The position numbers and the translations under genes were made by a program. The notes beneath the pieces are model-generated. The model saw only the letters and a list, made by a program, of their open reading frames with translations. It was not told the DNA's origin and searched no databases. From Erythrobacter sp. (GTDB lineage: Bacteria > Pseudomonadota > Alphaproteobacteria > Sphingomonadales > Sphingomonadaceae), in assembly GCA_025698865.1 (NCBI GenBank), contig JAILWQ010000001.1, positions 372,001-436,000 of the forward strand: a stretch of DNA of 64,000 nucleotides. Direction: 5' to 3'. Positions 1 through 64,000 of this stretch are shown piece by piece (positions within the stretch are counted from its first letter, which is position 1; every line of letters begins with the position of its first letter).

Positions 1-1
1 C

Positions 2-1423
2 AAGATGGCTGTCGAGCTCGAGCGTGTGGATCAGGCAATGCGCCTTTTCACCGGTGTGGGTGCAGATCAGGAGGTCGCTCAGAATGCGAAGCCTACCATC
101 TATCAGTTCGGAAAAACTGAAGACATCGGAAAGCTCGCTGGTCAGGAAGGGGTGGCGGGCTTCTTTATTCCGCGGGCCGGCAACTCGGTGGCGTTCGTGC
201 CTCTGGAGCAAGGCCGCAAAAGCGAAAGACGAAGTTCGCTTGGTGCCCGGACTGGCGTGGATTATTTCGACTTCGATATTCCGCCGGAATCGGTCCTGTT
301 CCACGAGTATGCTCATTATTTCATGTTTCAACATGCACCGACGGCCTATCCGCCTTGGTATATCGAGGGATTGGCGGAGCTTTTCGGCTCGTTGAAGATC
401 GAGGAAGTCGGGTTCTCGCTCGGCGATCCCCCGGAACATCGCAAGGGCGAAATCTCTCTCGTCGACGTCGACACCGATCAGATATTCCGGTCCGACGATC
501 GTAACGCGAGACAGATCAGATATCCGTATTACGGCCACGGCTGGTTGCTCACCAGTTACCTCAGCTTCGCGCCTGAAAGATCCGGCCAGCTCGCCAAGTT
601 CCTGCGCTCATTGAACCAAGGTGTCGAAACCCGAGCTGCCGCACGGGACGCTTTCGGCGATCTCAATGTCCTCGAAAAAGAACTTAACGCCTACCGGCGT
701 CAGCGCGCACGCGGGATGCAAGCACGTTTCACCGAACTCGAACAACCGACTGTGGAAACACGAGAGCTGACCCCTGCCCAATCTGCCCAGATGGCAATTC
801 AGATTGAATCGAAAAGCGGCGTGACAGCCGGGGAAGCAAAGGCCATCGCTAGTCGGGCACAAGCGCTGTTAGCACAGTATCCGAATGATCCGGCCGTCCT
901 GCGCTCTGCTTTGGAAGCGGAATACGATACTGGGAATTTCGCCGCAGCTGAAAGCCTCGCCCAACGGTTGCTGAACACCGAATATGCGGTCGATGCTCAA
1001 CTTTACTTGGCCCGCGTCGCGCTTCAGTATGCTCCACAGGATAAGTCCTGGGTTCAGACCGCCCGTACGCATTTCGTTGCGGCCAACCGCGCGGACTCCG
1101 AGGACCCCAACGCTTTGAAAGGGTTTTACCTTACCTATCGATTGCTTGATGAAGAGCCGCCGGAATCCGCACTCATTGCACTCGAACGAGCATATGAATT
1201 TGCCCCATTCGATCCTGAGATTCGAATGCTTCTTGCGCACCTGCTCATTCTCGAAAATCGCGACGAGACGGCCATCAATCTGCTCCGCCCCGTCATTTAC
1301 CAGCCGCATGGGGGGAAAGAGGCGCGGGAACTTCGCGAACTTGTAGAGAAGTTCGAGAAAGGTGAGCGCGAGCCCCTGATCGAGAAGCTGGCCCCGAAGC
1401 TTTCCGGAAGCAAAGGTGTCTGA
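2..1423 (+). CDS. Zinc-peptidase-like protein with C-terminal TPR repeats, 5' truncated
   Basis: The frame is open to the window edge, so the true start probably lies upstream; the first ATG inside the window is at base 5. The visible part has about 472 residues. Residues FHEYAHYFMF near residue 100 form an HExxH zinc-binding motif, followed about 20 residues later by a glutamate in GLAELFGS. That is the layout of gluzincin-type metallopeptidases such as the DUF1570-like group. The second half, from about residue 260 to 450, is helical and alanine-rich with TPR-like spacing. Family membership and catalytic function are inferred from the motif; the substrate is unknown. No signal peptide can be judged because the N-terminus is missing. 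A 14-base perfect palindrome (1442-1455) follows the stop codon and could act as a weak terminator. Confidence 0.7.
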   Translation, partial: KMAVELERVDQAMRLFTGVGADQEVAQNAKPTIYQFGKTEDIGKLAGQEGVAGFFIPRAGNSVAFVPLEQGRKSERRSSLGARTGVDYFDFDIPPESVLFHEYAHYFMFQHAPTAYPPWYIEGLAELFGSLKIEEVGFSLGDPPEHRKGEISLVDVDTDQIFRSDDRNARQIRYPYYGHGWLLTSYLSFAPERSGQLAKFLRSLNQGVETRAAARDAFGDLNVLEKELNAYRRQRARGMQARFTELEQPTVETRELTPAQSAQMAIQIESKSGVTAGEAKAIASRAQALLAQYPNDPAVLRSALEAEYDTGNFAAAESLAQRLLNTEYAVDAQLYLARVALQYAPQDKSWVQTARTHFVAANRADSEDPNALKGFYLTYRLLDEEPPESALIALERAYEFAPFDPEIRMLLAHLLILENRDETAINLLRPVIYQPHGGKEARELRELVEKFEKGEREPLIEKLAPKLSGSKGV

Positions 1424-1464
1424 ACTAAGCGCGACCCGCAGAATGCGTACGCATTTCTCCGGTC

Positions 1465-1702
1465 ATGAAGCGATCACCGACCAATCCCCTTCGCAGTGAG
1501 ATGACGCGAAATCTCGGCAGACTGCGCGGCAGGCAAGATTATACCGTGGTGCTCATGACGGAAATCATGACCGAACCACTTGTTTGAAATAGTCGGAAAA
1601 TTGCCGGTGCTTCTCGCCATGCGTCATCTCGCCGCGAAGTTGTGCTATGCGAGCTGGAGGGTCGATAACCTGAAGATCGATGCCGATGGCGATGCCGGCA
1701 GT
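1465..1702 (+). pseudogene. Frameshifted N-terminal remnant of an FeS-type cryptochrome/photolyase gene
   Basis: Two reading frames together match residues about 8-84 of the intact photolyase encoded at 2903-4465. In the first frame (from ATG 1465) TRNLGRLRGR corresponds to TRDLASLRGR of the intact protein, and DYTVVLM to DDTVVLM. That frame ends at a TGA at 1585-1587. Homology continues in the next frame: AMRHLAAKL against AMRHFAAEL, then a conserved tryptophan, VD, and DGDAGS against DEGNAGS. There is no sign of the rest of the gene, so this is a truncated, frameshifted relic. It is clearly diverged from the intact copy, so it is either an old duplication or the remains of another allele. 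It fills most of the otherwise empty interval between the first gene and the HxlR regulator. Confidence 0.75.
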
Positions 1703-1740
1703 AAGTCGATGCGACCAGAAAGTGCCATCCACCGCAAGAG

Positions 1741-1809
1741 CTCGGAGCCCTGGACCACCCCGCCGGCGTCCGTGTGGCCGTGGATATCGATCCTTACAGT
1801 TTCGTGTGA
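1741..1809 (+). pseudogene. Probable 3' tail of a priA (primosomal protein N') gene
   Basis: One plus-strand frame reads LGALDHPAGVRVAVDIDPYSFV and then stops at 1807-1809. The ending VAVDIDPYSF followed directly by a stop resembles the C-terminus of PriA helicases, which end near a conserved DVDP or DIDP motif. Nothing upstream in the same frame looks like the rest of PriA; the photolyase remnant lies there instead. The last 16 bases overlap the antisense 3' end of the HxlR gene. I read it as a leftover fragment at a recombination junction. The identification rests on about 20 residues recalled from family knowledge, so it is moderate at best. Confidence 0.45.
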
Positions 1810-2231
1810 TCGCTTTCGGCGTCGAAGGCGGCGCGCGCTATCTCGATCTCGCCGATATTGGCGATCGCCCAGTTTCCCAGCCGTGCCACCGGATCGCGGA
1901 GCGAGTTGCCCAGCGGAGTGAGCGCATAGTCGACGCGGGGCGGCACGCTCGCCGTCACCGCGCGGCTGACGAGACCGTCGCGCTCCAGCCCGCGCAGGGT
2001 CCGGGTCAGCATCCGCTGCGAAATGCCGGCGATGTCCCGTCGCAGCTCGTTGAAGCGCCGCGATCCGCCGGCCAGCGCCATCACCACCCGCACCGACCAT
2101 TTGTCGCCGACGCGGGCGAGAACGTCGTTCACTGCCGTGCATTGCGGCGCGCCGTGCACCTCCAAGGTAACATCGGCGTTCCTATCGGACGCGAAAGTGC
2201 CCCCTTGCGCGGATCGGATCAAGGTTTCCAT
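1794..2231 (-). CDS. HxlR-family winged-helix transcriptional regulator
   Basis: A 145-residue protein with the HxlR (DUF24) pattern: CTAVNDVLARVGDKWSVRVV near residue 30, then RFNELRRDIAGISQRMLTRTLRGLERDGLVSR (helix-turn-helix with wing), and the typical DYALTPLGNSLRDPVARL segment. These regulators bind DNA as dimers and often respond to electrophiles or redox stress, several through a cysteine before helix 1; a cysteine (C of PQC) is present at about residue 31. The gene is divergent from the azoreductase gene with only 40 bases between start codons. That arrangement is typical of a regulator controlling its neighbour, as with YodB-type regulators and azoreductases in Bacillus. Its 3' end overlaps the priA-like fragment on the other strand. 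Confidence 0.9.
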   Translation of the reverse strand: METLIRSAQGGTFASDRNADVTLEVHGAPQCTAVNDVLARVGDKWSVRVVMALAGGSRRFNELRRDIAGISQRMLTRTLRGLERDGLVSRAVTASVPPRVDYALTPLGNSLRDPVARLGNWAIANIGEIEIARAAFDAESDHTKL

Positions 2232-2244
2232 ATGGCCTCCAGGT

Positions 2245-2267
2245 TATCGATAGTAACTTAGGAGTTA
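2245..2267. promoter_or_regulatory. Candidate HxlR operator between the regulator and azoR
   Basis: The 40-base divergent gap contains two palindromes in a row: TATCGATA (2245-2252) and TAACT-TAGG-AGTTA (2254-2267). The second one overlaps the azoR Shine-Dalgarno sequence AGGAG (2260-2264). HxlR-family operators are AT-rich inverted repeats placed in such divergent gaps, so binding here could block both transcription and leader access. Assignment is from position and symmetry only. Confidence 0.5.
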
Positions 2268-2271
2268 TTCA

Positions 2272-2868
2272 ATGCAAATTCTACGTGTCGACAGTTCCAC
2301 TACGGGCGATCAATCGGTCAGCCGCCAGATCGCCGATCGCCTGCTCGCGCATTTCACGGAAAAGCACCCCGACGCGAAGGTGGTGACCCGCGATCTCGTC
2401 GCCGATCCGCTGCCGCATATCGATCCGATCACCACCAAGGCGATCCGCACGCCGGTCGACACGCACGAGGAAGCGGTCGCAGCCGCCTATCCCGACCAGC
2501 GTGCGGTCCTCGACGAGTTCCTCGCCTCCGACATCGTGATCGTGGGCGCGCCGATGTACAATTTCTCGATTCCGTCGCAGCTCAAGGCCTGGCTCGACCG
2601 GCTCGGCGTGCCGCGTGTCACCTTCCAGTATGGCGAGAACGGGGCGGAGGGTCTGGCCGGCGGGCGCAAGGTCGTCGTCGCCTCCTCGCGCGGAGGCGAA
2701 TACAGCAACGAGGCCATGGCGGAGAACCAGGAGAGCCTGCTCACCACGTTCTTCGGATTTATCGGCGTGGACGATCTGCATTTCGTCCGGGTCGAGAAGA
2801 CCGGTTTCGGTCCCGACGCGATCGAGGCAGGACTGAAGGCGGCCGATGAGCAGATCGCCAAGCTCTGA
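2272..2868 (+). CDS. azoR: FMN-dependent NADH-azoreductase
   Basis: A 198-residue flavodoxin-fold protein. The N-terminus ILRVDSSTTGDQSVSRQIAD is the phosphate-binding loop that holds FMN, and APMYNFSIPSQLKAWLDRL with the later SSRGGEY loop are signatures of the AzoR/quinone reductase family. The enzyme reduces quinones and azo compounds with NADH by two-electron transfer, which avoids semiquinone radicals. Length matches the family (about 200). The start ATG at 2272 follows AGGAG with a 7-base gap. The divergent HxlR gene suggests induction by quinones, electrophiles or similar stress. Cytosolic. Confidence 0.93.
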   Translation: MQILRVDSSTTGDQSVSRQIADRLLAHFTEKHPDAKVVTRDLVADPLPHIDPITTKAIRTPVDTHEEAVAAAYPDQRAVLDEFLASDIVIVGAPMYNFSIPSQLKAWLDRLGVPRVTFQYGENGAEGLAGGRKVVVASSRGGEYSNEAMAENQESLLTTFFGFIGVDDLHFVRVEKTGFGPDAIEAGLKAADEQIAKL

Positions 2869-2902
2869 GGCACTTTAACCGGGTCCGGGCATTCAAGCAG
2901 GA

Positions 2903-4465
2903 ATGTCCGGACCCGTCCTCGTTCCCATCCTCGGCGATCAGCTGACGCGCGATCTTGCTAGCCTGCGCGGGCGGACCAAGGATGACACTGTCGTCCTGAT
3001 GATGGAGGTCTGGGACGAGGCGACTTACGTCAAACATCACAAGCAGAAGATCGTCCTGATCTTCTCCGCCATGCGCCATTTCGCCGCTGAACTGCGCGAG
3101 GCGGGCTGGACGGTCGACTACGTGAAGCTCGACGACGAGGGCAATGCCGGCAGCTTCACCGGCGAGCTGGCCCGCGCGATCGAAGAACACGATCCCCGGC
3201 TCGTCAGCGTGGTCGAGGCGGGCGAATGGCGGGTGCGCGAGGACATGGCACAATGGGCGGGCAAGTTCGCCTGCGAGGTCGACATCCTCACCGACGACCG
3301 CTTCCTGTGTTCCCAGGCCGAGTTCGAGGACTGGGCGAAGGATCGCGACAGCCTGCGGATGGAATTCTTCTACCGCGAGATGCGCCGCAAGACCGGCCTG
3401 CTGATGAACGGGGACGGCAAGCCCGAGGGCGGCGAGTGGAATTACGACAGCGAGAACCGCAAGCCGCCCAAGGATGGCATGTCGGCGCCCGAACGGCCCA
3501 AGTTCGAACCGGACGACATCACCAGCGATGTGATCGAACTGGTGGCGGACCGCTTCGCCGACCATTTCGGCAGCCTGGAACGCTTCGGCTGGCCGGTCAC
3601 CCGCGACGAGGCCGAGGCAGCCGCCGACGCCTTCTTCGCCGAACGGATCGAGAATTTCGGCCCTTATCAGGACGCTATGGTCCACGGCGAGGACGACCTC
3701 TACCATTCCATGCTCTCGACCAGCATCAATCTCGGCCTGCTCGACCCGCTGGAATTGTGCGAGCGCGCGGAGAAATCCTATCGCGACGGCGATGCGCCGC
3801 TCAATTCGGTCGAGGGTTTCATCCGTCAGATCATCGGCTGGCGCGAATATATCCGCGGTTTCTACTGGCACCGGATGCCGCATTTACAAAAGGCGAATGC
3901 GCTCAACGCCCAGCGCGGCCTGCCCGAATTCTACTGGACGGGCGAGACGGACATGGCGTGCCTTGCCGACTGCATCCGCTCGACCCGCGACAACGCGCAC
4001 GCCCACCATATCCAGCGGCTGATGGTGCTCGGCAATTTCTGTCTGCTCGCCGGGATCAGCCCGCGCGAGGTGCAGGACTGGTATCTGGTGGTCTATGCCG
4101 ATGCCTATGAATGGGTCGAACTGCCCAATGTGGCGGCGATGATCCTCTATGCCGACGGCGGAAAACTGGCGAGCAAACCCTACGCCGCGAGTGGAAACTA
4201 CATCAACAAGATGAGCGACTACTGCGGAAAGTGCGCATATTCTCCGTCCAAAAAGACAGGAAAAGGCGCCTGTCCGTTCAATCCGCTCTACTGGCACTTC
4301 ATGCACCGCCATCGCGACCGGCTGGAAAGCAATCACCGCATCGGAAGAATCTACGCCACCTGGGACCGGATGGACGAGGACAAACGGCAGGATTATCTCG
4401 ACAGCGCCGAAGCCTTTTTGGGCACGCTGGAGCCTGCCGAGAGCGGCTGGGCGCGCGGCGATTGA
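2903..4465 (+). CDS. FeS-cluster bacterial cryptochrome/(6-4) photolyase-like protein
   Basis: A 520-residue member of the deoxyribodipyrimidine photolyase-related group (FeS-BCP, Agrobacterium PhrB type). The N-terminal VPILGDQLTRDL is the antenna-domain start. The C-terminal FAD domain holds four cysteines placed as in this group: CLADCIRSTRDN near residue 355, then the pair YCGKC and a third GAC before PFNPLYWHF near residues 440-455. These ligate a [4Fe-4S] cluster. Known members repair (6-4) photoproducts in UV-damaged DNA or act as blue-light receptors. The gene follows azoR by 34 bases and may be co-transcribed. A decayed copy of its 5' end lies at 1465-1702, and a LOV histidine kinase is encoded about 4 kb downstream. 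Confidence 0.93.
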   Translation: MSGPVLVPILGDQLTRDLASLRGRTKDDTVVLMMEVWDEATYVKHHKQKIVLIFSAMRHFAAELREAGWTVDYVKLDDEGNAGSFTGELARAIEEHDPRLVSVVEAGEWRVREDMAQWAGKFACEVDILTDDRFLCSQAEFEDWAKDRDSLRMEFFYREMRRKTGLLMNGDGKPEGGEWNYDSENRKPPKDGMSAPERPKFEPDDITSDVIELVADRFADHFGSLERFGWPVTRDEAEAAADAFFAERIENFGPYQDAMVHGEDDLYHSMLSTSINLGLLDPLELCERAEKSYRDGDAPLNSVEGFIRQIIGWREYIRGFYWHRMPHLQKANALNAQRGLPEFYWTGETDMACLADCIRSTRDNAHAHHIQRLMVLGNFCLLAGISPREVQDWYLVVYADAYEWVELPNVAAMILYADGGKLASKPYAASGNYINKMSDYCGKCAYSPSKKTGKGACPFNPLYWHFMHRHRDRLESNHRIGRIYATWDRMDEDKRQDYLDSAEAFLGTLEPAESGWARGD

Positions 4466-4702
4466 TGCGCCGTCAAACGGCTCGTCGCAGAACTTGCCCG
4501 AGCGATCCCCCGACTCGCATGACCGCCGGGAACCCGATCGACCGCCCTCCTATTGACCATCGCACAGGGGTCGTTTGCGCCACCATGGCGTGAGCGTGTC
4601 CTATCGCTTGGGGGCGATAACGAGGTGCGGGCCCGATCGGGGAGCGGTCCGCCGGGCGATGCAGGTTTCCATGCCGGCATCGCGGTTCAAGGAGTTTTGA
4701 AT

Positions 4703-5572
4703 ATGCGAATGATCACGATGGGCGCGAGCGCTATGGCTCTTGCCACCGTCTCGGCTGCGCCCCTTCTCGCGCAGCAATACCAGACCGCTCCGGGCGACGA
4801 GGTGGTGGTGACCGGCAACATCCCGGCCGACCTTTCCGGCATGGAAGACGGCCCCGACCTCGACGGCATCATCTCGGCGCGCGAGGGCGACCGGATCGAG
4901 ATCGTCGCCGAGGACGGTACTCGCAGGGTCGTCGCGATCAGCCCTGCCACCGAAATCCGCAGCAGCGGCGGCTTTCTCGGCCTTGCACGCAAGGACCTGC
5001 GCGACTCACAGCTGCTCAACGGCATTCCGGTCGAGGTCGACACGGTCGAATGGGGCGGAGGCAGCCTTATCGCGAGCAAGGTTTCGCTGAAGAGCCGCGA
5101 CCTGCGGACCGCCCAGATGATCCACAACGCGACCGACCAGCGTTTCCTCGCCAACGAGGCGGCGACGGAGGCCCTGCGCGGGCGGGTCGCCAATATCGAT
5201 GATTACAATGTCAAGGGCGTCACCAACGTCTATTTCGACACCAACGAATACGACCTGTCGCCGGAAGCGCGCGCCAATCTGTGCAGTGCCGCGCAGCAGG
5301 CGGACGCCACCGACAACGCCCTGCTTCTGGTCGTCGGCTACACAGATTCGACCGGCAGCTACGAGGTCAATCAGGACCTCAGCGAGAAGCGCGCGACCCG
5401 GGTGGTGAACTACCTCCAGCAGCAATGCGGCTGGCAGCCCTATCGCATGATGACGCCCACCGGCATGGCGGAAGCCGACCCGGCGGCCGACAACACCACC
5501 GATTACGGCAAGGCGCAGAACCGCCGCGTCGCGGTGAATATTCTCGTCAGCAAGAGCGTCGACGGCATCTGA
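4703..5572 (+). CDS. OmpA-family outer-membrane/periplasmic protein
   Basis: I place the start at ATG 4703, preceded by AAGGAG at 4689-4694. This gives a 289-residue protein with a signal peptide (MRMITMGASAMALATVSAAP, cleaved near LAQQ). An upstream in-frame ATG at 4553 would add 50 residues that look non-coding. The middle part is predicted soluble beta-rich. The C-terminal 120 residues are an OmpA peptidoglycan-binding domain: VYFDTNEYDLSPEA, VVGYTDSTGSYEVNQDLSEKRA and AQNRRVAV with the Asp/Arg pair that contacts diaminopimelate. Likely role: tethering the outer membrane or a lattice protein to peptidoglycan. An 11-bp GC hairpin follows the stop codon, so it is probably a single-gene unit. 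Confidence 0.9.
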   Translation: MRMITMGASAMALATVSAAPLLAQQYQTAPGDEVVVTGNIPADLSGMEDGPDLDGIISAREGDRIEIVAEDGTRRVVAISPATEIRSSGGFLGLARKDLRDSQLLNGIPVEVDTVEWGGGSLIASKVSLKSRDLRTAQMIHNATDQRFLANEAATEALRGRVANIDDYNVKGVTNVYFDTNEYDLSPEARANLCSAAQQADATDNALLLVVGYTDSTGSYEVNQDLSEKRATRVVNYLQQQCGWQPYRMMTPTGMAEADPAADNTTDYGKAQNRRVAVNILVSKSVDGI

Positions 5573-5600
5573 TCCCCTTTTTGGGACAATGAAAACCGGC

Positions 5601-5626
5601 GGGGTGGACGGGAGACCGTCCGCCCC
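5601..5626 (+). terminator. Hairpin terminator after the OmpA-family gene
   Basis: GGGGTGGACGG (5601-5611) pairs with CCGTCCGCCCC (5616-5626) around a GAGA tetraloop, with one T-G wobble. The following GTTGTCGCTT is only weakly T-rich. The hairpin lies inside the first codons of a possible ATG-5589 start for the next gene, which argues against that start. Confidence 0.6.
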
Positions 5627-5711
5627 GTTGTCGCTTCACGAAACCGAAATATGGCGAGAGGCGTTGAAATCTTCCGGACCAAGATCGAGAGGTCATCGAG
5701 AGGACCGAGAG

Positions 5712-6236
5712 TTGTCACAAGGCGTCGAGGAACTGGATGAAGGCCTCCCCCGCAACGTCAGCGATCTTGCGGAACGGGTCCTAAAGCTCGCCAAGGAACA
5801 CCAGGTCACTCTGGTCACTGCGGAAAGCTGCACAGGCGGGCTGCTGGCAGCCGTGCTCACGGATGTCAGCGGTTACGGCAGGGTCTTCGACCGCGGTTTT
5901 GTCTCCTATTCCGATGAAGCGAAGTGCGACTTGCTGGGTCTCGAGCGCGAGATGGTCGACGATTGCGGCGCGGTGAGCGAGCCTGTTGCACGGGCAATGG
6001 CCCGCGGCGCGCTCGACCGATCGGAAGCCGATCTCGCCATTGCGATCACCGGCTTTGCCGGACCGGGCGGTGACGACGACGAGGAAGGCCTCGTTCATTT
6101 CTGTCTCGCACGCAGCGAAGGAGACGAGAGACATCGCGAGAAACATTTCGGAGCGATCGGGCGCGACGGGGTGCGGATCGCCTCGCTGGAAACCGCCCTC
6201 ACCATGATGCTCGGAGCGCTCGACGAGGCGAATTGA
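5712..6236 (+). CDS. CinA C-terminal-type nicotinamide-nucleotide amidohydrolase
   Basis: The stand-alone CinA/PncC amidase domain, about 174 residues. Signature segments are VTLVTAESCTGGLLAAVLTDVSGYGRVF (catalytic serine in AESCTGG) and AIAITGFAGPGG. The enzyme deamidates NMN to nicotinate mononucleotide in pyridine-nucleotide salvage. The frame is open back to ATG 5589, but that extra N-terminus (41 residues, arginine/serine-rich) contains the preceding gene's terminator hairpin. I therefore prefer TTG 5712 (LSQGVEELDEG), about where family members begin; the exact start is uncertain. No partner gene of the pathway is adjacent. Confidence 0.85.
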   Translation: MSQGVEELDEGLPRNVSDLAERVLKLAKEHQVTLVTAESCTGGLLAAVLTDVSGYGRVFDRGFVSYSDEAKCDLLGLEREMVDDCGAVSEPVARAMARGALDRSEADLAIAITGFAGPGGDDDEEGLVHFCLARSEGDERHREKHFGAIGRDGVRIASLETALTMMLGALDEAN

Positions 6237-6312
6237 GGCGCCGCACGGGAACGCGGACAGGTCCGCGGACATTGGTTTCATTAGACAACCGAAACAGAAA
6301 GTCCCCCACACC

Positions 6313-7692
6313 ATGTCATCAGTCACCACCGTCAATCCCGCCACGGGCGAAGACATCGAAACCTATCAGCAGATCTCGAAAGACGACGCCTTCGCCAAGG
6401 TCGATGCCTGTCACGAGGCCTTCCTCGAATGGAAGATGCGCAGTCTCGAGGATCGCGCGAAGATCATCAAGGGAATCGGCAAGGCCCTGCGTGACAACAA
6501 GGAAGAGCTTGCCACGATCATGACCCGCGAGGTCGGCAAGCTGATCGGCGACAGCCGCGACGAGGTGGAGCTGTGCGCCGGCATCTGCGACTACACCGCC
6601 AAGACCGGCCCGGACGAACTGGCCGATGAACAGCGCGACCCGAACAACGCCGCGCGCGGCATCGTCACCTACTCGCCGATCGGGGTCGTCTACGGCATCC
6701 AGCCCTGGAATTTCCCCGCCTACCAGGTGGTCCGCTATGCCATCGCCAGCCTGATGGTCGGCAACGGCGTGCTTCTGAAGCATTCCTCGCTCTGCATCGG
6801 CAGCGGGTTGATGCTGGAGAAGCTGTTCAAGGAAGGCGGGCTTCCGGACAATCTCTTCACCGTGCTGGTGATTGATCACGACACTTCGGACGAGATCATC
6901 GCGCACGACAAGGTGCGCGGCGTCACGCTTACCGGCTCGGACGGCGCGGGCCGCCACGTGGCCGAGAAAGCCGCCAAGGTCATCAAGCCGACCGTTCTCG
7001 AGCTCGGCTCGAACGATGCCTACATGGTGCTGGAGGACGCGGATCTCGACAAGGCCGCGAAGGTCTGCGCGCAGGCGCGGCTCTACAATAACGGTCAGAC
7101 CTGCATCAACGGCAAGCGCTTCATCGTGACCGACAAGGTCTACGACGCTTTCCTGGAAAAGTTCGTCGCGCGTTTCGAAGGTGTCGAGACGGGCGATCCG
7201 ATGGACGAGAACACGGATATGGGCCCGATGTCCTCGACCGATCAGCGCAAGGATCTTCACGAACAGGTCGAGAAGTCGGTCGCCAAGGGCGCGAAGATCG
7301 CCTGCGGCGGCAAGGTTCCGGACGGCGCAGGCGCCTTTTACCCCGCCACCGTGCTGACCGAGGTTGCTCCGGGCCAGCCGGCTTATGACGACGAGTTATT
7401 CGGCCCGGTCGCCAGCGTCATCCGCGCCAAGGACGACGAGGACGCGATGCGCATCGCCAATGACAGCCGCTACGGCCTTGGCGGCGGCATCCTCTGCGGT
7501 GACACCGAGCGGGCAATCGAGCTGGCCTCGAAGCATTTCGACACCGGCATGGTCTATATAAATACCTACGGCGTCGCCGATCCCTCCATGCCCTTCGGCG
7601 GCGTGAAGAATTCGGGATATGGCCGCGAGCATGGCGGCTTCGGCATCAAGGAATTCGCCAACGCGAAGGCGATCTTCGTCGGCGCGGAATGA
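6313..7692 (+). CDS. NAD(P)-dependent aldehyde dehydrogenase, succinate-semialdehyde dehydrogenase type
   Basis: A 459-residue ALDH-superfamily protein. PWNFPAYQVVR holds the conserved Asn at 133, LELGSND the general base Glu at 230, and NNGQTCINGKR the catalytic Cys at 264. The closing ELFGPVASV and MPFGGVKNSGYGRE motifs are standard. The sequence is closest in feel to the short Sad/YneI group of succinate-semialdehyde dehydrogenases, which oxidise succinic semialdehyde to succinate with NAD. The usual LELGG is LELGS here. It stands alone between the cinA-type gene and a bidirectional terminator, so substrate cannot be fixed by context. Confidence 0.9.
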   Translation: MSSVTTVNPATGEDIETYQQISKDDAFAKVDACHEAFLEWKMRSLEDRAKIIKGIGKALRDNKEELATIMTREVGKLIGDSRDEVELCAGICDYTAKTGPDELADEQRDPNNAARGIVTYSPIGVVYGIQPWNFPAYQVVRYAIASLMVGNGVLLKHSSLCIGSGLMLEKLFKEGGLPDNLFTVLVIDHDTSDEIIAHDKVRGVTLTGSDGAGRHVAEKAAKVIKPTVLELGSNDAYMVLEDADLDKAAKVCAQARLYNNGQTCINGKRFIVTDKVYDAFLEKFVARFEGVETGDPMDENTDMGPMSSTDQRKDLHEQVEKSVAKGAKIACGGKVPDGAGAFYPATVLTEVAPGQPAYDDELFGPVASVIRAKDDEDAMRIANDSRYGLGGGILCGDTERAIELASKHFDTGMVYINTYGVADPSMPFGGVKNSGYGREHGGFGIKEFANAKAIFVGAE

Positions 7693-7699
7693 TCGGGAG

Positions 7700-7728
7700 C
7701 GGCGCGGCCCATTTGAGGGTCGCGCCGC
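7700..7728. terminator. Bidirectional hairpin between convergent genes
   Basis: GCGGCGCG (7700-7707) and CGCGCCGC (7721-7728) form an 8-bp stem with a 13-base loop, in the 45-base gap between the aldehyde dehydrogenase and the response regulator, which face each other. No clear T tract on either side. Confidence 0.5.
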
Positions 7729-7737
7729 ACCGGCCTG

Positions 7738-8097
7738 TTACTCGATCATTGCCAGCAACTGCTTGACCACGTCATCCGAGGGGCGCGGCTTGGCAACGAC
7801 GGGCGCCTCGATATCGCGCAGCCTCTCGCCCACGCGGTCGAGATCGCCGGTGTGCAGCAGGAAGGGAATCGAGCGCCGCGCCAGTTCGCTGGCGGTCGGC
7901 TGGCAGGTCTCGCCCCCGCCCAGGCTCACGTCGAGTATGGCCCCCGAAATGTCATGCTTGGCGATGCAGGCGAGCGCCTCCTCGTTGTCCGGTGCCGAGA
8001 CCGCGTGAAGGTCGAGATCCTCGAACGCGTATTTGAGATCCATCGCGATGAGGGGTTCGTCGTCGAGGACGAGAAAGGTCTGCATTGAGGCGGTCAT
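7738..8097 (-). CDS. Single-domain response regulator (receiver only)
   Basis: 119 residues forming one receiver domain and nothing else. FLVLDDEP near residue 8-15 supplies the acidic pair, AILDVSLG the phospho-acceptor Asp at about 56, LLHTGD the Thr, and VVAKPR the conserved Lys. The ATG at 8097 overlaps the stop of the upstream LOV histidine kinase in the arrangement ATGA, so the two proteins are translationally coupled. It is therefore the likely phosphorylation partner of that kinase. With no output domain it probably passes phosphate on or acts by binding another protein, as in the PhyR/general-stress network of alphaproteobacteria. A second start at 8085 is possible. Confidence 0.9.
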   Translation of the reverse strand: MTASMQTFLVLDDEPLIAMDLKYAFEDLDLHAVSAPDNEEALACIAKHDISGAILDVSLGGGETCQPTASELARRSIPFLLHTGDLDRVGERLRDIEAPVVAKPRPSDDVVKQLLAMIE

Positions 8098-9188
8098 CTG
8101 TTCGCGATCGGCAGGATGATCTGCGCGCGCAGCCCATCCTCCTCCCAGTGTTTTTCCAGGACACCGTGCGCATGGCTCAGCAGGGTGTCGGCGATGTCGA
8201 AACCTGTCCCGCCGGCATCGCTGGCGGGAGCGGCGGGGACACGAGGCCCGCCCCGCTCCTTCCAGTCGATCTCCAGCGAATTGCGGCCGAGCCGGTCCTT
8301 GGTATGTTTCCAGGACACCTCGACCACCCCTTCCTTGCTGGACAGCGCCCCGTATTTGGTCGCGTTGGTCGCCAATTCGTGGAGCGTGAGGCCGATCGCG
8401 GAAATGGCGTTCGGTTCGGTCCGCACCCCGTTGCCGGTGAAGACGAAGCGGTCGCCTTCCGGATCGTAGGGCGAGAGCACCGAGCGGATGGCCTGCCCGA
8501 CATGGATCGTGCCCAGCGCCGCGTCGTCCAGCGTGGGTTCGTATGAGCGGCCGAGTGCCTGCACCCGTTCGTTGATCTTGCGGGACACGTCGCGCGCATC
8601 CATCGAGCGGCCGGTGATGTTCACGATGCCGCCGATCACGGCGAACACGTTCTTGAGGCGGTGGGAGACTTCGCGCGCCATCGCCTTGGCGTGGCGTTCT
8701 TCCGCGCGCGACTGGTGGATGTCGGTGACGTCCCACTGGCTGCCGAAGAAATATCTGAGCTTGCCGTCCTCGTCGTAAATCGGGCCGAGATGGAGGGTGT
8801 TCCAGAAGCTCGAGCCGTCCTTGCGATAGTTCAGCAGTTCGACGACCGCGACGCTTTCCTCGTGGATCGCGTCGCGGATCTTGGCGACCTGATCCTGATC
8901 GGTGTCGGGCCCCTGAAGAAAACGGCAATTGCGGCCGACGATCTCCGAACTCTCATAGCCGGTGAGCTTCTGGAACGCCTTGTTGCAGAAGATGATCGGA
9001 TCGTCGGTCTGGTTCGGATCGGTAAGGCACACCGCCATGCGGGTCTGCGCCATGGCCTGTTCGAACAACAGGCCCGTCGCGCCGTCGAACGGATCGGAGC
9101 CTTCGCTGCGCTCGTCGAACGCACGATGCGCCTGACCGGACGAACGCAATTCACCTGCGCGCGCGTTCCAGTGATCCTGATCTGCCAA
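8094..9188 (-). CDS. Blue-light LOV-domain HWE-family histidine kinase
   Basis: About 364 residues from the TTG at 9188 (an ATG at 9248 would add 20 unlikely, arginine-rich residues). The N-terminal PAS domain carries GRNCRFLQG, the LOV photosensor motif whose cysteine (about residue 88) forms the adduct with FMN. The flanking IIFCNKAFQKLTGY and NYRKDGSSFWN also fit LOV. The kinase part has SHRLKNVFAVI (phospho-His about 176), HELATNATKYGAL and DWKERGGP, which are the H, N and W-x-E marks of HWE kinases. The architecture and size match the soluble LOV-HKs described from Erythrobacter litoralis (for example EL346). No membrane segments, so cytosolic. It is coupled to a single-domain response regulator. 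Blue light should control its autophosphorylation. Confidence 0.93.
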   Translation of the reverse strand: MADQDHWNARAGELRSSGQAHRAFDERSEGSDPFDGATGLLFEQAMAQTRMAVCLTDPNQTDDPIIFCNKAFQKLTGYESSEIVGRNCRFLQGPDTDQDQVAKIRDAIHEESVAVVELLNYRKDGSSFWNTLHLGPIYDEDGKLRYFFGSQWDVTDIHQSRAEERHAKAMAREVSHRLKNVFAVIGGIVNITGRSMDARDVSRKINERVQALGRSYEPTLDDAALGTIHVGQAIRSVLSPYDPEGDRFVFTGNGVRTEPNAISAIGLTLHELATNATKYGALSSKEGVVEVSWKHTKDRLGRNSLEIDWKERGGPRVPAAPASDAGGTGFDIADTLLSHAHGVLEKHWEEDGLRAQIILPIANR

Positions 9189-9297
9189 ACCGTGTCTCTC
9201 TGTTCGTGCCGGGCGTGAAGGGAAACTCCGCGAGCGAGCTTCCGCCACTCATACCTTCAAGACGCAGGGTAGGTTCCGGCTCCAGTCGGCGCAAGGA

Positions 9298-10341
9298 TCA
9301 GCCGCCGCGCTCGCGTCGCAGCAATTCGGACTTGATCGCGCTGCCATAGGCATAGCCGCCCAGCCCCCCATCGGCGGCGATCACCCGGTGGCAGGGAATG
9401 AGGACGGCAACATGGTTCGCCCCGTTCGCGCCGCCGACCGCGCGGCTGGCCTTGGGATTGCCAAGCGCGGCGGCGAGCTGGCCGTAGCTGCGCGTCTCGC
9501 CCGCCGGGATTTCGCGCAGGGCCTGCCAGACGCGCTGCTGGAAGGCGGTGCCCTTAACGTCGAGCGGGATGTCGGCGCCCGTGCCGGGGGTTTCGACGGC
9601 GGCGGCGACCTCGGCGAACAGCGCCCGGAACTCCTCACCTGCCGCGATCAGCTCGGCATTGGGGAACCGTCTGCGCAGCTCGGCCTCGCCTTCCCCGAAG
9701 GAGAGGCAGCACACCCCCTTGTCGGTCGCGGCGACCAGCATCTCGCCCAGCGTGGTGGGCACGACGGCCCAGTGGACGGTGCGCCCCCGCCCGCCATCGC
9801 GCCATTCGCCTGCCGTCATTCCGTTGTCCTTCCTGTCCTCGTAGAAGCGCGACGCCGCGCCGTAGCCGCCGCTGTAGATTGCCTCGGTGACGCTGCCTCC
9901 GCTTTCCAGCGCCGCGCCCGCGCGCTCGCGGCGCAAGGCTCGTTGGTAGGCAGCCGGGGAAAGCCCGACGGCGCGAGTGAAGATACGCTGGAAATGCGTC
10001 GGCGAATATCCGCTGTCTTGGGCGAGCCGGGCGAGCGGAATCGTCTCCTCCGCCTCGCGCAGCAGAGCCAGCGCGGCCAGCACGGCCGCCTCGTCGCGGC
10101 TCTGGCGATCGGGGGCGCAGCGCTTACAGGGGCGCAGACCCGCCGCCTCGGCCGCTGCCGCATCGGCGTAGAAGCGGACATTGTGCCGCAGGGGCGTCCG
10201 CGCCGGGCAGGATGGGCGGCAATAGATGCCGGTCGAGTGCACCCCGGTCAGGAACGCCCCGTCATAGCGCCGATCCCGCGCACGCACGATCCGCCAGCGG
10301 TCCTCGTCGGTGAGCGGGGGAGAGGAAGAGTGCGGGTTCAT
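9298..10341 (-). CDS. ada: Bifunctional Ada: methylphosphotriester/O6-methylguanine-DNA methyltransferase and regulator
   Basis: 347 residues, the usual Ada length. The N-terminal zinc domain has cysteines at about 41, 45, 72 and 75 (YCRPSCPAR, RPCKRCAPD), offset by three from E. coli Ada Cys38/42/69/72. An AraC-type helix-turn-helix (LAQDSGYSPTHFQRIFTRAVGLSP) follows, then the methyltransferase with the active-site IPCHRVIAADGGLGGYAYG. Ada repairs alkylated DNA by self-methylation and, once methylated at the first Zn-cysteine, activates alkylation-response genes. The frame runs further upstream, but MNPHSSSPPL at 10341 is the natural start. Divergent from the serine protease gene; no alkB is next to it. 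Confidence 0.95.
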   Translation of the reverse strand: MNPHSSSPPLTDEDRWRIVRARDRRYDGAFLTGVHSTGIYCRPSCPARTPLRHNVRFYADAAAAEAAGLRPCKRCAPDRQSRDEAAVLAALALLREAEETIPLARLAQDSGYSPTHFQRIFTRAVGLSPAAYQRALRRERAGAALESGGSVTEAIYSGGYGAASRFYEDRKDNGMTAGEWRDGGRGRTVHWAVVPTTLGEMLVAATDKGVCCLSFGEGEAELRRRFPNAELIAAGEEFRALFAEVAAAVETPGTGADIPLDVKGTAFQQRVWQALREIPAGETRSYGQLAAALGNPKASRAVGGANGANHVAVLIPCHRVIAADGGLGGYAYGSAIKSELLRRERGG

Positions 10342-10423
10342 GCAGCGGAGAATATCCCTGCCGGACAGACTGCGCATCCCGGAGCTTGCGGTCAATGTCG
10401 CGAGCGCGGTAATGCCCGCGGCG

Positions 10424-12037
10424 ATGGTCCGCATTCTCGCCTGTCTCGCCGCTTTCTGCGCGCTGGTTCTCGCCGGATCGGCGCGCGCCGAGCCCGCCGA
10501 TATCGACGCGGCGGCGCGCGGCGTGGTGCGCGTCATCGTGTTCGGCATGGATGGGGAAGAGCTCTACCCCGTCGGCCACGGAACCGGTTTTGCCGTCGCG
10601 GACGGGCGGATCGTCACCAATGCGCATGTCGTGCGCGACGTCATCCGCGACAATGGGCTGGCCATCGGCATTGTCCCCTCCGATGGAGGCGAGGCCGTGG
10701 CCGGACGGATCGTCGCGCTCAGCCCGCGCAACGACCTTGCCCTGATCGCGGTCGAGGGCGCCCTGCGCCTGCCCCCGCTGACGCTCGCCAGCGGTACGGC
10801 GGGCGACAGCGGAGAGGTCTATTCGGTCGGCTACCCGATGAATGTCGACAAGGCGCAGGGCCTCGGCGCGGGCGACATCTTCCAGGCGCAGCCCCCGGTG
10901 AAGAGCCGCGGCTTCCTTTCGGGAACGCGGCCCAGCCGCCAGTTCGACACGATCCTCCACACCGCGCCGATCGCGCGCGGCAATTCGGGCGGGCCGCTGC
11001 TCGACGGCTGCGGCCGCGTGCTCGGCGTCAACAGCTTCGGCGCGGATTCGGGCGGATCGGATGCGGAGTTCTTCTTCGCCGTGTCCAACCGCGAACTGGT
11101 GCCTTTCCTGCGCGCCAACGGGATCACCCCCCGCATCAACGACGCCGCCTGCCGCAGTCTCGCCGATCTCGATGCGGAGGAACGCGCGCGTGCCGAGGCC
11201 GAGCAGGACCGCGCCCGCGCCGCCCTTGCCAGCCGCAGCGAGGAACAGCGGGAGAAACGCGAGCGGGCAAGGTTCGAGGCGGAGATGCAGGTGCTCGGCG
11301 AACGCGATGACCGCCTGCTGGGTGCCTTCGCGCTCCTTCTTGTCGCGGCCGGTCTTGCCTGGTGGGCGTTCGAAAAGCGGCCCGTGCCGGGTCTCGATGA
11401 GCCGGGTCTCGACGAACCTGATTTCGAGGAGGACGGCATCGAGCAGCGGGGCCTTGCCGCATGGCCGGTGCGCAACCGCGTCGCGGCAGGGGCTGCGATC
11501 GCCCTGGTGGGCATTGCTCTCCTGCTTCACCTGACCCGCCCGGGGATCGAGGAAGTCGACCGCCGCATCGCCTCGGCCACCGGCACCGATCCCGGCGAGG
11601 GGTCAGACGGACCCTCCGCCGCTGCCGCCGGCACACGGCGCTATGTCTGCACGCTCGATGCGCGCCGCAGCCGGGTGACCGGGGCGGAGACCGACGATAT
11701 CGCCTTCGAGTGGTCGCCCGAGGGCTGCGTCAACGGCCGCACGCAATACGGTTACGACGCTGGCAGCTGGTCGCGCGTTCTGGTGCCAAACGACGAGCAG
11801 GCGGTCTCGGTGAACAGCTTCGATCCCGACCGGCGCGTGTTCCGGACCGAGCGCTATCTGCTCGGCCGCAGCGCGATGGGGGCCGCCCGATCGGCACGGG
11901 GCGACTATTCCGCGCCCAGTTGCGAGGCGCCGGACGCCTCCACCGTCCTGGGCGAGCGCCAGAGCGCGGTTCTGGCGACGCTGCCGGGCCAGCCCAACGA
12001 GAGGCTGGTTTACGATTGCCAGGTGGCGAGCGAGTAG
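10424..12037 (+). CDS. Secreted/membrane trypsin-like serine protease with transmembrane C-terminal region
   Basis: From ATG 10424 the protein has 537 residues with a signal sequence (MVRILACLAAFCALVLAGSARA). The trypsin-like domain has the full triad: His in TNAHVV (68), Asp in NDLALI (104) and Ser in GNSGGPL (188). After the protease come a charged helical linker (about 230-290, rich in Ala/Arg/Glu), a membrane helix LLGAFALLLVAAGLAWWAF, a short acidic repeat (GLDEPGLDEPDF), and a second membrane helix AGAAIALVGIALLLHL. A roughly 150-residue periplasmic-type domain with several cysteines ends the protein. No PDZ domain is seen, so it is not a classic DegP. Upstream ATGs at 10310, 10340 and 10412 are in frame but less suitable. 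Substrate unknown. Confidence 0.85.
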   Translation: MVRILACLAAFCALVLAGSARAEPADIDAAARGVVRVIVFGMDGEELYPVGHGTGFAVADGRIVTNAHVVRDVIRDNGLAIGIVPSDGGEAVAGRIVALSPRNDLALIAVEGALRLPPLTLASGTAGDSGEVYSVGYPMNVDKAQGLGAGDIFQAQPPVKSRGFLSGTRPSRQFDTILHTAPIARGNSGGPLLDGCGRVLGVNSFGADSGGSDAEFFFAVSNRELVPFLRANGITPRINDAACRSLADLDAEERARAEAEQDRARAALASRSEEQREKRERARFEAEMQVLGERDDRLLGAFALLLVAAGLAWWAFEKRPVPGLDEPGLDEPDFEEDGIEQRGLAAWPVRNRVAAGAAIALVGIALLLHLTRPGIEEVDRRIASATGTDPGEGSDGPSAAAAGTRRYVCTLDARRSRVTGAETDDIAFEWSPEGCVNGRTQYGYDAGSWSRVLVPNDEQAVSVNSFDPDRRVFRTERYLLGRSAMGAARSARGDYSAPSCEAPDASTVLGERQSAVLATLPGQPNERLVYDCQVASE

Positions 12038-12079
12038 CTTCGCCAACCACTCAGGGCGCGGCGAGCGAGTAGCTTCGCC
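12025..12079 (+). repeat. Tandem 20-base repeat spanning the protease stop codon
   Basis: GGCGAGCGAGTAGCTTCGCC occurs at 12025-12044 and again, identically, at 12060-12079. Each copy can fold through GGCGA/TCGCC. The first copy contains the protease gene's own TAG stop (12035-12037), so the repeat duplicates the end of the gene. It may be a small local duplication or a weak double hairpin terminator. Confidence 0.7.
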
Positions 12080-12141
12080 GTCCAACGGGGACCGCTTGCC
12101 CCGAACCGCCGCCGCCCTGCCCGCTAATCGCGCCGCCCCGG

Positions 12142-12168
12142 TTGCAAACCCGGGGACCCGATGCTAAC
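12142..12168 (+). promoter_or_regulatory. Possible promoter of the atp operon
   Basis: TTGCAA (12142-12147) and GCTAAC (12163-12168) are 15 bases apart, about 100 bases before atpH. This resembles the alphaproteobacterial housekeeping pattern TTGACgS-N10-14-GCTANAWC. Pattern match only. Confidence 0.35.
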
Positions 12169-12263
12169 CGCGCGCCAGCCCCGTCGGGGAGGCGTTTGTG
12201 CGCCCTACCGATGTCGAGCATCGCATCGTTATTTTCCGCTCCCCTGTTAGAGGACGAGAACGC

Positions 12264-12818
12264 GTGGAACTTTCCGCCGGTATTCAGGCAAGCCTGGCAG
12301 GGCGTTACGCCTCCGCCCTGTTCGACCTCGCATCCGAGGCTGGCACGGTCACCGCGGTCGAATCGGACATGGAGAAGCTGCAGGCCGCTCTCGCCGAATC
12401 GCCCGAACTGAAAACGCTGACGACCAGCCCCCGGGTCGGGCGCTCGCAGGCCGAAAAGGCGCTGTGGGGCGTTTCGGCGATCATGGGCCTGACCGAACTG
12501 ACTCAGAAATTCCTCGGCACGCTGGCGCAGAACCGCCGCCTGTCGCAGCTGCCGGGCATCACCCGCGCCTTCCGCGCCATCGCCGCCGCCCAGCGCGGCG
12601 AGGTGACGGCCGAAGTCACCAGCGCCCACCCGCTGACCGACGCGCAGATCGATACGCTGAAAGGCAAGCTGACGGCGCGCGAAGGCCGCACCGTGAAACT
12701 CACGACGAAGGTGGACCCCGACCTGCTCGGCGGTCTCGTCGTCACCATCGGATCGAAGCGGATCGACGGCTCGATCCGCACCCGTCTCAATTCGCTATCC
12801 CAAGCCATGAAGGCCTAA
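12264..12818 (+). CDS. atpH: ATP synthase F1 subunit delta
   Basis: 184 residues from GTG 12264, with AGAGGA (12249-12254) nine bases upstream. An ATG 66 bases earlier is in frame but lacks family similarity. The sequence [23 protein letters not shown] and the C-terminal half ([46 protein letters not shown]) are typical of the delta/OSCP subunit. It sits on top of the F1 head and links it to the peripheral stalk of F0. First gene of the F1 operon; as in many alphaproteobacteria, the F0 genes are not here. atpA follows after 12 bases. Confidence 0.96.
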
Positions 12819-14360
<1,542 letters not shown>

Positions 14361-14392
14361 ACCATTGAGCGCACACGAGATAGGGAGCCGAA

Positions 14393-15283
14393 ATGGCTAG
14401 CCTGAAAGAACTCAAGGGCCGCATCAACTCGGTCAAGTCGACCCAGAAGATCACCAAGGCCAAGCAGATGGTCGCAGCCGCCAAGCTGCGCCGGGCGCAG
14501 GCGCGTGCCGAAGAGGCGCGCCCCTATGCCGAGCGTCTGGCCGACGTGATGGCGAGCCTCGCCAGCAAGGTGGCCGGCGACAGCGCGCCGATGCTGTTCC
14601 GCGGCACCGGCAGCGACCAGCGGCACCTTCTGGTGGTGGTCAACACCGACAAGGGCCTGTGCGGCGGTCTCAACGCCAACATCGTCAAGGCCGCCAAGGC
14701 CAAGGCGAAGGAACTGATCGCGGCGGGCAAGGACGTGCAGTTCTACCTCGTCGGCAAGAAGGGCCGCGCGCCGATCAAGCGCGACTATGCCGACCGGATC
14801 GAAAAGCATTTCGACACCTCCGACGTCCGCACGCCGGGCTTCGACGAGGCCGAGGCCATTGGCAAGGACCTGATCGAGCGGTTCGAGAAGGGCGAATTCG
14901 ACGTCGCGCATCTCGTTTATCCGGTGTTCCAGTCGGCACTGGTCCAGGCCCCGACCATCGATCAGCTGATCCCCGTCCCCTCGCCCGAGGAAACCGCCGA
15001 AGGCGGCAAGGCGAAGACGGTCGGCGGCGCCGTGGTGGATTACGAGCCCGACGAGGAAGCGATTCTCGAGGAATTGCTGCCGCGCTATGTGCGCACCCAG
15101 CTCTTCGCCGCGCTGCTCGAGCGCGAGGCGTCCGAACAGGGTGCCTCGATGACCGCGATGGACAACGCCACGCGCAATGCCGGCGATCTCATCAAGGATC
15201 TCACCATCCAGTACAACCGCAGCCGCCAGGCCGCGATCACCACCGAACTTATCGAGATCATCGCGGGTGCCGAGGCACTCTGA
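14393..15283 (+). CDS. atpG: ATP synthase F1 subunit gamma
   Basis: 296 residues. The start [36 protein letters not shown] and the end [15 protein letters not shown] form the long coiled coil that rotates inside the alpha3-beta3 head. The middle [17 protein letters not shown] is the conserved Rossmann-like part. An insertion rich in charged residues ([14 protein letters not shown], about residue 200) is common in alphaproteobacterial gamma subunits. The next gene is not atpD but a short lipoprotein gene, 45 bases downstream. Confidence 0.97.
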
Positions 15284-15328
15284 CGATCGCTGATACGCCC
15301 CCCACGGGCGCTGCAAGGACCAGATTAC

Positions 15329-15667
15329 GTGAACAAGCTTTTCTTCGCCCTCCCCCTCGCTCTCGCCATCGCCGCCTGCGGTGAGGAGCCGGCGCCCGCG
15401 CCCGCCGACACCCAGGTCGCCGCACCCGAGCCGGTCGAGAGCCTGCCCGCGCCCGACCAGGCGCTGTTCACCACCAAATATGCCGAAGCCTGCCCCGAGG
15501 ACGACGCGGTCAACACCGCCGTGTGCCGTCGCGCAGGGATGGGCTCGCCCGACGTCGTCTGCGAATTCGGCCTCGGCGAGGACGAATATCTCCGCAACCA
15601 AGCCACCCTCACCGCCCAGGATGGCGGCTGGGCCTTCGCCGATCCGGAAAACGTTTGCGTCGGCTAA
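15329..15667 (+). CDS. Small cysteine-rich lipoprotein encoded inside the atp operon
   Basis: 112 residues from GTG 15329, with AAGGA at 15315-15319. MNKLFFALPLALAIAAC is a lipoprotein signal with the lipobox ending at Cys17. A Pro/Ala/Glu-rich linker follows, then a domain of about 75 residues with four more cysteines (EACPED, AVCRRAG, VVCEFG, NVCVG), which could form two disulfides in the periplasm. It lies on the same strand between atpG (45 bases) and atpD (32 bases), so it is almost certainly co-transcribed with ATP synthase. I do not recognise a named family. Whether it helps the synthase, or just hitch-hikes on a strong transcript, cannot be told from sequence. Confidence 0.85.
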   Translation: MNKLFFALPLALAIAACGEEPAPAPADTQVAAPEPVESLPAPDQALFTTKYAEACPEDDAVNTAVCRRAGMGSPDVVCEFGLGEDEYLRNQATLTAQDGGWAFADPENVCVG

Positions 15668-15696
15668 GGCGCGATAAACACCAAGTCAGGACATAG

Positions 15697-17157
<1,461 letters not shown>

Positions 17158-17161
17158 TAGC

Positions 17162-17419
17162 ATGGCCCTGCATTTCGAACTCGTCACGCCGGCCAAGCTG
17201 GTCCGCTCCGAAGACGTTCACATGGTGGTCGTCCCCGGAACGGAAGGCGAGTTCGGCGTGCTCGAAGGACACGCGCCTTTCATGTCGACCATCCGCGACG
17301 GCGAAGTGAAGATCTACGCCCGCGACGGCGCGACGCCCGAGACCATCATGGTCCGCGGCGGCTTTGCCGAGGTGGGCGACAAGGGGCTGACCGTTCTCGC
17401 CGAACACGTCGAGGGCTGA
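17162..17419 (+). CDS. atpC: ATP synthase F1 subunit epsilon
   Basis: 85 residues: only the N-terminal beta-sandwich ([47 protein letters not shown] and [22 protein letters not shown]). The C-terminal helical hairpin, which in E. coli inhibits ATP hydrolysis, is missing, as is usual for short alphaproteobacterial epsilons that leave inhibition to the separate zeta protein. It binds the foot of gamma. Last gene of the operon, followed at once by a strong terminator. Confidence 0.96.
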
Positions 17420-17435
17420 TCCTTCACCGACACTG

Positions 17436-17478
17436 AAAAAGGGGAGCCGTCCGCACATCGCGGGCGGCTCCCCTTTTT
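17436..17478 (+). terminator. Rho-independent terminator of the atp operon
   Basis: GGGGAGCCGTCCGC (17441-17454) pairs with GCGGGCGGCTCCCC (17460-17473), with A5 before and T5 after the stem. Near-perfect intrinsic terminator, and symmetrical enough to work in both directions. Confidence 0.92.
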
Positions 17479-17578
17479 GCGTCGAACACCCTCGGCTTTT
17501 CGTCGATTACTGCGGACGCGCTTTTGCTTTCGCGGGGAAATCGTGCATTCCTCCCGGCAAGGAAACGGGAGACTGCAA

Positions 17579-19687
17579 TTGAAATTCGTATCGACGCTCG
17601 CCATCGCAGCGGCCATGACCATCGCACAATCGGCCGCCGCGCAGGACGGCGTACCCGGTCCCGAAGAGGACCCCTATATCTGGCTAGAGGAAGCGCGCAG
17701 CGACCGTGCGCTCGCCTGGGTCGAGGGCGAGAACGCCCGGACCATGGAACTCCTCGCCGGGGACCCCCGCTTCGACACGCTCAAGAACGAGGCGCTGGCG
17801 ATCTTCGACGCCACCGATCGTATTCCGGGCGTCGGCTTCACGCCGTGGGGCCTGATCAATTTCTGGCAGGACGCGACCAACCCCAAGGGCCTCCTGCGCC
17901 TGACGACGCTCGAGAGCTACCGCACCGATACCCCGCAATGGGAAACCGTGCTCGACATCGACGCGCTGGCCGCGGCCGAGGGGCGCGAATGGGTGTTCCA
18001 GGGCATAAACTGCCTGCCGCCCGAGGAGCGCTACTGCCTCGTCAGCCTGAGTGACGGCGGCAAGGATGCCGGTGAGCTGCGCGAATTCGACATGGAGACG
18101 CGCCAGTTCGTGGAAGGCGGCTTCCGCCTGCCGGAAAGCCAGGGCAGCGCCCAGTGGGTCGACAAGGACACGCTGCTGGTCAGCCGGGATTTCGGCGAAG
18201 GCACGCTGACCGAAAGCCTCTACCCCTTCACCACCCGCGAATGGAAGCGCGGGACGCCGCTCGCCGAAGCTCCGGAAATCTTCCGGGGCGAGCCGACCGA
18301 CGTGTCCTCGGGCGCCAGCCTGCTGCGCGATTCCAGCGGCACCATCCACGGCCGCCTCGCGCGGCGCGGCCTGTCGTTCCACGAAAGCGCCTATTACTGG
18401 TGGCAGGACGGCGAGTGGCTGAAGCTCGACCTGCCGACGAAGGCCGGCATCGCGGGCATCGTCGACGGGCGCATCCTGTTCAGCACCGATGTCGACTGGG
18501 AGACGGGCGGCCAGACCTTTGCCGCGGATTCGCTGATCTCGGCCGATCTGGAAGAGTTCAAGGCCGATCCCAACGGCGCGGCGAAGTCGCTCGTCTGGGC
18601 GCCTGCCGAGCGCCAGACCAAGCAGGGCCTCGCCACCTCCGCCGACAGCCTCTACGTCAACCTGCTCGACAATGTGCGCGGGCAGGTGCTGAAATTCGAC
18701 TTCGCCAACGGTGCGTGGTCGGTGGCCGAGGTGGCGTTGCCCGAAAATGCTACGGTCGGGATTTCGGCTGTGTCGGACGAGACGGGCGAGGTGATGTTCT
18801 CCTCGACCGACTTCCTCACGCCCTCCACGGTCTATTACAGCGCCGACGGCACCAACCCGGAACCGATCAAGACCAGTCCGGCCCGTTTCGACGCCGCCGG
18901 CATGACGGTCGAGCAGTACGAGGCGACCAGCGCCGACAGGACCAAGATCCCCTATTTCGTGGTGATGCCGGAAGGCGCGACGAAGGACGGCACCAATCCC
19001 ACCCTGCTGACCGGATATGGCGGTTTCCAGGTGCCGCGCCTGCCCGGCTATCTCGGCGCGACCGGCAAGATGTGGCTGGAGCGCGGCGGGGTTTACATCC
19101 TCGGCAACATGCGCGGCGGCGGCGAGTTCGGCCCCAACTGGCACCAGACCGCGATCCGCGAGAACAAGCAGCGCACCTGGGACGATTTCATCGCCATCGC
19201 CGAGGATGCGATCGCGCGCGGGATCACCAGCGCCGATCATCTCGGCATTCAGGGCGGATCGCAGGGCGGGCTGTTGGTCGGCACGGCCTTCACCCAGCGC
19301 CCGGACCTGTTCGACGCGGCGATCGTCCAGATCCCGCTGTTCGACATGTTGCGCTATCACGAGATCGGCCGGGGCGCCTCGTGGATCGGCGAATATGGCG
19401 ACCCGCGCATTCCCGAACAGCGCGCCTGGATCGAGCCCTATTCGCCCTATCAGAAGCTGCTCGAGAACAAGGACTACCCCTCGCCTTTCTTCTGGGCCTC
19501 GACTGCCGACGACCGGACCCATCCGGCCCATGCCCGCAAGGGCGCGGCGCGGGTCAAGGAGCTGGGTCAGGACTATTATTACTTCGAGGACACGCAGGGC
19601 GGCCATTCGGGCGGCGTCGACAACGAACAGCGGGCCAAGATCCAGGCCCTGCAATTCGTCTATCTGCTCCAGCGCCTGGCGGACTGA
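17579..19687 (+). CDS. Secreted S9 prolyl-oligopeptidase family serine peptidase
   Basis: 702 residues from TTG 17579. This start gives a clean signal peptide (MKFVSTLAIAAAMTIAQSAAAQ); longer in-frame versions from 17477 or GTG 17543 overlap the atp terminator or lack a signal. Residues 30-410 form the beta-propeller (PYIWLEEARSDRALAWVEGEN, then repeated blades). The alpha/beta-hydrolase part has GGSQGG (Ser about 561), the Asp in TADDRTHPAHARK (about 645) and the His in GGHSGGVDN (about 675). It cleaves small peptides after proline or related residues, probably in the periplasm. It is a single gene between two terminators. Confidence 0.92.
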   Translation: MKFVSTLAIAAAMTIAQSAAAQDGVPGPEEDPYIWLEEARSDRALAWVEGENARTMELLAGDPRFDTLKNEALAIFDATDRIPGVGFTPWGLINFWQDATNPKGLLRLTTLESYRTDTPQWETVLDIDALAAAEGREWVFQGINCLPPEERYCLVSLSDGGKDAGELREFDMETRQFVEGGFRLPESQGSAQWVDKDTLLVSRDFGEGTLTESLYPFTTREWKRGTPLAEAPEIFRGEPTDVSSGASLLRDSSGTIHGRLARRGLSFHESAYYWWQDGEWLKLDLPTKAGIAGIVDGRILFSTDVDWETGGQTFAADSLISADLEEFKADPNGAAKSLVWAPAERQTKQGLATSADSLYVNLLDNVRGQVLKFDFANGAWSVAEVALPENATVGISAVSDETGEVMFSSTDFLTPSTVYYSADGTNPEPIKTSPARFDAAGMTVEQYEATSADRTKIPYFVVMPEGATKDGTNPTLLTGYGGFQVPRLPGYLGATGKMWLERGGVYILGNMRGGGEFGPNWHQTAIRENKQRTWDDFIAIAEDAIARGITSADHLGIQGGSQGGLLVGTAFTQRPDLFDAAIVQIPLFDMLRYHEIGRGASWIGEYGDPRIPEQRAWIEPYSPYQKLLENKDYPSPFFWASTADDRTHPAHARKGAARVKELGQDYYYFEDTQGGHSGGVDNEQRAKIQALQFVYLLQRLAD

Positions 19688-19710
19688 GAGCGCTGATCGA
19701 AACAGGAAAG

Positions 19711-19737
19711 AGGGCGGCCCGCGGGTCGCCCTTTTTT
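19711..19737. terminator. Intrinsic terminator between convergent genes
   Basis: AGGGCGGCCC (19711-19720) and GGGTCGCCCT (19723-19732) form a stem followed by a T run to 19737. It ends the S9 peptidase transcript. Confidence 0.85.
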
Positions 19738-19741
19738 CATT

Positions 19742-20020
19742 CTAGCGCGCGCTGCGGGTCGGCGCGTGGAAATCGGCCGGCTTGTCGGCCACCCAGGCGA
19801 CGAAGCGCGCTATCGCCTGATTGGCGAGGATGCGCGCGCGGTCGGTGCCGATCCGCGCCAACTCGGCATTGGTGAAATTGGCGTGGATCGCCCGGTGGCA
19901 GATCGGGTGGACAGCGACGGTCTCGCGGCCCCGCTTGGCCTTGGGCACGGTGTGGTGCTGCTGGACCCGCCGGCCGAGCGGGCGGTGGCACAGCCAGCAG
20001 GTCTCGGCAGTTTCGCTCAA
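19742..20020 (-). CDS. Small HNH-type nuclease-like protein
   Basis: 92 residues from TTG 20020, whose bases overlap the glmU stop (TTGA), with AAGGA just upstream. It contains CWLCHRPLG, QQHHTVPKAKRG and HPICHRAIHANFTN: two CxxC-type pairs and the HH...H pattern of an HNH/zinc-finger fold. It is far too small to have other domains. Such free-standing HNH proteins are widespread in sphingomonads and their substrate is unknown. A role in DNA cleavage is only inferred. Translational coupling to glmU is clear from the overlap. Confidence 0.8.
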   Translation of the reverse strand: MSETAETCWLCHRPLGRRVQQHHTVPKAKRGRETVAVHPICHRAIHANFTNAELARIGTDRARILANQAIARFVAWVADKPADFHAPTRSAR

Positions 20021-21387
20021 CCGTCCTTCTTCGCCGCGGCTTTCTTCTTCTTCATCGTGTCGTGAAAGCGGTCGGCCCAACCCGGCTTGACCAGCTGCTC
20101 TCCCCGCACCATTCGCATCTCGCCATCGGCCACGTCGCGGCTGACCGCGCTGCCCGCCGCCACGATGGCATCGGCGCCGATCCGCACCGGCGCGATCAGC
20201 GCGCTGTTCGAGCCGATGAAGGCGCGCGGCCCGATCGTGGTCCTGTACTTGAAATAACCGTCGTAATTGCAGGTGATGGTCCCCGCGCCGATATTCGCGC
20301 CCGCACCGATATCCGCATCGCCGAGATAGGTGAGGTGGCTGGCCTTGGCGCCCTCGCCCAGCACGGCCGTCTTCATCTCGACGAAATTGCCGACGAAGCT
20401 GTCCTTCTCCATCACCGCGCCGGGACGCAGGCGCGCGAAGGGGCCGACCTGTGCGCCTTCGCCGATGGTGGCGCCCTCGATATGGCTGAAGCTCTTGATC
20501 CGCGCGCGCTTCGCCACCGAAACGCCGGGGCCGAAGACCACGTTCTGCTCGACCACGACGTCGGGCGCGAGCTCGGTGTCGAAACTGAAGAACACCGTTT
20601 CCGGGGCCTTCAGCGTAACGCCCTCGGCCATCCAGTGCTCGCGCTGCTCCGCCTGCCAAAGCGCCTCGGCGGCGGCGAGTTCGGCGCGGCTGTTGATCCC
20701 GGCAACCTCGCCCGGATCGGCAGTGGTGACGGCGGCGCAGACGTCACCATCGGCGATGGCGATGTTGACGATGTCGGGCAGGTAATACTCGCCCTGCGCG
20801 TTGTCGTTGCCAACCCGGTCGAGCAGCGCGAACATGTCCTCCGCCCGCGCCGCCATCAGGCCCGAATTGCACAGGCGGCAGCCGCGCTCGGTCTCGTCGG
20901 CATCCTTGAACTCGACCATCTTCGCGATGCGGCCCTCCGCATCGGCGATGACCCGGCCATAGGCGAGGGCGTCGTCCGGCTCGAACCCCAGCACGACGAC
21001 TTTCGGCGCGTCCTCGGCATGGAGGCGGTCGAGCATGGCCTGCATCGTCTCGCCCTTCACAAAAGGCACGTCGCCATAGAGGACGAGGACATCGCCGCGA
21101 AAACCCTCGAGCTCGCCGGCGGCCTGTTGCACCGCGTGGCCGGTGCCGAGCTGTGGGTCCTGAACGCAGGTCCGCGCATCCTCGCCCAGCGCTGCTTCGA
21201 TCTGGTCGCGGCCCGAACCGACGACCACCACCTTGCGCGCGGGAGACAGCGCATCAACCTGCGCCATCAGGTGATGCAGCATGGGCCTTCCGGCGATGGG
21301 ATGCAGCACCTTGTGCAGTTCGCTCTTCATCCGCGTGCCCTTGCCCGCGGCGAGGATGACGGCGGCAAAATCGTGTCCTTTGGTCAT
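20017..21387 (-). CDS. glmU: Bifunctional UDP-GlcNAc pyrophosphorylase / glucosamine-1-phosphate acetyltransferase
   Basis: 456 residues. The N-terminal uridyltransferase has VILAAGKGTRMKSELHKVLHPIAGRPM and VLYGDVPF. The C-terminal left-handed beta-helix has hexapeptide repeats and the acetyltransferase site (TYLGDADIGAGANIGAGTITCNYDGYFKYRT). It makes UDP-N-acetylglucosamine for peptidoglycan and lipid A in two steps. It ends in a lysine-rich tail (MKKKKAAAKKDG). Divergent from gph with 62 bases between starts; the HNH gene is coupled downstream. Confidence 0.97.
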   Translation of the reverse strand: MTKGHDFAAVILAAGKGTRMKSELHKVLHPIAGRPMLHHLMAQVDALSPARKVVVVGSGRDQIEAALGEDARTCVQDPQLGTGHAVQQAAGELEGFRGDVLVLYGDVPFVKGETMQAMLDRLHAEDAPKVVVLGFEPDDALAYGRVIADAEGRIAKMVEFKDADETERGCRLCNSGLMAARAEDMFALLDRVGNDNAQGEYYLPDIVNIAIADGDVCAAVTTADPGEVAGINSRAELAAAEALWQAEQREHWMAEGVTLKAPETVFFSFDTELAPDVVVEQNVVFGPGVSVAKRARIKSFSHIEGATIGEGAQVGPFARLRPGAVMEKDSFVGNFVEMKTAVLGEGAKASHLTYLGDADIGAGANIGAGTITCNYDGYFKYRTTIGPRAFIGSNSALIAPVRIGADAIVAAGSAVSRDVADGEMRMVRGEQLVKPGWADRFHDTMKKKKAAAKKDG

Positions 21388-21449
21388 ACACCCGTGCCCT
21401 TGCCACCATTCCCTTGCGGATTGAAGCGGCTTCCGCCACCTCCCGGCCC

Positions 21450-22136
21450 ATGGCGGATTTTCCCTTCGACGCGGTCGGTTTCGATCTGGACGGCACTCTC
21501 ATCGAATCGCACCGCGATCTGGGTACGGCGGTCAACCACGCGCTGGCGCTGGGCGGCTTCGCGCAAGTGCCGATCGACCACGCCAGCGACCTGATCGGGG
21601 GCGGCGCGAAAGTGATGCTGGCCAAGGCGCTGGACGCGCAGGGCGGCGTGGCGAAGGACGAGTTTCGGCGCCTCTACAAGGAGATGCTGGCCTATTACGG
21701 CGAGAATTACGCTGTCCACACAAGCCCCTATCCCGGCGTCGTCGAAGCGCTCGACGAGCTTGCCCGGCGCGGCGTGCGGATCGGGGTGGTCACCAACAAG
21801 TTCGAGGAATTCGCGCGCGGCATCCTCGATACGCTCGGCCTGATCGACCGGTTCGACTGCGTGATCGGCGGGGATTCCCTCGGCAAGGGGCCGGACGGTG
21901 CCTATCTCGCCAAGCCCGCGCCCGATCCGATCCTTAAGCTGCGCGAGAGCTGCGGCGGGGGCCGGATCGTCTATGTCGGCGACAGCAGCTACGACATGCG
22001 CGCCGCCCGGGCGGCCGGGGTGCCGGTGGTCGCGGCGTGCTACGGCTATTGCGACGAGAGCCCGGACGAGCTCGGCGCGGACGCGACAATCGATTCGTTC
22101 GCCGAGCTGATCCCGGTGCTGGAAGCGCTCGGCTGA
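21450..22136 (+). CDS. gph: Phosphoglycolate phosphatase, HAD superfamily
   Basis: 228 residues from ATG 21450; an earlier in-frame ATG (21414) would add 12 residues. HAD motif I is FDLDGTLIES, motif II VVTNK, and motifs III/IV are LAKPAPDP and VYVGDSSYDM. The family dephosphorylates 2-phosphoglycolate, a by-product of DNA 3'-end repair. Closely related HAD enzymes act on other small phosphates, so the exact substrate is inferred from overall match and length. Divergent from glmU. Confidence 0.85.
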   Translation: MADFPFDAVGFDLDGTLIESHRDLGTAVNHALALGGFAQVPIDHASDLIGGGAKVMLAKALDAQGGVAKDEFRRLYKEMLAYYGENYAVHTSPYPGVVEALDELARRGVRIGVVTNKFEEFARGILDTLGLIDRFDCVIGGDSLGKGPDGAYLAKPAPDPILKLRESCGGGRIVYVGDSSYDMRAARAAGVPVVAACYGYCDESPDELGADATIDSFAELIPVLEALG

Positions 22137-22217
22137 CAGCCCGACCCTACGGCAAAGCGGCCCACCGCCTGGCCTGTTGCAAGTGGAAACCTATCGTGCC
22201 ACGCCGCCGCCATCGGA

Positions 22218-22233
22218 TTGACCTTAACGTAAA
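22218..22233 (+). promoter_or_regulatory. LiuR/MerR-like operator upstream of the SDR gene
   Basis: TTGACCTTAACGTAAA is an imperfect 16-base palindrome (6 of 8 positions match) 18 bases before the ATG. It is close to the TTTACGTTAACGTAAA-type site bound by MerR-family regulators of fatty-acid and branched-chain catabolism. Assigned from memory of that motif and from the gene's likely beta-oxidation role. Confidence 0.4.
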
Positions 22234-22251
22234 CGACAACGGAGACTTCGC

Positions 22252-23181
22252 ATGAGCATCGACTTCAAGGACAAGGTAGCCATCGTGACCGGCGCCGGCG
22301 GCGGTCTGGGCCGCGAATACGCGCTCGAACTGGGTCGCCGCGGCGCCAAGGTCGTGGTCAACGATCTGGGCGGATCGCGCGACGGCACCGGCACGTCCGA
22401 CATGGCGGCGCAGGTGGTCGAGGAAATCGAGAAGGCCGGCGGCACCGCCATGGCCAACGGATCGAGCGTGACCGAATACGACCAGATGGAAGAGATGGTC
22501 GCCAAGGCGAAGGAAAAGTTCGGCGGCGTTCACATCCTCATCAACAATGCCGGCGTGCTGCGCGACAAGACCTTCGCCAAGATGGAGCCGCAGGATTTCG
22601 ACTTCGTCGTGAAGGTCCACCTCGTCGGTTCGGCCTATGCCACCAAGGCGTGCTGGGACACGTTCCGCGATCAGGCCTATGGCCGCGTGCTGATGACAGC
22701 GAGCTCGACCGGGCTGTTCGGCAATTTCGGACAGGCCAATTACGGCGCGGCCAAGCTCGGCCTTGCCGGCCTGACCAAGACGCTCCAGCTCGAAGGCGCG
22801 AAGTACAACATCAAGGTCAACACGCTGTCGCCGGTCGCCGGCACGCGCATGACCGAGGACCTCTTCCCCGAGGAAGCGTTCAAGCTGTTCGATCCGGTGA
22901 ACGTGGTCCCGGCCGCACTTTTCCTCGTCAGCGAGGATGCGCCAAGCAACGCCATCGTAGGCGCCGGTGCGGGCGGCTTCCACAGCGCCTGGACCGTCAT
23001 GAACGATGCGGTCTGGCTGCCCGACGATCAGCGCACGGTCGAAGGGTTTGCCGAAAACTGGAGCAAGATCAGCGACTTCTCCAACCTCAAGGCGCCGCAG
23101 TCCGGTGCCGAACAGTCGGGCGCGATCCTCACCGCGATGCAGAAGGTCACCGGCACCGGCCCTTCCAGCGCCCGCAGCTGA
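22252..23181 (+). CDS. SDR-family 3-hydroxyacyl-CoA dehydrogenase-like protein
   Basis: 309 residues. Rossmann motif TGAGGGLGREYA near residue 14, VVNDLGGSRDGTGTS, NNAGVLRDKTF, catalytic Ser in MTASSTGLFGNFGQANYGAAK with Tyr and Lys, then NTLSPVAGTRMTEDLFPEE. The VVNDLGG and LRDKTF signatures are those of the (3R)-hydroxyacyl-CoA dehydrogenase part of peroxisomal multifunctional enzyme type 2, so the likely substrate is a hydroxyacyl-CoA or steroid-like acyl chain. Monocistronic by appearance. A LiuR-like palindrome in the leader supports a role in acyl-CoA catabolism. Cytosolic, NAD-dependent by inference. Confidence 0.88.
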   Translation: MSIDFKDKVAIVTGAGGGLGREYALELGRRGAKVVVNDLGGSRDGTGTSDMAAQVVEEIEKAGGTAMANGSSVTEYDQMEEMVAKAKEKFGGVHILINNAGVLRDKTFAKMEPQDFDFVVKVHLVGSAYATKACWDTFRDQAYGRVLMTASSTGLFGNFGQANYGAAKLGLAGLTKTLQLEGAKYNIKVNTLSPVAGTRMTEDLFPEEAFKLFDPVNVVPAALFLVSEDAPSNAIVGAGAGGFHSAWTVMNDAVWLPDDQRTVEGFAENWSKISDFSNLKAPQSGAEQSGAILTAMQKVTGTGPSSARS

Positions 23182-23185
23182 TTGC

Positions 23186-23202
23186 ATACGCATTGGGCGT
23201 AT
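23186..23202 (+). repeat. Inverted repeat ATACGC-N5-GCGTAT
   Basis: ATACGC (23186-23191) and GCGTAT (23197-23202) lie just after the SDR stop codon and before the next gene's leader. Could be an operator for the membrane-protein gene or a weak terminator. No further evidence. Confidence 0.4.
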
Positions 23203-23217
23203 TGACTGAATAATACA

Positions 23218-23255
23218 CCGGGCCTACTCCTGTCGCAGCAACAGGGGAGGCCCGG
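23218..23255 (+). promoter_or_regulatory. Leader hairpin covering the ribosome binding site of the next gene
   Basis: CCGGGCCT (23218-23225) is the exact complement of AGGCCCGG (23248-23255), which ends at the base before the ATG. Inside it CCTGT (23229-23233) pairs with ACAGG (23241-23245). The Shine-Dalgarno GGGGAGG (23244-23250) is buried in the stem. Folding would block translation of the membrane-protein gene. Confidence 0.65.
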
Positions 23256-24425
23256 ATGTATTCCGAAGACGATCTCAATTCGGCCGTGGCGGCGGGCGCG
23301 CTGAGCGCCGATGCGGCGGCATCGTTCCGCGCGCACATGACACAGGTCCGCGAAATGCCGCGGGGCGATGAAGAGAGCTTCCGCCTGATCAACAGCTTCA
23401 ACGACATCTTCGTCGCCATCGGCATCGTCATCATGCTGCTGGCGGCGGGCGCGATCGGACAGGCGATCGCCTCCGCCTTCGCCGCCGTGCCGCCCTTTCC
23501 GGGCATGAACGGAACGGAGCCGAGCGAGGCGGAATGGCTTGCCTTCGCGCAAGCCAGCGAATGGCGCACCAGCCTTTCCACGCTCTTCGCCGGGATCCTC
23601 GTCGCCGGGACGAGCTGGCCGCTTGCGGAATTCTTTACCCGGCGCCGGCGCATGGCGCTGCCCAGCATCATCCTGCTCCTCGCCTTCGTCGGCAGCGTCT
23701 TTGCCGCGGTGTTCGGCGCAGGGATGCTTCTCGGCGCGATGGACAACGAGAAATCCGGCGCGCTGCTGGTATCGGGCGCGGGCCTCGTCGCCGCGCTCGC
23801 CGCTTGGGCGCACTGGCGCCGGTTCATGGTTCCGATCACGGTCGCCGCCGGTGCCGGCGCCGCCGCGATTACCTTGGTCGCGCTCGTCCTTGCGCTGATC
23901 CAGTCGCTGTTCGGCGTGGAGGAGTCGGCGATCGGCGACATCCTGCTCGTCCTGACCTTCCTCACCGGCCTTGCCGTTTTCGCCTTCGCCATGCGCTGGG
24001 ACATCAGCGACCGGGAGCGGATTTCCCGCCGCAGCGACGTGGCCTTCTGGCTTCATTTGCTGGCCGCGCCGATGATCGCACACCCGGTGTTCTACTCGCT
24101 TGGCGTGATGGATGGCGGCGACCGGGTGGGCATGGGCGGCGCTCTCGGCGTGGTCGCGATCTATGTCGTCTTCGGCCTGGTCGCGCTGGCGATCGACCGG
24201 CGCGCGCTGCTGGTCTCCGCCCTCGCCTACGTTCTCGCGGCCTTGACCTTCCTGTTCGACAGGTTCGGCGCGGTGGAGCTGAATTTCGCGCTGACGGCGC
24301 TGGTGATCGGATCGGCCCTGCTCACCCTGTCGGCCTTCTGGACGCCGATCCGCAACCGGGTGGTCGATGCGCTTCCGCAGGTCTGGCAGAATCGTGTCCC
24401 CGTGACCGGGGTTGTCGCGGGCTAG
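23256..24425 (+). CDS. Polytopic membrane protein of unknown function
   Basis: 389 residues. A cytoplasmic head of about 45 residues (MYSEDDLNSAVAAGALSADAAASF) is followed by roughly ten hydrophobic segments, starting at FNDIFVAIGIVIMLLAAGAIGQAI and ending at FALTALVIGSALLTLSAFW. The start is fixed by GGGGAGG upstream, though that is folded into a hairpin. The N-terminal head resembles the DUF2157 type, which begins with a similar helical region, but I do not claim the family. Its stop codon touches the stop codon of the convergent DUF2794 gene with no bases between. Confidence 0.8.
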   Translation: MYSEDDLNSAVAAGALSADAAASFRAHMTQVREMPRGDEESFRLINSFNDIFVAIGIVIMLLAAGAIGQAIASAFAAVPPFPGMNGTEPSEAEWLAFAQASEWRTSLSTLFAGILVAGTSWPLAEFFTRRRRMALPSIILLLAFVGSVFAAVFGAGMLLGAMDNEKSGALLVSGAGLVAALAAWAHWRRFMVPITVAAGAGAAAITLVALVLALIQSLFGVEESAIGDILLVLTFLTGLAVFAFAMRWDISDRERISRRSDVAFWLHLLAAPMIAHPVFYSLGVMDGGDRVGMGGALGVVAIYVVFGLVALAIDRRALLVSALAYVLAALTFLFDRFGAVELNFALTALVIGSALLTLSAFWTPIRNRVVDALPQVWQNRVPVTGVVAG

Positions 24426-24782
24426 TCAGCTCTCGACGGCTTTCAGCATCCGGCGCTCGACCGGGGCGAGGACCCCGGCAAGCTCGTGCCCGCGCTTCAG
24501 CACCTGACCGTGTTCACCGAACAGCGTCCACATGCCTTGGCGGTTGCGCAGCGCGGGTCGCTTCTCGATCCGTGCCTGCGGGCGCTCGGCCGTGCGGCGA
24601 AAGGCGGCGAAGCTGGCGGCGTCGCGTCCGAAATCCATCGCATAGTCGCGCCACTGTCCGGCGGCGACCATCCGGCCGTAGAGGTCGAGAATGCGGGTCA
24701 GCTCCTCGCGCGTGAAGCCGACCTGTTCCGCTGCCTTGCGAAACGGAATCACGTCGCCGGGAAACGAAGGGGGCTGGATCAC
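24426..24782 (-). CDS. DUF2794-like protein
   Basis: 118 residues from GTG 24782, overlapping the cysE stop as GTGA. Soluble and basic: VIPFRKAAEQVGFTREELTRILDLYGRMVAAGQWRDYAMDFGRDAASFAAFRRTAERPQ is cut here by design, but the pattern FxRxEL..L...YGRMVAAGxWRDYAxD is that of DUF2794, a conserved alphaproteobacterial family of unknown function. Translationally coupled to cysE. Convergent with the membrane-protein gene, whose stop codon abuts its own. Confidence 0.8.
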   Translation of the reverse strand: MIQPPSFPGDVIPFRKAAEQVGFTREELTRILDLYGRMVAAGQWRDYAMDFGRDAASFAAFRRTAERPQARIEKRPALRNRQGMWTLFGEHGQVLKRGHELAGVLAPVERRMLKAVES

Positions 24783-25477
24783 TCGGCGGTTCCGCTGCGG
24801 CGCGCGTCTCCGCTTTCGGGCAGGTTCCGGCGCAGCTGCTCGAGCTCGCGCTGCATTTCGGTCAGCTGCTTCTCCAGCGCCTCGAACCGGCGCATGTCGG
24901 GCTCGCACGGTTCGTTGCACGGCGTGCCGTAGGGCATGAATTCGCGCATCCACGTCTCGACCGGAACCAGCGTGCTGCGGGCCTTAAACCCGATCATCGT
25001 CGCGCCTTCGGGCACATCGTCGGTGACCACGGCATTGGCCCCGATGCGCGCGCGCTCGCCCACGATGATCGGGCCGATGACCTGCGCGCCGGAGCCGATG
25101 ATCACGTCGTCGGCAATGGTCGGATGGCGCTTGCCCGGAACGCCGTTGGTCGGGTTGGTGCCGCCCAGCGTGACGTTCTGGTAGATGGTCACGTCATGGC
25201 CGATCTCCGCCGTCTCGCCGATGACGGTGAAGCCATGATCGATGAAGAGATTGCGGCCGATCTTGGCACCGGGGTGGATGTCGATCGCCGTCAGCATCCG
25301 GCTGAAATGGTTGATCGCGCGCGCCAGCAGGAACAGCTCCGCCTCGAACAGCCAGTGAGCGATCCGGTGCCAGAACAGCGCCCAGACACCGGGATAGGTC
25401 AGCACTTCCCATCGGCTGCGCGGAGCGGGATCGCGCGCCTTGACGCTGTCGATATAGGCTAGGAGCCGGTCGAACAT
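24779..25477 (-). CDS. cysE: Serine O-acetyltransferase
   Basis: 232 residues. A short N-terminal helical part (MFDRLLAYIDSVKARDPA) precedes the left-handed beta-helix with hexapeptide repeats: IDIHPGAKIGRNLFIDHG, VIGETAEIGHDVTIYQNVTLGG and KRHPTIADDVIIGSGAQVIG. It makes O-acetylserine from serine and acetyl-CoA, the first step to cysteine. The C-terminus is longer than the short SAT forms, with a coiled coil (FEALEKQLTEMQRELEQLRR) and a Cys pair (PCNEPC). hdaA ends 27 bases upstream, so the two may share a transcript. Confidence 0.94.
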   Translation of the reverse strand: MFDRLLAYIDSVKARDPAPRSRWEVLTYPGVWALFWHRIAHWLFEAELFLLARAINHFSRMLTAIDIHPGAKIGRNLFIDHGFTVIGETAEIGHDVTIYQNVTLGGTNPTNGVPGKRHPTIADDVIIGSGAQVIGPIIVGERARIGANAVVTDDVPEGATMIGFKARSTLVPVETWMREFMPYGTPCNEPCEPDMRRFEALEKQLTEMQRELEQLRRNLPESGDARRSGTAE

Positions 25478-25504
25478 TTCGTGGTTCCTCCCATCAATCC
25501 CGGA

Positions 25505-26116
25505 TCAAAGCAAGCGGGCCTGCTCCGGCCCATGGACGACCTCGAGCGCGTCGCGCCAGACCGACATGGTGGCGGGAACCTGACGTTCAAGCGACAGACG
25601 GTCGATTTCAGCCACCAGATGCTCGATCGCGGCGAAGCTGCGCTCGACCCGGGGGCCGAGATAATTGCCCGCTCCGTCGGCCAGCGCGAGCCGCCGCTGC
25701 TCGGCATGGGCCTCGATCAGGTCGCGCACCATCGCATCGTCCGGCGTACCGATCGCGAGCTGTAGAGAGCCTCCCAGTCGCGAGCGCAGATCGGGCAGCG
25801 CGATCTCCCAGCCATCGGCGTCGCTGACCAGCAGGAGCGGCCGTCCGCTCTGCTGCGCGCGGTTCCAGCGATGGAAAAGCGCATCCTCCTCGATGGCATT
25901 GGCCCCGTCGATGACGTCGTGCTCGCCGTGCCCGGCAAACCATTTCGCCAGCAGCGACTTGCCCGAGCGCGGAGGTCCGACGAGCACGGCGGTGCGATAG
26001 GGCCAGGACGAGGGATCGGCGAGCGCGTCCACCACCGCCCGGTTGGCGTTGCCGACCACGATCCGTGCCGGCGCGCCGGGTGCGCGGGCGTCGATCGGAA
26101 GGGCGATCTGCGACAC
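25505..26116 (-). CDS. hdaA: HdaA-like DnaA-family regulator of replication initiation
   Basis: 203 residues with a P-loop ([18 protein letters not shown], about residues 44-61), a Walker B-like region ([22 protein letters not shown]) and the DnaA-like AAA+ lid ([17 protein letters not shown]). The C-terminal DNA-binding domain of DnaA is absent. MSQIALPI at the N-terminus is the QxxLPL clamp-binding motif by which HdaA/Hda attaches to the sliding clamp. It stimulates ATP hydrolysis by DnaA after initiation (RIDA). It follows the DUF2066-like gene by 10 bases, and purM diverges from that gene. Confidence 0.88.
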
Positions 26117-26126
26117 GCGCCGATCC

Positions 26127-27416
26127 CTAGCGACTGACGGTCAGCGCGCTGCCACTCTGCTGCACGGTCAAGCCGCGGCCGCGCAGGGCGTCGGCCAGAT
26201 CGGCGATGGAACCGGCGAAACCGACCGTCATCGCCGAGGTCCCGCCGATCGCCGTGCTGCGGACACCGGCGCTGCGCACGCCGGGTGCGCCGCGCACCGC
26301 GCCGAGAACCGCGTCGAAGCTGGCGGGGTCGGGCGTCACGAACTGCACCGAATAGAGCGCCACCGATCCTTCGGGCGGCGGGGCGCGCACCGGCGCGTCG
26401 GTCACTGCCTGACCCGGCTCGCCCTCGCGCAGGGCAAGCTCTCGATCGCTCGGCCCCTGGCGCATCGCCTGCGCCTCGGCCAGCACGGCGCGTGCGCGGT
26501 CGATCAGGATCTGGATCTGCGCATCGAGCGTGATGTTGCCCAGCGTCAGCGTGGGATCGGGCCGCAGGCGACCGGCGGCGAGCGCGCTCTGGAATATCTG
26601 GTCGAACCGCTGGACCGCCTGCCCCAGCATGGCGGGCAGTTCGTCGGCGCTGGCAGCGGTCATCTCGAAACTGTCGAGATAGGTGCTGTCCGGCCCGTAG
26701 CGCGCGGTGAAGGTGCCTTCCACCGGGCCGCCCGGATAGCTGTAGCGCAGGTCCGCGATCGGCACGATCACGTCGGCCGCGCCGAACTGGTCGAGCACGT
26801 TGCGCCACCATGTGCGGCTGCGCCGGGTGGTCTGGCCGTAGGTGACGAGCAGCGATTCGCCGCCCGATCCGGCCGGGCGGACATAGTTGATCCGGCTCGC
26901 GCCCGGCTGGAATTCGGCCCAGGCGCGCTGCCAGGGATTGCGCCGTTCATAGACCAGCTGCGTCCCCGCGCTGACCGTCACCGGGATCATCAGCAGCGGC
27001 GCGGAACGCTGGGCCTCCGACTGGCTCCCGAGATAACGCGTCGCCCGCGTCCGGTCGAACACGACGCCGACCCGTGCGACATAGCGCCGCGGCCCGACCT
27101 GTTCGCGCTCGATCACGATCGCGGAGACGAGCGACTGGAGCTGCGAATCGGACAGTTCCGGCCCGCCGATCTTCTTCCACGCGAGGCGCGCGGCTTCCTG
27201 CCAGCCAGCCTCCCGCGCCTCTTCGGGGGTGTCGCCGCTGACATTGACCTCGATCCCGCCGACCTCGATGTCGGAGGATGCGGCGATCGGCGGGATGCCC
27301 CGCTCTCCATCCACCTGCGCGCGCAGGGCCAGCGCAAGCGGCGCCGCCAGCAGGATCGCGGCGGCGAAAGTCAGGGCCTTGTTCGAAGGCCGGAGAGGAA
27401 GATCGAGGGTCCGCAT
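26127..27416 (-). CDS. Exported protein of unknown function with C-terminal ferredoxin-like fold, upstream of hdaA
   Basis: 429 residues from ATG 27416. [20 protein letters not shown]... carries an N-terminal hydrophobic signal or anchor. About 250 residues of a DUF2066-like domain follow ([38 protein letters not shown]), then an acidic linker. The C-terminal 70 residues ([18 protein letters not shown], then repeats of GVRS) look like a small alpha/beta sandwich. I do not recognise a defined function. It is co-directional with hdaA (10-base gap) and divergent from purM. Confidence 0.75.
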
Positions 27417-27485
27417 GGGGAAAACAGGGCGCCTTTTGCCCAAAGCCTTATGGAAATCCAAGCGCGAATGCGTATGGCGGTGACC

Positions 27486-28583
27486 ATGCAGGGCAAGAAC
27501 TCTCCGTACACCTACGCCGATGCCGGCGTCTCGATCGAAGCCGGCAATGCGCTGGTCAAGGCGATCGGACCTCTGGTCAAGGCGACCGCGCGGCCCGGCG
27601 CCGATGGCGAGATCGGCGGTTTCGGCGGCTTCTTCGACCCGAAAGCGGCGGGATACACCGACCCGCTGCTGGTCGCCGCGAATGACGGCGTCGGCACCAA
27701 GCTCAAGCTCGCGGTCGATCACGACCGGCACGACAGCGTCGGGATCGACCTGGTGGCGATGTGCGTCAACGACCTGATCGTGCAGGGCGCCGAGCCGCTG
27801 TTCTTCCTCGACTATTTTGCCACCGGCAAGCTCGAGAACGGGGTCGCCGAGCGCGTGATCGCGGGCATCGCCGAGGGGTGCAGGATCGCCGGCTGCGCGC
27901 TGATCGGGGGCGAGACGGCGGAAATGCCGGGCATGTATGCCGCGGGGGATTACGACCTCGCGGGCTTCTGCGTCGGCGCGGTCGAGCGCGGCGAACAGCT
28001 CACCGGCGAGCGCGTGAAGCCGGGCCATGTCCTCCTCGGCCTTGCCAGTTCGGGCGTCCATTCCAACGGCTATTCGCTGGTGCGGCGGCTGGCGACGGAC
28101 AAGGGCTGGAAGCTGGACCGCCCCGCTTTGTTCGATGCCGATCGGCTCCTGATCGACGCGCTGATCGAGCCGACACGCATCTACGTAAAAAGCCTGTTGC
28201 CGCTGGTGCGCGACGGGCTGATCGACGCGATGGCGCATATCACCGGGGGCGGCCTGCTGGAAAACATCCCGCGCGTCCTGCCCGAAGGTGCCCACGCCTT
28301 GGTGGACGCCGGATCATGGGCCCAGCCGCGGCTGATGGCCTTCCTCCAGGGACAGGGCGCGATCGAGCCGGAGGAAATGGCGCGCACCTTCAATTGCGGC
28401 GTCGGCATGGTGCTGGCAGTGGAGCCCGCACAGGCCGAGCTGGTCCGTACTCGGCTGGAAGCGGCGGACGAGACAGTGCTGGCGGTGGGCGAGATCGTCG
28501 AGGGCCAGCGCGGCTGCACGGTTCGCGGCACGGCGGGCACGTGGTCCGCGCGCGGCGACTGGGAAGCCATGCACAATGCCTGA
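27486..28583 (+). CDS. purM: Phosphoribosylformylglycinamidine cyclo-ligase (AIR synthetase)
   Basis: 365 residues from ATG 27486; other in-frame ATGs at 27450, 27468 and 27474 are possible. Signatures: [69 protein letters not shown], and [14 protein letters not shown]. Fifth step of purine synthesis: ATP-dependent closure of FGAM to aminoimidazole ribotide. The stop codon overlaps the purN start by eight bases. Confidence 0.97.
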
Positions 28584-29553
28584 AGAGCCCTCGCGGCGGG
28601 CTCGCATCGCGGTTTTCGTCTCCGGGCGCGGGAGCAACATGGCGGCGCTGCTCTATGCCAGCCGCCTGCCCGGCGCGCCTTACGAGATCGCTCTGGTCGC
28701 CAGCAACGATCCCGATGCCGAGGGGCTTGCTCTGGCCGAGGCGGAGGGGGTTCCCACCTTCGCTCTCTCGCACCGGGGAATGGCCCGCGCCGACCACGAC
28801 GAGGCGATGGAACAGGCGGCGCGCGATGCGGGTGCCGAATATATCGCGCTGGCCGGATATATGCGCATTCTGACGCCCGGCTTCGTTCAGCGGTGGGAGG
28901 GACGGATGCTCAACATCCATCCCTCGCTGCTCCCGAACTACACCGGGCTCGACACGCACGCCCGCGCCATCGCGGCGGGCGACAGTCATGGCGGCGTCTC
29001 GGTCCATCTCGTGACCGAGGATCTCGATGCAGGCGAAGTGCTGGGGCAGATCCCGGTGGCCATCCGCCCGGGCGAGACCGCCGACAGCCTGGCCGAACGC
29101 GTGCGCTTTGCCGAACATCAGCTCTACCCGCAGGTCCTTGCCCGGCATGTCTCGCGGCCCTTCGATGCCGAATGGCTGCTGGGCCGGGTGCGCGCCCTCG
29201 CCCTCGCCCTGCCCGAAACGCATGAGCGCGAAAGTCACGGCGCGCCCGGTTGGCGGGTGGGGACGGAGAAAAGCGGCAAGTATTTCGCGTATTTCTCCGA
29301 CCGGCATCACGGCACGCCGCATGTCTCGCTGCTGGTGAAGTGCGACGGGATGGACGAACTGGAGGCCTTGGTGGAAGATCAGCCGCACGCCTACCACAAG
29401 CCTGCCTATTACGGCGCGAGCGGGTGGCTCGGCGTCATCCTCGACCGCGCCGACATCGACTGGGACAGCGTCGCCGAACGTCTGCAACGCAGCTGGACAG
29501 CTGTCGCGCCCAGAAGCGTGACGAAGCTGATCGACGCCGCGGACTCGTTCTGA
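28576..29553 (+). CDS. purN: GAR transformylase (PurN) fused to a C-terminal YjbR/MmcQ-like domain
   Basis: 325 residues, against about 190-215 for normal PurN. Residues 1-200 are Pur[26 protein letters not shown]-type loop, [35 protein letters not shown] and the catalytic His/Asp in [13 protein letters not shown]. Residues 205-325 ([60 protein letters not shown]) match the MmcQ/YjbR fold, usually a separate small DNA-binding-like protein. There is no stop or frameshift between them. PurN adds a formyl group to GAR. The role of the tail domain is unknown. It overlaps purM at the start and the sulfotransferase gene at the stop. Confidence 0.9.
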
Positions 29554-30743
29554 TGCCCCCGCGCCTGCACCCGCTCGCCGTATCGGGTGCGGCGCGAAAG
29601 GCGATGCGGCTGCTCGAATGGTCGTGGTCGAGCGGCTGGAACGAGAAGCCCGCGCTCGACCCCGCCGCCCTGTGGGCGACCGGCAGCAAGGGCTACGCGC
29701 CCGAGGACGAGATCTCGATCCGCGCGCCGGAAGACGTCTCCGATTTCCGCGAGCGGCTGGAGCTTCTGTGCGCGTCCCTGCGCGAGGAGGCCGATCTCAA
29801 TCCGCTCGGTCACACCATGGCCTATGGCCAGATCACCGGCGCGATCCGCAAGCGGCACGCGCTCGGCCGGCTCTGGCGCAAGCGTCCCGAGCTGGCCGAA
29901 ACCGCAATTGCCGCGCCGATCGCGATCGTCGGGCAGATGCGCGCCGGGACCACGCGTCTCCAGCGCCTGATTGCCGCCGACCCCGCGCATTCCGGCACGC
30001 GGTTCTGCGACAGCCACAACCCGCTGCCCCGCACGCCCGATTTCCGCCCCTTGCGCAGCCGCGCCGCGCTGGCCGTGGCACGGATCGTCAATCCCTGGCT
30101 CGACACGCTGCATCCCTTCGGCGCGACTCGCACGGACGAGGAGATCGGCTGGCTGTCGGCCGCGCTCGGCGCCTGCGCCTTCGAAGCCCAGTGGAACATC
30201 CCCTCCTTCGTCGCGCATAGCGAGGCGACGGAGCCCGCCCCGGTCTATCGCGAATTCGCCCGCATCCTGCGAACCGACGCGGCCTTCCATGGCAACGCCC
30301 ACCGGCCCCGCGTGCTCAAATGCCCGCAATTCTCCGAGGATCTCGAGGCGCTGATCCGCGAATTTCCCGACGCCCGCCTCGTCGTCGCCCGGCGGGAGCG
30401 GGAGGCCACCGTGGCGAGCGCGGTATCGATGGTCGCGGCGCAGAGCGCTTTCCAGTCCGATGCCCGGACCACACAGGATATCGAGGCGGAATGGCAGCGC
30501 AAGACGGCCCTGCGCGACGCGCGGATGGCCGAGGGTCTGAGGGATTGCGCCAATCCGGCGGTCGAGGTGCGTTTCGAGGATCTCAACCGCGACTGGCGCG
30601 CGGCGATCGCGAGAATTTACGAGCGGCTGGGCCTGAAGCTGACGGATGCGGCCCTTGCGGCGATGGCGGCAGAGGCGGAAACGGCACGCGGCGATGCCCA
30701 TCACGGCCATGAACGCCAGGTGCGGCGGTTCGCGAAAGCCTAG
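29553..30743 (+). CDS. Sulfotransferase-family protein
   Basis: 396 residues. The start ATG shares one base with the purN stop (TGATG). PIAIVGQMRAGTTRLQRLIA near residue 130 is the 5'-phosphosulfate-binding loop of PAPS sulfotransferases, and RLVVARREREATVASAVSM holds the 3'-phosphate site. The bulk is helical and resembles the bacterial sulfotransferase_3 group. Acceptor unknown. Co-transcribed with purM and purN, but no obvious sulfation partner is nearby, so it may simply share their promoter. Confidence 0.85.
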   Translation: MPPRLHPLAVSGAARKAMRLLEWSWSSGWNEKPALDPAALWATGSKGYAPEDEISIRAPEDVSDFRERLELLCASLREEADLNPLGHTMAYGQITGAIRKRHALGRLWRKRPELAETAIAAPIAIVGQMRAGTTRLQRLIAADPAHSGTRFCDSHNPLPRTPDFRPLRSRAALAVARIVNPWLDTLHPFGATRTDEEIGWLSAALGACAFEAQWNIPSFVAHSEATEPAPVYREFARILRTDAAFHGNAHRPRVLKCPQFSEDLEALIREFPDARLVVARREREATVASAVSMVAAQSAFQSDARTTQDIEAEWQRKTALRDARMAEGLRDCANPAVEVRFEDLNRDWRAAIARIYERLGLKLTDAALAAMAAEAETARGDAHHGHERQVRRFAKA

Positions 30744-30764
30744 GGCAAAGCCCGGGCCGGCGGT

Positions 30765-31217
30765 TCAGGAAACAGCGCTGGTGCGGCGCAGATGGGCGGT
30801 GATGCGGGTCACCGATACTGCGTTGCCGTCACGAAATGCCTGCAACTCGCTGGCTTTTCCATCCTCGCTATAGCTGATCCGCCAGAGGCTTTCGCTGCAA
30901 TGTTCGGGATCGTCCGAAACGAGGCGGCCCTTGACGTGGATCTCGCCTTCCTGCCGGAATATCTGGTCGGTCTCGATCCGCATGTCCGGCACGATGCGGT
31001 AGAGCTCGCGCGCCGCGGCCAGAAAGGCCCCGCGACCCCGGATCGAGGATCCGACCGTGTCGAGATAGATGAAATCGTCCGCCAGCGCCTGTTCCAGCGC
31101 GGCATACTCGCGCGCGTTGAGCAGGCGCATGATCGCCTGCGTCCGGTCGATATCGGCGGACCGGAACCAGGTCACGGGTTGGAACAGTTTGCGAGGCACG
31201 CCGCGCTCATACCACAC
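30765..31217 (-). CDS. SnoaL/NTF2-like fold protein
   Basis: 150 residues. DRTQAIMRLLNAREYAALEQALADDFIYLDTVGSSIRGRGAFLAA is the alpha-plus-beta cone start of the NTF2-like superfamily, followed by strands with conserved Trp and Phe (SLWRISYSEDGKASELQAFRDG). These small proteins may be enzymes or binding proteins for hydrophobic ligands; function cannot be set here. Lies downstream of ndk on the same strand with 53 bases between. Confidence 0.72.
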   Translation of the reverse strand: MWYERGVPRKLFQPVTWFRSADIDRTQAIMRLLNAREYAALEQALADDFIYLDTVGSSIRGRGAFLAAARELYRIVPDMRIETDQIFRQEGEIHVKGRLVSDDPEHCSESLWRISYSEDGKASELQAFRDGNAVSVTRITAHLRRTSAVS

Positions 31218-31270
31218 GGGCGAGCGCGGCGTTACGTCATATGTTGTACGCGTCCTGTTCCTCCGAACGG

Positions 31271-31693
31271 TCAGCCGACGATTTCGTCCTTCGAGAAGAA
31301 GAAATCGATTTCGTTGGCCGCGTTCTCGTCGGAGTCCGAACCGTGGACCGAATTCGCCTCGATGCTCTCGGCGTAGGTCTTGCGGATCGTGCCGTCCTCG
31401 GCATCGGCCGGGTTGGTGGCGCCCATGACGTCGCGGTTGCGCTTCACGGCGTCCTCGCCCTCGAGCACCTGCACGACAACCGGGCCGCTTGTCATGAAGT
31501 CGACCAGCTCGCCGTAGAACGGACGCTCGGCGTGGACTTCGTAGAACTTCTTGGCCTGATCCTCGCTCATCTGGATGCGCTTGGAGGCGACGACGCGCAG
31601 GCCGGCTTCCTCGAGCATCTTGGTGACCGCGCCGGTCAGGTTGCGGCGGGTGGCATCGGGCTTGATGATCGAAAAGGTGCGGGTGACCGCCAT
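31271..31693 (-). CDS. ndk: Nucleoside-diphosphate kinase
   Basis: 140 residues, standard length. [16 protein letters not shown], the catalytic His117 in NSVHGSDS, and [13 protein letters not shown] at the end. It passes the terminal phosphate of ATP to other nucleoside diphosphates through a phosphohistidine, keeping NTP/dNTP pools balanced. Cytosolic. Confidence 0.97.
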
Positions 31694-31738
31694 GGGAAAT
31701 TCCTTAAGTGTTGAGGGGGAGGTCTAAGGGAGAAAGTC

Positions 31739-31768
31739 GGGCGCGCCGATAGCGCCCGCGCCCTTTTT
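31739..31768 (+). terminator. Terminator-like hairpin with T5, plus strand
   Basis: GGGCGCG (31739-31745) pairs with CGCGCCC (31757-31763), followed by TTTTT (31764-31768). It is oriented to stop plus-strand transcripts, but both flanking genes are on the minus strand, where it has no T tract. It may stop antisense RNA or act as a hairpin in the lipoprotein mRNA tail. Confidence 0.5.
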
Positions 31769-31801
31769 GGGCAAGCGTTTCGCGCGCCGAGCTCCCGAGC
31801 C

Positions 31802-32308
31802 TCATTCCATGCCGATGCCGACCATCAGCTGCGCCACAGTCTCGCCGGTTTCCTCCGAGACGTTGAAGCTGACGGCCAGATCGTGCGGCCCCTTGCCGGC
31901 GAACATGACGGTGCGCCCGGCTTTCATCTGCATCTCGACCGCCACGCCCGCCGCCTCAGCCTGCCGGTGGTAGAATGCCGCAAGCTCTTCCGGATCGTCC
32001 CCGCTGCGCATGGTCAGGAGAACGCCGTTCCCGCCGCCATGGCGGACATGGGTGTTCGAGATCACCTCGGCTCCGGGGTAGAGCGTGAAGCCGGCAGGCA
32101 GGCGGACCGGGACCTTCTCGCCCGACCGCATGGTAGCGACCGTCCCGTCCTCGCGGTGGATGCGGGCGCTGATCTCGCCTGTCTCGCCATCGACGATGTA
32201 GCTGCCGCGTTCACGATCCTCCGGTTGCGCCTGTGTCCGGTCCTCGCTGTCCGGCTCGCTCGCGCAGGCACCAAGGATCAGGAGAAGGGCGGGAAAAGCG
32301 CGGCGCAT
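31802..32308 (-). CDS. Predicted lipoprotein of unknown function
   Basis: 168 residues from ATG 32308. MRRAFPALLLILGACASEP is a lipoprotein signal; GAC is the lipobox and Cys the acyl anchor. The rest is a charged linker with Glu/Asp and then a roughly 120-residue domain (VPVRLPAGFTLYPGAEVISNTHVRHGGGNGVLLTMRSGDD, LAAFYHRQAEAAGVAVEM). The last part looks like a compact alpha/beta fold. I know no family. Downstream of holC on the same strand (28 bases). Confidence 0.78.
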   Translation of the reverse strand: MRRAFPALLLILGACASEPDSEDRTQAQPEDRERGSYIVDGETGEISARIHREDGTVATMRSGEKVPVRLPAGFTLYPGAEVISNTHVRHGGGNGVLLTMRSGDDPEELAAFYHRQAEAAGVAVEMQMKAGRTVMFAGKGPHDLAVSFNVSEETGETVAQLMVGIGME

Positions 32309-32336
32309 GGGTCTCCGTGCAGAAGGGTCGATCCGG

Positions 32337-32792
32337 TCAGCGGCCCTCGCGCCACGCGCCGTCGGGCCTCTGTTTGAAGATATGCAGATCGGGAGCGCTT
32401 GTTCCGTCCGCGTCCTCGGCCGAGGAAAGACGGCGCCACAGATCGCGCGCCGCATCGGTGCTTTCCGGGCCGAACAGCAGGAGGACGCGATCAAAGCGGT
32501 CGGCGGTGTCGCAAATGTCGCCGTCCGCGACGATGGCGATGCTCGCCCCGTTGTCGCGCGCGCCATCGGCCGAGAGCAGGATCGGCTGGCGCGCCGCATG
32601 GCCTGCTTCCGCTTCCCCGTTGGCGAGGAAGGCGCCGTCCGCGGCCCACAAGGCCTCGGAGATCTGCGCACGCACCGCCGCGTCGGCATGGACCACGGCG
32701 AGGCGCGCGCCGCTCGCCACGGCCTTGCGAGCCAGCATGGGCACGACCTCGACCACCGGGTCGCGGCTCAACTGGTAGAAGTCGATCCGCAT
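32337..32792 (-). CDS. holC: DNA polymerase III chi subunit
   Basis: 151 residues. MRIDFYQLSRDPVVEVVPMLARKAVASGARLAVVHAD and LWAADGAFLANGEAEAGHAARQPILLS match the HolC fold (LGTDPxxFLPHG region modified). Chi links the clamp loader to single-stranded DNA-binding protein during replication. Part of a minus-strand run pepA, DUF2256, holC; the start of holC is four bases after the DUF2256 stop. pepA-holC adjacency is a common one in proteobacteria and supports the call. Confidence 0.85.
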   Translation of the reverse strand: MRIDFYQLSRDPVVEVVPMLARKAVASGARLAVVHADAAVRAQISEALWAADGAFLANGEAEAGHAARQPILLSADGARDNGASIAIVADGDICDTADRFDRVLLLFGPESTDAARDLWRRLSSAEDADGTSAPDLHIFKQRPDGAWREGR

Positions 32793-32796
32793 CGCC

Positions 32797-32958
32797 TCAG
32801 GCCCGCCGGCACCGGTCGGAACAGTATTTCACCTCGTCCCAGTGGCGTGCCCATTTCTTGCGCCAGGCGAAGGGGAGGCCGCAGGCGGCACAGATCTTCT
32901 GCGGCAGGTCGCCCTTGCGCCGCATCTTGCCCGTGCCGCCAGAACTGCCTTCGCTCAT
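32797..32958 (-). CDS. Tiny zinc-finger-like DUF2256 protein
   Basis: 53 residues, found by reading the gap between pepA and holC. It starts [20 protein letters not shown], then [33 protein letters not shown]. The pattern CxxCxxPFxWRKKWxRxWxEVKYCSxRCR is that of DUF2256, a widespread short family of unknown function with a four-cysteine zinc site. The gene runs 32797-32958 with ten bases to the pepA stop on the downstream side and four to holC. Probably translated from the same transcript. Confidence 0.88.
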
Positions 32959-32967
32959 GGCGCCGGA

Positions 32968-34422
32968 TCAGCTCTCGGCGGTGTCGCGCACCAGCTGGTC
33001 GATCAGGCGCACGCCATAGCCGGTCGCGCCCTTGCCCCAGGTGGCGCCGGGCTTGTCGGCCCAGACCATGCCGGCGATGTCGCAATGCGCCCACGGCGTG
33101 CCGTCGGCGATGAAGCGCTGGAGGAACTGTGCCGCGGTGATCGAGCCTGCGCCCTTGCCGCCGATATTCTTCATGTCGGCGATCGGGCTGTCGATCAGCT
33201 TGTCGTAAGCGGCACCCAATGGCATCCGCCACACCGCATCGCCGCTCGCCTTGCCGGCTGCGGTCAGCGCATCGGCGAGGCTGTCGTCATTCGAGAAGAT
33301 GCCCGCATGCTCGTTGCCCAGGGCGACGATCATGGCGCCGGTGAGCGTGGCGAAATCGACGATCCGCGCGGGCTGGAACTCCTCTTGGGTCCAGTGCAGA
33401 GCGTCGGCGAGGACCAGCCGGCCTTCGGCGTCGGTGTTGAGCACCTCGATCGTCTGCCCGCTCATGCTGGTCACGACATCGCCCGGGCGCTGCGCCTTGC
33501 TGCCCGGCATGTTCTCGACGAGGCCCATCACGCCGACGACATTGGCCTTCGCCTTGCGCTTCGCCAGCGCCAACATCGCGCCCGCGACCGCGCCGGCGCC
33601 GCCCATGTCCCACTTCATGTCTTCCATGCCCGGCCCCGGCTTGAGCGAGATGCCGCCGGTATCGAAGGTGACGCCCTTGCCGACGAAGGCGGTCGGCGCA
33701 TCGCCCTGCCCGCCGCCGTTCCAGCGGATGGCGAGAATGCGCGATTCGCGGTCGGAACCCTGTCCGACGCCGAGCAGCGCGCCCATGCCCATTTCTTCCA
33801 TCTGCGCTTCGTCGAGCACGATGATCTCGGCTCCGGTGCCCTCGAACCGCTTGCGGCACCGCTCGACGAAGCTGACCGGAAAGAGGATGTTGGCGGGTTC
33901 GGTGATCAGCTCGCGGGTGAACTCGACGCCCTCGGCAACCGCTTCCATCGCGGCCCAGGCGCCTTGGGCGCCTTCCGGAGCGCCAATCACGGTCACCCCT
34001 TCGAGAGAGACCTTCTGCTCGTCCTTCATCTTCGTGCGGTAGCTGTCCCAGCGCCAGTTGCGCAGGCGCAGGCCGAGCAGGATCTTCGCGATATCGTCGG
34101 CGGAATGCCCGTCCGCTATCAGGCCGATGCGCTTCTCGCCCGAGGACTGGTACTGCGCGGCGAGCGCGGCGCCCGCCTTTTCCAGGTTGGCGGTGCGCGT
34201 CTCGCTGTCCGCAGCTCCGGCTCCGGCGAGGGCGACACGAACAACCGAGCCATCGCGCTCGGCAAAGCCGTCGAACACCTGGCCCGCCGCGCCCTTGAAG
34301 CGCGCCGCTGCAACACCTTCGCGCAGACTTGTTTCGAGATCGGAAGGAAGCTTGCTCTTGTCGACCACATGGGCGATGAGCCGCAGCCCTTCGGGACGGG
34401 ACCGACTGAATTCGATGTGCAT
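32968..34422 (-). CDS. pepA: Leucyl (cytosol) aminopeptidase
   Basis: 484 residues of the M17 family. The catalytic C-terminal domain has FVGKGVTFDTGGISLKPGPGMEDMKWDMGGAGAV (Lys and Asp metal ligands) and the family signature NTDAEGRLVLADAL. It is a hexameric di-metal enzyme that trims N-terminal residues of peptides; in some bacteria it also binds DNA. Start at ATG 34422. Divergent from lptD (130 bases between starts). Confidence 0.96.
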   Translation of the reverse strand: MHIEFSRSRPEGLRLIAHVVDKSKLPSDLETSLREGVAAARFKGAAGQVFDGFAERDGSVVRVALAGAGAADSETRTANLEKAGAALAAQYQSSGEKRIGLIADGHSADDIAKILLGLRLRNWRWDSYRTKMKDEQKVSLEGVTVIGAPEGAQGAWAAMEAVAEGVEFTRELITEPANILFPVSFVERCRKRFEGTGAEIIVLDEAQMEEMGMGALLGVGQGSDRESRILAIRWNGGGQGDAPTAFVGKGVTFDTGGISLKPGPGMEDMKWDMGGAGAVAGAMLALAKRKAKANVVGVMGLVENMPGSKAQRPGDVVTSMSGQTIEVLNTDAEGRLVLADALHWTQEEFQPARIVDFATLTGAMIVALGNEHAGIFSNDDSLADALTAAGKASGDAVWRMPLGAAYDKLIDSPIADMKNIGGKGAGSITAAQFLQRFIADGTPWAHCDIAGMVWADKPGATWGKGATGYGVRLIDQLVRDTAES

Positions 34423-34525
34423 GGAAACTCCTGGAAACGTGTCTGGTGGCGCGCCGAGGCCCGTTCGCCTGCGCAAGGCGCTCGCGGCGAGGGTGTGCGA
34501 ACTGCCGCTGATCGCAATTGCGCTT

Positions 34526-34545
34526 AAGGAGTGGCGATGCGATAG
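34526..34545 (+). promoter_or_regulatory. Two-codon upstream ORF with strong ribosome site before lptD
   Basis: AAGGAG (34526-34531) is followed five bases later by ATG CGA TAG (34537-34545), a minimal two-codon ORF. It ends seven bases before the lptD start ATG at 34553, which has no strong ribosome site of its own. Ribosomes stopping here could restart on lptD. Confidence 0.5.
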
Positions 34546-34552
34546 GCAAGGC

Positions 34553-36916
34553 ATGCCGCCGCCCTGCGACCCCGCGCGTCCGGCGCATCTGCTTCCCGCC
34601 GGTTTCGCGCTGACGGCACTCGTCGCGATGGCCGCGCCTCTCAGCGCGCAGGACGGTGCGGCGCCTGGCATGGGCACGGCGGAAGAGCCTCTCGAGGTTC
34701 CCGACCCCGCCAGCCCCGAATTTCCGGGCCGACAGGACGAGGGGCTTCCGCAAGACCTGCCGCCCTTCCCCGGCGGCGAATCCACGGCGCCCGAGTTCAA
34801 CGCCGCGGGCGAACGGCAGATCGGCTTCGAAGCCAATGTGCTCGAATACGATTCGGACGGCGAGACCGTCACCGCCGCCGGCAATGTCGTGCTGCGCAGT
34901 GGCGATCGCTCGCTGCGCGCGGACCGCGTCAGCTGGTCGCGCCCGTCGGGAGAGATCGTCGCCACGGGCCGCGTCCGCTTCGTCGACGAGAACGGCAACC
35001 AGCTCTTTTCCGAACGGATCGTCCTGACCGACGAGTTCGAGGCCGGGGCCATGGAGGACCTGCTGCTGGCGCTGCGCCAGGGCGGGCGTCTCGCCGCCGA
35101 ATCCGCGACCCGCGATGCCGACGGCACCGTCGCGCTCAACCGCGCGGCCTATTCGGGCTGCGCCGTCACCACGCCCGACGGATGCCCGAAAGAGCCGAGC
35201 TGGCGCATCACCGCCGACCGGGTGATCTACGAGCCGGCGGAGAACCGGGTCCGCTTCCAGTCCGCCTATTTCGAACTGTTCGGGCTGCGCCTGCTCCCTC
35301 TGCCCGCGCTCTCGCTGCGGACTGATGGCGGGGCGGCCGCGGGCTTCCTGGTGCCCGACTTCCGGGTGTCGCAGAGCAACGGGGCGGAACTGTCCGGGAG
35401 CTATTACTGGCGGCTCGCGCCGAACCGCGACCTGACCGCCGGGGCCTATGTCTTCACCGACGCGCCGCCGATGGTGAGCGGCCAGTATCGCGAGCTGAAC
35501 GAGGCCGGGGCCTTCCAGATCACGGGGTACCTCACCCACAGCCGCCGCTCATCGAATTTCGTGGGCGGGCAGGCGATGGAGTTCGACAGCGAGCCGCGCG
35601 GCTACCTCTTCGCCAACGGGCGCTACCAGTTCGATCCCAACTGGAGTGTCACCGGCTCCGTCCGGGTGGCGAGCGACCGGACGTTCCTGCGCCGCTACGA
35701 TCTCAGCCGCGACGACCGGCTCCGTTCGGTCGTCGAGGTCGAGCGGATCGACGACAATTCCTACCTCTCCATCGCCGGCTGGGCGACGCAGACGCTGCGG
35801 CTGGGCGACGATCAGGGACAGGTGCCGGTGGCACTGCCCGCGATCGATTATCGCCACCGCCTGTCCGATCCGGTCCTCGGCGGGCGGATCGAATTGCAGG
35901 CCAACAGCCTCGCCCTGCTGCGCGGCGATGGGCAGGACACCCAGCGCGCCTTTGCCAAGGCGCAGTGGGACCTGAAGCGTATCACGCCCGGCGGGCAGGT
36001 CGTGACGGTCACCGGCCTGGTGCGCGGCGATGTCTATCATTCGAGCGACAATGAACTGACGCCCACCCCGATCTATCGCGGCGATACCGGATGGGACGGG
36101 CGCGGGATTGCCCTCGGCGCGGTCGATGTCAGCTGGCCGCTGGTGGGTTCGCTGTTCGGCGGCCAGCAAGTGCTGACGCCGCGCGTCCAGATCGTCGCCA
36201 CCCCGCCGATCCGCAACCTCGCCATTCCCAACGAGGATTCGCGCGCCATCGACCTCGAGGATTCCAACCTCTTCGCGCTCAACCGCTTCCCGGGCTACGA
36301 CCGGATCGAGGACGGCGCGCGGGTCACCTATGGCGTCGACTGGCAGTTGAACCGGCCCGGCCTGCGGCTGGAGAGCACGATCGGCCAGTCCTACCGCCTC
36401 GATTCGGAGCGCTCGATCATTCCGGACGGCACCGGCCTTTCGGAACGGGTCTCGGACTTCGTCGGACGGACGCAGCTGCGCTATCGCGATTTTCTGAAGG
36501 TGACTCACCGGTTCCGTCTCGACAAGGACAGTTTCGCGGTCCGCCGCAACGAGATCGACGCCACGGTCGGCAGCAGCCGGACCTATGCCGAAATCGGCTA
36601 TCTCCGCCTCGACCGCGACATCACTCTGGTGGAGGACTTGCAGGACCGCGAGGAGGCGCGCGCCGCCGTCCGCATCGCTTTCGCCAATTACTGGTCGGTC
36701 TTCGGCTCGGGCATCTTCAACCTGACCGATGCCGAGGAGGACCCGACCTTCACCAGCGACGGGTTCGAACCGATCCGCACCCGGCTCGGCATCGCCTATC
36801 AGGACGACTGCCTGGAACTGGGCCTGACCTGGCGCCGCGATTACGTGACACTGGGCGATGCGCGGCGCGGCAACACCTTCCAGCTGTTCTTCTCTCTTCG
36901 CAATCTGGGCATCTGA
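34553..36916 (+). CDS. lptD: LPS-assembly outer-membrane protein LptD
   Basis: 787 residues. After a signal region (LLPAGFALTALVAMAAPLSAQ) comes a proline/acid-rich linker, then the LptA-like OstA domain (FEANVLEYDSDGETVTAAGN, SLRADRVSW, FVDENGNQLF), then the C-terminal beta-barrel rich in aromatic strands ending LFFSLRNLGI. LptD with LptE inserts lipopolysaccharide into the outer leaflet. Only three cysteines are obvious (SGC, DGC, DDC), so the disulfide pattern differs from E. coli. First gene of the lptD-surA-pdxA-rsmA run, a conserved proteobacterial operon. Confidence 0.95.
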   Translation: MPPPCDPARPAHLLPAGFALTALVAMAAPLSAQDGAAPGMGTAEEPLEVPDPASPEFPGRQDEGLPQDLPPFPGGESTAPEFNAAGERQIGFEANVLEYDSDGETVTAAGNVVLRSGDRSLRADRVSWSRPSGEIVATGRVRFVDENGNQLFSERIVLTDEFEAGAMEDLLLALRQGGRLAAESATRDADGTVALNRAAYSGCAVTTPDGCPKEPSWRITADRVIYEPAENRVRFQSAYFELFGLRLLPLPALSLRTDGGAAAGFLVPDFRVSQSNGAELSGSYYWRLAPNRDLTAGAYVFTDAPPMVSGQYRELNEAGAFQITGYLTHSRRSSNFVGGQAMEFDSEPRGYLFANGRYQFDPNWSVTGSVRVASDRTFLRRYDLSRDDRLRSVVEVERIDDNSYLSIAGWATQTLRLGDDQGQVPVALPAIDYRHRLSDPVLGGRIELQANSLALLRGDGQDTQRAFAKAQWDLKRITPGGQVVTVTGLVRGDVYHSSDNELTPTPIYRGDTGWDGRGIALGAVDVSWPLVGSLFGGQQVLTPRVQIVATPPIRNLAIPNEDSRAIDLEDSNLFALNRFPGYDRIEDGARVTYGVDWQLNRPGLRLESTIGQSYRLDSERSIIPDGTGLSERVSDFVGRTQLRYRDFLKVTHRFRLDKDSFAVRRNEIDATVGSSRTYAEIGYLRLDRDITLVEDLQDREEARAAVRIAFANYWSVFGSGIFNLTDAEEDPTFTSDGFEPIRTRLGIAYQDDCLELGLTWRRDYVTLGDARRGNTFQLFFSLRNLGI

Positions 36917-37099
36917 TATCGCCTGCCCGACAGGAGCGGCTTCGTCCGCGATGGCGGCAGGCGTTGGCAAGAGGTGCGATGCACGCTATTCGCGACCGCC
37001 TTCCGACCGACCCAATCAGCTTCGGTTAAGCCAGAGACGGGCACAGGCCGGGCGATTTTCGGGCGCCGGATGGGCGCCTTCACACGGGATATCTACGAC

Positions 37100-38476
37100 G
37101 TGACGAAAAAGACGTTCGCCAATTTCATTGCGTTTGCCTCCACTTTCGGGCTGGCCGCCGCGCCGGTCGCGATCGCCGCGCAGGACGTCGCCGGGCAGGA
37201 CGCCGCGGCGCAGCAGGACGGGGCGACGATGGACGATCCGCTCGGCCTTCCCAGTTCGACGACCGTTTTCGGCGAGACCAATCCGAACCTGCGCACCGCG
37301 ACGGCGGTGGTGAACGGACAGGTCATCACCGGGACCGATATCGACCAGCGTGTCGCCCTGCTGCTCGCCGCGAACGAGACCGAGATCGACGAGGAGGAAC
37401 TGATCCGCGTGCGGATGCAGGTCCTGCGCAACCTTATCGACGAAACGCTGCAGATCCAGGCGGCCCGGGCGCTGGAGATCAGCGTCACGCCGGAAGAGGT
37501 CGCCCGGACCTACACCCGCGTCGCCAGCCAGAATTTCGGCCAGAATCCCGACGCAATGGACACCTACCTTACCTCGGTCGGGTCCTCGCCCGCTTCGCTC
37601 AAGCGCCAGATCGAGGGCGAACTCGCCTGGCAGCGGCTGCTCCAGCGCAACATTGCGCCCTTCGTCAACGTATCGGAGGAAGAGGTGAACGAGGTGCTCA
37701 AGCGCCTTCAGGAAGACCGCGGGACCGAGGAATTCCGGATCGGCGAGATCTTCCTCGCCTCGACTCCGGAAAATTCCGCGCAGGTCCAGAACAACGCCCG
37801 CCAGATCGTCGACCAGCTCCGCCAGGGCGGCAGCTTCGTCGCCTATGCCCGCCAGTTCTCGCAGGCTTCGACCGCGGCGGTAGGCGGCGATCTCGGCTGG
37901 GTCCGCCTAGGCCAGCTTCCCACCGAGCTTTCCAACGCGGCGGGGCAGATGCAGCCCGGCCAGCTGGTCGGCCCGATCCCGATCACCGGCGGCTATTCGA
38001 TCCTGCTGCTGATCGACAAGCGACAGGTCCTCACCGCCGATCCGCGCGATGCGATCCTCTCGCTCAAGCAGGTCTCCATCAGCTTCGAGCCGGGCACCAC
38101 GCAGGCGCAGGTGCAGGCCCGCGCCGAACAGTTCGCCGACAGCGTCGCCGCGGTGCGCGGCTGCGGTGACATCGATCAGGCAGCCGCCTCGATGGGCGCC
38201 GAGGTGGTGACCAACAACGAGATCCGCGCCCGCTCGCTGCCGGACCAGCTGCAATCCATGGTACTTGGCCTACAGGTCGGTCAGGCGACCGCGCCCTTCG
38301 GCGATGTCGAGGGCGGTGTCCGGGTGCTGATGCTGTGCGGCCGCGACGATCCGCAGACGCAGAACGGCCCCGATTTCGGCCGGATGATGGCCCAGCTCGA
38401 GGACGAGCGCGTCAACAAGCGTGCCCAGCGCTATCTGCGCGACCTGCGCAACGACGCCTACATCGAATATAATTGA
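37100..38476 (+). CDS. surA: SurA-like periplasmic peptidyl-prolyl isomerase and chaperone
   Basis: 458 residues from GTG 37100, which gives the signal MTKKTFANFIAFASTFGLAAAPVAIAA; ATGs at 36974 and 37070 are in frame but leave the signal inside the protein. The N-terminal chaperone helices hold VVNGQVITGTDIDQR and LRNLIDETLQIQAAR. The parvulin domain is EFRIGEIFLAST... through GGDLGWVRLGQLP, and a second, weaker PPIase-like part follows (AILSLKQVSISFE). SurA escorts outer-membrane barrels such as LptD to the Bam machine, which fits its place behind lptD. Confidence 0.93.
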   Translation: MTKKTFANFIAFASTFGLAAAPVAIAAQDVAGQDAAAQQDGATMDDPLGLPSSTTVFGETNPNLRTATAVVNGQVITGTDIDQRVALLLAANETEIDEEELIRVRMQVLRNLIDETLQIQAARALEISVTPEEVARTYTRVASQNFGQNPDAMDTYLTSVGSSPASLKRQIEGELAWQRLLQRNIAPFVNVSEEEVNEVLKRLQEDRGTEEFRIGEIFLASTPENSAQVQNNARQIVDQLRQGGSFVAYARQFSQASTAAVGGDLGWVRLGQLPTELSNAAGQMQPGQLVGPIPITGGYSILLLIDKRQVLTADPRDAILSLKQVSISFEPGTTQAQVQARAEQFADSVAAVRGCGDIDQAAASMGAEVVTNNEIRARSLPDQLQSMVLGLQVGQATAPFGDVEGGVRVLMLCGRDDPQTQNGPDFGRMMAQLEDERVNKRAQRYLRDLRNDAYIEYN

Positions 38477-39483
38477 TCGCTCCACGCCAGCCTCTCGCGG
38501 TCTCGCTCGGCGATCCGGCGGGGATCGGTCCCGAACTGATCGCCGAGATCTGGAACCAGCGCGGATCGCTCGATCTCCCGCCCTTCGCCGTGGTCGGCGG
38601 GGCCGGTGTGCTGCGCGGTGCGGCGAAAACACGGGGGATCGACCTGCCGGTCGCGGTGATCGACCGGGCGGACGAAGCCATAGCGGCCTTCGCCGATGCG
38701 TTGCCGGTGATCGGCGGAGAGGACGCGCCCTACACGCCCGGACAGCCTGAGGAGGCGGGCGCAAGGCTCGCCCTTGCCTCGCTGGAACAGGCCACGGCGC
38801 TCGCCCGCGATGGCGCAGCGGGGGGGATCGTCACCCTGCCTGTCGCCAAGAGCCGCCTGGCCTCGGTCGGGTTCGCGCATCCCGGGCAGACCGAATATCT
38901 CGCTGCCTCCTGCGGCCGGCAGGCCGGCGACGCGGTGATGATGCTTGCCGGGCCGAGCCTTCGCGCCGTGCCGGTCACCGTCCATTGCCCGCTTGCCCAA
39001 GTCGCGCAGCTGCTGAACGAGGACATGATCTGCGCCAAGGCGCGGACCGTCCACCGGGCCCTCAACAGCGATTTCGGCATCGAGCAACCGCGCCTCGCGC
39101 TCGCCGGGCTCAACCCCCATGCGGGCGAGGACGGACGCATGGGCAGCGAGGAGGCCGAGATCATTGCCCCCGCCATCGCCCGTCTGCGCGCCGAGGGGAT
39201 CGACGCGAGCGGGCCGTATCCGGCCGACGCGCTGTTCACGCACCGCGCGCGCGAGACCTACGATGTCGCGCTGGCGATGTATCACGATCAGGCGCTGATC
39301 CCGCTGAAGGCGCTCGATTTCGACGAAGGCGTCAACGTCACGCTCGGCCTGCCGCTGGTGCGGACGAGCCCGGACCACGGCACCGCCTTCGCCATCGCCG
39401 GAGAGGGCATCGCCGATCCCGGCGCGACCATCGCCGCGCTCCGCATGGCGGGCGAAATGGCCGCGAGGCGCGCCGGTGGCTGA
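38473..39483 (+). CDS. pdxA: 4-hydroxythreonine-4-phosphate dehydrogenase
   Basis: 336 residues from TTG 38473, which overlaps the surA stop (TTGA). [51 protein letters not shown] and [14 protein letters not shown] are strong signatures; the His residues bind the divalent metal. It oxidises 4-phosphohydroxy-threonine on the way to pyridoxal 5'-phosphate. Position between surA and rsmA is classic. Confidence 0.95.
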
Positions 39484-40312
39484 CCTTCCGCCGCTGCGCG
39501 AGGTGATCGCGCGTCACGACCTCAGGGCATCGAAGGCGCTGGGGCAGAACTTCCTCCTCGACGCGCAATTGCTCGACCGCATCGCCGCCATTCCCGGCGA
39601 TCTCGCGGACAGGGCGGTGCTGGAGATCGGCCCCGGCCCCGGCGGACTGACGCGGGCGCTGCTTCGCGCCGGAGCGCGGGTGACCGCGATCGAGATGGAT
39701 CGCCGCTGCCTGCCCGCGCTCGCTGAACTCGCAGAAGCCTATCCGGGCAAGCTCCGCGTGATCGAGGGCGATGCCCTAGCGATGGATCACGACGCGCTGA
39801 TTGGCGAGCCCTATGCCGTGGTCGCCAATCTGCCCTACAATGTCGGGACCGCGCTGTTCACCCGCTGGCTGGGCGGACAGGACTGGCCGCCGCGCTGGAC
39901 CTCGCTGACGCTGATGTTCCAGCAGGAGGTCGCGCAGCGGATCGTCGCGGCGCCCGGCAGCTCGGCCTATGGACGCCTCGCCGTGCTCGCCCAGTGGCGC
40001 GGGCGAGCGAAGCTGGCAATGAAAGTGCATCGCAGCGCCTTCACCCCGCCGCCCAAGGTGATGAGCGCCATCGTCCATGTCGAACCCGGCGCCATGCCCG
40101 AAGGGGTTTCGGCTGCCGCGCTCGAACGGCTCACCGCCGCCGCTTTCGGCCAGCGCCGCAAGATGCTGCGCCAGAGCCTGAAAGGCGTACCCGGCGCGGC
40201 CGAGGCGCTCGACAGGCTCGGCATCGAGCCGACCCGGCGGGCCGAGACGCTTGGCGTCGCCGACTTCGTCGCCATCGCGCGCGAATTGTCCGGGGACGGC
40301 CCCGCCAGCTAG
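39476..40312 (+). CDS. rsmA: 16S rRNA (adenine1518-N6/adenine1519-N6)-dimethyltransferase
   Basis: 278 residues from GTG 39476, overlapping pdxA by eight bases. The SAM-binding motif is [16 protein letters not shown] and the target-base motif [20 protein letters not shown] and [14 protein letters not shown] close the family pattern. It dimethylates two adenines in helix 45 of 16S rRNA, and its loss gives kasugamycin resistance. Convergent with glcB; their stop codons share the four bases CTAG. Confidence 0.97.
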
Positions 40313-42411
40313 CGCGCCGCTTTCGCCTTCTTCTCCCGCCGCCAGCTGTGCAGCAGCGGCTCGGTGTAACCGCTCGGCTGCTCGACACCCTTGAAGATCA
40401 GGTCCTTCGCCGCCGAAAACGCCGGACCGTCGGAATTGTCCAGCAGCGGTTCGTAGGCGGGATCGCCGGCATTCTGGTCGTCGACCTTGCCGGCCATGCG
40501 GCGCAGGCTGTCCATCACCTGCCGCTCGGTAATGACGCCGTGGAGCAGCCAGTTGGCGATGTGCTGGCTCGATATGCGCAGGGTGGCGCGATCCTCCATC
40601 AACCCGACATCGTCGATATCCGGCACCTTGGAACAGCCGACTCCTTGGTCGATCCAGCGCACGACATAGCCGAGCAGTCCTTGACAATTGTTATCGAGTT
40701 CCTCGCGGATTTCCTCCTCCGACCAGTTCGTGCCGTCGGCGAGCGCGATAGTGAGCAGCTCGTCCAGCTTCCCCGCATCGGGAAGCGACTGCTGGATCGT
40801 GAAGACGTTCTCGCGGTGATAGTGAACCGCGTGCAAAGTCGCGGCAGTCGGGCTCGGCACCCAGGCGGTGTTCGCACCGGCGCGCAGATGGCCGATTTTT
40901 TCGATCATCATCTTGCCCATCAGATCGGGCACGGCCCACATGCCCTTGCCGATCTGCGCCCGGCCTGACAGGCCGTGGGCGAGGCCGATCCCGACATTGC
41001 GCGCCTCGTAGGCCTTGAGCCAAGCGGCGTTCTTCATCTCGCCCTTGCGCATCATCGGCCCGGCCCGCATCGAGGTGTGGATCTCGTCCCCCGTCCGGTC
41101 GAGGAAGCCGGTGTTGATGAAGACGATCCGGTTCCGCACCGCGTGGATGCAGGCGGCAAGGTTGGCGGAGGTGCGCCGCTCCTCGTCCATCACGCCGACC
41201 TTCATCGTGTGACGCGGCAGATCGAGCAGGTCCTCGACCGCATCGAACAGCTCGTCGGTGAAGGCGCATTCATCCGGCCCGTGCATCTTGGGCTTCACGA
41301 TATAGATGCTGCCATGCCGCGAATTACCGAACCGCGTCTTGCCCGCGACGTCGAGCGCGCCGATCGCGCCGGTGACCACGGCGTCCATGATGCCCTCGGG
41401 GATTTCCCCTCCGTCCCAGCGCATCGCCGGGTTCGTCATCAGGTGGCCGACATTGCGGACGAACATGAGGCTGCGACCGTTGAGCGTGCGGCGCTCGCCC
41501 TCCCGGTCGGTATAGGGTCTGTCCTCTGCGAGCCGCCGGGTCACGCGCTGTCCGCCCTTCTCGAAGCTGTCCTCCAGATCGCCGCGGATCACGCCGAGCC
41601 AGTTCGAGTAGGCGAGGAGCTTGTCCTCGGCATCGACCGCGGCGACCGAATCCTCGAGATCGGCGATGGTGGTGAGCGCCGCTTCCAGCTTGATGTCGCA
41701 GATACCCGCCGCGTCGGCACGCCCGACGGGGTGCTCGCGGTCGAACAGGATCTCGATATGCAGGCCGTTGTTGCGGAACAGGAGTCCGCCGGGCGTGGTG
41801 CCGACGAACTGGCTGTCATCCGCAAGCTCGCCGTAATCCTCGCTCTCGATCCCGCTCCAGCTCCCGGTCTTGAGCGGCAGGGCCTGATCGAGGAACCGCC
41901 GGCCCTCCGCGATAACCGCGGCGCCGCGATCCTGATCGTAGCCGCCCGGACGCGGCGGCGGCGCGTCGAGCGCGTCCGTGCCGTAGAGCGCATCGTAGAG
42001 GCTGCCCCAGCGCGCATTGGCGGCGTTGAGCAGGAAGCGGGCGTTGAGCACCGGGACCACCAGCTGCGGCCCGGCCATCGTCGCGATCTCCGGATCGACA
42101 TTCTCCGTCCCGATGGTGAACTCGCCGGGTTCGGGGACGAGATAGCCGATCTCTTCCAGAAAGGCGCGATAGGCGGCCGCGTCGTGCGGCTTGCCGGCGC
42201 GTTCGGTGTGCCAGGCGTCGATCGCCGCCTGCAATTCGTCGCGCCGGTCGAGCAGCTCGCGATTGCGCGGCGCGAAGCGGGCGAGGATGTCGGCAAAGCC
42301 GCTCCAGAACGCATCGGCATCGCGGCCGAGGGCGGCGAGAACCTCCGTCTCGATGAAATCGGCAAGCGCGGGATCGACCTCGATCCCGCCGCGTGTCGTG
42401 TAATCCCTCAT
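40309..42411 (-). CDS. glcB: Malate synthase G
   Basis: 700 residues, the size of isoform [55 protein letters not shown] and [48 protein letters not shown] hold the acetyl-CoA and glyoxylate sites. It condenses glyoxylate with acetyl-CoA to malate in the glyoxylate bypass. The frame is open far upstream, but MRDYTT is the family start. No aceA is nearby. Divergent from the M20 hydrolase gene. Confidence 0.96.
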
Positions 42412-42594
42412 TGAAAACCGTCCACCCGAAGCAGCGGCCGCATGACCGGCCATTATCATTGCGAATCTCGGGGGAGGAGATCGGTCCCCTATGACCAGAC
42501 GCGGGACACTTGGCAACGTTCCGCTGTCCATGGGCGCGCGCCCGGCCCGGGCGGGGTTGGACTTGGCGAGCGGCCCGCCTAAGGACATGGCGTC

Positions 42595-43806
42595 ATGGAA
42601 CCGATCGAACAGACCTCCGCCCGCCATCTCGACCGCATCGACGGCGACGCCATGCTTGCCGAAACGCTCGACTGGGCGCGGGTGAACAGCGGGACCGCAA
42701 ATCTGGACGGTCTGGCGACCATGGCGGGCAAGCTCGCCGATGCCTTCGCCGCCTTGCCGGGCGAAGTCGAGCTGATCGAACCGGCCAAGGTCACGGCGAT
42801 CTCCGCCGAAGGGGAGGAGTTCGAGAAGCCCCATGGCCGCCACATGGTGCTGCGCGTGCGTCCGGAAGCGGAGCGGCGCGTGGTGCTGACCGGGCACATG
42901 GACACGGTCTATCCCGCCGACCATCCGTTTCAGGACATAGACTGGCTCGACGCCGAGACGGTCAACGGCCCCGGCACCGCCGACATGAAGGGCGGGCTGG
43001 ACGTGATCCTCCACGCGCTGAAAGCCTTCGAGAATACCCCCGACGCCGCCCGACTCGGCTACGACGTGATGATCAATTCCGACGAGGAGACCGGCAGCCT
43101 CGCCAGCCGCAGCCTGATCGAGGAACTGGCGCGCGGGAAATACGCCGCGCTGACCTACGAACCCTCCGCCCTGCCCGACGGGACGCTTGCCCATGTGCGC
43201 GGCGGCACGGGCAATTATTCGATCACCCTGCGCGGCCGCTCGGCCCATGCCGGGCGCAACCCGCAGGATGGGCGCAACGCCATCGTCGCGGCGAGCGATC
43301 TGGTGCTGCGGATCGTCGAACTGGCGGCAGAAGACATCACGATAAACCCGGCCAAGATCGAGGGCGGCGCGGCGAACAACGTCGTCCCCGACCTCGCCAT
43401 CCTGCGCTTCAACATCCGCCCCAAATCGACCGATGCGATGGAGCGGTTCGACGGACAGCTCGATGCGATCCTCGACGCGGTCGCCGCGCGGCACGAAGTA
43501 TCGCCGCATCGCCATGGCGGCGTCACCCGTCCGCCCAAGCCGGTAGACGCGCGCGCGCAGAAGCTGTTCGACCTCGTGCGCGATTGCGGCGCCTCGCTCG
43601 GCCAGACGATCGGGTGGCAGCCGACCGGCGGCGTGTGCGACGGGAACAACATCGCCGCCACCGGCGTCCCCGTCGTCGATACGATGGGGGTGCGCGGCGG
43701 CAAAATCCATTCGCCCGACGAATTCATGATCGTCCCCAGCCTGGTCGAGCGTGCGGCGCTGTCCGCGCTCGTGCTCGAACGGCTGGCTTCCGGAGACCCG
43801 CTTTGA
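42595..43806 (+). CDS. M20-family metallohydrolase in an arginine-succinylation cluster
   Basis: 403 residues. [17 protein letters not shown] and [16 protein letters not shown] hold the first zinc ligands, [12 protein letters not shown] the catalytic Glu and bridging ligands, and the dimerisation domain includes [17 protein letters not shown]. It resembles carboxypeptidase G2 / ArgE-type peptidases. The stop overlaps the astA start (TTGA), and astB follows. So it probably acts on an arginine- or glutamate-derived N-acyl compound. It may stand in for a desuccinylase, since classic AstE belongs to another family; this is inference. Confidence 0.86.
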
Positions 43807-44819
43807 GTTTTCGCCTGCGCGCGGCCCGTCCCGCCGATATCGAACCGCTTTACGAGATGGCCAAGCTGACGGGTGGAGGCTTCACCAACCTGCCCGCCGA
43901 CCGCGATGCGCTCGGCGCCAAGCTGACCCGCGCGGAAGAGGCCTTCGCCCGCACCGACGACGATCCGGGCGATGATCTCTTCGTCCTGGTGCTGGAGAAT
44001 GTCGAGACCGGTCAGGTCCGCGGCACCTGCCAGCTGTTCAGCCAGGTCGGCCAGCGCTGGCCGTTCTACTCCTACCGGCTCAACACGCTGACGCAGCACA
44101 GCCAGGAACTGGGCCGCACGGTACGCGCCGAACTGCTCAGCCTCGTCACCGATCTGGAAGGGTCGAGCGAGGTCGGCGGCCTGTTCCTCCACCCCAACGA
44201 ACGGGCCGGCGGGCTCGGCCTGTTGCTCGCCCGCAGCCGCTATCTGTTCGTCGCCATGCACCGCGCCCGCTTTGCCGAGCGTATCCTCGCCGAATTGCGC
44301 GGCATCATCGACGACAGCGGCGGCTCGCCCTTTTGGGACGGGGTGGCCGGTCGCTTCTTCGGCATGAGCTTTCAGGAGGCGGACTATTTCAACGCCATCA
44401 ACGGCAACCAGTTCATCGCCGACCTGATGCCCAAGCACCCGGTCTATGTCGCCATGCTGGAGGACGAGGCGCGCAAGGTGATCGGCCTGCCCCACCCGAC
44501 CGGCCGCGCAGCGATGCGGATGCTGGAGAAGGAAGGCTTCGCTGCCGAGGGCTATGTCGACATTTTCGATGGCGGCCCGACAATGACGGCGCGCACCGAT
44601 CAGGTGAAGAGCATCCGCGATTCCGTGCCCTCGGCCTTGTCCTCGACCGAACTCGACATCGGCGAGCCTGCACTGGTTGCGACCGGAACACTCGGCAGCT
44701 TCCGCTGCGCCTACGGGATGCGGGAGCTGGACGCGGACGGCAACGCGTCGATCGATGCGCGCTGCGCCCGGACGCTCGAGGTCGGCCCCGGCGACGAGAT
44801 CTGGAGCGTTGCACGGTGA
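43803..44819 (+). CDS. astA: Arginine N-succinyltransferase
   Basis: 338 residues from TTG 43803, overlapping the M20 stop. [69 protein letters not shown], and [20 protein letters not shown] are AstA signatures. It is GNAT-like. It transfers succinyl from succinyl-CoA to arginine, the first step of the ammonia-yielding AST route. The stop overlaps the GTG of astB. Confidence 0.95.
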
Positions 44820-46081
44820 GCAAGGTCGCGAGCGGACTGGTCGAGATCAATTTCGACGGCATTGTCGGGCCGAGCCATAATTACGCCGGGCTCAGCCTCG
44901 GCAATATCGCCAGCGCCAGCCACAAGGGCGACCCCTCCTATCCGCGCAAGGCCGCGTTGCAGGGCATCGCCAAGATGCGGGCCAACATGGAGCTGGGCCT
45001 GACGCAGGGTTTCCTGCTGCCCCTTCCCCGGCCCAATGGCGAATTCCTCCACGGACTGGGCGCGGATGGCGAGACCGACCGCGCACTGATCGCCGCCGCG
45101 TGGTCGGCCAGCAGCATGTGGACCGCCAACGCCGCCACCGTCAGCCCCGCGCCTGACACCGCCGACGGGCGCTGCCACCTGACACCGGCCAATCTCGTGA
45201 CCATGCCGCACCGGGCGCAGGAATGGCGCGACACCAAGGCGCAGCTGGCCATCGCCTTTGCTGACCCGCGCCATTTCGCGGTGCACGACGCTATCCTGCC
45301 CAGCTTCGGCGACGAGGGCGCAGCGAATCACATGCGCTTTTGCGAGGGGCATGGCGCGCCCGGTGTCGAAGTCTTCGTCTATGGGCGGCAAGGTGGCAAG
45401 TTCCCCGCCCGTCAGCACCAACAGGCCAGCCGCGCGGTGGCCCGGCTGCATGGTCTCGATCCGGCGAAATGCGTTTTCGTCGAACAGAACCCGGAGGCGA
45501 TCGAGGCGGGCGCGTTCCACAATGATGTGGTTGCCGTCGCCAACGAGCGCGTGCTGTTCACACACGCCCTCGCCTTTGCGGAGCGCGAGGGCGCCTACGA
45601 GGCGGTCCGCGCGGCCTTCCCCGCGCTGGAGGTGGTCGAGGTCGGTGCGCAGGATGTCTCGCTCGACGAGGCCATCCGCACCTATCTCTTCAACGCGCAG
45701 CTCCTCTCGCTTCCGGGCGGAGGGATGGAACTGGTCGTGCCCGACGAATGCCGCGAGAGCGCCAGCGTCGCGGCCTATCTGGACCGCATGGCGCGCGACA
45801 ACGGCCCGATCGGATCGGTGCGCTATGTCGATGTGCGCCAGTCCATGGCCAATGGCGGCGGCCCGGCCTGCCTGCGCCTGCGCGTGGTGGCCGATCCCGC
45901 AACGGTCGATCCGCGCTTCCTGATGGACGAGCGCAGCGTCGAGCGGATCGAGGCGGTGGTCGCCGCAATGTGGCCCGAGCAGATCGACCCGGCCGATATC
46001 GGCAGCGAGGCGCTTGCAAAGCAAGTGGTCGAGGCCCGCGAAGGATTGCTGGGTGTCCTGTCCCTGGACGAGCTCGGATGA
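44816..46081 (+). CDS. astB: N-succinylarginine dihydrolase
   Basis: 421 residues from GTG 44816. EINFDGIVGPSHNYAGLSLGN, MWTANAATVSPAPDTADGRCHLTPANL, FCEGHGAPGVEVFVYGR, FHNDVVAVANERVLFTHA (catalytic His), and LLSLPGGGMELVVPDECRE. It hydrolyses succinylarginine to succinylornithine, CO2 and ammonia; the catalytic Cys lies in the C-terminal GGGPACLRLRV. Last gene in the overlapping set. astC, astD and astE are not here. Confidence 0.95.
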   Translation: MSKVASGLVEINFDGIVGPSHNYAGLSLGNIASASHKGDPSYPRKAALQGIAKMRANMELGLTQGFLLPLPRPNGEFLHGLGADGETDRALIAAAWSASSMWTANAATVSPAPDTADGRCHLTPANLVTMPHRAQEWRDTKAQLAIAFADPRHFAVHDAILPSFGDEGAANHMRFCEGHGAPGVEVFVYGRQGGKFPARQHQQASRAVARLHGLDPAKCVFVEQNPEAIEAGAFHNDVVAVANERVLFTHALAFAEREGAYEAVRAAFPALEVVEVGAQDVSLDEAIRTYLFNAQLLSLPGGGMELVVPDECRESASVAAYLDRMARDNGPIGSVRYVDVRQSMANGGGPACLRLRVVADPATVDPRFLMDERSVERIEAVVAAMWPEQIDPADIGSEALAKQVVEAREGLLGVLSLDELG

Positions 46082-46095
46082 CCCGGGGTCACACA

Positions 46096-46205
46096 GGTTA
46101 ACGTACTGGACAGCGTGGCGTCCCGTTCTAGGATCGCCGCGAGGTTAACCACGGAAGCGACGGAACGCGCCGGTTCGCGGCGCATTTCGGTGCGGGAAGG
46201 TTAAC
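46096..46205 (+). promoter_or_regulatory. Three GGTTAAC boxes upstream of a small membrane-protein gene
   Basis: GGTTAAC is found at 46096-46102, 46143-46149 and 46199-46205, spaced 47 and 56 bases, in the 146-base gap after astB. Two continue as GGTTAACC. TTAACC is the half-site pattern of the cell-cycle regulator CtrA (TTAACCAT, or TTAA-N7-TTAA). No full double site is present. They end 23 bases before the next gene's start. Confidence 0.45.
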
Positions 46206-46227
46206 CGTTCGAAAGGGTTGGCGGGCG

Positions 46228-46479
46228 TTGTTCGAGAAGATCGGAAGATTGTTCGTGATCAAGACGCCGTGGGAGGCGTATCTGATCATCTACGCCCTCG
46301 CCCTCGGCGCCACGGCGCGGGGCAGCGCCTATCTCGATCAGTATCCCGGCTGGGGCGGCAAGCTCCTGTTCCTCGCCTGCACCTGCGCGGTGTTCATGGC
46401 CGGCGCCAAGATTCTCGATTGCCTGAAATACGAAAAAGCCGCGTGTGCGGCGCGGGAGCAGACCGCGCCGACCGACTAG
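46228..46479 (+). CDS. Small membrane protein of unknown function
   Basis: 83 residues from TTG 46228. Two hydrophobic helices: PWEAYLIIYALALGATARG and GGKLLFLACTCAVFMAGAKILDC, with a loop SAYLDQYPGWGG between and a basic/cysteine tail. Codon use is normal for the window. Preceded by three GGTTAAC boxes, which suggests regulated expression. Faces the EEP gene, whose stop codon is 17 bases away. I know no family. Confidence 0.75.
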   Translation: MFEKIGRLFVIKTPWEAYLIIYALALGATARGSAYLDQYPGWGGKLLFLACTCAVFMAGAKILDCLKYEKAACAAREQTAPTD

Positions 46480-46495
46480 GCCGCGCGGAGGCAAT

Positions 46496-47527
46496 TCACT
46501 CCCCGCCCGTCTCCGGCACGATGCGGGCATCGGCAGGCAATCCACCGCCTTGGCTCATCGGATCGACACACACCTTGGCCAGCAGCGGCAGGTGGTCCGA
46601 CCCGACATCGGGTCCGATATCGAGGCTTTCGACCTTCACGCCTTCCTTCACCATGATCTGATCGAGCGGCCAGCCGAGCGTCACCAGGTTCGCCGGAAAG
46701 GTCGCGTAGCTGCCCCGCCCGGCACGCGGATCGAGATAGCCGCCCGTCTCGCGGAAATTCTCGGTCGTGCGCGACCAGGGAACGTCGTTGAAATCGCCGA
46801 TCGCCAGCACGTTGCCCAGCCGGTCCGGCGTTTCCGCGCCGGCCCGGGCGATGATCGCGTCACGTCGGGCAGTGCTCTGTCCCGGCAAAGGCGGACGCGG
46901 ATGCAGGCCCACCACCTCGAACCGCGCCCCGTCCGCGGTGCGCAGAGTGGCATAGAGGGTCGGCGTGTTCCGGTCGGTTATCGACACCATCTCCGCCCGG
47001 TCGACGTCGAGACGCGTGGCGAAGATCATGCCGTACGTGTTGTCGAGCGGCCGTTCGAGCCGGTAGCCGTAACGTGACAGTTGCGGCTCGAGCGCGTCGA
47101 GCCACTGGCGGTTCGTCTCCATCAGCAGCACGATATCGGGATCGACCTGCTCGATCAGATCAGCAGTGCGCTGGTAGCGATCGTTGCTCTGGAGGACGTT
47201 GAGCGAGAGGACCTTTGCGCAGCTCATCCCGTCGACTTCGTCGGGCAGCGGGACCTGTGCCGCCGCGAGAAAGGTGTAGGGCCAGAGCCGCGCCAGATTG
47301 ATCGCGCTTGCCCCGACCAGCAGCAGTACAGCAATCGCGCGGCCGCGCCCGGCGAACAGGAGGGCAAGTACGCCGATCGCGGCGGCAAGATAGATCGACG
47401 GCTCGCGTACGAAGTCGAGCATGCGGACGATGCCGCGATTGGTCGGCCACAGGGACACGAGCGACAGCAGCAGGAGCACCGCGCCCAGTCCAATCGCGAT
47501 CCAGGCCCGGCCGGAATAATCTTTCAT
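46496..47527 (-). CDS. Endonuclease/exonuclease/phosphatase-family membrane protein
   Basis: 343 residues from ATG 47527. Three membrane helices open the protein (AWIAIGLGAVLLLLSLVSLWP, IYLAAAIGVLALLFA and AIAVLLLVGASAINLARLWP). Then comes the EEP domain: KVLSLNVLQSNDRYQRTADLIEQVDPDIVLLMETN, GLHPRPP, VLAIGDFNDVPWSRTT and SDHLPLLAKV, which carry the metal-binding Asn, Glu, Asp/Asn and Asp/His. The active domain should lie in the periplasm; substrate unknown (lipid or nucleic acid phosphodiester). The ssrA locus is upstream. Confidence 0.88.
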   Translation of the reverse strand: MKDYSGRAWIAIGLGAVLLLLSLVSLWPTNRGIVRMLDFVREPSIYLAAAIGVLALLFAGRGRAIAVLLLVGASAINLARLWPYTFLAAAQVPLPDEVDGMSCAKVLSLNVLQSNDRYQRTADLIEQVDPDIVLLMETNRQWLDALEPQLSRYGYRLERPLDNTYGMIFATRLDVDRAEMVSITDRNTPTLYATLRTADGARFEVVGLHPRPPLPGQSTARRDAIIARAGAETPDRLGNVLAIGDFNDVPWSRTTENFRETGGYLDPRAGRGSYATFPANLVTLGWPLDQIMVKEGVKVESLDIGPDVGSDHLPLLAKVCVDPMSQGGGLPADARIVPETGGE

Positions 47528-47642
47528 CCGTGCCCCCTTGAAAGGGCGGCGATTAGCGCGTGTTCGGTGCCGGTCAAGCCGCAGAGCGATGGGCCACGAC
47601 CGCATCGCAGCGGGCGGCCTCGGCAGACTGGAATGGAACCAA

Positions 47643-47669
47643 GGTGGGGTTTCTGTTGCTAGCCACCCC
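47643..47669. repeat. Copy 1 of an 18-base element beside ssrA
   Basis: Contains GGGGTTTCTGTTGCTAGC (47646-47663), shared exactly with copy 2 (47741-47758). It is flanked by GGTGG and CCACC, which can pair to present the shared core in a loop. It is 116 bases before the EEP start on that gene's leader side. Confidence 0.7.
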
Positions 47670-47672
47670 AAA

Positions 47673-47698
47673 ATTTTCCTCGTACGGCCGAGGAAAAT
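47673..47698. repeat. Perfect 10-bp inverted repeat between the two element copies
   Basis: ATTTTCCTCG (47673-47682) and CGAGGAAAAT (47689-47698) with a 6-base loop. On the minus strand it could end the ssrA transcript (stem followed by TTT), though the T run is short. Confidence 0.6.
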
Positions 47699-47735
47699 CG
47701 CCCTGTCGGCGCGGTCGAACTTTCAAGCGACCTAT

Positions 47736-47765
47736 GGGTGGGGGTTTCTGTTGCTAGCTACCCCC
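47736..47765. repeat. Copy 2 of the 18-base element beside ssrA
   Basis: GGGGTTTCTGTTGCTAGC again at 47741-47758. Its flanks are GGGTGG before and CTACCC after, which also pair; relative to copy 1 the stem has changed while the core is fixed. A related CTTCTGTTGCCCGG lies at 47782-47795, within the 3' part of ssrA. Confidence 0.7.
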
Positions 47766-47769
47766 GGAG

Positions 47770-48078
47770 CCCCGGAATCCGCTTCTGTTGCCCGGTGGGT
47801 CCAACCGCGCTTTAGCTTTGTAAGTTCAGGCCGTTAGGCCGTCAGATTACGCAGCGAGAGCGAGTGCTTCGTTGTCGTTGGCACTTGTGTGTTTTGAACA
47901 GTTTTACGGGTTACTCAGCCCGGGCGAAAACACCGTCTTTCAGCACACGTCGATCCTGGTTCGGCCCCGTCATCAGCCGCGGAATGCGCGGTTCATGGTG
48001 GAGCCGCCGGGTACTGCCCCCGGGTCCGTTGTACCTATTGCACGGCGCCATTTATCGCCATAGCCGGCCGAAACCGGC
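47770..48078 (-). ncRNA. ssrA: Circularly permuted two-piece transfer-messenger RNA (tmRNA)
   Basis: Read on the minus strand. The acceptor piece comes first: its T-arm-like CCGGGGGCAGTACCCGG and the 3' end CGGCTCCACCA finish at 47996. A 27-base spacer (47969-47995) is removed. The coding piece starts GGGGCCGAACCAGGATCGACG at 47968, and its GGGGCCG pairs with CGGCTCC of the acceptor end with one G-T pair. The tag frame at 47847-47882 encodes ANDNEALALAA followed by TAA. This piece order is the alphaproteobacterial permuted form. tmRNA with SmpB rescues stalled ribosomes and tags the protein for Clp degradation. The 5' and 3' ends given here are estimates. Confidence 0.95.
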
Positions 48079-48084
48079 AGGCCC

Positions 48085-48112
48085 TATATAGGCGATACGC
48101 GCTTAATGTGAA
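48085..48112 (-). promoter_or_regulatory. Promoter of ssrA, inside the 3' end of mscL
   Basis: On the minus strand TTCACA (48107-48112), 16 bases, TATATA (48085-48090). The -35 box is formed by the final codons of mscL. The expected start near 48078 leads straight into the acceptor piece. Similar to the alphaproteobacterial housekeeping consensus. Confidence 0.6.
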
Positions 48113-48594
48113 GTGGACGAAGGCCCGGCCTTTTCGCTTTTCAGTTCGGCGAGGATTTTCTTCAACACGTCGAGCTGCGGATCGGTGGGCACTTCGGGGT
48201 TCTGCGAACTGTCCTCGGTTTCCATCTGTTTGCGCTGCATTTCCTCGGTCACGCGGTTGACCCCGCGCACCAGCATGAACAAGGCGAAGGCGACGATGAG
48301 GAAATTGATCACCGCAGTGATCAGCGCGCCGTAGCCGATCATCGCGACGCCGGCTTCCTTGAGCTGCTCGTAATTGTCGAGCGCGCCCTCGTAACCCTCG
48401 GGCACCGTGCCGAGCTGGATGAACCAGTTGGAAAAGTCGATATCGCCGAAAATCCAGCCGATCAGCGGCATCAGGATGGCTTCGGTCAACTGGGTCACGA
48501 TGCCGCTGAACGCCGCCCCGATGACCACGCCCACCGCCAGGTCGATCACGTTGCCGCGCGCGATGAATTTCTTGAATTCGGTTCCCAAAGCCAT
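48103..48594 (-). CDS. mscL: Large-conductance mechanosensitive channel
   Basis: 163 residues from ATG 48594, with AGGAGG upstream. MALGTEFKKFIARGNVIDLAVGVVIGAAFSGIVTQL is the MscL N-terminus and first pore helix; the second helix is ALITAVINFLIVAFALFMLVRGVNRV. A charged cytoplasmic helix ends the protein (QLDVLKKILAELKSEK). A longer loop than E. coli between the helices is usual in this group. It forms a pentamer that opens at high membrane tension to release solutes on osmotic downshock. ssrA's promoter overlaps its 3' end. Confidence 0.96.
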   Translation of the reverse strand: MALGTEFKKFIARGNVIDLAVGVVIGAAFSGIVTQLTEAILMPLIGWIFGDIDFSNWFIQLGTVPEGYEGALDNYEQLKEAGVAMIGYGALITAVINFLIVAFALFMLVRGVNRVTEEMQRKQMETEDSSQNPEVPTDPQLDVLKKILAELKSEKAGPSSTSH

Positions 48595-48752
48595 GCCGTG
48601 CCTCCTGTTCGCGAGCTTTTTTCTCATCTGCCCGCAGCGCCTGTGCCGATCAAGTGCCGCGATCGTGAGCGGGCGGAAACTCCGGTTGTTCTTGAACCGC
48701 GCGAGCGGTGTGCTATCTTGCCAAGACACTCGATACAGGAGCCGACCAGACA

Positions 48753-49373
48753 ATGAACCGCATCGCCGCCATTAGAACCTCCATCGTCGCTGCCGCCGCG
48801 CTGGCGCTTTCGGCCTGCGGGATCAACTCCGTTCCCGCGGCGGAGGAGAATGCGAAGGCCAAGTGGGCCGATGTCGAGGCCGCGTTCCAGGAACGGGCCA
48901 ACCTCATTCCCAATCTCGAGCAGATCACCATGTCCAGCGCCGAGCAGGAGCGCCAGACACTGAACGAGGTTATCTCGGCCCGCGCCTCGGCCACGCGGCC
49001 GGAAATCCAGCTTGATGGCGACGATCTCCAGAACCCTCAAGCGATGGCGCAGTACCAGCAGGCGCAGAACAGCCTCGGCGGCGCGCTGTCGCGTCTGCTC
49101 GTCTCGGTCGAGCGGTATCCCGAGCTCCGAAGCCAGGAGAATTTCGGCCGCTTCATGACCCAGATCGAAGGGCAGGAAAACCGCATCCGCGTCGCCATCC
49201 GCGACTACAACGAGGCGGTGCGCCAGTATAACACCACGATCCGCACCTTCCCCGACACGATCGGCGCCAACATCATCCACGGCGCCGAACCGATGGTGCC
49301 CTACGAAGCGGTGAGCGAAGGCGCCGAAGTCGCGCCGACGCTCGACATGCGTTCGGACAGCGCCGCGAATTGA
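48753..49373 (+). CDS. LemA-family lipoprotein
   Basis: 206 residues from ATG 48753 with AGGAG at 48737-48741. MNRIAAIRTSIVAAAALALSACG is a lipoprotein signal (LSAC lipobox). The LemA core is WADVEAAFQERANLIPNLEQI, then long helices (QNSLGGALSRLLVSVERYPELRSQENFGRFMTQIEGQENRIRVAIRDYNEAVRQYNTTIRTFP). LemA proteins are coupled to TPM-domain genes in many bacteria; here two follow at once. Function in the envelope is not well defined. Confidence 0.92.
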   Translation: MNRIAAIRTSIVAAAALALSACGINSVPAAEENAKAKWADVEAAFQERANLIPNLEQITMSSAEQERQTLNEVISARASATRPEIQLDGDDLQNPQAMAQYQQAQNSLGGALSRLLVSVERYPELRSQENFGRFMTQIEGQENRIRVAIRDYNEAVRQYNTTIRTFPDTIGANIIHGAEPMVPYEAVSEGAEVAPTLDMRSDSAAN

Positions 49374-49384
49374 GCGGCGCGGCC

Positions 49385-50206
49385 ATGCGCGCTCTCGCTC
49401 GCCTGATACTCGCGCTCGCGGCGTGGACGGGGCTCGCCCTGCCCGCCGCGGCGCAGACCTTTCCGGAGCGGGGCACCGCGCCGGTGGTCGATGCGGCGAA
49501 CATCATCGACGAGGCGACCGAGACGCGGCTGACGCAGAAGCTCGACCAGTTCGAACAGGCCAACCAGCGCCAGTTCGTGATCGCCACGATCCCCAGCCTC
49601 GAAGGCTACGACATCGCCGATTACGGCTATCGCTTGGGCCGCGAATGGGCGCTGGGCGATGCGGAGCGCAATGACGGCATCATCCTGATCGTTGCCCCGA
49701 ACGAGCGCAAGATGCGGGTCGAGGTCGGCTACGGGCTCGAGGGGACGATCCCCGACGGGCTCGCCTTCGAATATGTCGAGGGAATGAAGCCCTATTTCCG
49801 CGAGGGCGATTATTCCGGCGGGATCGAGTGGGGCGCGGACCAGATTCTCGCCCAGCTTCAGCTCCCGCCCGAGGAAGCGGCGGCGGTCGCGCAGGCGGCG
49901 AGCCAGCAGCGCGAGCGTGACGGCGGCTTTCCCATCGGCGGGCTGATCTGGATCGGCTTCATCCTGCTCTTCTTCGTCCTCCCGATGCTGCGCGGCGGCG
50001 GACGCAGGCGGCGTTATCGCCGCGGCGCGGGCGGCGTTGTCGGCGACATCCTGCTGTGGGAAGCCGGCAAAGCGATCGCACGCGGCATCAGCGATGACGG
50101 TGGCGGCTGGGGCGGCGGCGGTTTCGGCGGAGGAGGCGGCGGCTTCGGCGGCTTTTCCGGCGGCGGCGGCAGTTTCGGGGGCGGCGGCGCCTCCGGGGGG
50201 TGGTAG
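49385..50206 (+). CDS. TPM-domain protein with glycine-rich tail (YgcG type)
   Basis: 273 residues from ATG 49385, which begins a clean signal peptide (MRALARLILALAAWTGLALPAAA). A TTG at 49370, overlapping the lemA stop, is also possible. The TPM domain is VVDAANIIDEATETRLTQKLDQFEQANQRQFVIATIPSLEGYDIADYGYRLGREW, with GIILIVAPNERKMRVEVGYGLEG. A membrane helix follows (GLIWIGFILLFFVLPML), then an arginine cluster, and a tail of almost only Gly, Phe and Ser (about residues 230-273). TPM domains are phosphatase-like or membrane-repair-related in plants; function here unknown. Confidence 0.9.
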   Translation: MRALARLILALAAWTGLALPAAAQTFPERGTAPVVDAANIIDEATETRLTQKLDQFEQANQRQFVIATIPSLEGYDIADYGYRLGREWALGDAERNDGIILIVAPNERKMRVEVGYGLEGTIPDGLAFEYVEGMKPYFREGDYSGGIEWGADQILAQLQLPPEEAAAVAQAASQQRERDGGFPIGGLIWIGFILLFFVLPMLRGGGRRRRYRRGAGGVVGDILLWEAGKAIARGISDDGGGWGGGGFGGGGGGFGGFSGGGGSFGGGGASGGW

Positions 50207-50208
50207 GA

Positions 50209-50886
50209 ATGGCGCGCTATCTCGACGAGAACGGCCACCGCATCGTGTCGGACGCCGTGGCCGATGCCGAGCTCACCACCAGTGGCGAGATCGTGACTGT
50301 GCTCGCCGATCGTTCCGACGGGTACAGCGACGTGATCCTCGTCTGGGCGGCGGGCATGGCCTTCACCGCGATGAGCCTGTTCGCGCTCTTCCCCGCGCCT
50401 TTTACAGACCTGTGGGACAGGCTGGTCGGCGGCTGGACGCATGAATGGACCGATGGCGAGCTGGCCAGCATGACCATCGGTCTTGGCCTTCTCGCCTTCG
50501 TCCTCACCTGGCTGCTGCTGAGCTGGGACCGGCTGACCTATCTTTGCGTGCCCGGCCCGGTAAAAACCGCACGGGTCCACGACACCGCGATCCGCCATTT
50601 CAAGGTCGGCGCCGAACGCCGCACCCACGGCCGCACCGGGGTGCTGCTCTACCTCTCGATGTGCGAGCACCGGGCCGAGATCGTTGCCGACCAGCCCATC
50701 GCCGAAATCGTCCCCGCCGAAGTGTGGGGCGAGGCGATGGCCGACATGCTGTCCGAGATCAGGCACGGCCGCGTCGCCGAGGGGCTGGCCGCGGGCATTC
50801 GCGATGTCGGCGCGGTGCTGGCCGAGCATTTCCCGCGCTCCGACGACGACGTCAACGAACTGCCCGACCGGTTGATCGAGGTTTGA
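50209..50886 (+). CDS. Second TPM-domain membrane protein
   Basis: 225 residues from ATG 50209, three bases after the previous stop. N-terminal TPM-like part (HRIVSDAVADAELTTSGEIVTVLADRSDGYSD) interrupted by two helices (VILVWAAGMAFTAMSLFALFP and LASMTIGLGLLAFVLTWLLL). C-terminal half has HGRTGVLLYLSMCEHRAEIVADQPIAEIVPAEVW, typical of the YgcG-linked 'putative membrane protein' family (COG3762). Third member of the LemA-TPM-TPM unit. Confidence 0.88.
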   Translation: MARYLDENGHRIVSDAVADAELTTSGEIVTVLADRSDGYSDVILVWAAGMAFTAMSLFALFPAPFTDLWDRLVGGWTHEWTDGELASMTIGLGLLAFVLTWLLLSWDRLTYLCVPGPVKTARVHDTAIRHFKVGAERRTHGRTGVLLYLSMCEHRAEIVADQPIAEIVPAEVWGEAMADMLSEIRHGRVAEGLAAGIRDVGAVLAEHFPRSDDDVNELPDRLIEV

Positions 50887-50888
50887 GC

Positions 50889-51425
50889 GTGCCCGATCAC
50901 GATGCGGACGAGCAGATCGTCTGGCAGGGCAAGTATGTCGTCGCCAAGACGCGCGGTCGCTGGGAATATGTCGGCCGCACGCGGCAGATCCGCGCGGCGG
51001 TGATCCTGGCGGTCGAGGATGGGCATATCCTCCTCGTCGAACAATATCGCGTGCCCCTCGGGCGCAATTGCCTCGAGCTTCCCGCGGGGCTGATCGGCGA
51101 CGACGAGGGCGCAGAGGACGAGGACGATCTCGCCGCCGCCGGGCGCGAGCTGGAGGAGGAGACCGGCTACCGAGCCGACCGGCTCGAGGATCTCGGCCAG
51201 TTCTGGTCCTCCCCCGGCATGGTGAGCGAGAGCTTCACGCTCGTGCGGGCGACCGGCCTCACCCGCATCCACGATGGCGGCGGAACGGAAAGCGAGAACA
51301 TCACTGTCCACCGCGTGCCGCTGGCGAGTCTTTCGACCTTCGTCGCCGCCAAGCGCGCCGAAGGTTGCGGAATCGATGTCCGCCTGCTCTTGGCTCTGGG
51401 ACAGAATATCCTCGCGGGAGAGTAG
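50889..51425 (+). CDS. NUDIX hydrolase, ADP-ribose-pyrophosphatase type
   Basis: 178 residues from GTG 50889, with GAGG 7 bases upstream; TTG 50883 overlaps the prior stop and is a second choice. The NUDIX box is LELPAGLIGDDEG, then RELEEETGY, with an acidic insert EDEDD before it. AAVILAVEDGHILLVEQYRVPLGRNCLELPAG and QFWSSPGMVSESFTLVRA are as in ADP-ribose pyrophosphatases. It likely splits ADP-ribose or a related sugar nucleotide. Same strand and tight spacing with TPM and SDR genes. Confidence 0.88.
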   Translation: MPDHDADEQIVWQGKYVVAKTRGRWEYVGRTRQIRAAVILAVEDGHILLVEQYRVPLGRNCLELPAGLIGDDEGAEDEDDLAAAGRELEEETGYRADRLEDLGQFWSSPGMVSESFTLVRATGLTRIHDGGGTESENITVHRVPLASLSTFVAAKRAEGCGIDVRLLLALGQNILAGE

Positions 51426-51427
51426 GA

Positions 51428-52234
51428 ATGGCGGACAATCGGAACACCGGCGGCACCGGGCGTGTTGCGGGCAAGCTGGCGCTCGTAACGGGCGGCGCGC
51501 AGGGGCTCGGCGCGGCGCAGGCATGGATGCTGGCGCGCGAAGGTGCCCGGGTGCTGGTGACCGACCTCAATGGAGACGGGGCGGCCGAAGTCGCTCGCGT
51601 GATCGAGGAGGAATGCGGCGCGGGCACCGCCTTTTCCATGAAGCTCGACGTGACCGACGAGACCGCGTGGGAAGACGCGATCGACGCCGCGCGCGAACAT
51701 CTCGGCGGGCTGTCGGTGCTGGTCAACAATGCCGGTATCGGCGTGCGCGGCAATATCGAGACCTGCGACCTCGCAACCTGGCGCCACGGCTTCGCGGTCA
51801 ATGTCGACAGCGTGTTCCTGGGCTGCCAGAAGGCGATCCCGCTGATGCGCGACAACCAGCCGGGCTCGATCGTCAATATCTCCTCCATCGCCGGCCTGAT
51901 CGCCAGCGATACCATGCCCGGCTACAACGCCAGCAAGGCGGCGGTGTGGATGCTGTCCAAGTCGGTCGCGCTCTATTGCGCCAAGCAGGGGTGGAACATC
52001 CGCTGCAATTCGGTCCACCCGACCTTCATCGACACGCCGATCCTCGACGGGATGGTGAAGAACACCGGCTACGAGAAGAGCGTCGTGATGGAAAAGCTCG
52101 CCCGGCAGATTCCCCTGAAGCGGGTCGGCGAGGCGGACGACATCGCCAACGGCGTGCTCTACCTCGCCAGCGACGAGAGCAAGTTCATGACCGGTGCGGA
52201 GCTCAAGCTCGACGGCGGAATCTCGGCCATGTGA
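51428..52234 (+). CDS. SDR-family oxidoreductase
   Basis: 268 residues. Rossmann motif VTGGAQGLGAAQA (about residues 20-32), DVTDETAWEDAI, NNAGIGVRGNIE, the catalytic Ser in VNISSIAGLIASDTMPGYNASKAAV with Tyr and Lys. C-terminal MTGAELKLDGGISAM. Resembles cyclopentanol or 3-alpha/20-beta-hydroxysteroid-type dehydrogenases. Substrate not fixed. It starts two bases after the NUDIX stop and appears to be the last gene of this run. Confidence 0.88.
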   Translation: MADNRNTGGTGRVAGKLALVTGGAQGLGAAQAWMLAREGARVLVTDLNGDGAAEVARVIEEECGAGTAFSMKLDVTDETAWEDAIDAAREHLGGLSVLVNNAGIGVRGNIETCDLATWRHGFAVNVDSVFLGCQKAIPLMRDNQPGSIVNISSIAGLIASDTMPGYNASKAAVWMLSKSVALYCAKQGWNIRCNSVHPTFIDTPILDGMVKNTGYEKSVVMEKLARQIPLKRVGEADDIANGVLYLASDESKFMTGAELKLDGGISAM

Positions 52235-52269
52235 AGGCGCCAAGGGGGCGGCGGTCCGGCCGCGCCCCC

Positions 52270-52491
52270 TCAGTCGGCGATCAGGCCGATCGCCAGGTAG
52301 ATCAGGATGAAGCTGCCGAGGCCCAGCAGGGTGCCGAGCACGAAAGCGATCCTGACGAGGGTCGTGTCGACCCCGAAGTAATTGCCGATCCCGGCGCACA
52401 CGCCCATCAGCTTGCCGTTGCGCTTGTCGAGCCGGAACTTCTGACGTGGGCTCACGGCTCGATCCTCCTCGCGGAACTTGAGATCACTCAT
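52270..52491 (-). CDS. Small PspC-domain membrane protein
   Basis: 73 residues from ATG 52491. FRLDKRNGKLMGVCAGIGNYFGVDTTLVRIAFVLGTLLGLGSFILIYLAIGLI is a full PspC domain: the amphipathic loop around VCAGIG, and the helix that follows. It is the short form (PspC of E. coli has about 119 residues). The ATG overlaps the stop of the upstream mini-protein as ATGA. PspC domains sense membrane stress and signal to PspA. Third gene of a likely sigma-54 operon. Confidence 0.92.
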   Translation of the reverse strand: MSDLKFREEDRAVSPRQKFRLDKRNGKLMGVCAGIGNYFGVDTTLVRIAFVLGTLLGLGSFILIYLAIGLIAD

Positions 52492-52610
52492 GCCAGCATC
52501 CCGTTCGGCGTAGCGGGCAGGATCGCGGTGGCGAAGAAGATCGCCGAGAGAACCAGCGAGAAACCGGCGGCGAGAGCCTTGCTGGCGTTGAAGTCGGACA
52601 TTTCGTTCAT
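52488..52610 (-). CDS. Mini membrane protein A, paralog of the upstream mini protein
   Basis: 40 residues from ATG 52610 (another start at 52601). The N-terminal MNEMSDFNASK is polar; the rest is one helix, ALAAGFSLVLSAIFFATAI, followed by LPATPNGMLA. It ends in the overlap with pspC (GCATGA), so it is co-translated. Aligned without gaps to the mini protein upstream (52650-52763) it is identical at 15 of 29 positions, and both end PA(T/S)P-G-LA. It is too short for ordinary gene calling. Position between a sigma-54-like site and pspC suggests a PspB-like or sensor-partner job. No family is known to me. Confidence 0.78.
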   Translation of the reverse strand: MNEMSDFNASKALAAGFSLVLSAIFFATAILPATPNGMLA

Positions 52611-52649
52611 TCCTTTTGGTATGAGTGCAGGTGGGTGGGTGCTGCCGGA

Positions 52650-52763
52650 TCAGGCGAGAAAGCCGGCCGGACTGGCGGGGACGATCGCGGCGGCGAATAC
52701 GATCACCGAGACGGCGAAAGCAGCGATGGCGGCGAAGGCGTTGTTGGCATTTTCGTAGGTCAT
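52650..52763 (-). CDS. Mini membrane protein B
   Basis: 37 residues from ATG 52763, with GGAAGGAAAA upstream. MTYENANNAFAAIAAFAVSV continues IVFAAAIVPASPAGFLA. It has one helix (about residues 9-28) and a short polar tail that stays close to the same motif as mini protein A. First gene of the presumed operon, 21 to 40 bases after a GC hairpin (52784-52800) in the leader. Unannotated family as far as I can tell. Confidence 0.75.
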   Translation of the reverse strand: MTYENANNAFAAIAAFAVSVIVFAAAIVPASPAGFLA

Positions 52764-52783
52764 TTCGTGTTTTCCTTCCTGAA

Positions 52784-52800
52784 CCCCGGCCATTCCGGGG
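52784..52800 (-). promoter_or_regulatory. Leader hairpin of the mini-protein/pspC operon
   Basis: CCCCGG (52784-52789) and CCGGGG (52795-52800) pair around a 5-base loop between the expected transcription start (about 52803) and the first gene. May stabilise the mRNA's 5' end. Confidence 0.5.
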
Positions 52801-52813
52801 ATGCACACAGCTT

Positions 52814-52829
52814 TGCAACCAGTGTGCCA
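52814..52829 (-). promoter_or_regulatory. Sigma-54 (-24/-12) promoter of the mini-protein/pspC operon
   Basis: Minus strand TGGCACACTGGTTGCA fits the RpoN consensus TGGCAC-N5-TTGCA, with the invariant GG and GC exactly ten bases apart. The start would be near 52803. The next gene downstream is mini protein B. Psp operons in enterobacteria are RpoN-dependent through PspF, which supports the call. Upstream, an inverted repeat AATGGC-N8-GCCATT (52839-52858) and GCACGCGTGC (52875-52884) could bind an activator. Confidence 0.72.
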
Positions 52830-52979
52830 AACCCGAAAAATGGCGCTTTCGAGCCATTCCTTCATGTATGACAGGCACGCGTGCTGTTCACCTTTCAGAA
52901 ATGTTGGGAATTTTCCCCAAAGTTTGGATTTGGCGCTTTGGAGTGGCAGGATCACCTTGGGCAGCTTAGGCGCACTCCC

Positions 52980-54059
52980 ATGGTGCTCGACCGCGTTTCC
53001 CTCGGCGATTTTCGCAATCACGCGCTGACGGAACTGTCGGGCGCCGGCGCTTTCAACTTGCTCGTCGGCGCGAACGGGGCGGGCAAGACCAATATCCTCG
53101 AGGCGCTGTCCCTGCTTGCACCGGGGCGAGGCCTGCGCCGCGCGACCCTCAACGACATGGCGCGCGAGGGGGCGAGCGGGGGCTTCGCGGTCGGGGCCAG
53201 CCTGCTCGCGCAGGACGAGCCCGTCCGCCTCGGCACTTGGACGCAGGCCGAGGCCACAATGCGGCGCCGCGTGCGGATCAATTCGGCCGAGACCGGGGCG
53301 GTTGCGCTGGCCGAATGGCTCGCCATCGGCTGGCTGACCCCGGCAATGGACGGGCTCTTCACCGGCCCGGCGCAGGACCGGCGGCGCTATCTCGACCGCC
53401 TAACGCTCGCCCGCGATCCGCACCATGCCGCCCATGCCAGCCAGTACGAGAAGGCCCTGCGCGAGCGTAACCGGCTGCTGTCCGACCGGCGAGAGCCGGA
53501 CGGGCGCTGGCTCGACGCGATCGAGGGGCAGATGGCGGAGCACGGTGCCCGGCTGGCGGAAGGGCGCAGCCGCACGGTCGACGCGCTGATGGGCCAGATC
53601 GTCGCGCAGGACGAGGCGCCCTTCCCGCGCCCCGCCCTCACCTACGCCCCCGGCGGTCCGGTCCGCCACGAACAGCTCGCCCAAGCGCTGCACGATGCGC
53701 GCAGCCGCGACCGCGCCGCACAGCGCACGCTGTCCGGCCCGCATCGCGACGATCTGGAAGTATCCTACGCCGCAAAGCGCATGGCCGCGGCGCAATGTTC
53801 GACGGGAGAGCAGAAGGCGCTGCTGCTCGCCATGACGCTGGCCCATGCCGCGCTGGCGGCGGAGGGGCGGCCTTCGGTTCTGCTGCTCGACGAGGTTGCC
53901 GCGCATCTCGATCCCGACCGCCGCGCCGCCCTGTTCGAACGGCTGCGCGTCACCGGCACGCAGGTCTGGATGACCGGCACCGAGCTTGCCCCCTTCGCCG
54001 CCATCGAAAATGAGGCGGCGGTCTGGAACGTGACCGCGGGAGCCGCCCGCCGGCTCTAG
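52980..54059 (+). CDS. recF: DNA replication and repair protein RecF
   Basis: 359 residues from ATG 52980; an earlier ATG at 52881 is in the upstream operon's control region. LDRVSLGDFRNH, Walker A GANGAGKT (30-37), IGWLTPAMDGLFTGPAQDRRRYLDRL, LSGPHRDDLEV, STGEQKALLLAMTLAHA (signature) and PSVLLLDEVAAHLDPDRRAALF (Walker B). It loads RecA at single-strand gaps. dnaN and dnaA are not next to it. Its stop overlaps the stop of tesA (CTAG). Confidence 0.96.
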   Translation: MVLDRVSLGDFRNHALTELSGAGAFNLLVGANGAGKTNILEALSLLAPGRGLRRATLNDMAREGASGGFAVGASLLAQDEPVRLGTWTQAEATMRRRVRINSAETGAVALAEWLAIGWLTPAMDGLFTGPAQDRRRYLDRLTLARDPHHAAHASQYEKALRERNRLLSDRREPDGRWLDAIEGQMAEHGARLAEGRSRTVDALMGQIVAQDEAPFPRPALTYAPGGPVRHEQLAQALHDARSRDRAAQRTLSGPHRDDLEVSYAAKRMAAAQCSTGEQKALLLAMTLAHAALAAEGRPSVLLLDEVAAHLDPDRRAALFERLRVTGTQVWMTGTELAPFAAIENEAAVWNVTAGAARRL

Positions 54060-54775
54060 TTCGCGGGCAGCGCCGCCCGCACCTCGTCGCCCGTATCCGC
54101 CACCAGCCGGTCGATTCCCGCCGCCGTCGGATGGATCCGGTCGGACTGGAACAGCGCGGGGTCACGGTAGATGCTTTCCAGCCAGAACGGCACGAGCTCG
54201 GCATCGTATTGCGCGGCCAGTTCGCGGTACAGTCCGTCGAATGCCTGCTGGAATTCCGGCCCGTAATTGGGCGGCGCGCGCATTCCCATGATCAGGACCG
54301 GGATATCGCGCGACTGCAATTCGTCCAGCATCGTCTCGAAATTGGAGCGGGTCTGCGCCGGTTCGATCCCGCGCAGCAGATCATTGCCGCCCAGTTCGAG
54401 CAGGACGAGATCGGGCTTGCGCTCCAGCCCGTCGAGGACGAAGCCCAGCCGCTGGGCGCCCGCCGCACTGGTGTCGCCCGAAACGCCCGCATCGATCACC
54501 CGCGCATTGACGCCCTCGCCGCGCAAGGACGCCTGCAACCGCTCGGGGTAGCCTTCCGTCTCGCCCAGACCGTAGCCCGCGAACAGGCTGTCCCCGAAGG
54601 CGAGAATGACCCGCTCCGGCCCCGCGACCGTTACATCCCCGGCCGGGGCGGCGGGCGCATCCGTCGCGACCGTCGCGCTGTCCTGCGTTTCGGGTTCCTG
54701 CGAGCAGGCGGCGAGCGACAACAGCGCCAGAACCGGCAGACGACCAATCGACGGGAGGTGGAGCGGCATCGGCAA
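54056..54775 (-). CDS. tesA: SGNH-hydrolase lipoprotein, TesA-type arylesterase
   Basis: 239 residues. N-terminal lipoprotein signal (RLPVLALLSLAACSQ). GDSL block: ILAFGDSLFAGYGLGETEGYPERLQASL; block III LELGGNDLLRG; block V with DRIHPTAAGI (Asp/His). TesA-like enzymes hydrolyse acyl-thioesters and aryl esters in the periplasm. Divergent from the ABC pair: the arrangement tesA/ybbA/ybbP is conserved from E. coli to sphingomonads. Confidence 0.9.
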   Translation of the reverse strand: MPMPLHLPSIGRLPVLALLSLAACSQEPETQDSATVATDAPAAPAGDVTVAGPERVILAFGDSLFAGYGLGETEGYPERLQASLRGEGVNARVIDAGVSGDTSAAGAQRLGFVLDGLERKPDLVLLELGGNDLLRGIEPAQTRSNFETMLDELQSRDIPVLIMGMRAPPNYGPEFQQAFDGLYRELAAQYDAELVPFWLESIYRDPALFQSDRIHPTAAGIDRLVADTGDEVRAALPAN

Positions 54776-54816
54776 GTTTCCTTGTGCAACTTTTGGTCCC
54801 GTGCCATCGCAGCCCG

Positions 54817-55506
54817 GTGACGACTTCTCAAGCCGCGATTTCCGCCCGCAACCTGACCCTCACTCTCGGCAGCGCCACCGCGCCGGTGGAGATATTGAAG
54901 GGTCTCGACCTCACTGTCGGCACGGGAGAGACGGTCGCCCTGCTCGGCCCGTCGGGATCGGGCAAGAGCTCGCTGATGGCGGTCCTGTCCGGGCTGGAGC
55001 GCGCATCCGGCGGCGAATTGCAGGTCGCCGGGCAGGATTTCATGGGCATGGACGAGGATGCGCTGGCCCACGCACGCCGTGGTCGGATCGGGATCGTGCT
55101 CCAGGCCTTCCACCTCCTGCCGACCATGACCGCGCTCGAAAACGTGGCGACCCCGATGGAGCTTGCCGGAGCGCCCGACGCGCAGCGCCGTGCGCGCGCC
55201 GAACTCGAAGCGGTCGGCCTCGGCCACCGGCTCGATCACTATCCGCAGCAGCTGTCGGGCGGCGAGCAGCAGCGTGTCGCCATCGCCCGCGCCATTGCTC
55301 CACGCCCGCAGCTGATCTTCGCCGACGAGCCGACCGGCAATCTCGACGCGGCGACCGGCCACGACATCGTCGACCTGCTCTTCGCCCGCCGGGCCGAAAC
55401 CGGCGCGACCCTGCTCGTCATCACCCATGATCCCGAACTGGCGCAGAAATGCGACCGCGTGCTGACGCTCGGCGACGGACGCATCGCCAGTGACAGCGCG
55501 GCATGA
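54817..55506 (+). CDS. ybbA: ABC transporter ATP-binding protein (YbbA/LolD type)
   Basis: 229 residues from GTG 54817. Walker A GPSGSGKSS (44-52), LQAFHLLPTMTALENVATPMEL (Q-loop), signature LSGGEQQRVAIARAI, Walker B LIFADEPTGNLD, switch TLLVITHD. It powers the paired FtsX-type permease downstream, probably as an extractor of lipid-linked material from the inner membrane rather than an importer. The stop overlaps the permease start by four bases. Confidence 0.93.
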   Translation: MTTSQAAISARNLTLTLGSATAPVEILKGLDLTVGTGETVALLGPSGSGKSSLMAVLSGLERASGGELQVAGQDFMGMDEDALAHARRGRIGIVLQAFHLLPTMTALENVATPMELAGAPDAQRRARAELEAVGLGHRLDHYPQQLSGGEQQRVAIARAIAPRPQLIFADEPTGNLDAATGHDIVDLLFARRAETGATLLVITHDPELAQKCDRVLTLGDGRIASDSAA

Positions 55507-58013
55507 GCTGGGCGGAAGCCTGGCGGATCGCCCGCCGCGATCTCAATGCGCGCTTCCGGGGCCTGCGCCTCCTGCTCGTCTGCCTGTTCCTCGGCACGGG
55601 CGCGCTCGCCGCGATCGGCACGCTGACCGCCGCGATCGAGAACGAGATCGAGGGACGCGGACAGGAACTGCTCGGCGGCGATCTCGAGATCGAATTGTGG
55701 CAGCGCGGCCTGAACGCGCAGGAAAGCGCGGCACTGGCGGAATATGGCCGCCTGTCCTCGGGCGTCCGGCTTCAGGCGATGGCACGTTATGGCGAGCAGG
55801 CCGCGCCCGTCGGGCTGAAAGCGGTCGACGCCGCCTATCCGCTCTACGGCACCCTCGCGCTCGAAGGGCGCGGCGATGCGCCGCCGCCGGGTGCGGGCGA
55901 AGCCTATCTCGATCGCGGCGCGGCGGACCGGCTCGGCGCGTCGATCGGCGACAGGATCACGATCGGCACGCAGACTCTGACCGTCGGCGGCATCATCGCC
56001 ACCGAGCCCGACCGCCTCAGCGAAGGTTTCCAGCTCGGCCCCACGGTGATCGTCGCCGAGGATCTACCGGCGCGCGCCGGACTGGTGGCGCCGGGTTCGA
56101 TGTACCAGACCAAGACCCGCGTCGCTTTCGACGATGTGACGCGCGATCCCGAAGCGGTCGAGGAGGAATTGCAGGCCCGCTTTCCCGAGGGCGGTTTCGA
56201 TTTCCGCACCCGCGACCGCGCCTCGCCGGGGGCAGACCGCTTCGTCGGGCGGATGAGCGAGTTCCTCACGCTCGTCGGCCTCGCCGCGCTGGTCATCGCC
56301 GGGATCGGCATTGGCGGCGGGGTGACCTCCTATCTCGATGCGCGGCGGCAGGCGATCGCGACGCTCAAGATCCTCGGCGCGACCAGCACCGACATCGCGC
56401 GCATCTACGCGCTCCAGATCGGCGCGGCAGCGCTTGCGGGCAGTCTCGCCGGGCTGGTGGTCGGCGTGGCGATCACGCCGCTGCTGGGCCTCGCGCTCGA
56501 AGGGCTGCTGCCGGTGCGCACCGGACTGGTGATCGACCCGCTCGCGCTGCTCGTGGCGCTGGCATACGGCGTGCTGGTGGCGCTGGTCTTCGCCGCGCCG
56601 CCCCTTATGCGGGCGCGCCACTTTCCCGCCATGGCGCTGATGCGGGCACGGGTCGCCCCGCTCGCCCGCGACCGCCGCGCCTTGGGGATCGTGCTGGGCG
56701 GGCTCGCCGCGATCGTCGCGCTGGCTCTGGTGACCGCCAGCAATCCGCTACTGTCGGCCGCATTTCTGGGTGGAGCAGCCGCCGCTCTGGCGCTGCTCGC
56801 CGGCCTCGGCTGGGCGATCCGTCGCGTGGCCGCCGCCCTGCCCCGCCCGGCCAATCCGATCACCCGCGCCGCGCTCGCCAATCTCCACCGCCCCGGGTCG
56901 AGCACCGGGGCGCTCGTCACCGCGCTGGGCTTCGGTCTGGCCGCCTTCGTGGTGCTGGCCGGCGTGCAGACGGCGATCGACGGAAACATCCGTTCCCGCG
57001 TGCCCGATCAAGCACCCGACTATTTCGTGCTCGACGTGCCGCGCGACCGAGTGTCCGAGTTCGAGCAACTGGTCCGCACCACGGATGCCGACGCCGCGAT
57101 CCGCACCGTCCCGGCCCTGCGCGGCGCGGTGCTTGCCTTCGGGCCGGAGGGCGACATGACCCGCACCGCCGACCTCGAGGAGATTCCCGACGGCGCATGG
57201 GCGCTGCGGGGCGAGCGCGGTCTGACCTATGCCGACGAGGTGCCGCCGGGCAACACGATCACGCGCGGCCAGTGGTGGGGGCCATTCTATCAGGGCGATT
57301 ACCTCGTCTCCATCGACGAGGAGTTCGCCGAGGCTGCCGACCTTGAAATCGGCGACATGCTCACCTTCGGCGTGCTCGGGGTGGAGCGGACCGCGCGCAT
57401 CGCCAGTTTCCGGCGGATCGACTGGGAAAATCTCGGCTTCAACTACGTCTTCGTCCTCAGCCCCAACGCGCTCGCCGATGCGCCGCACAATCTCGCGGCG
57501 ACAATCGAACTGGCGGACGGCACGCCGACCGGGCCGCTACTTCAGGCGCTGGTGCGCGAATTCCCCTCCAGTTCGGTGATCGAGGTGGGCGGCGTGCTCG
57601 ATCAGGCGCGCACGATCCTCGAACAGGTCGGCCTCGCCACGCTCGCCGCTGCCAGCGTGGCGGTGCTGGCCGGCCTCGCCGTGCTGCTGGGCGCGATCGC
57701 AGCGGCGCGGGCCGCGCGGACCTACGATACGGTGGTGTTGCGCGTGCTCGGCGCGGATCGGCGGCAGATCCTCGTCATGCAGTTGATCGAATACGGCGCG
57801 CTGGCACTGGCGCTGGCGCTGGTCGCGCTGGGCATCGGCACCCTGCTCGCATGGCTGGTCATCACGCAGATGTTCGAATTCGACTGGCTGCCGCACTGGC
57901 CCACGATCCTTGGCGTCCTCGGCGCGGGTCTCGTCACGGTCTTCCTCTTCGCCATCGGCGGCTCGCTCCCGCTGCTGCGGGCCAGGCCCGCACAGGCGCT
58001 CCGCTCGCTCTGA
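55503..58013 (+). CDS. ybbP: FtsX-like ABC permease (YbbP type)
   Basis: 836 residues. First helix near LLLVCLFLGTGALAAIGTLTAAI, a long periplasmic domain, then FtsX-like blocks at FLTLVGLAALVIAGIGIGGGVTSYLDARRQAIATLKILGAT and at the end (AASVAVLAGLAVLLGAIAAARAARTYDTVVLRVLGADRRQILVMQLIEYGALALALALVALGIGTLLAWLV). That gives two permease repeats, typical of the large YbbP family. Works with ybbA and sits beside tesA; substrate unknown. Confidence 0.92.
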   Translation: MSWAEAWRIARRDLNARFRGLRLLLVCLFLGTGALAAIGTLTAAIENEIEGRGQELLGGDLEIELWQRGLNAQESAALAEYGRLSSGVRLQAMARYGEQAAPVGLKAVDAAYPLYGTLALEGRGDAPPPGAGEAYLDRGAADRLGASIGDRITIGTQTLTVGGIIATEPDRLSEGFQLGPTVIVAEDLPARAGLVAPGSMYQTKTRVAFDDVTRDPEAVEEELQARFPEGGFDFRTRDRASPGADRFVGRMSEFLTLVGLAALVIAGIGIGGGVTSYLDARRQAIATLKILGATSTDIARIYALQIGAAALAGSLAGLVVGVAITPLLGLALEGLLPVRTGLVIDPLALLVALAYGVLVALVFAAPPLMRARHFPAMALMRARVAPLARDRRALGIVLGGLAAIVALALVTASNPLLSAAFLGGAAAALALLAGLGWAIRRVAAALPRPANPITRAALANLHRPGSSTGALVTALGFGLAAFVVLAGVQTAIDGNIRSRVPDQAPDYFVLDVPRDRVSEFEQLVRTTDADAAIRTVPALRGAVLAFGPEGDMTRTADLEEIPDGAWALRGERGLTYADEVPPGNTITRGQWWGPFYQGDYLVSIDEEFAEAADLEIGDMLTFGVLGVERTARIASFRRIDWENLGFNYVFVLSPNALADAPHNLAATIELADGTPTGPLLQALVREFPSSSVIEVGGVLDQARTILEQVGLATLAAASVAVLAGLAVLLGAIAAARAARTYDTVVLRVLGADRRQILVMQLIEYGALALALALVALGIGTLLAWLVITQMFEFDWLPHWPTILGVLGAGLVTVFLFAIGGSLPLLRARPAQALRSL

Positions 58014-58029
58014 CGGCAGACCAAGAAAA

Positions 58030-58049
58030 AGGGGGCCCGAAAGCCCCCT
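58030..58049 (-). terminator. Intrinsic terminator of the TonB receptor gene
   Basis: AGGGGGC (58030-58036) pairs with GCCCCCT (58043-58049). On the minus strand the stem is followed by TTTTTCTT, which marks it as a terminator of the receptor gene; it also lies 17 bases after ybbP. Confidence 0.75.
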
Positions 58050-58075
58050 CTCCCCTCCCAAAACGGATCGCCTCG

Positions 58076-60769
58076 TCAGAAGCGGAAGCGCACCGTGCCG
58101 CCATAGGTGCGCGGGGCGTTCGGGTAGCCGGAGATCGTTCCGGCCTGGGCGACGCCAGGGAACACCGTGAGGATGTAGCGGTCGTTTAGCAGGTTGCGGG
58201 CGAAGGCGGACACCTCCACGCCGTTCTCCAGCGCCAGCGTGAGCGAGGTGTTCACCAGATTGACCTCGCGCCGGAAGCTGTTGTCGCGGATCGCCGTCAG
58301 ACCGTTGTTGATGAAGACGTTGCTCTCGTGGCTGTAGTCCACGCGGCCAATCAGCTGGTTGCCGGTATCGCCGAAATCATGCGTGTACTGGAGCGAGGTC
58401 GAAATCGCGATTTCGGGAATTCCGCCGGGGCGGCGTCCGGTCAGGTCGCCGATCTGCGAGTTCGGGAAATCGTCGTAATTCGCATCGAGATAGGTCAGCG
58501 CGAAGGTCACGTCGAGCGGATCGACCGGCGTGATCAGCGTGTCGAACTCGAAGCCGCGCGTCGACTGCTGGCCGGCATTGGCCAGCGCGAAGCCGGTGCC
58601 GGTGAACAGGAACGACTGGAAACCCTTGATGGTCTGGTCGAACACCGCGAGGTTGAACGACACGCCCGGGTAGCTGCCCTTGAGGCCGAACTCGTAGACC
58701 TCCGCATCTTCCGGCCCGGCGAAGCGCGAACCGGTGGTCAGATTGGTGATCGGAAGGCCCGCATCGCGAATGGGCGAGGACGGGGCGAGGAACTGGCTTC
58801 CGCCCACGACCCCCGGAACCCCGGGAGGAAGCGCGGCGGGGACGAAATCTCCGAACATCGGACGGCTGTCACGCGACAGGTTCACCGAGCTCGCCTTGAA
58901 GCCGGTGGCGTAGGTGAAATAGGTGTTGAGCTCCGGCGTCAGCTCGAACGCGGCGCGCAGCGTGTAGCTGAAATCGTCGTCGCGCGTGCGTCCGTCCTCG
59001 ACCGCATTGGGAATGTCGAGGAAGGGCGGCAGGAACTGGAGCGCGGCGAGGCCCAGCAGCGGGTTGCACACCGCCGGATTGCTGACGTCTGCGGGACAGG
59101 GCGTCACAGCGAGCTGGGACACCTGAGCAAAAACCGCGCGGCCCGTCGGCGTGCCGACGAATGCATTGAACTGCGCGGGATCCTGGGCGTTGATACCCCC
59201 GAAGGCCGGGTTCGCCAGCGCGCCGACGATGAAGGCATCGGCCAGGTTGATGTTCGACAGCGGGTCGAACGACTGCTGCGAGAGCGCGAAGTCCTTGTTG
59301 TCGTCGGTGTAGTTGAAACCGGCGGTCAAGGTCAGACGATCGTCGAACAGCGTCAGGTCGACGGTACCGAAGACCGAGTAGCTTTCGTTGCTGAGCGAGA
59401 AGTTCTCGTTCGTGCTCGGCCCGGGCGCGAAGATCGATCCGGTCGGCAGACCCAGCTGCGCTTCGACGCCAGCCAGCGTTCCGGGCCGTCCGCCACCGGC
59501 CAGCAGGTCGAAGAACAGGCGCGAATCCTGTCCGTTGTTGATGCTGCTGAGCTGGTTGATGTCCTCGTTGAAGTAGAAACCGCCGAGCAGGAAGTTGAGC
59601 GGACCGTCGAAATCCGAGGTCAGGCGGAATTCCTGCGTGAAGCTCTCGACCTTCTGGTCGCGGATCTCGCGGATGAAATCGAGGCCGGTGAAATCGACGT
59701 CCTGATCCTGAAAGTTCGACAGCTCGCGATAGGCGGTGATCGAGGTCAGGTTGAGCGAGCCGAGTTCGAGGTCCGCCTGCAACGACCCGCCATAGCTTTC
59801 CACCTCGTTGCGCGGCAGGAAGTTGAGGAAGGCGGTGTCGCTGAAGAAATCGCCGGTCACGAGGTTGCCGCCCGCGGCGAACACCAGCGGTGTGGTCGGC
59901 CCGGCGACGAGGTTGTTCACCTGACAGCACAGCTCGTCGATCTTGGAATAGTCGCCGATCGCGCGCAGGCGCAGGGCGCCGCCATTGTCGAACAGCAACT
60001 GACCGCGTGCATTCCAGCGATCGCGATTGTTGATCCGCTCGCCCGAATTGAGCTCGGTCACGTAGCCGTCACGGCTGTTGTAGCCACCGTCGATCGCGAA
60101 GGCGATGCTGTCGGTGATCGGGCCCGTGACGTCGCCGCGCAGCACGACCTGATCGTAATTGCCGTAGGTCGCGCTGACCGATCCGCCGAACTCGAATTGC
60201 GGCTCCTGCGTCACGATCGAGATCACGCCCGCGCTGGCGTTCTTGCCGAACAGGGTCGATTGCGGTCCGCGCAGCACCTCGATGCGCTGGACATTGACGA
60301 GGTCGCCGATCGCGCCGGCCGAACGCGACCGGAACACGCCGTCGATGAACACGCCGACCGACGGTTCGATGCCGAAATTGTTGTCGCCATTGCCGAAGCC
60401 GCGGATGATGAAGGTCGTCGTGGCCGAGTTCTGCAACTGGCTTACGCGCAGCGAAGGCGTGACGGTCTGAACGTCGATGAGGTCGCGGATTTCAGCGCGC
60501 TCCAGCGTTTCGCCGGTGGTGACGCTCACCGAAACGGGCGTTTCCTGCAACGTCTGTTCGCGCTTGGTCGCGGTGACGACGATGGTATTGCCGGTGCTCG
60601 AATCGCGCGCGACGGGAATGTTGTCGCCATCGGTGTCGACCTGTTCCTGGGCCTCCTGCAATTCGTCGCGGTCCTGCGCCTGCGCGGCGGTGGGAAGGGC
60701 GACGGCGGCGATGCCGCCAAGCAGGGCGGCGCGGAACGCGGATGCACGAGTGGTCGCGGTCAATTTCAT
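58076..60769 (-). CDS. TonB-dependent outer-membrane receptor
   Basis: 897 residues. Signal sequence (AFRAALLGGIAAVALPTAAQA), then a TonB box-like stretch NTIVVTATKREQTLQETPVSVSV. The plug contains LQNSATTTFIIRGFGNGDNNFGIEPSVGVFIDGVFRSR and VEVLRGPQSTLFGKNASAG-like text (IEVLRGPQSTLFGKNASAG). The barrel has the sphingomonad pattern of this large family and ends in an aromatic residue, F. Sphingomonads carry many such receptors for siderophores, vitamin B12 or sugars; the ligand cannot be read. No TonB or regulator gene is adjacent. Confidence 0.94.
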   Translation of the reverse strand: MKLTATTRASAFRAALLGGIAAVALPTAAQAQDRDELQEAQEQVDTDGDNIPVARDSSTGNTIVVTATKREQTLQETPVSVSVTTGETLERAEIRDLIDVQTVTPSLRVSQLQNSATTTFIIRGFGNGDNNFGIEPSVGVFIDGVFRSRSAGAIGDLVNVQRIEVLRGPQSTLFGKNASAGVISIVTQEPQFEFGGSVSATYGNYDQVVLRGDVTGPITDSIAFAIDGGYNSRDGYVTELNSGERINNRDRWNARGQLLFDNGGALRLRAIGDYSKIDELCCQVNNLVAGPTTPLVFAAGGNLVTGDFFSDTAFLNFLPRNEVESYGGSLQADLELGSLNLTSITAYRELSNFQDQDVDFTGLDFIREIRDQKVESFTQEFRLTSDFDGPLNFLLGGFYFNEDINQLSSINNGQDSRLFFDLLAGGGRPGTLAGVEAQLGLPTGSIFAPGPSTNENFSLSNESYSVFGTVDLTLFDDRLTLTAGFNYTDDNKDFALSQQSFDPLSNINLADAFIVGALANPAFGGINAQDPAQFNAFVGTPTGRAVFAQVSQLAVTPCPADVSNPAVCNPLLGLAALQFLPPFLDIPNAVEDGRTRDDDFSYTLRAAFELTPELNTYFTYATGFKASSVNLSRDSRPMFGDFVPAALPPGVPGVVGGSQFLAPSSPIRDAGLPITNLTTGSRFAGPEDAEVYEFGLKGSYPGVSFNLAVFDQTIKGFQSFLFTGTGFALANAGQQSTRGFEFDTLITPVDPLDVTFALTYLDANYDDFPNSQIGDLTGRRPGGIPEIAISTSLQYTHDFGDTGNQLIGRVDYSHESNVFINNGLTAIRDNSFRREVNLVNTSLTLALENGVEVSAFARNLLNDRYILTVFPGVAQAGTISGYPNAPRTYGGTVRFRF

Positions 60770-60924
60770 CGATATCCTCTCCTGAATGACCGCCTCGTCA
60801 CATTGCCAGGACGGTCCTCTCTCTTCCGCCGAATAAACCGCGGCGGCCTTGTCGCCAAGCGATTGACAGCAATGTAAGTTGGCGTCGAGCGCGAATGTGG
60901 CAAAGGCGTCACACCGCTCCTACC

Positions 60925-60951
60925 TTGCTGCATCGCACAAAGGCGTATAGG
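60925..60951 (+). promoter_or_regulatory. Possible typA promoter
   Basis: TTGCTG (60925-60930) and TATAGG (60946-60951), 15 bases apart, 55 bases before the typA start. Weak match to the alphaproteobacterial housekeeping pattern. Confidence 0.3.
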
Positions 60952-61005
60952 GGGCGCGCCGGCACACCGGCCTCGGCCGCCCTCCCCACTTGAAAGCATT
61001 CTCGC

Positions 61006-62835
<1,830 letters not shown>

Positions 62836-62919
62836 GCGCCGCCCGGGAAGCACCGCGCCGGTTCGCTGGGATCGGTTCGACCGGATCCTTTCGAGCGATC
62901 CGGACACGGCATAGAAAAA

Positions 62920-62945
62920 GGGGCGCCGCAGCGTTGCGGCGCCCC
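62920..62945. terminator. Bidirectional intrinsic terminator
   Basis: GGGGCGCCGC (62920-62929) pairs exactly with GCGGCGCCCC (62936-62945). On the minus strand it is followed by CTTTTTC, terminating the beta-barrel gene; on the plus strand by TTCTC. A second 7-bp hairpin lies just before it at 62881-62903 (CCGGATC/GATCCGG). Confidence 0.85.
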
Positions 62946-62979
62946 TTCTCGTTCAGGCGCTGATATGCGCTAGCTGGCT

Positions 62980-63828
62980 TCAGAAGTGGAAGCCGACCGT
63001 CGCACGCAGCGAGTGAATGTCGAAGCGGTTGCTCGAATTGCGCAGGTCGGTCGAACCGGCCCCGCCGATCAGGAACGGATTGCTGTCCGGGGCCGTGCCC
63101 TGCGACACGTTCACCGAGTAGCTGTCGTCATCGTAGCGCGAATAGAGATATTCGAGGCCGAGCGACACGTTGTCGAGCACCATGAGCTCGGCACCGCCAC
63201 CGGCCTGCCAGCCGAATTCCCACTCGTCGTCGGTCGGAGTGAAGGCGTTGGCGCCGTTCGTGGTCAGGAACTCGTGGTCGATGTCGCCATAGCTGGCACC
63301 GCCGGTCACGTAGAACAGGCCACGGCCGTCACCCGGCGAATAGCCGACGCGGGCACGGGCCGAAACCGCATGGTCGAGCTGACGGGCGATGGTGTAGTTC
63401 GCCGGGGTGGTGCTGAAACCGGTCGTGTAGTCAATCGATTCCGACTTCCAGCCCTCGACGAGAGCGCCGACCACGAAATCGCCACCGCCGATGCGGCGGT
63501 CATAGCCGAGGCGCACGCCGTAGCCGAAATCGTTGTTGTCGTCGGCACAGCCCTGATCGGCGCGCGGACCGATCCCGCGGCCGTTGCAGAAGCCGGGCGA
63601 GAACGCGTCGGCACCGGTCGAGGTACGAACCACGTCACCGAAAGCGCCGTCGCCATTGCCGTCGAAAACCAGGCGGTCGCCGGCACGGCTGCCGTTCTGG
63701 TCGAGCGCGATGCTGCCCTGGATGTACGGGCCGTTGAAGTGCTCGGACGGAGTCGTCGTCTGGGCCATGGCAGGCGCGGAAAGGGCGCTGCCGGCGGCGA
63801 TCGCCGCAGCGATGGTAAGCTTTCTCAT
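62980..63828 (-). CDS. Outer-membrane beta-barrel protein, OmpA/Omp25-like porin family
   Basis: 282 residues from ATG 63828 with AAGGA in the leader; an earlier in-frame ATG (63927) is unlikely. MRKLTIAAAIAAGSALSAPAMA is a signal peptide. The rest is a small barrel: GPYIQGSIALDQNGS, YGVRLGYDRRIGGGDFVVGALVEG, ARVGYSPGDGRGLFYVTGGASYGD, WQAGGGAELMVLDNVSLGLEYLYSRYD, and the final aromatic strand LRATVGFHF. This pattern, with conserved Gly and Tyr, matches the Omp25/OmpW-like eight-stranded proteins of alphaproteobacteria. Structural or adhesion role. Confidence 0.88.
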   Translation of the reverse strand: MRKLTIAAAIAAGSALSAPAMAQTTTPSEHFNGPYIQGSIALDQNGSRAGDRLVFDGNGDGAFGDVVRTSTGADAFSPGFCNGRGIGPRADQGCADDNNDFGYGVRLGYDRRIGGGDFVVGALVEGWKSESIDYTTGFSTTPANYTIARQLDHAVSARARVGYSPGDGRGLFYVTGGASYGDIDHEFLTTNGANAFTPTDDEWEFGWQAGGGAELMVLDNVSLGLEYLYSRYDDDSYSVNVSQGTAPDSNPFLIGGAGSTDLRNSSNRFDIHSLRATVGFHF

Positions 63829-63953
63829 TCTGGGAAGTCCTTTGTAACTTTGCCCCCGGATGGGGTTACCCTGTTTGTGACCTACCAAAGGTCGAGGCGG
63901 ATCGGCGTTCCTCGGAAAATGGCGCAAATCGGTTGTTTTCCGGACCTGTTGCG

Positions 63954-63965
63954 CTGTTGCAACAG
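63954..63965. repeat. Palindrome CTGTTGCAACAG upstream of the beta-barrel gene
   Basis: A perfect 12-base palindrome at 63954-63965, with a second half-copy CTGTTGCG directly before it (63946-63953). About 130 bases upstream of the beta-barrel gene's start. Could be an operator; no regulator is known. Confidence 0.45.
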
Positions 63966-64000
63966 ATACGCCCGGTCACTTGAATGCGCCGAAATTGGGC

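What the first reader, a model, noticed from the sequence alone, without database searches (positions are those of the whole stretch)
52270..52884. Compact phage-shock-like operon: sigma-54 promoter, two paralogous mini membrane proteins, then a PspC-domain gene
Three very short genes on the minus strand (37, 40 and 73 residues) are linked by a 40-base gap and an ATGA overlap. The first two are a tandem duplicate pair (15 of 29 aligned residues identical, both one-helix and ending in PA(T/S)P-G-LA). A TGGCAC-N5-TTGCA site with GG-N10-GC spacing sits 51 bases before the first start, and two symmetrical sequences further upstream could bind an enhancer-binding protein. Psp operons are RpoN-dependent in known cases, so the pieces fit. 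The mini proteins would be missed by normal gene callers and I know no family for them.
Basis: partly seen in the sequence, partly recalled or inferred. Interest (0 to 1): 0.8.

Follow-up and report, generated by a model that had tools for sequence, protein, structure and literature searches.

The report
Second phage-shock operon of tiny proteins
A Qipengyuania-type bacterium and many of its relatives carry a second, separate membrane-stress (phage-shock) operon made of one to three tiny membrane proteins and a shortened PspC, sitting behind an enhancer of the kind used by the phage-shock activator PspF; the tiny proteins match no family in the two libraries searched.

Summary
Mini1 (37 aa), mini2 (37 or 40 aa) and a 73-aa PspC lie behind an excellent sigma-54 promoter. 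Mini1 has matches in 59 of 60 genus genomes. Of 80 loci chosen by PspC homology alone 76 have a short pspC, and 72 of these have mini + sigma-54 site + one enhancer element, starting exactly 98 nt before the -24 box in 49 of 72. A matrix of that element, CCAA-N3-TTGG-N9-CCAA, made only from mini loci, also finds sites in 26 of 26 classical pspF-pspA gaps of the family and at E. coli pspA and pspG. So this is most likely an unlinked second operon of the PspF regulon, like E. coli pspG in control but made of different genes. A PspF ortholog is in 58 of 60 genus genomes. PspF, PspA and RimP, pspF's neighbour in relatives, were not found in the window's own assembly; deletion or missing sequence was not decided. 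The minis match no Pfam or NCBIfam family, show in-frame purifying selection, and in six genomes also form a pair without pspC. Their function is inferred. New variant of a known kind.

The parts
52650..52763 (-). mini1: 37-aa protein with one predicted membrane helix (MTYENANNAFAAIAAFAVSVIVFAAAIVPASPAGFLA)
   Evidence: matches in 59 of 60 same-genus genomes, in-frame purifying selection, KD maximum 2.75 at residues 10-28
52488..52610 (-). mini2: paralogue of mini1; 37 aa from the likelier ATG at 52601 (40 aa from 52610); its stop overlaps the pspC start (ATGA)
52270..52491 (-). short pspC, 73 aa, ends directly after the last hydrophobic segment (PF04024)
   Evidence: PF04024 E 1.7e-17; below the TIGR02978 PspC cut-off; 73 of 80 homologues have exactly 44 residues from GVC to the end
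52815..52829 (-). sigma-54 promoter -24/-12, TGGCACACTGGTTGC
   Evidence: strict TGGCAY-N6-TGC in 73 of 76 short-pspC loci
52903..52927 (-). PspF-type enhancer (UAS) CCAAACTTTGGGGAAAATTCCCAAC, starting 98 nt before the -24 element
52839..52858 (-). second conserved symmetrical element, here AATGGCTCGAAAGCGCCATT, consensus about AATGGCGGAATTCCGCCATT; role unknown
   Evidence: a perfect inverted repeat with arms of 6 or more was found in 19 of 73 loci (3% of shuffles)
52244..52269 (-). G+C-rich inverted repeat GGGGGCG...CGCCCCC right after the pspC stop, possible terminator
   Evidence: read; function inferred

Best explanation
This is an unlinked second operon of the PspF regulon, so far seen in one alphaproteobacterial family (Qipengyuania, Erythrobacter, Novosphingobium and relatives). 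Under inner-membrane stress PspF, freed from PspA, binds the enhancer at 52903-52927, meets sigma-54 polymerase at 52815-52829 and turns on mini1-mini2-pspC; mini2 and pspC are probably translationally coupled. The products are inner-membrane proteins: one to three tiny single-helix proteins with almost no soluble part, and a PspC reduced to its N-terminal region and membrane segment. They most likely act as effectors in the membrane, the minis packing beside the membrane part of the short PspC or of other Psp proteins, rather than as signalling parts, since this PspC lacks the C-terminal soluble part. Shown by comparison: gene order, coding selection, promoter, and the shared enhancer. Inferred: binding by PspF, induction by stress, coupling, protein partners and effect.
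For: Enhancer matrix from 99 mini loci finds a match in 26 of 26 classical pspF-pspA gaps, above all 60 mononucleotide shuffles in each, and at E. coli pspA (16.0) and pspG (12.2), 0 of 200 shuffles as high in either. In a sample taken by PspC homology, 72 of 76 short-pspC loci have mini + sigma-54 + enhancer, 49 of the 72 at exactly 98 nt; the enhancer was in 0 of 61 downstream control stretches. PspF ortholog in 58 of 60 genus genomes. The 14 family genomes without PspC also lack PspA, mini matches and the composite promoter. In-frame median dN/dS 0.50 and 0.39 against 0.96 to 2.03 in shifted frames.
Against: The window's own assembly shows no PspF or PspA and only this one PspC, so in this strain the activator is not accounted for. 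The composite pattern misses 145 of 249 family genomes, partly because it is strict. Some of the 80 loci come from species also used for the matrix, so one search is independent in selection but not fully in species. The 14 genomes without PspC fall into eight genera and some are incomplete. The leader ORFs of classical operons are only doubtfully homologous to the minis (hhalign probability 73). No expression or interaction data.
Confidence: 0.8

Rival explanations
1. The minis are leader peptides whose translation only couples the ribosome to pspC; their own product does nothing.
For: The last mini ends in ATGA, as in an overlap with the pspC start, in 42 of 59 listed loci (hand count); small ORFs also stand first in classical pspA operons.
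Against: The A-I-V-P-A-S-P stretch is conserved within the genus and dN/dS is below 1 in frame only; copies come in tandem, up to three; six of 60 genus genomes have an extra mini pair with its own enhancer and promoter and no pspC in the 4.5-5 kb fetched; in the two read in full the next gene is a convergent ruvC.
Confidence: 0.12
2. The operon is driven by another enhancer-binding protein of the genome, not by PspF.
For: The own genome shows five candidates, by my reading NtrC, NtrX, a flagellar one and two response regulators; PspF was not found.
Against: The enhancer matches classical pspA promoters and E. coli pspA/pspG. With a narrow pattern and up to two mismatches it was found in the own genome only here and at one place on C29 that was not inspected. 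Three of the five have a changed or missing GAFTGA motif (C35: GAFPGA; C1 and the NtrX-like one: none).
Confidence: 0.08
3. The minis are membrane-active peptides of the TisB/YohP sort that lower the membrane potential, with the short PspC limiting the damage.
For: Size and single helix; YohP (27 aa) dissipates the potential and induces PspA/PspC in E. coli (passages of PMC12719787).
Against: The minis have almost no charge (mini1 one E; mini2 one D and one K), whereas the same paper speaks of membrane segments often flanked by positive charges (the passage seen does not show whether of toxins or of small membrane proteins); six genomes have a mini pair without pspC beside it.
Confidence: 0.15

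Closest known systems
E. coli pspG (unlinked PspF-regulon gene)
   Same: Unlinked from pspF-pspABC, sigma-54 dependent, one PspF enhancer (PMC3709507 passages: pspA two enhancers, pspG one); small inner-membrane product; its upstream region is matched by the matrix from this family.
   Different: Different genes: single-helix minis of about 36-60 aa plus a short PspC, instead of one PspG with two predicted helices (PMC2763126 passages); no Pfam or NCBIfam match for the minis.
Classical pspF-pspABC locus of the same family
   Same: Sigma-54 promoter and the same half-sites; PspC domain; a small ORF often stands first, before pspA.
   Different: No pspF, pspA or pspB here; PspC lacks the C-terminal part (73 against 125 aa in G031); in the classical gaps the best matrix site is often on the other strand.
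Tandem short and long pspC (L155, L180, L333, L337, L347-L349)
   Same: A PspC of about 62-65 aa (lengths seen for L333, L337, L347-L349) that ends at about the same place.
   Different: There a short pspC directly precedes a long pspC, and in L333, L337, L347-L349 no sigma-54 site or enhancer was found upstream; possibly the ancestral form (inference).

Membership tests
PspF regulon | sigma-54 -24/-12 promoter | tested here: met
   TGGCACACTGGTTGC at 52829-52815; strict site in 73 of 76 short-pspC loci
PspF regulon | PspF-type enhancer upstream | tested here: met
   matrix match in 26 of 26 classical pspF-pspA gaps and at E. coli pspA and pspG
PspF regulon | pspF present in the genome | tested here: inconclusive
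   58 of 60 genus genomes yes; own assembly no, but RimP, beside pspF in G054 and G022, is missing too; the stretches read hold neither
PspF regulon | PspF binding and stress induction | not testable with these tools
   needs bench work
PspC | PspC domain PF04024 | tested here: met
   63.4 bits, cut-off 25
PspC | full PspC (TIGR02978 cut-off 104 bits) | tested here: not met
   60.8 bits; the match covers profile positions 2-59 of 121
PspB/PspD/PspG and other named small proteins (for the minis) | match to a Pfam or NCBIfam model | tested here: not met
   none convincing among 30 minis; best E 0.035, in one member

The most novel reading that the evidence does not exclude
The minis found a new family of stress-induced intramembrane microproteins, present as one to three tandem copies in much of a large alphaproteobacterial family, that act as Psp effectors by packing against the membrane part of a PspC without its signalling tail: a branch of the phage-shock response in which effector and sensor PspC have been split onto two unlinked operons under one activator.
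Probability: 0.45. Interest if true: 0.75.

Novelty: new variant of a known kind. Interest (0 to 1): 0.62.

Why it matters
It adds a second operon and an undescribed microprotein family to a well-studied envelope-stress response, in a family for which I found no report of it (searches; listings were capped). It suggests that the PspF enhancer is recognisable from E. coli to these bacteria, and gives a natural short PspC with which the roles of the PspC membrane segment and tail can be separated.

Tried and rejected
Chance frames: rejected by conservation and by in-frame dN/dS. The mini criterion of the script alone has a base rate of 29 of 303 control windows, so it counts only together with position, conservation and promoter. 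GCACGCGTGC as a second enhancer: not conserved by eye. An operon spread beyond the family: the 14 non-family hits of the composite pattern in 285 genomes have no mini or PspC match, negative enhancer scores, and 13 of 14 lie within open frames of 150 aa or more; the control pattern hit 3 of 289. The pattern is strict and outside the family nothing else was tried but the PspC scan, which keeps only its best 80. Homology of minis with the leader ORFs of classical pspA operons: weak, left open. Is the missing pspF in the own genome an assembly gap? The small contigs in full, 6-8 kb at each end of the large ones and 400 kb around the window hold no rimP, nusA, pspF or pspA ortholog (at most 776 kb of 3.16 Mb, so most was not read): undecided. 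Minis without a nearby short PspC in L088, L092, L095, L112, L113, L123, L125, L127, and G059, the one genus genome without a mini match, were not worked out.

Rows dropped: the enhancer matrix used 99 distinct upstream stretches from 106 rows, after 12 loci (classical-type or odd) were left out by hand and rows with a promoter score under 24 or too little upstream sequence were skipped. Of the 50 pspA loci fetched (L133-L182), 11 gave no match to the pspA query and were not examined. In one search, 16 of 80 loci were not parsed by the first script; one search repeats all 80. In one of the 26 classical gaps (L178) the promoter was probably misassigned, so its distance (243) is not meaningful.

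Full report
What is there. On the minus strand between recF and a short-chain dehydrogenase gene (both on the plus strand; Pfam hits, recF by its SMC_N domain and my reading) lie mini1 (52763-52650), mini2 (52610-52488, likelier start 52601) and a 73-aa PspC (52491-52270), read directly. The promoter TGGCACACTGGTTGC (52829-52815) has the sigma-54 spacing; rpoN is in the genome. PspC is certain (PF04024, 63.4 bits) but short: it stays far under the full-length model TIGR02978 (60.8 of 104 bits).

The minis are real genes. Mini1 finds matches in 59 of 60 genomes of its genus, mostly two adjacent ones. A profile of 30 minis finds them in 67 of 249 family genomes, 31 of 96 genera, one to three in a row ahead of a short pspC in most loci parsed. 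In 42 genus loci the median dN/dS is 0.50 (mini1) and 0.39 (mini2), like pspC itself (0.39); read in the two other frames it is 0.96 to 2.03. No Pfam or NCBIfam model fits. Hydropathy predicts one helix in each mini, with almost no charge.

The upstream region is strongly conserved. Aligned on the -24 element, relatives share CCAA-N3-TTGG-N9-CCAA, starting about 98 nt before it, and a second symmetrical element near AATGGCGGAATTCCGCCATT directly upstream of it. As a composite pattern enhancer and promoter occur in 104 of 249 family genomes, with 0 hits of the reversed control. Of the 30 such hits that became loci, I count 25 before a mini and short pspC, two before classical pspA, one before a PspC without mini, and two unrelated (L197, L203) (for L216 the PspC was seen in the same place as L117). 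The other listed hits were not all read. In the class outside the family 14 of 285 genomes hit, none near a mini or PspC match and all with negative enhancer scores; the control pattern hit 3 of 289.

A sample chosen by PspC homology only. The genome-contig scan with short PspC gave the best 80 named loci: Qipengyuania, Erythrobacter, Novosphingobium, Altererythrobacter, Tsuneonella, Blastomonas and others. That the window's genus is Qipengyuania is inferred: contigs of its genus mates equal named contigs in length (G001:C2 and L275, 934,402 bases; G042:C1 and L282, 1,937,448), though one is filed as Erythrobacter vulgaris (G057:C8 and L295, 82,667). 76 of the 80 are short; 75 of these have a mini-like ORF upstream, 73 a strict sigma-54 site, 72 all three features; in 49 of the 72 the enhancer starts exactly 98 nt upstream, in the rest at 75-97. 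The four misses: one just under threshold (L292, 10.2 against 12), one at a contig end (L293), two in other settings (L333, L351). 73 of 80 have exactly 44 residues from GVC to the end. Some species also served to build the matrix.

The enhancer is of the PspF kind. PspA is in 234 of 249 family genomes. Of the 39 fetched loci in which the script found pspA, 38 show divergent pspF, then pspA, pspB, pspC; L154 does not. The matrix built only from mini loci finds its best site in each of 26 pspF-pspA gaps above all 60 mononucleotide shuffles, in 25 of 26 at 78-113 nt before the -24 element and often on the other strand. It also picks a site at E. coli K-12 pspA and at the unlinked pspG, above all 200 shuffles. 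E. coli PspF is reported to bind two enhancers at pspA and one at pspG (passages of PMC3709507), and PspG is described as an effector (passages of PMC2763126); whether my sites are those footprinted ones was not checked. The 14 family genomes without PspC are the PspA-less ones apart from the window's own, and they have neither mini matches nor the composite site; they fall into eight genera and some are incomplete, so they are not 14 independent cases. By hand count, 180 of 249 genomes have two or more PspC matches and 55 have one.

What it most likely does. It is a second PspF-regulon operon, like pspG in position and control, different in content. By inference: the short PspC has lost the soluble tail of full PspC, so it is more likely an effector than a sensor, and the minis, which are little more than a helix, can only act within the membrane. 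Six of 60 genus genomes have a second mini pair with the same kind of enhancer and promoter but no pspC nearby (L041-L046), facing a convergent ruvC in the two read in full. This argues that the minis have a function of their own.

The window's own strain. Neither PspF nor PspA was found in its assembly, nor RimP, although rimP adjoins pspF in G054, nearest by mini1 identity (95%), and in G022. I read the small contigs, the ends of the large ones and 400 kb around the window and found no ortholog of these genes; most of the genome was not read. Loss and missing sequence remain open. The five enhancer-binding proteins it does show read as NtrC, NtrX, a flagellar one and two response regulators (names recalled), 30-42% identical to PspF where aligned.

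Literature. The 2024 survey of PSP systems (PMC11237479) was seen as term counts and passages: it describes pspFABC variants, including PspB duplicates, and its main text holds neither 'sphingomon' nor 'PspG'; its supplements were not seen. The Novosphingobium comparison (PMC5443232, one passage) and the Qipengyuania comparison (PMC9241875, two passages) mention phage-shock genes only in passing. Searches for PspC with Alphaproteobacteria, Sphingomonas, Novosphingobium and Erythrobacter, and for Sphingomonadales with phage shock protein, listed no report of this operon; only 15 of 30 and 10 of 90 papers were listed, and subscription papers are mostly not in that library.

Noticed in passing
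L041-L046 (minis at 2287-2565 in L041): Six of 60 genus genomes carry an extra mini pair with its own enhancer and sigma-54 site and no pspC nearby; in L041 and L042 it faces a convergent ruvC.
   Followed up: partly
window 52839-52858; consensus in L275-L354: A second conserved symmetrical element, about AATGGCGGAATTCCGCCATT, lies directly upstream of the -24 box in mini loci and in several classical pspA promoters; I know no binder for it.
   Followed up: partly
L163:3956-5777: Behind pspC in the classical locus of G031 stand six small ORFs (90-116 aa) with similar PspB-like heptad ends, a tandem array; PspB duplicates are mentioned in the 2024 survey.
   Followed up: no
L163-L170, L172, L143, L151 between promoter and pspA: Classical pspA operons of the family often begin with an extra small gene: a helix protein of about 50 aa, or in L172 a protein with a TonB_C domain.
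   Followed up: partly
L107, L124, L130 (genus g78): A second psp locus ordered mini, pspA with an extended N terminus, pspC, PspB-like (read in L107 and L124; L130 by profile hits only), with a less perfect sigma-54 site.
   Followed up: partly
G178 C1:29-121, C1:2095849-2095941, C2:27-119, C2:978948-979040: Mini copies sit at both ends of both contigs of this two-contig assembly, as if a repeated mini locus broke the assembly or marks the replicon ends.
   Followed up: no
L155, L180, L333, L337, L347-L349: A short pspC directly followed by a long pspC, in L155 and L180 within a classical pspFAB locus; possible origin of the short form.
   Followed up: partly
L215 (G185): Composite enhancer and promoter before a 78-aa PspC-like protein without any mini.
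   Followed up: no
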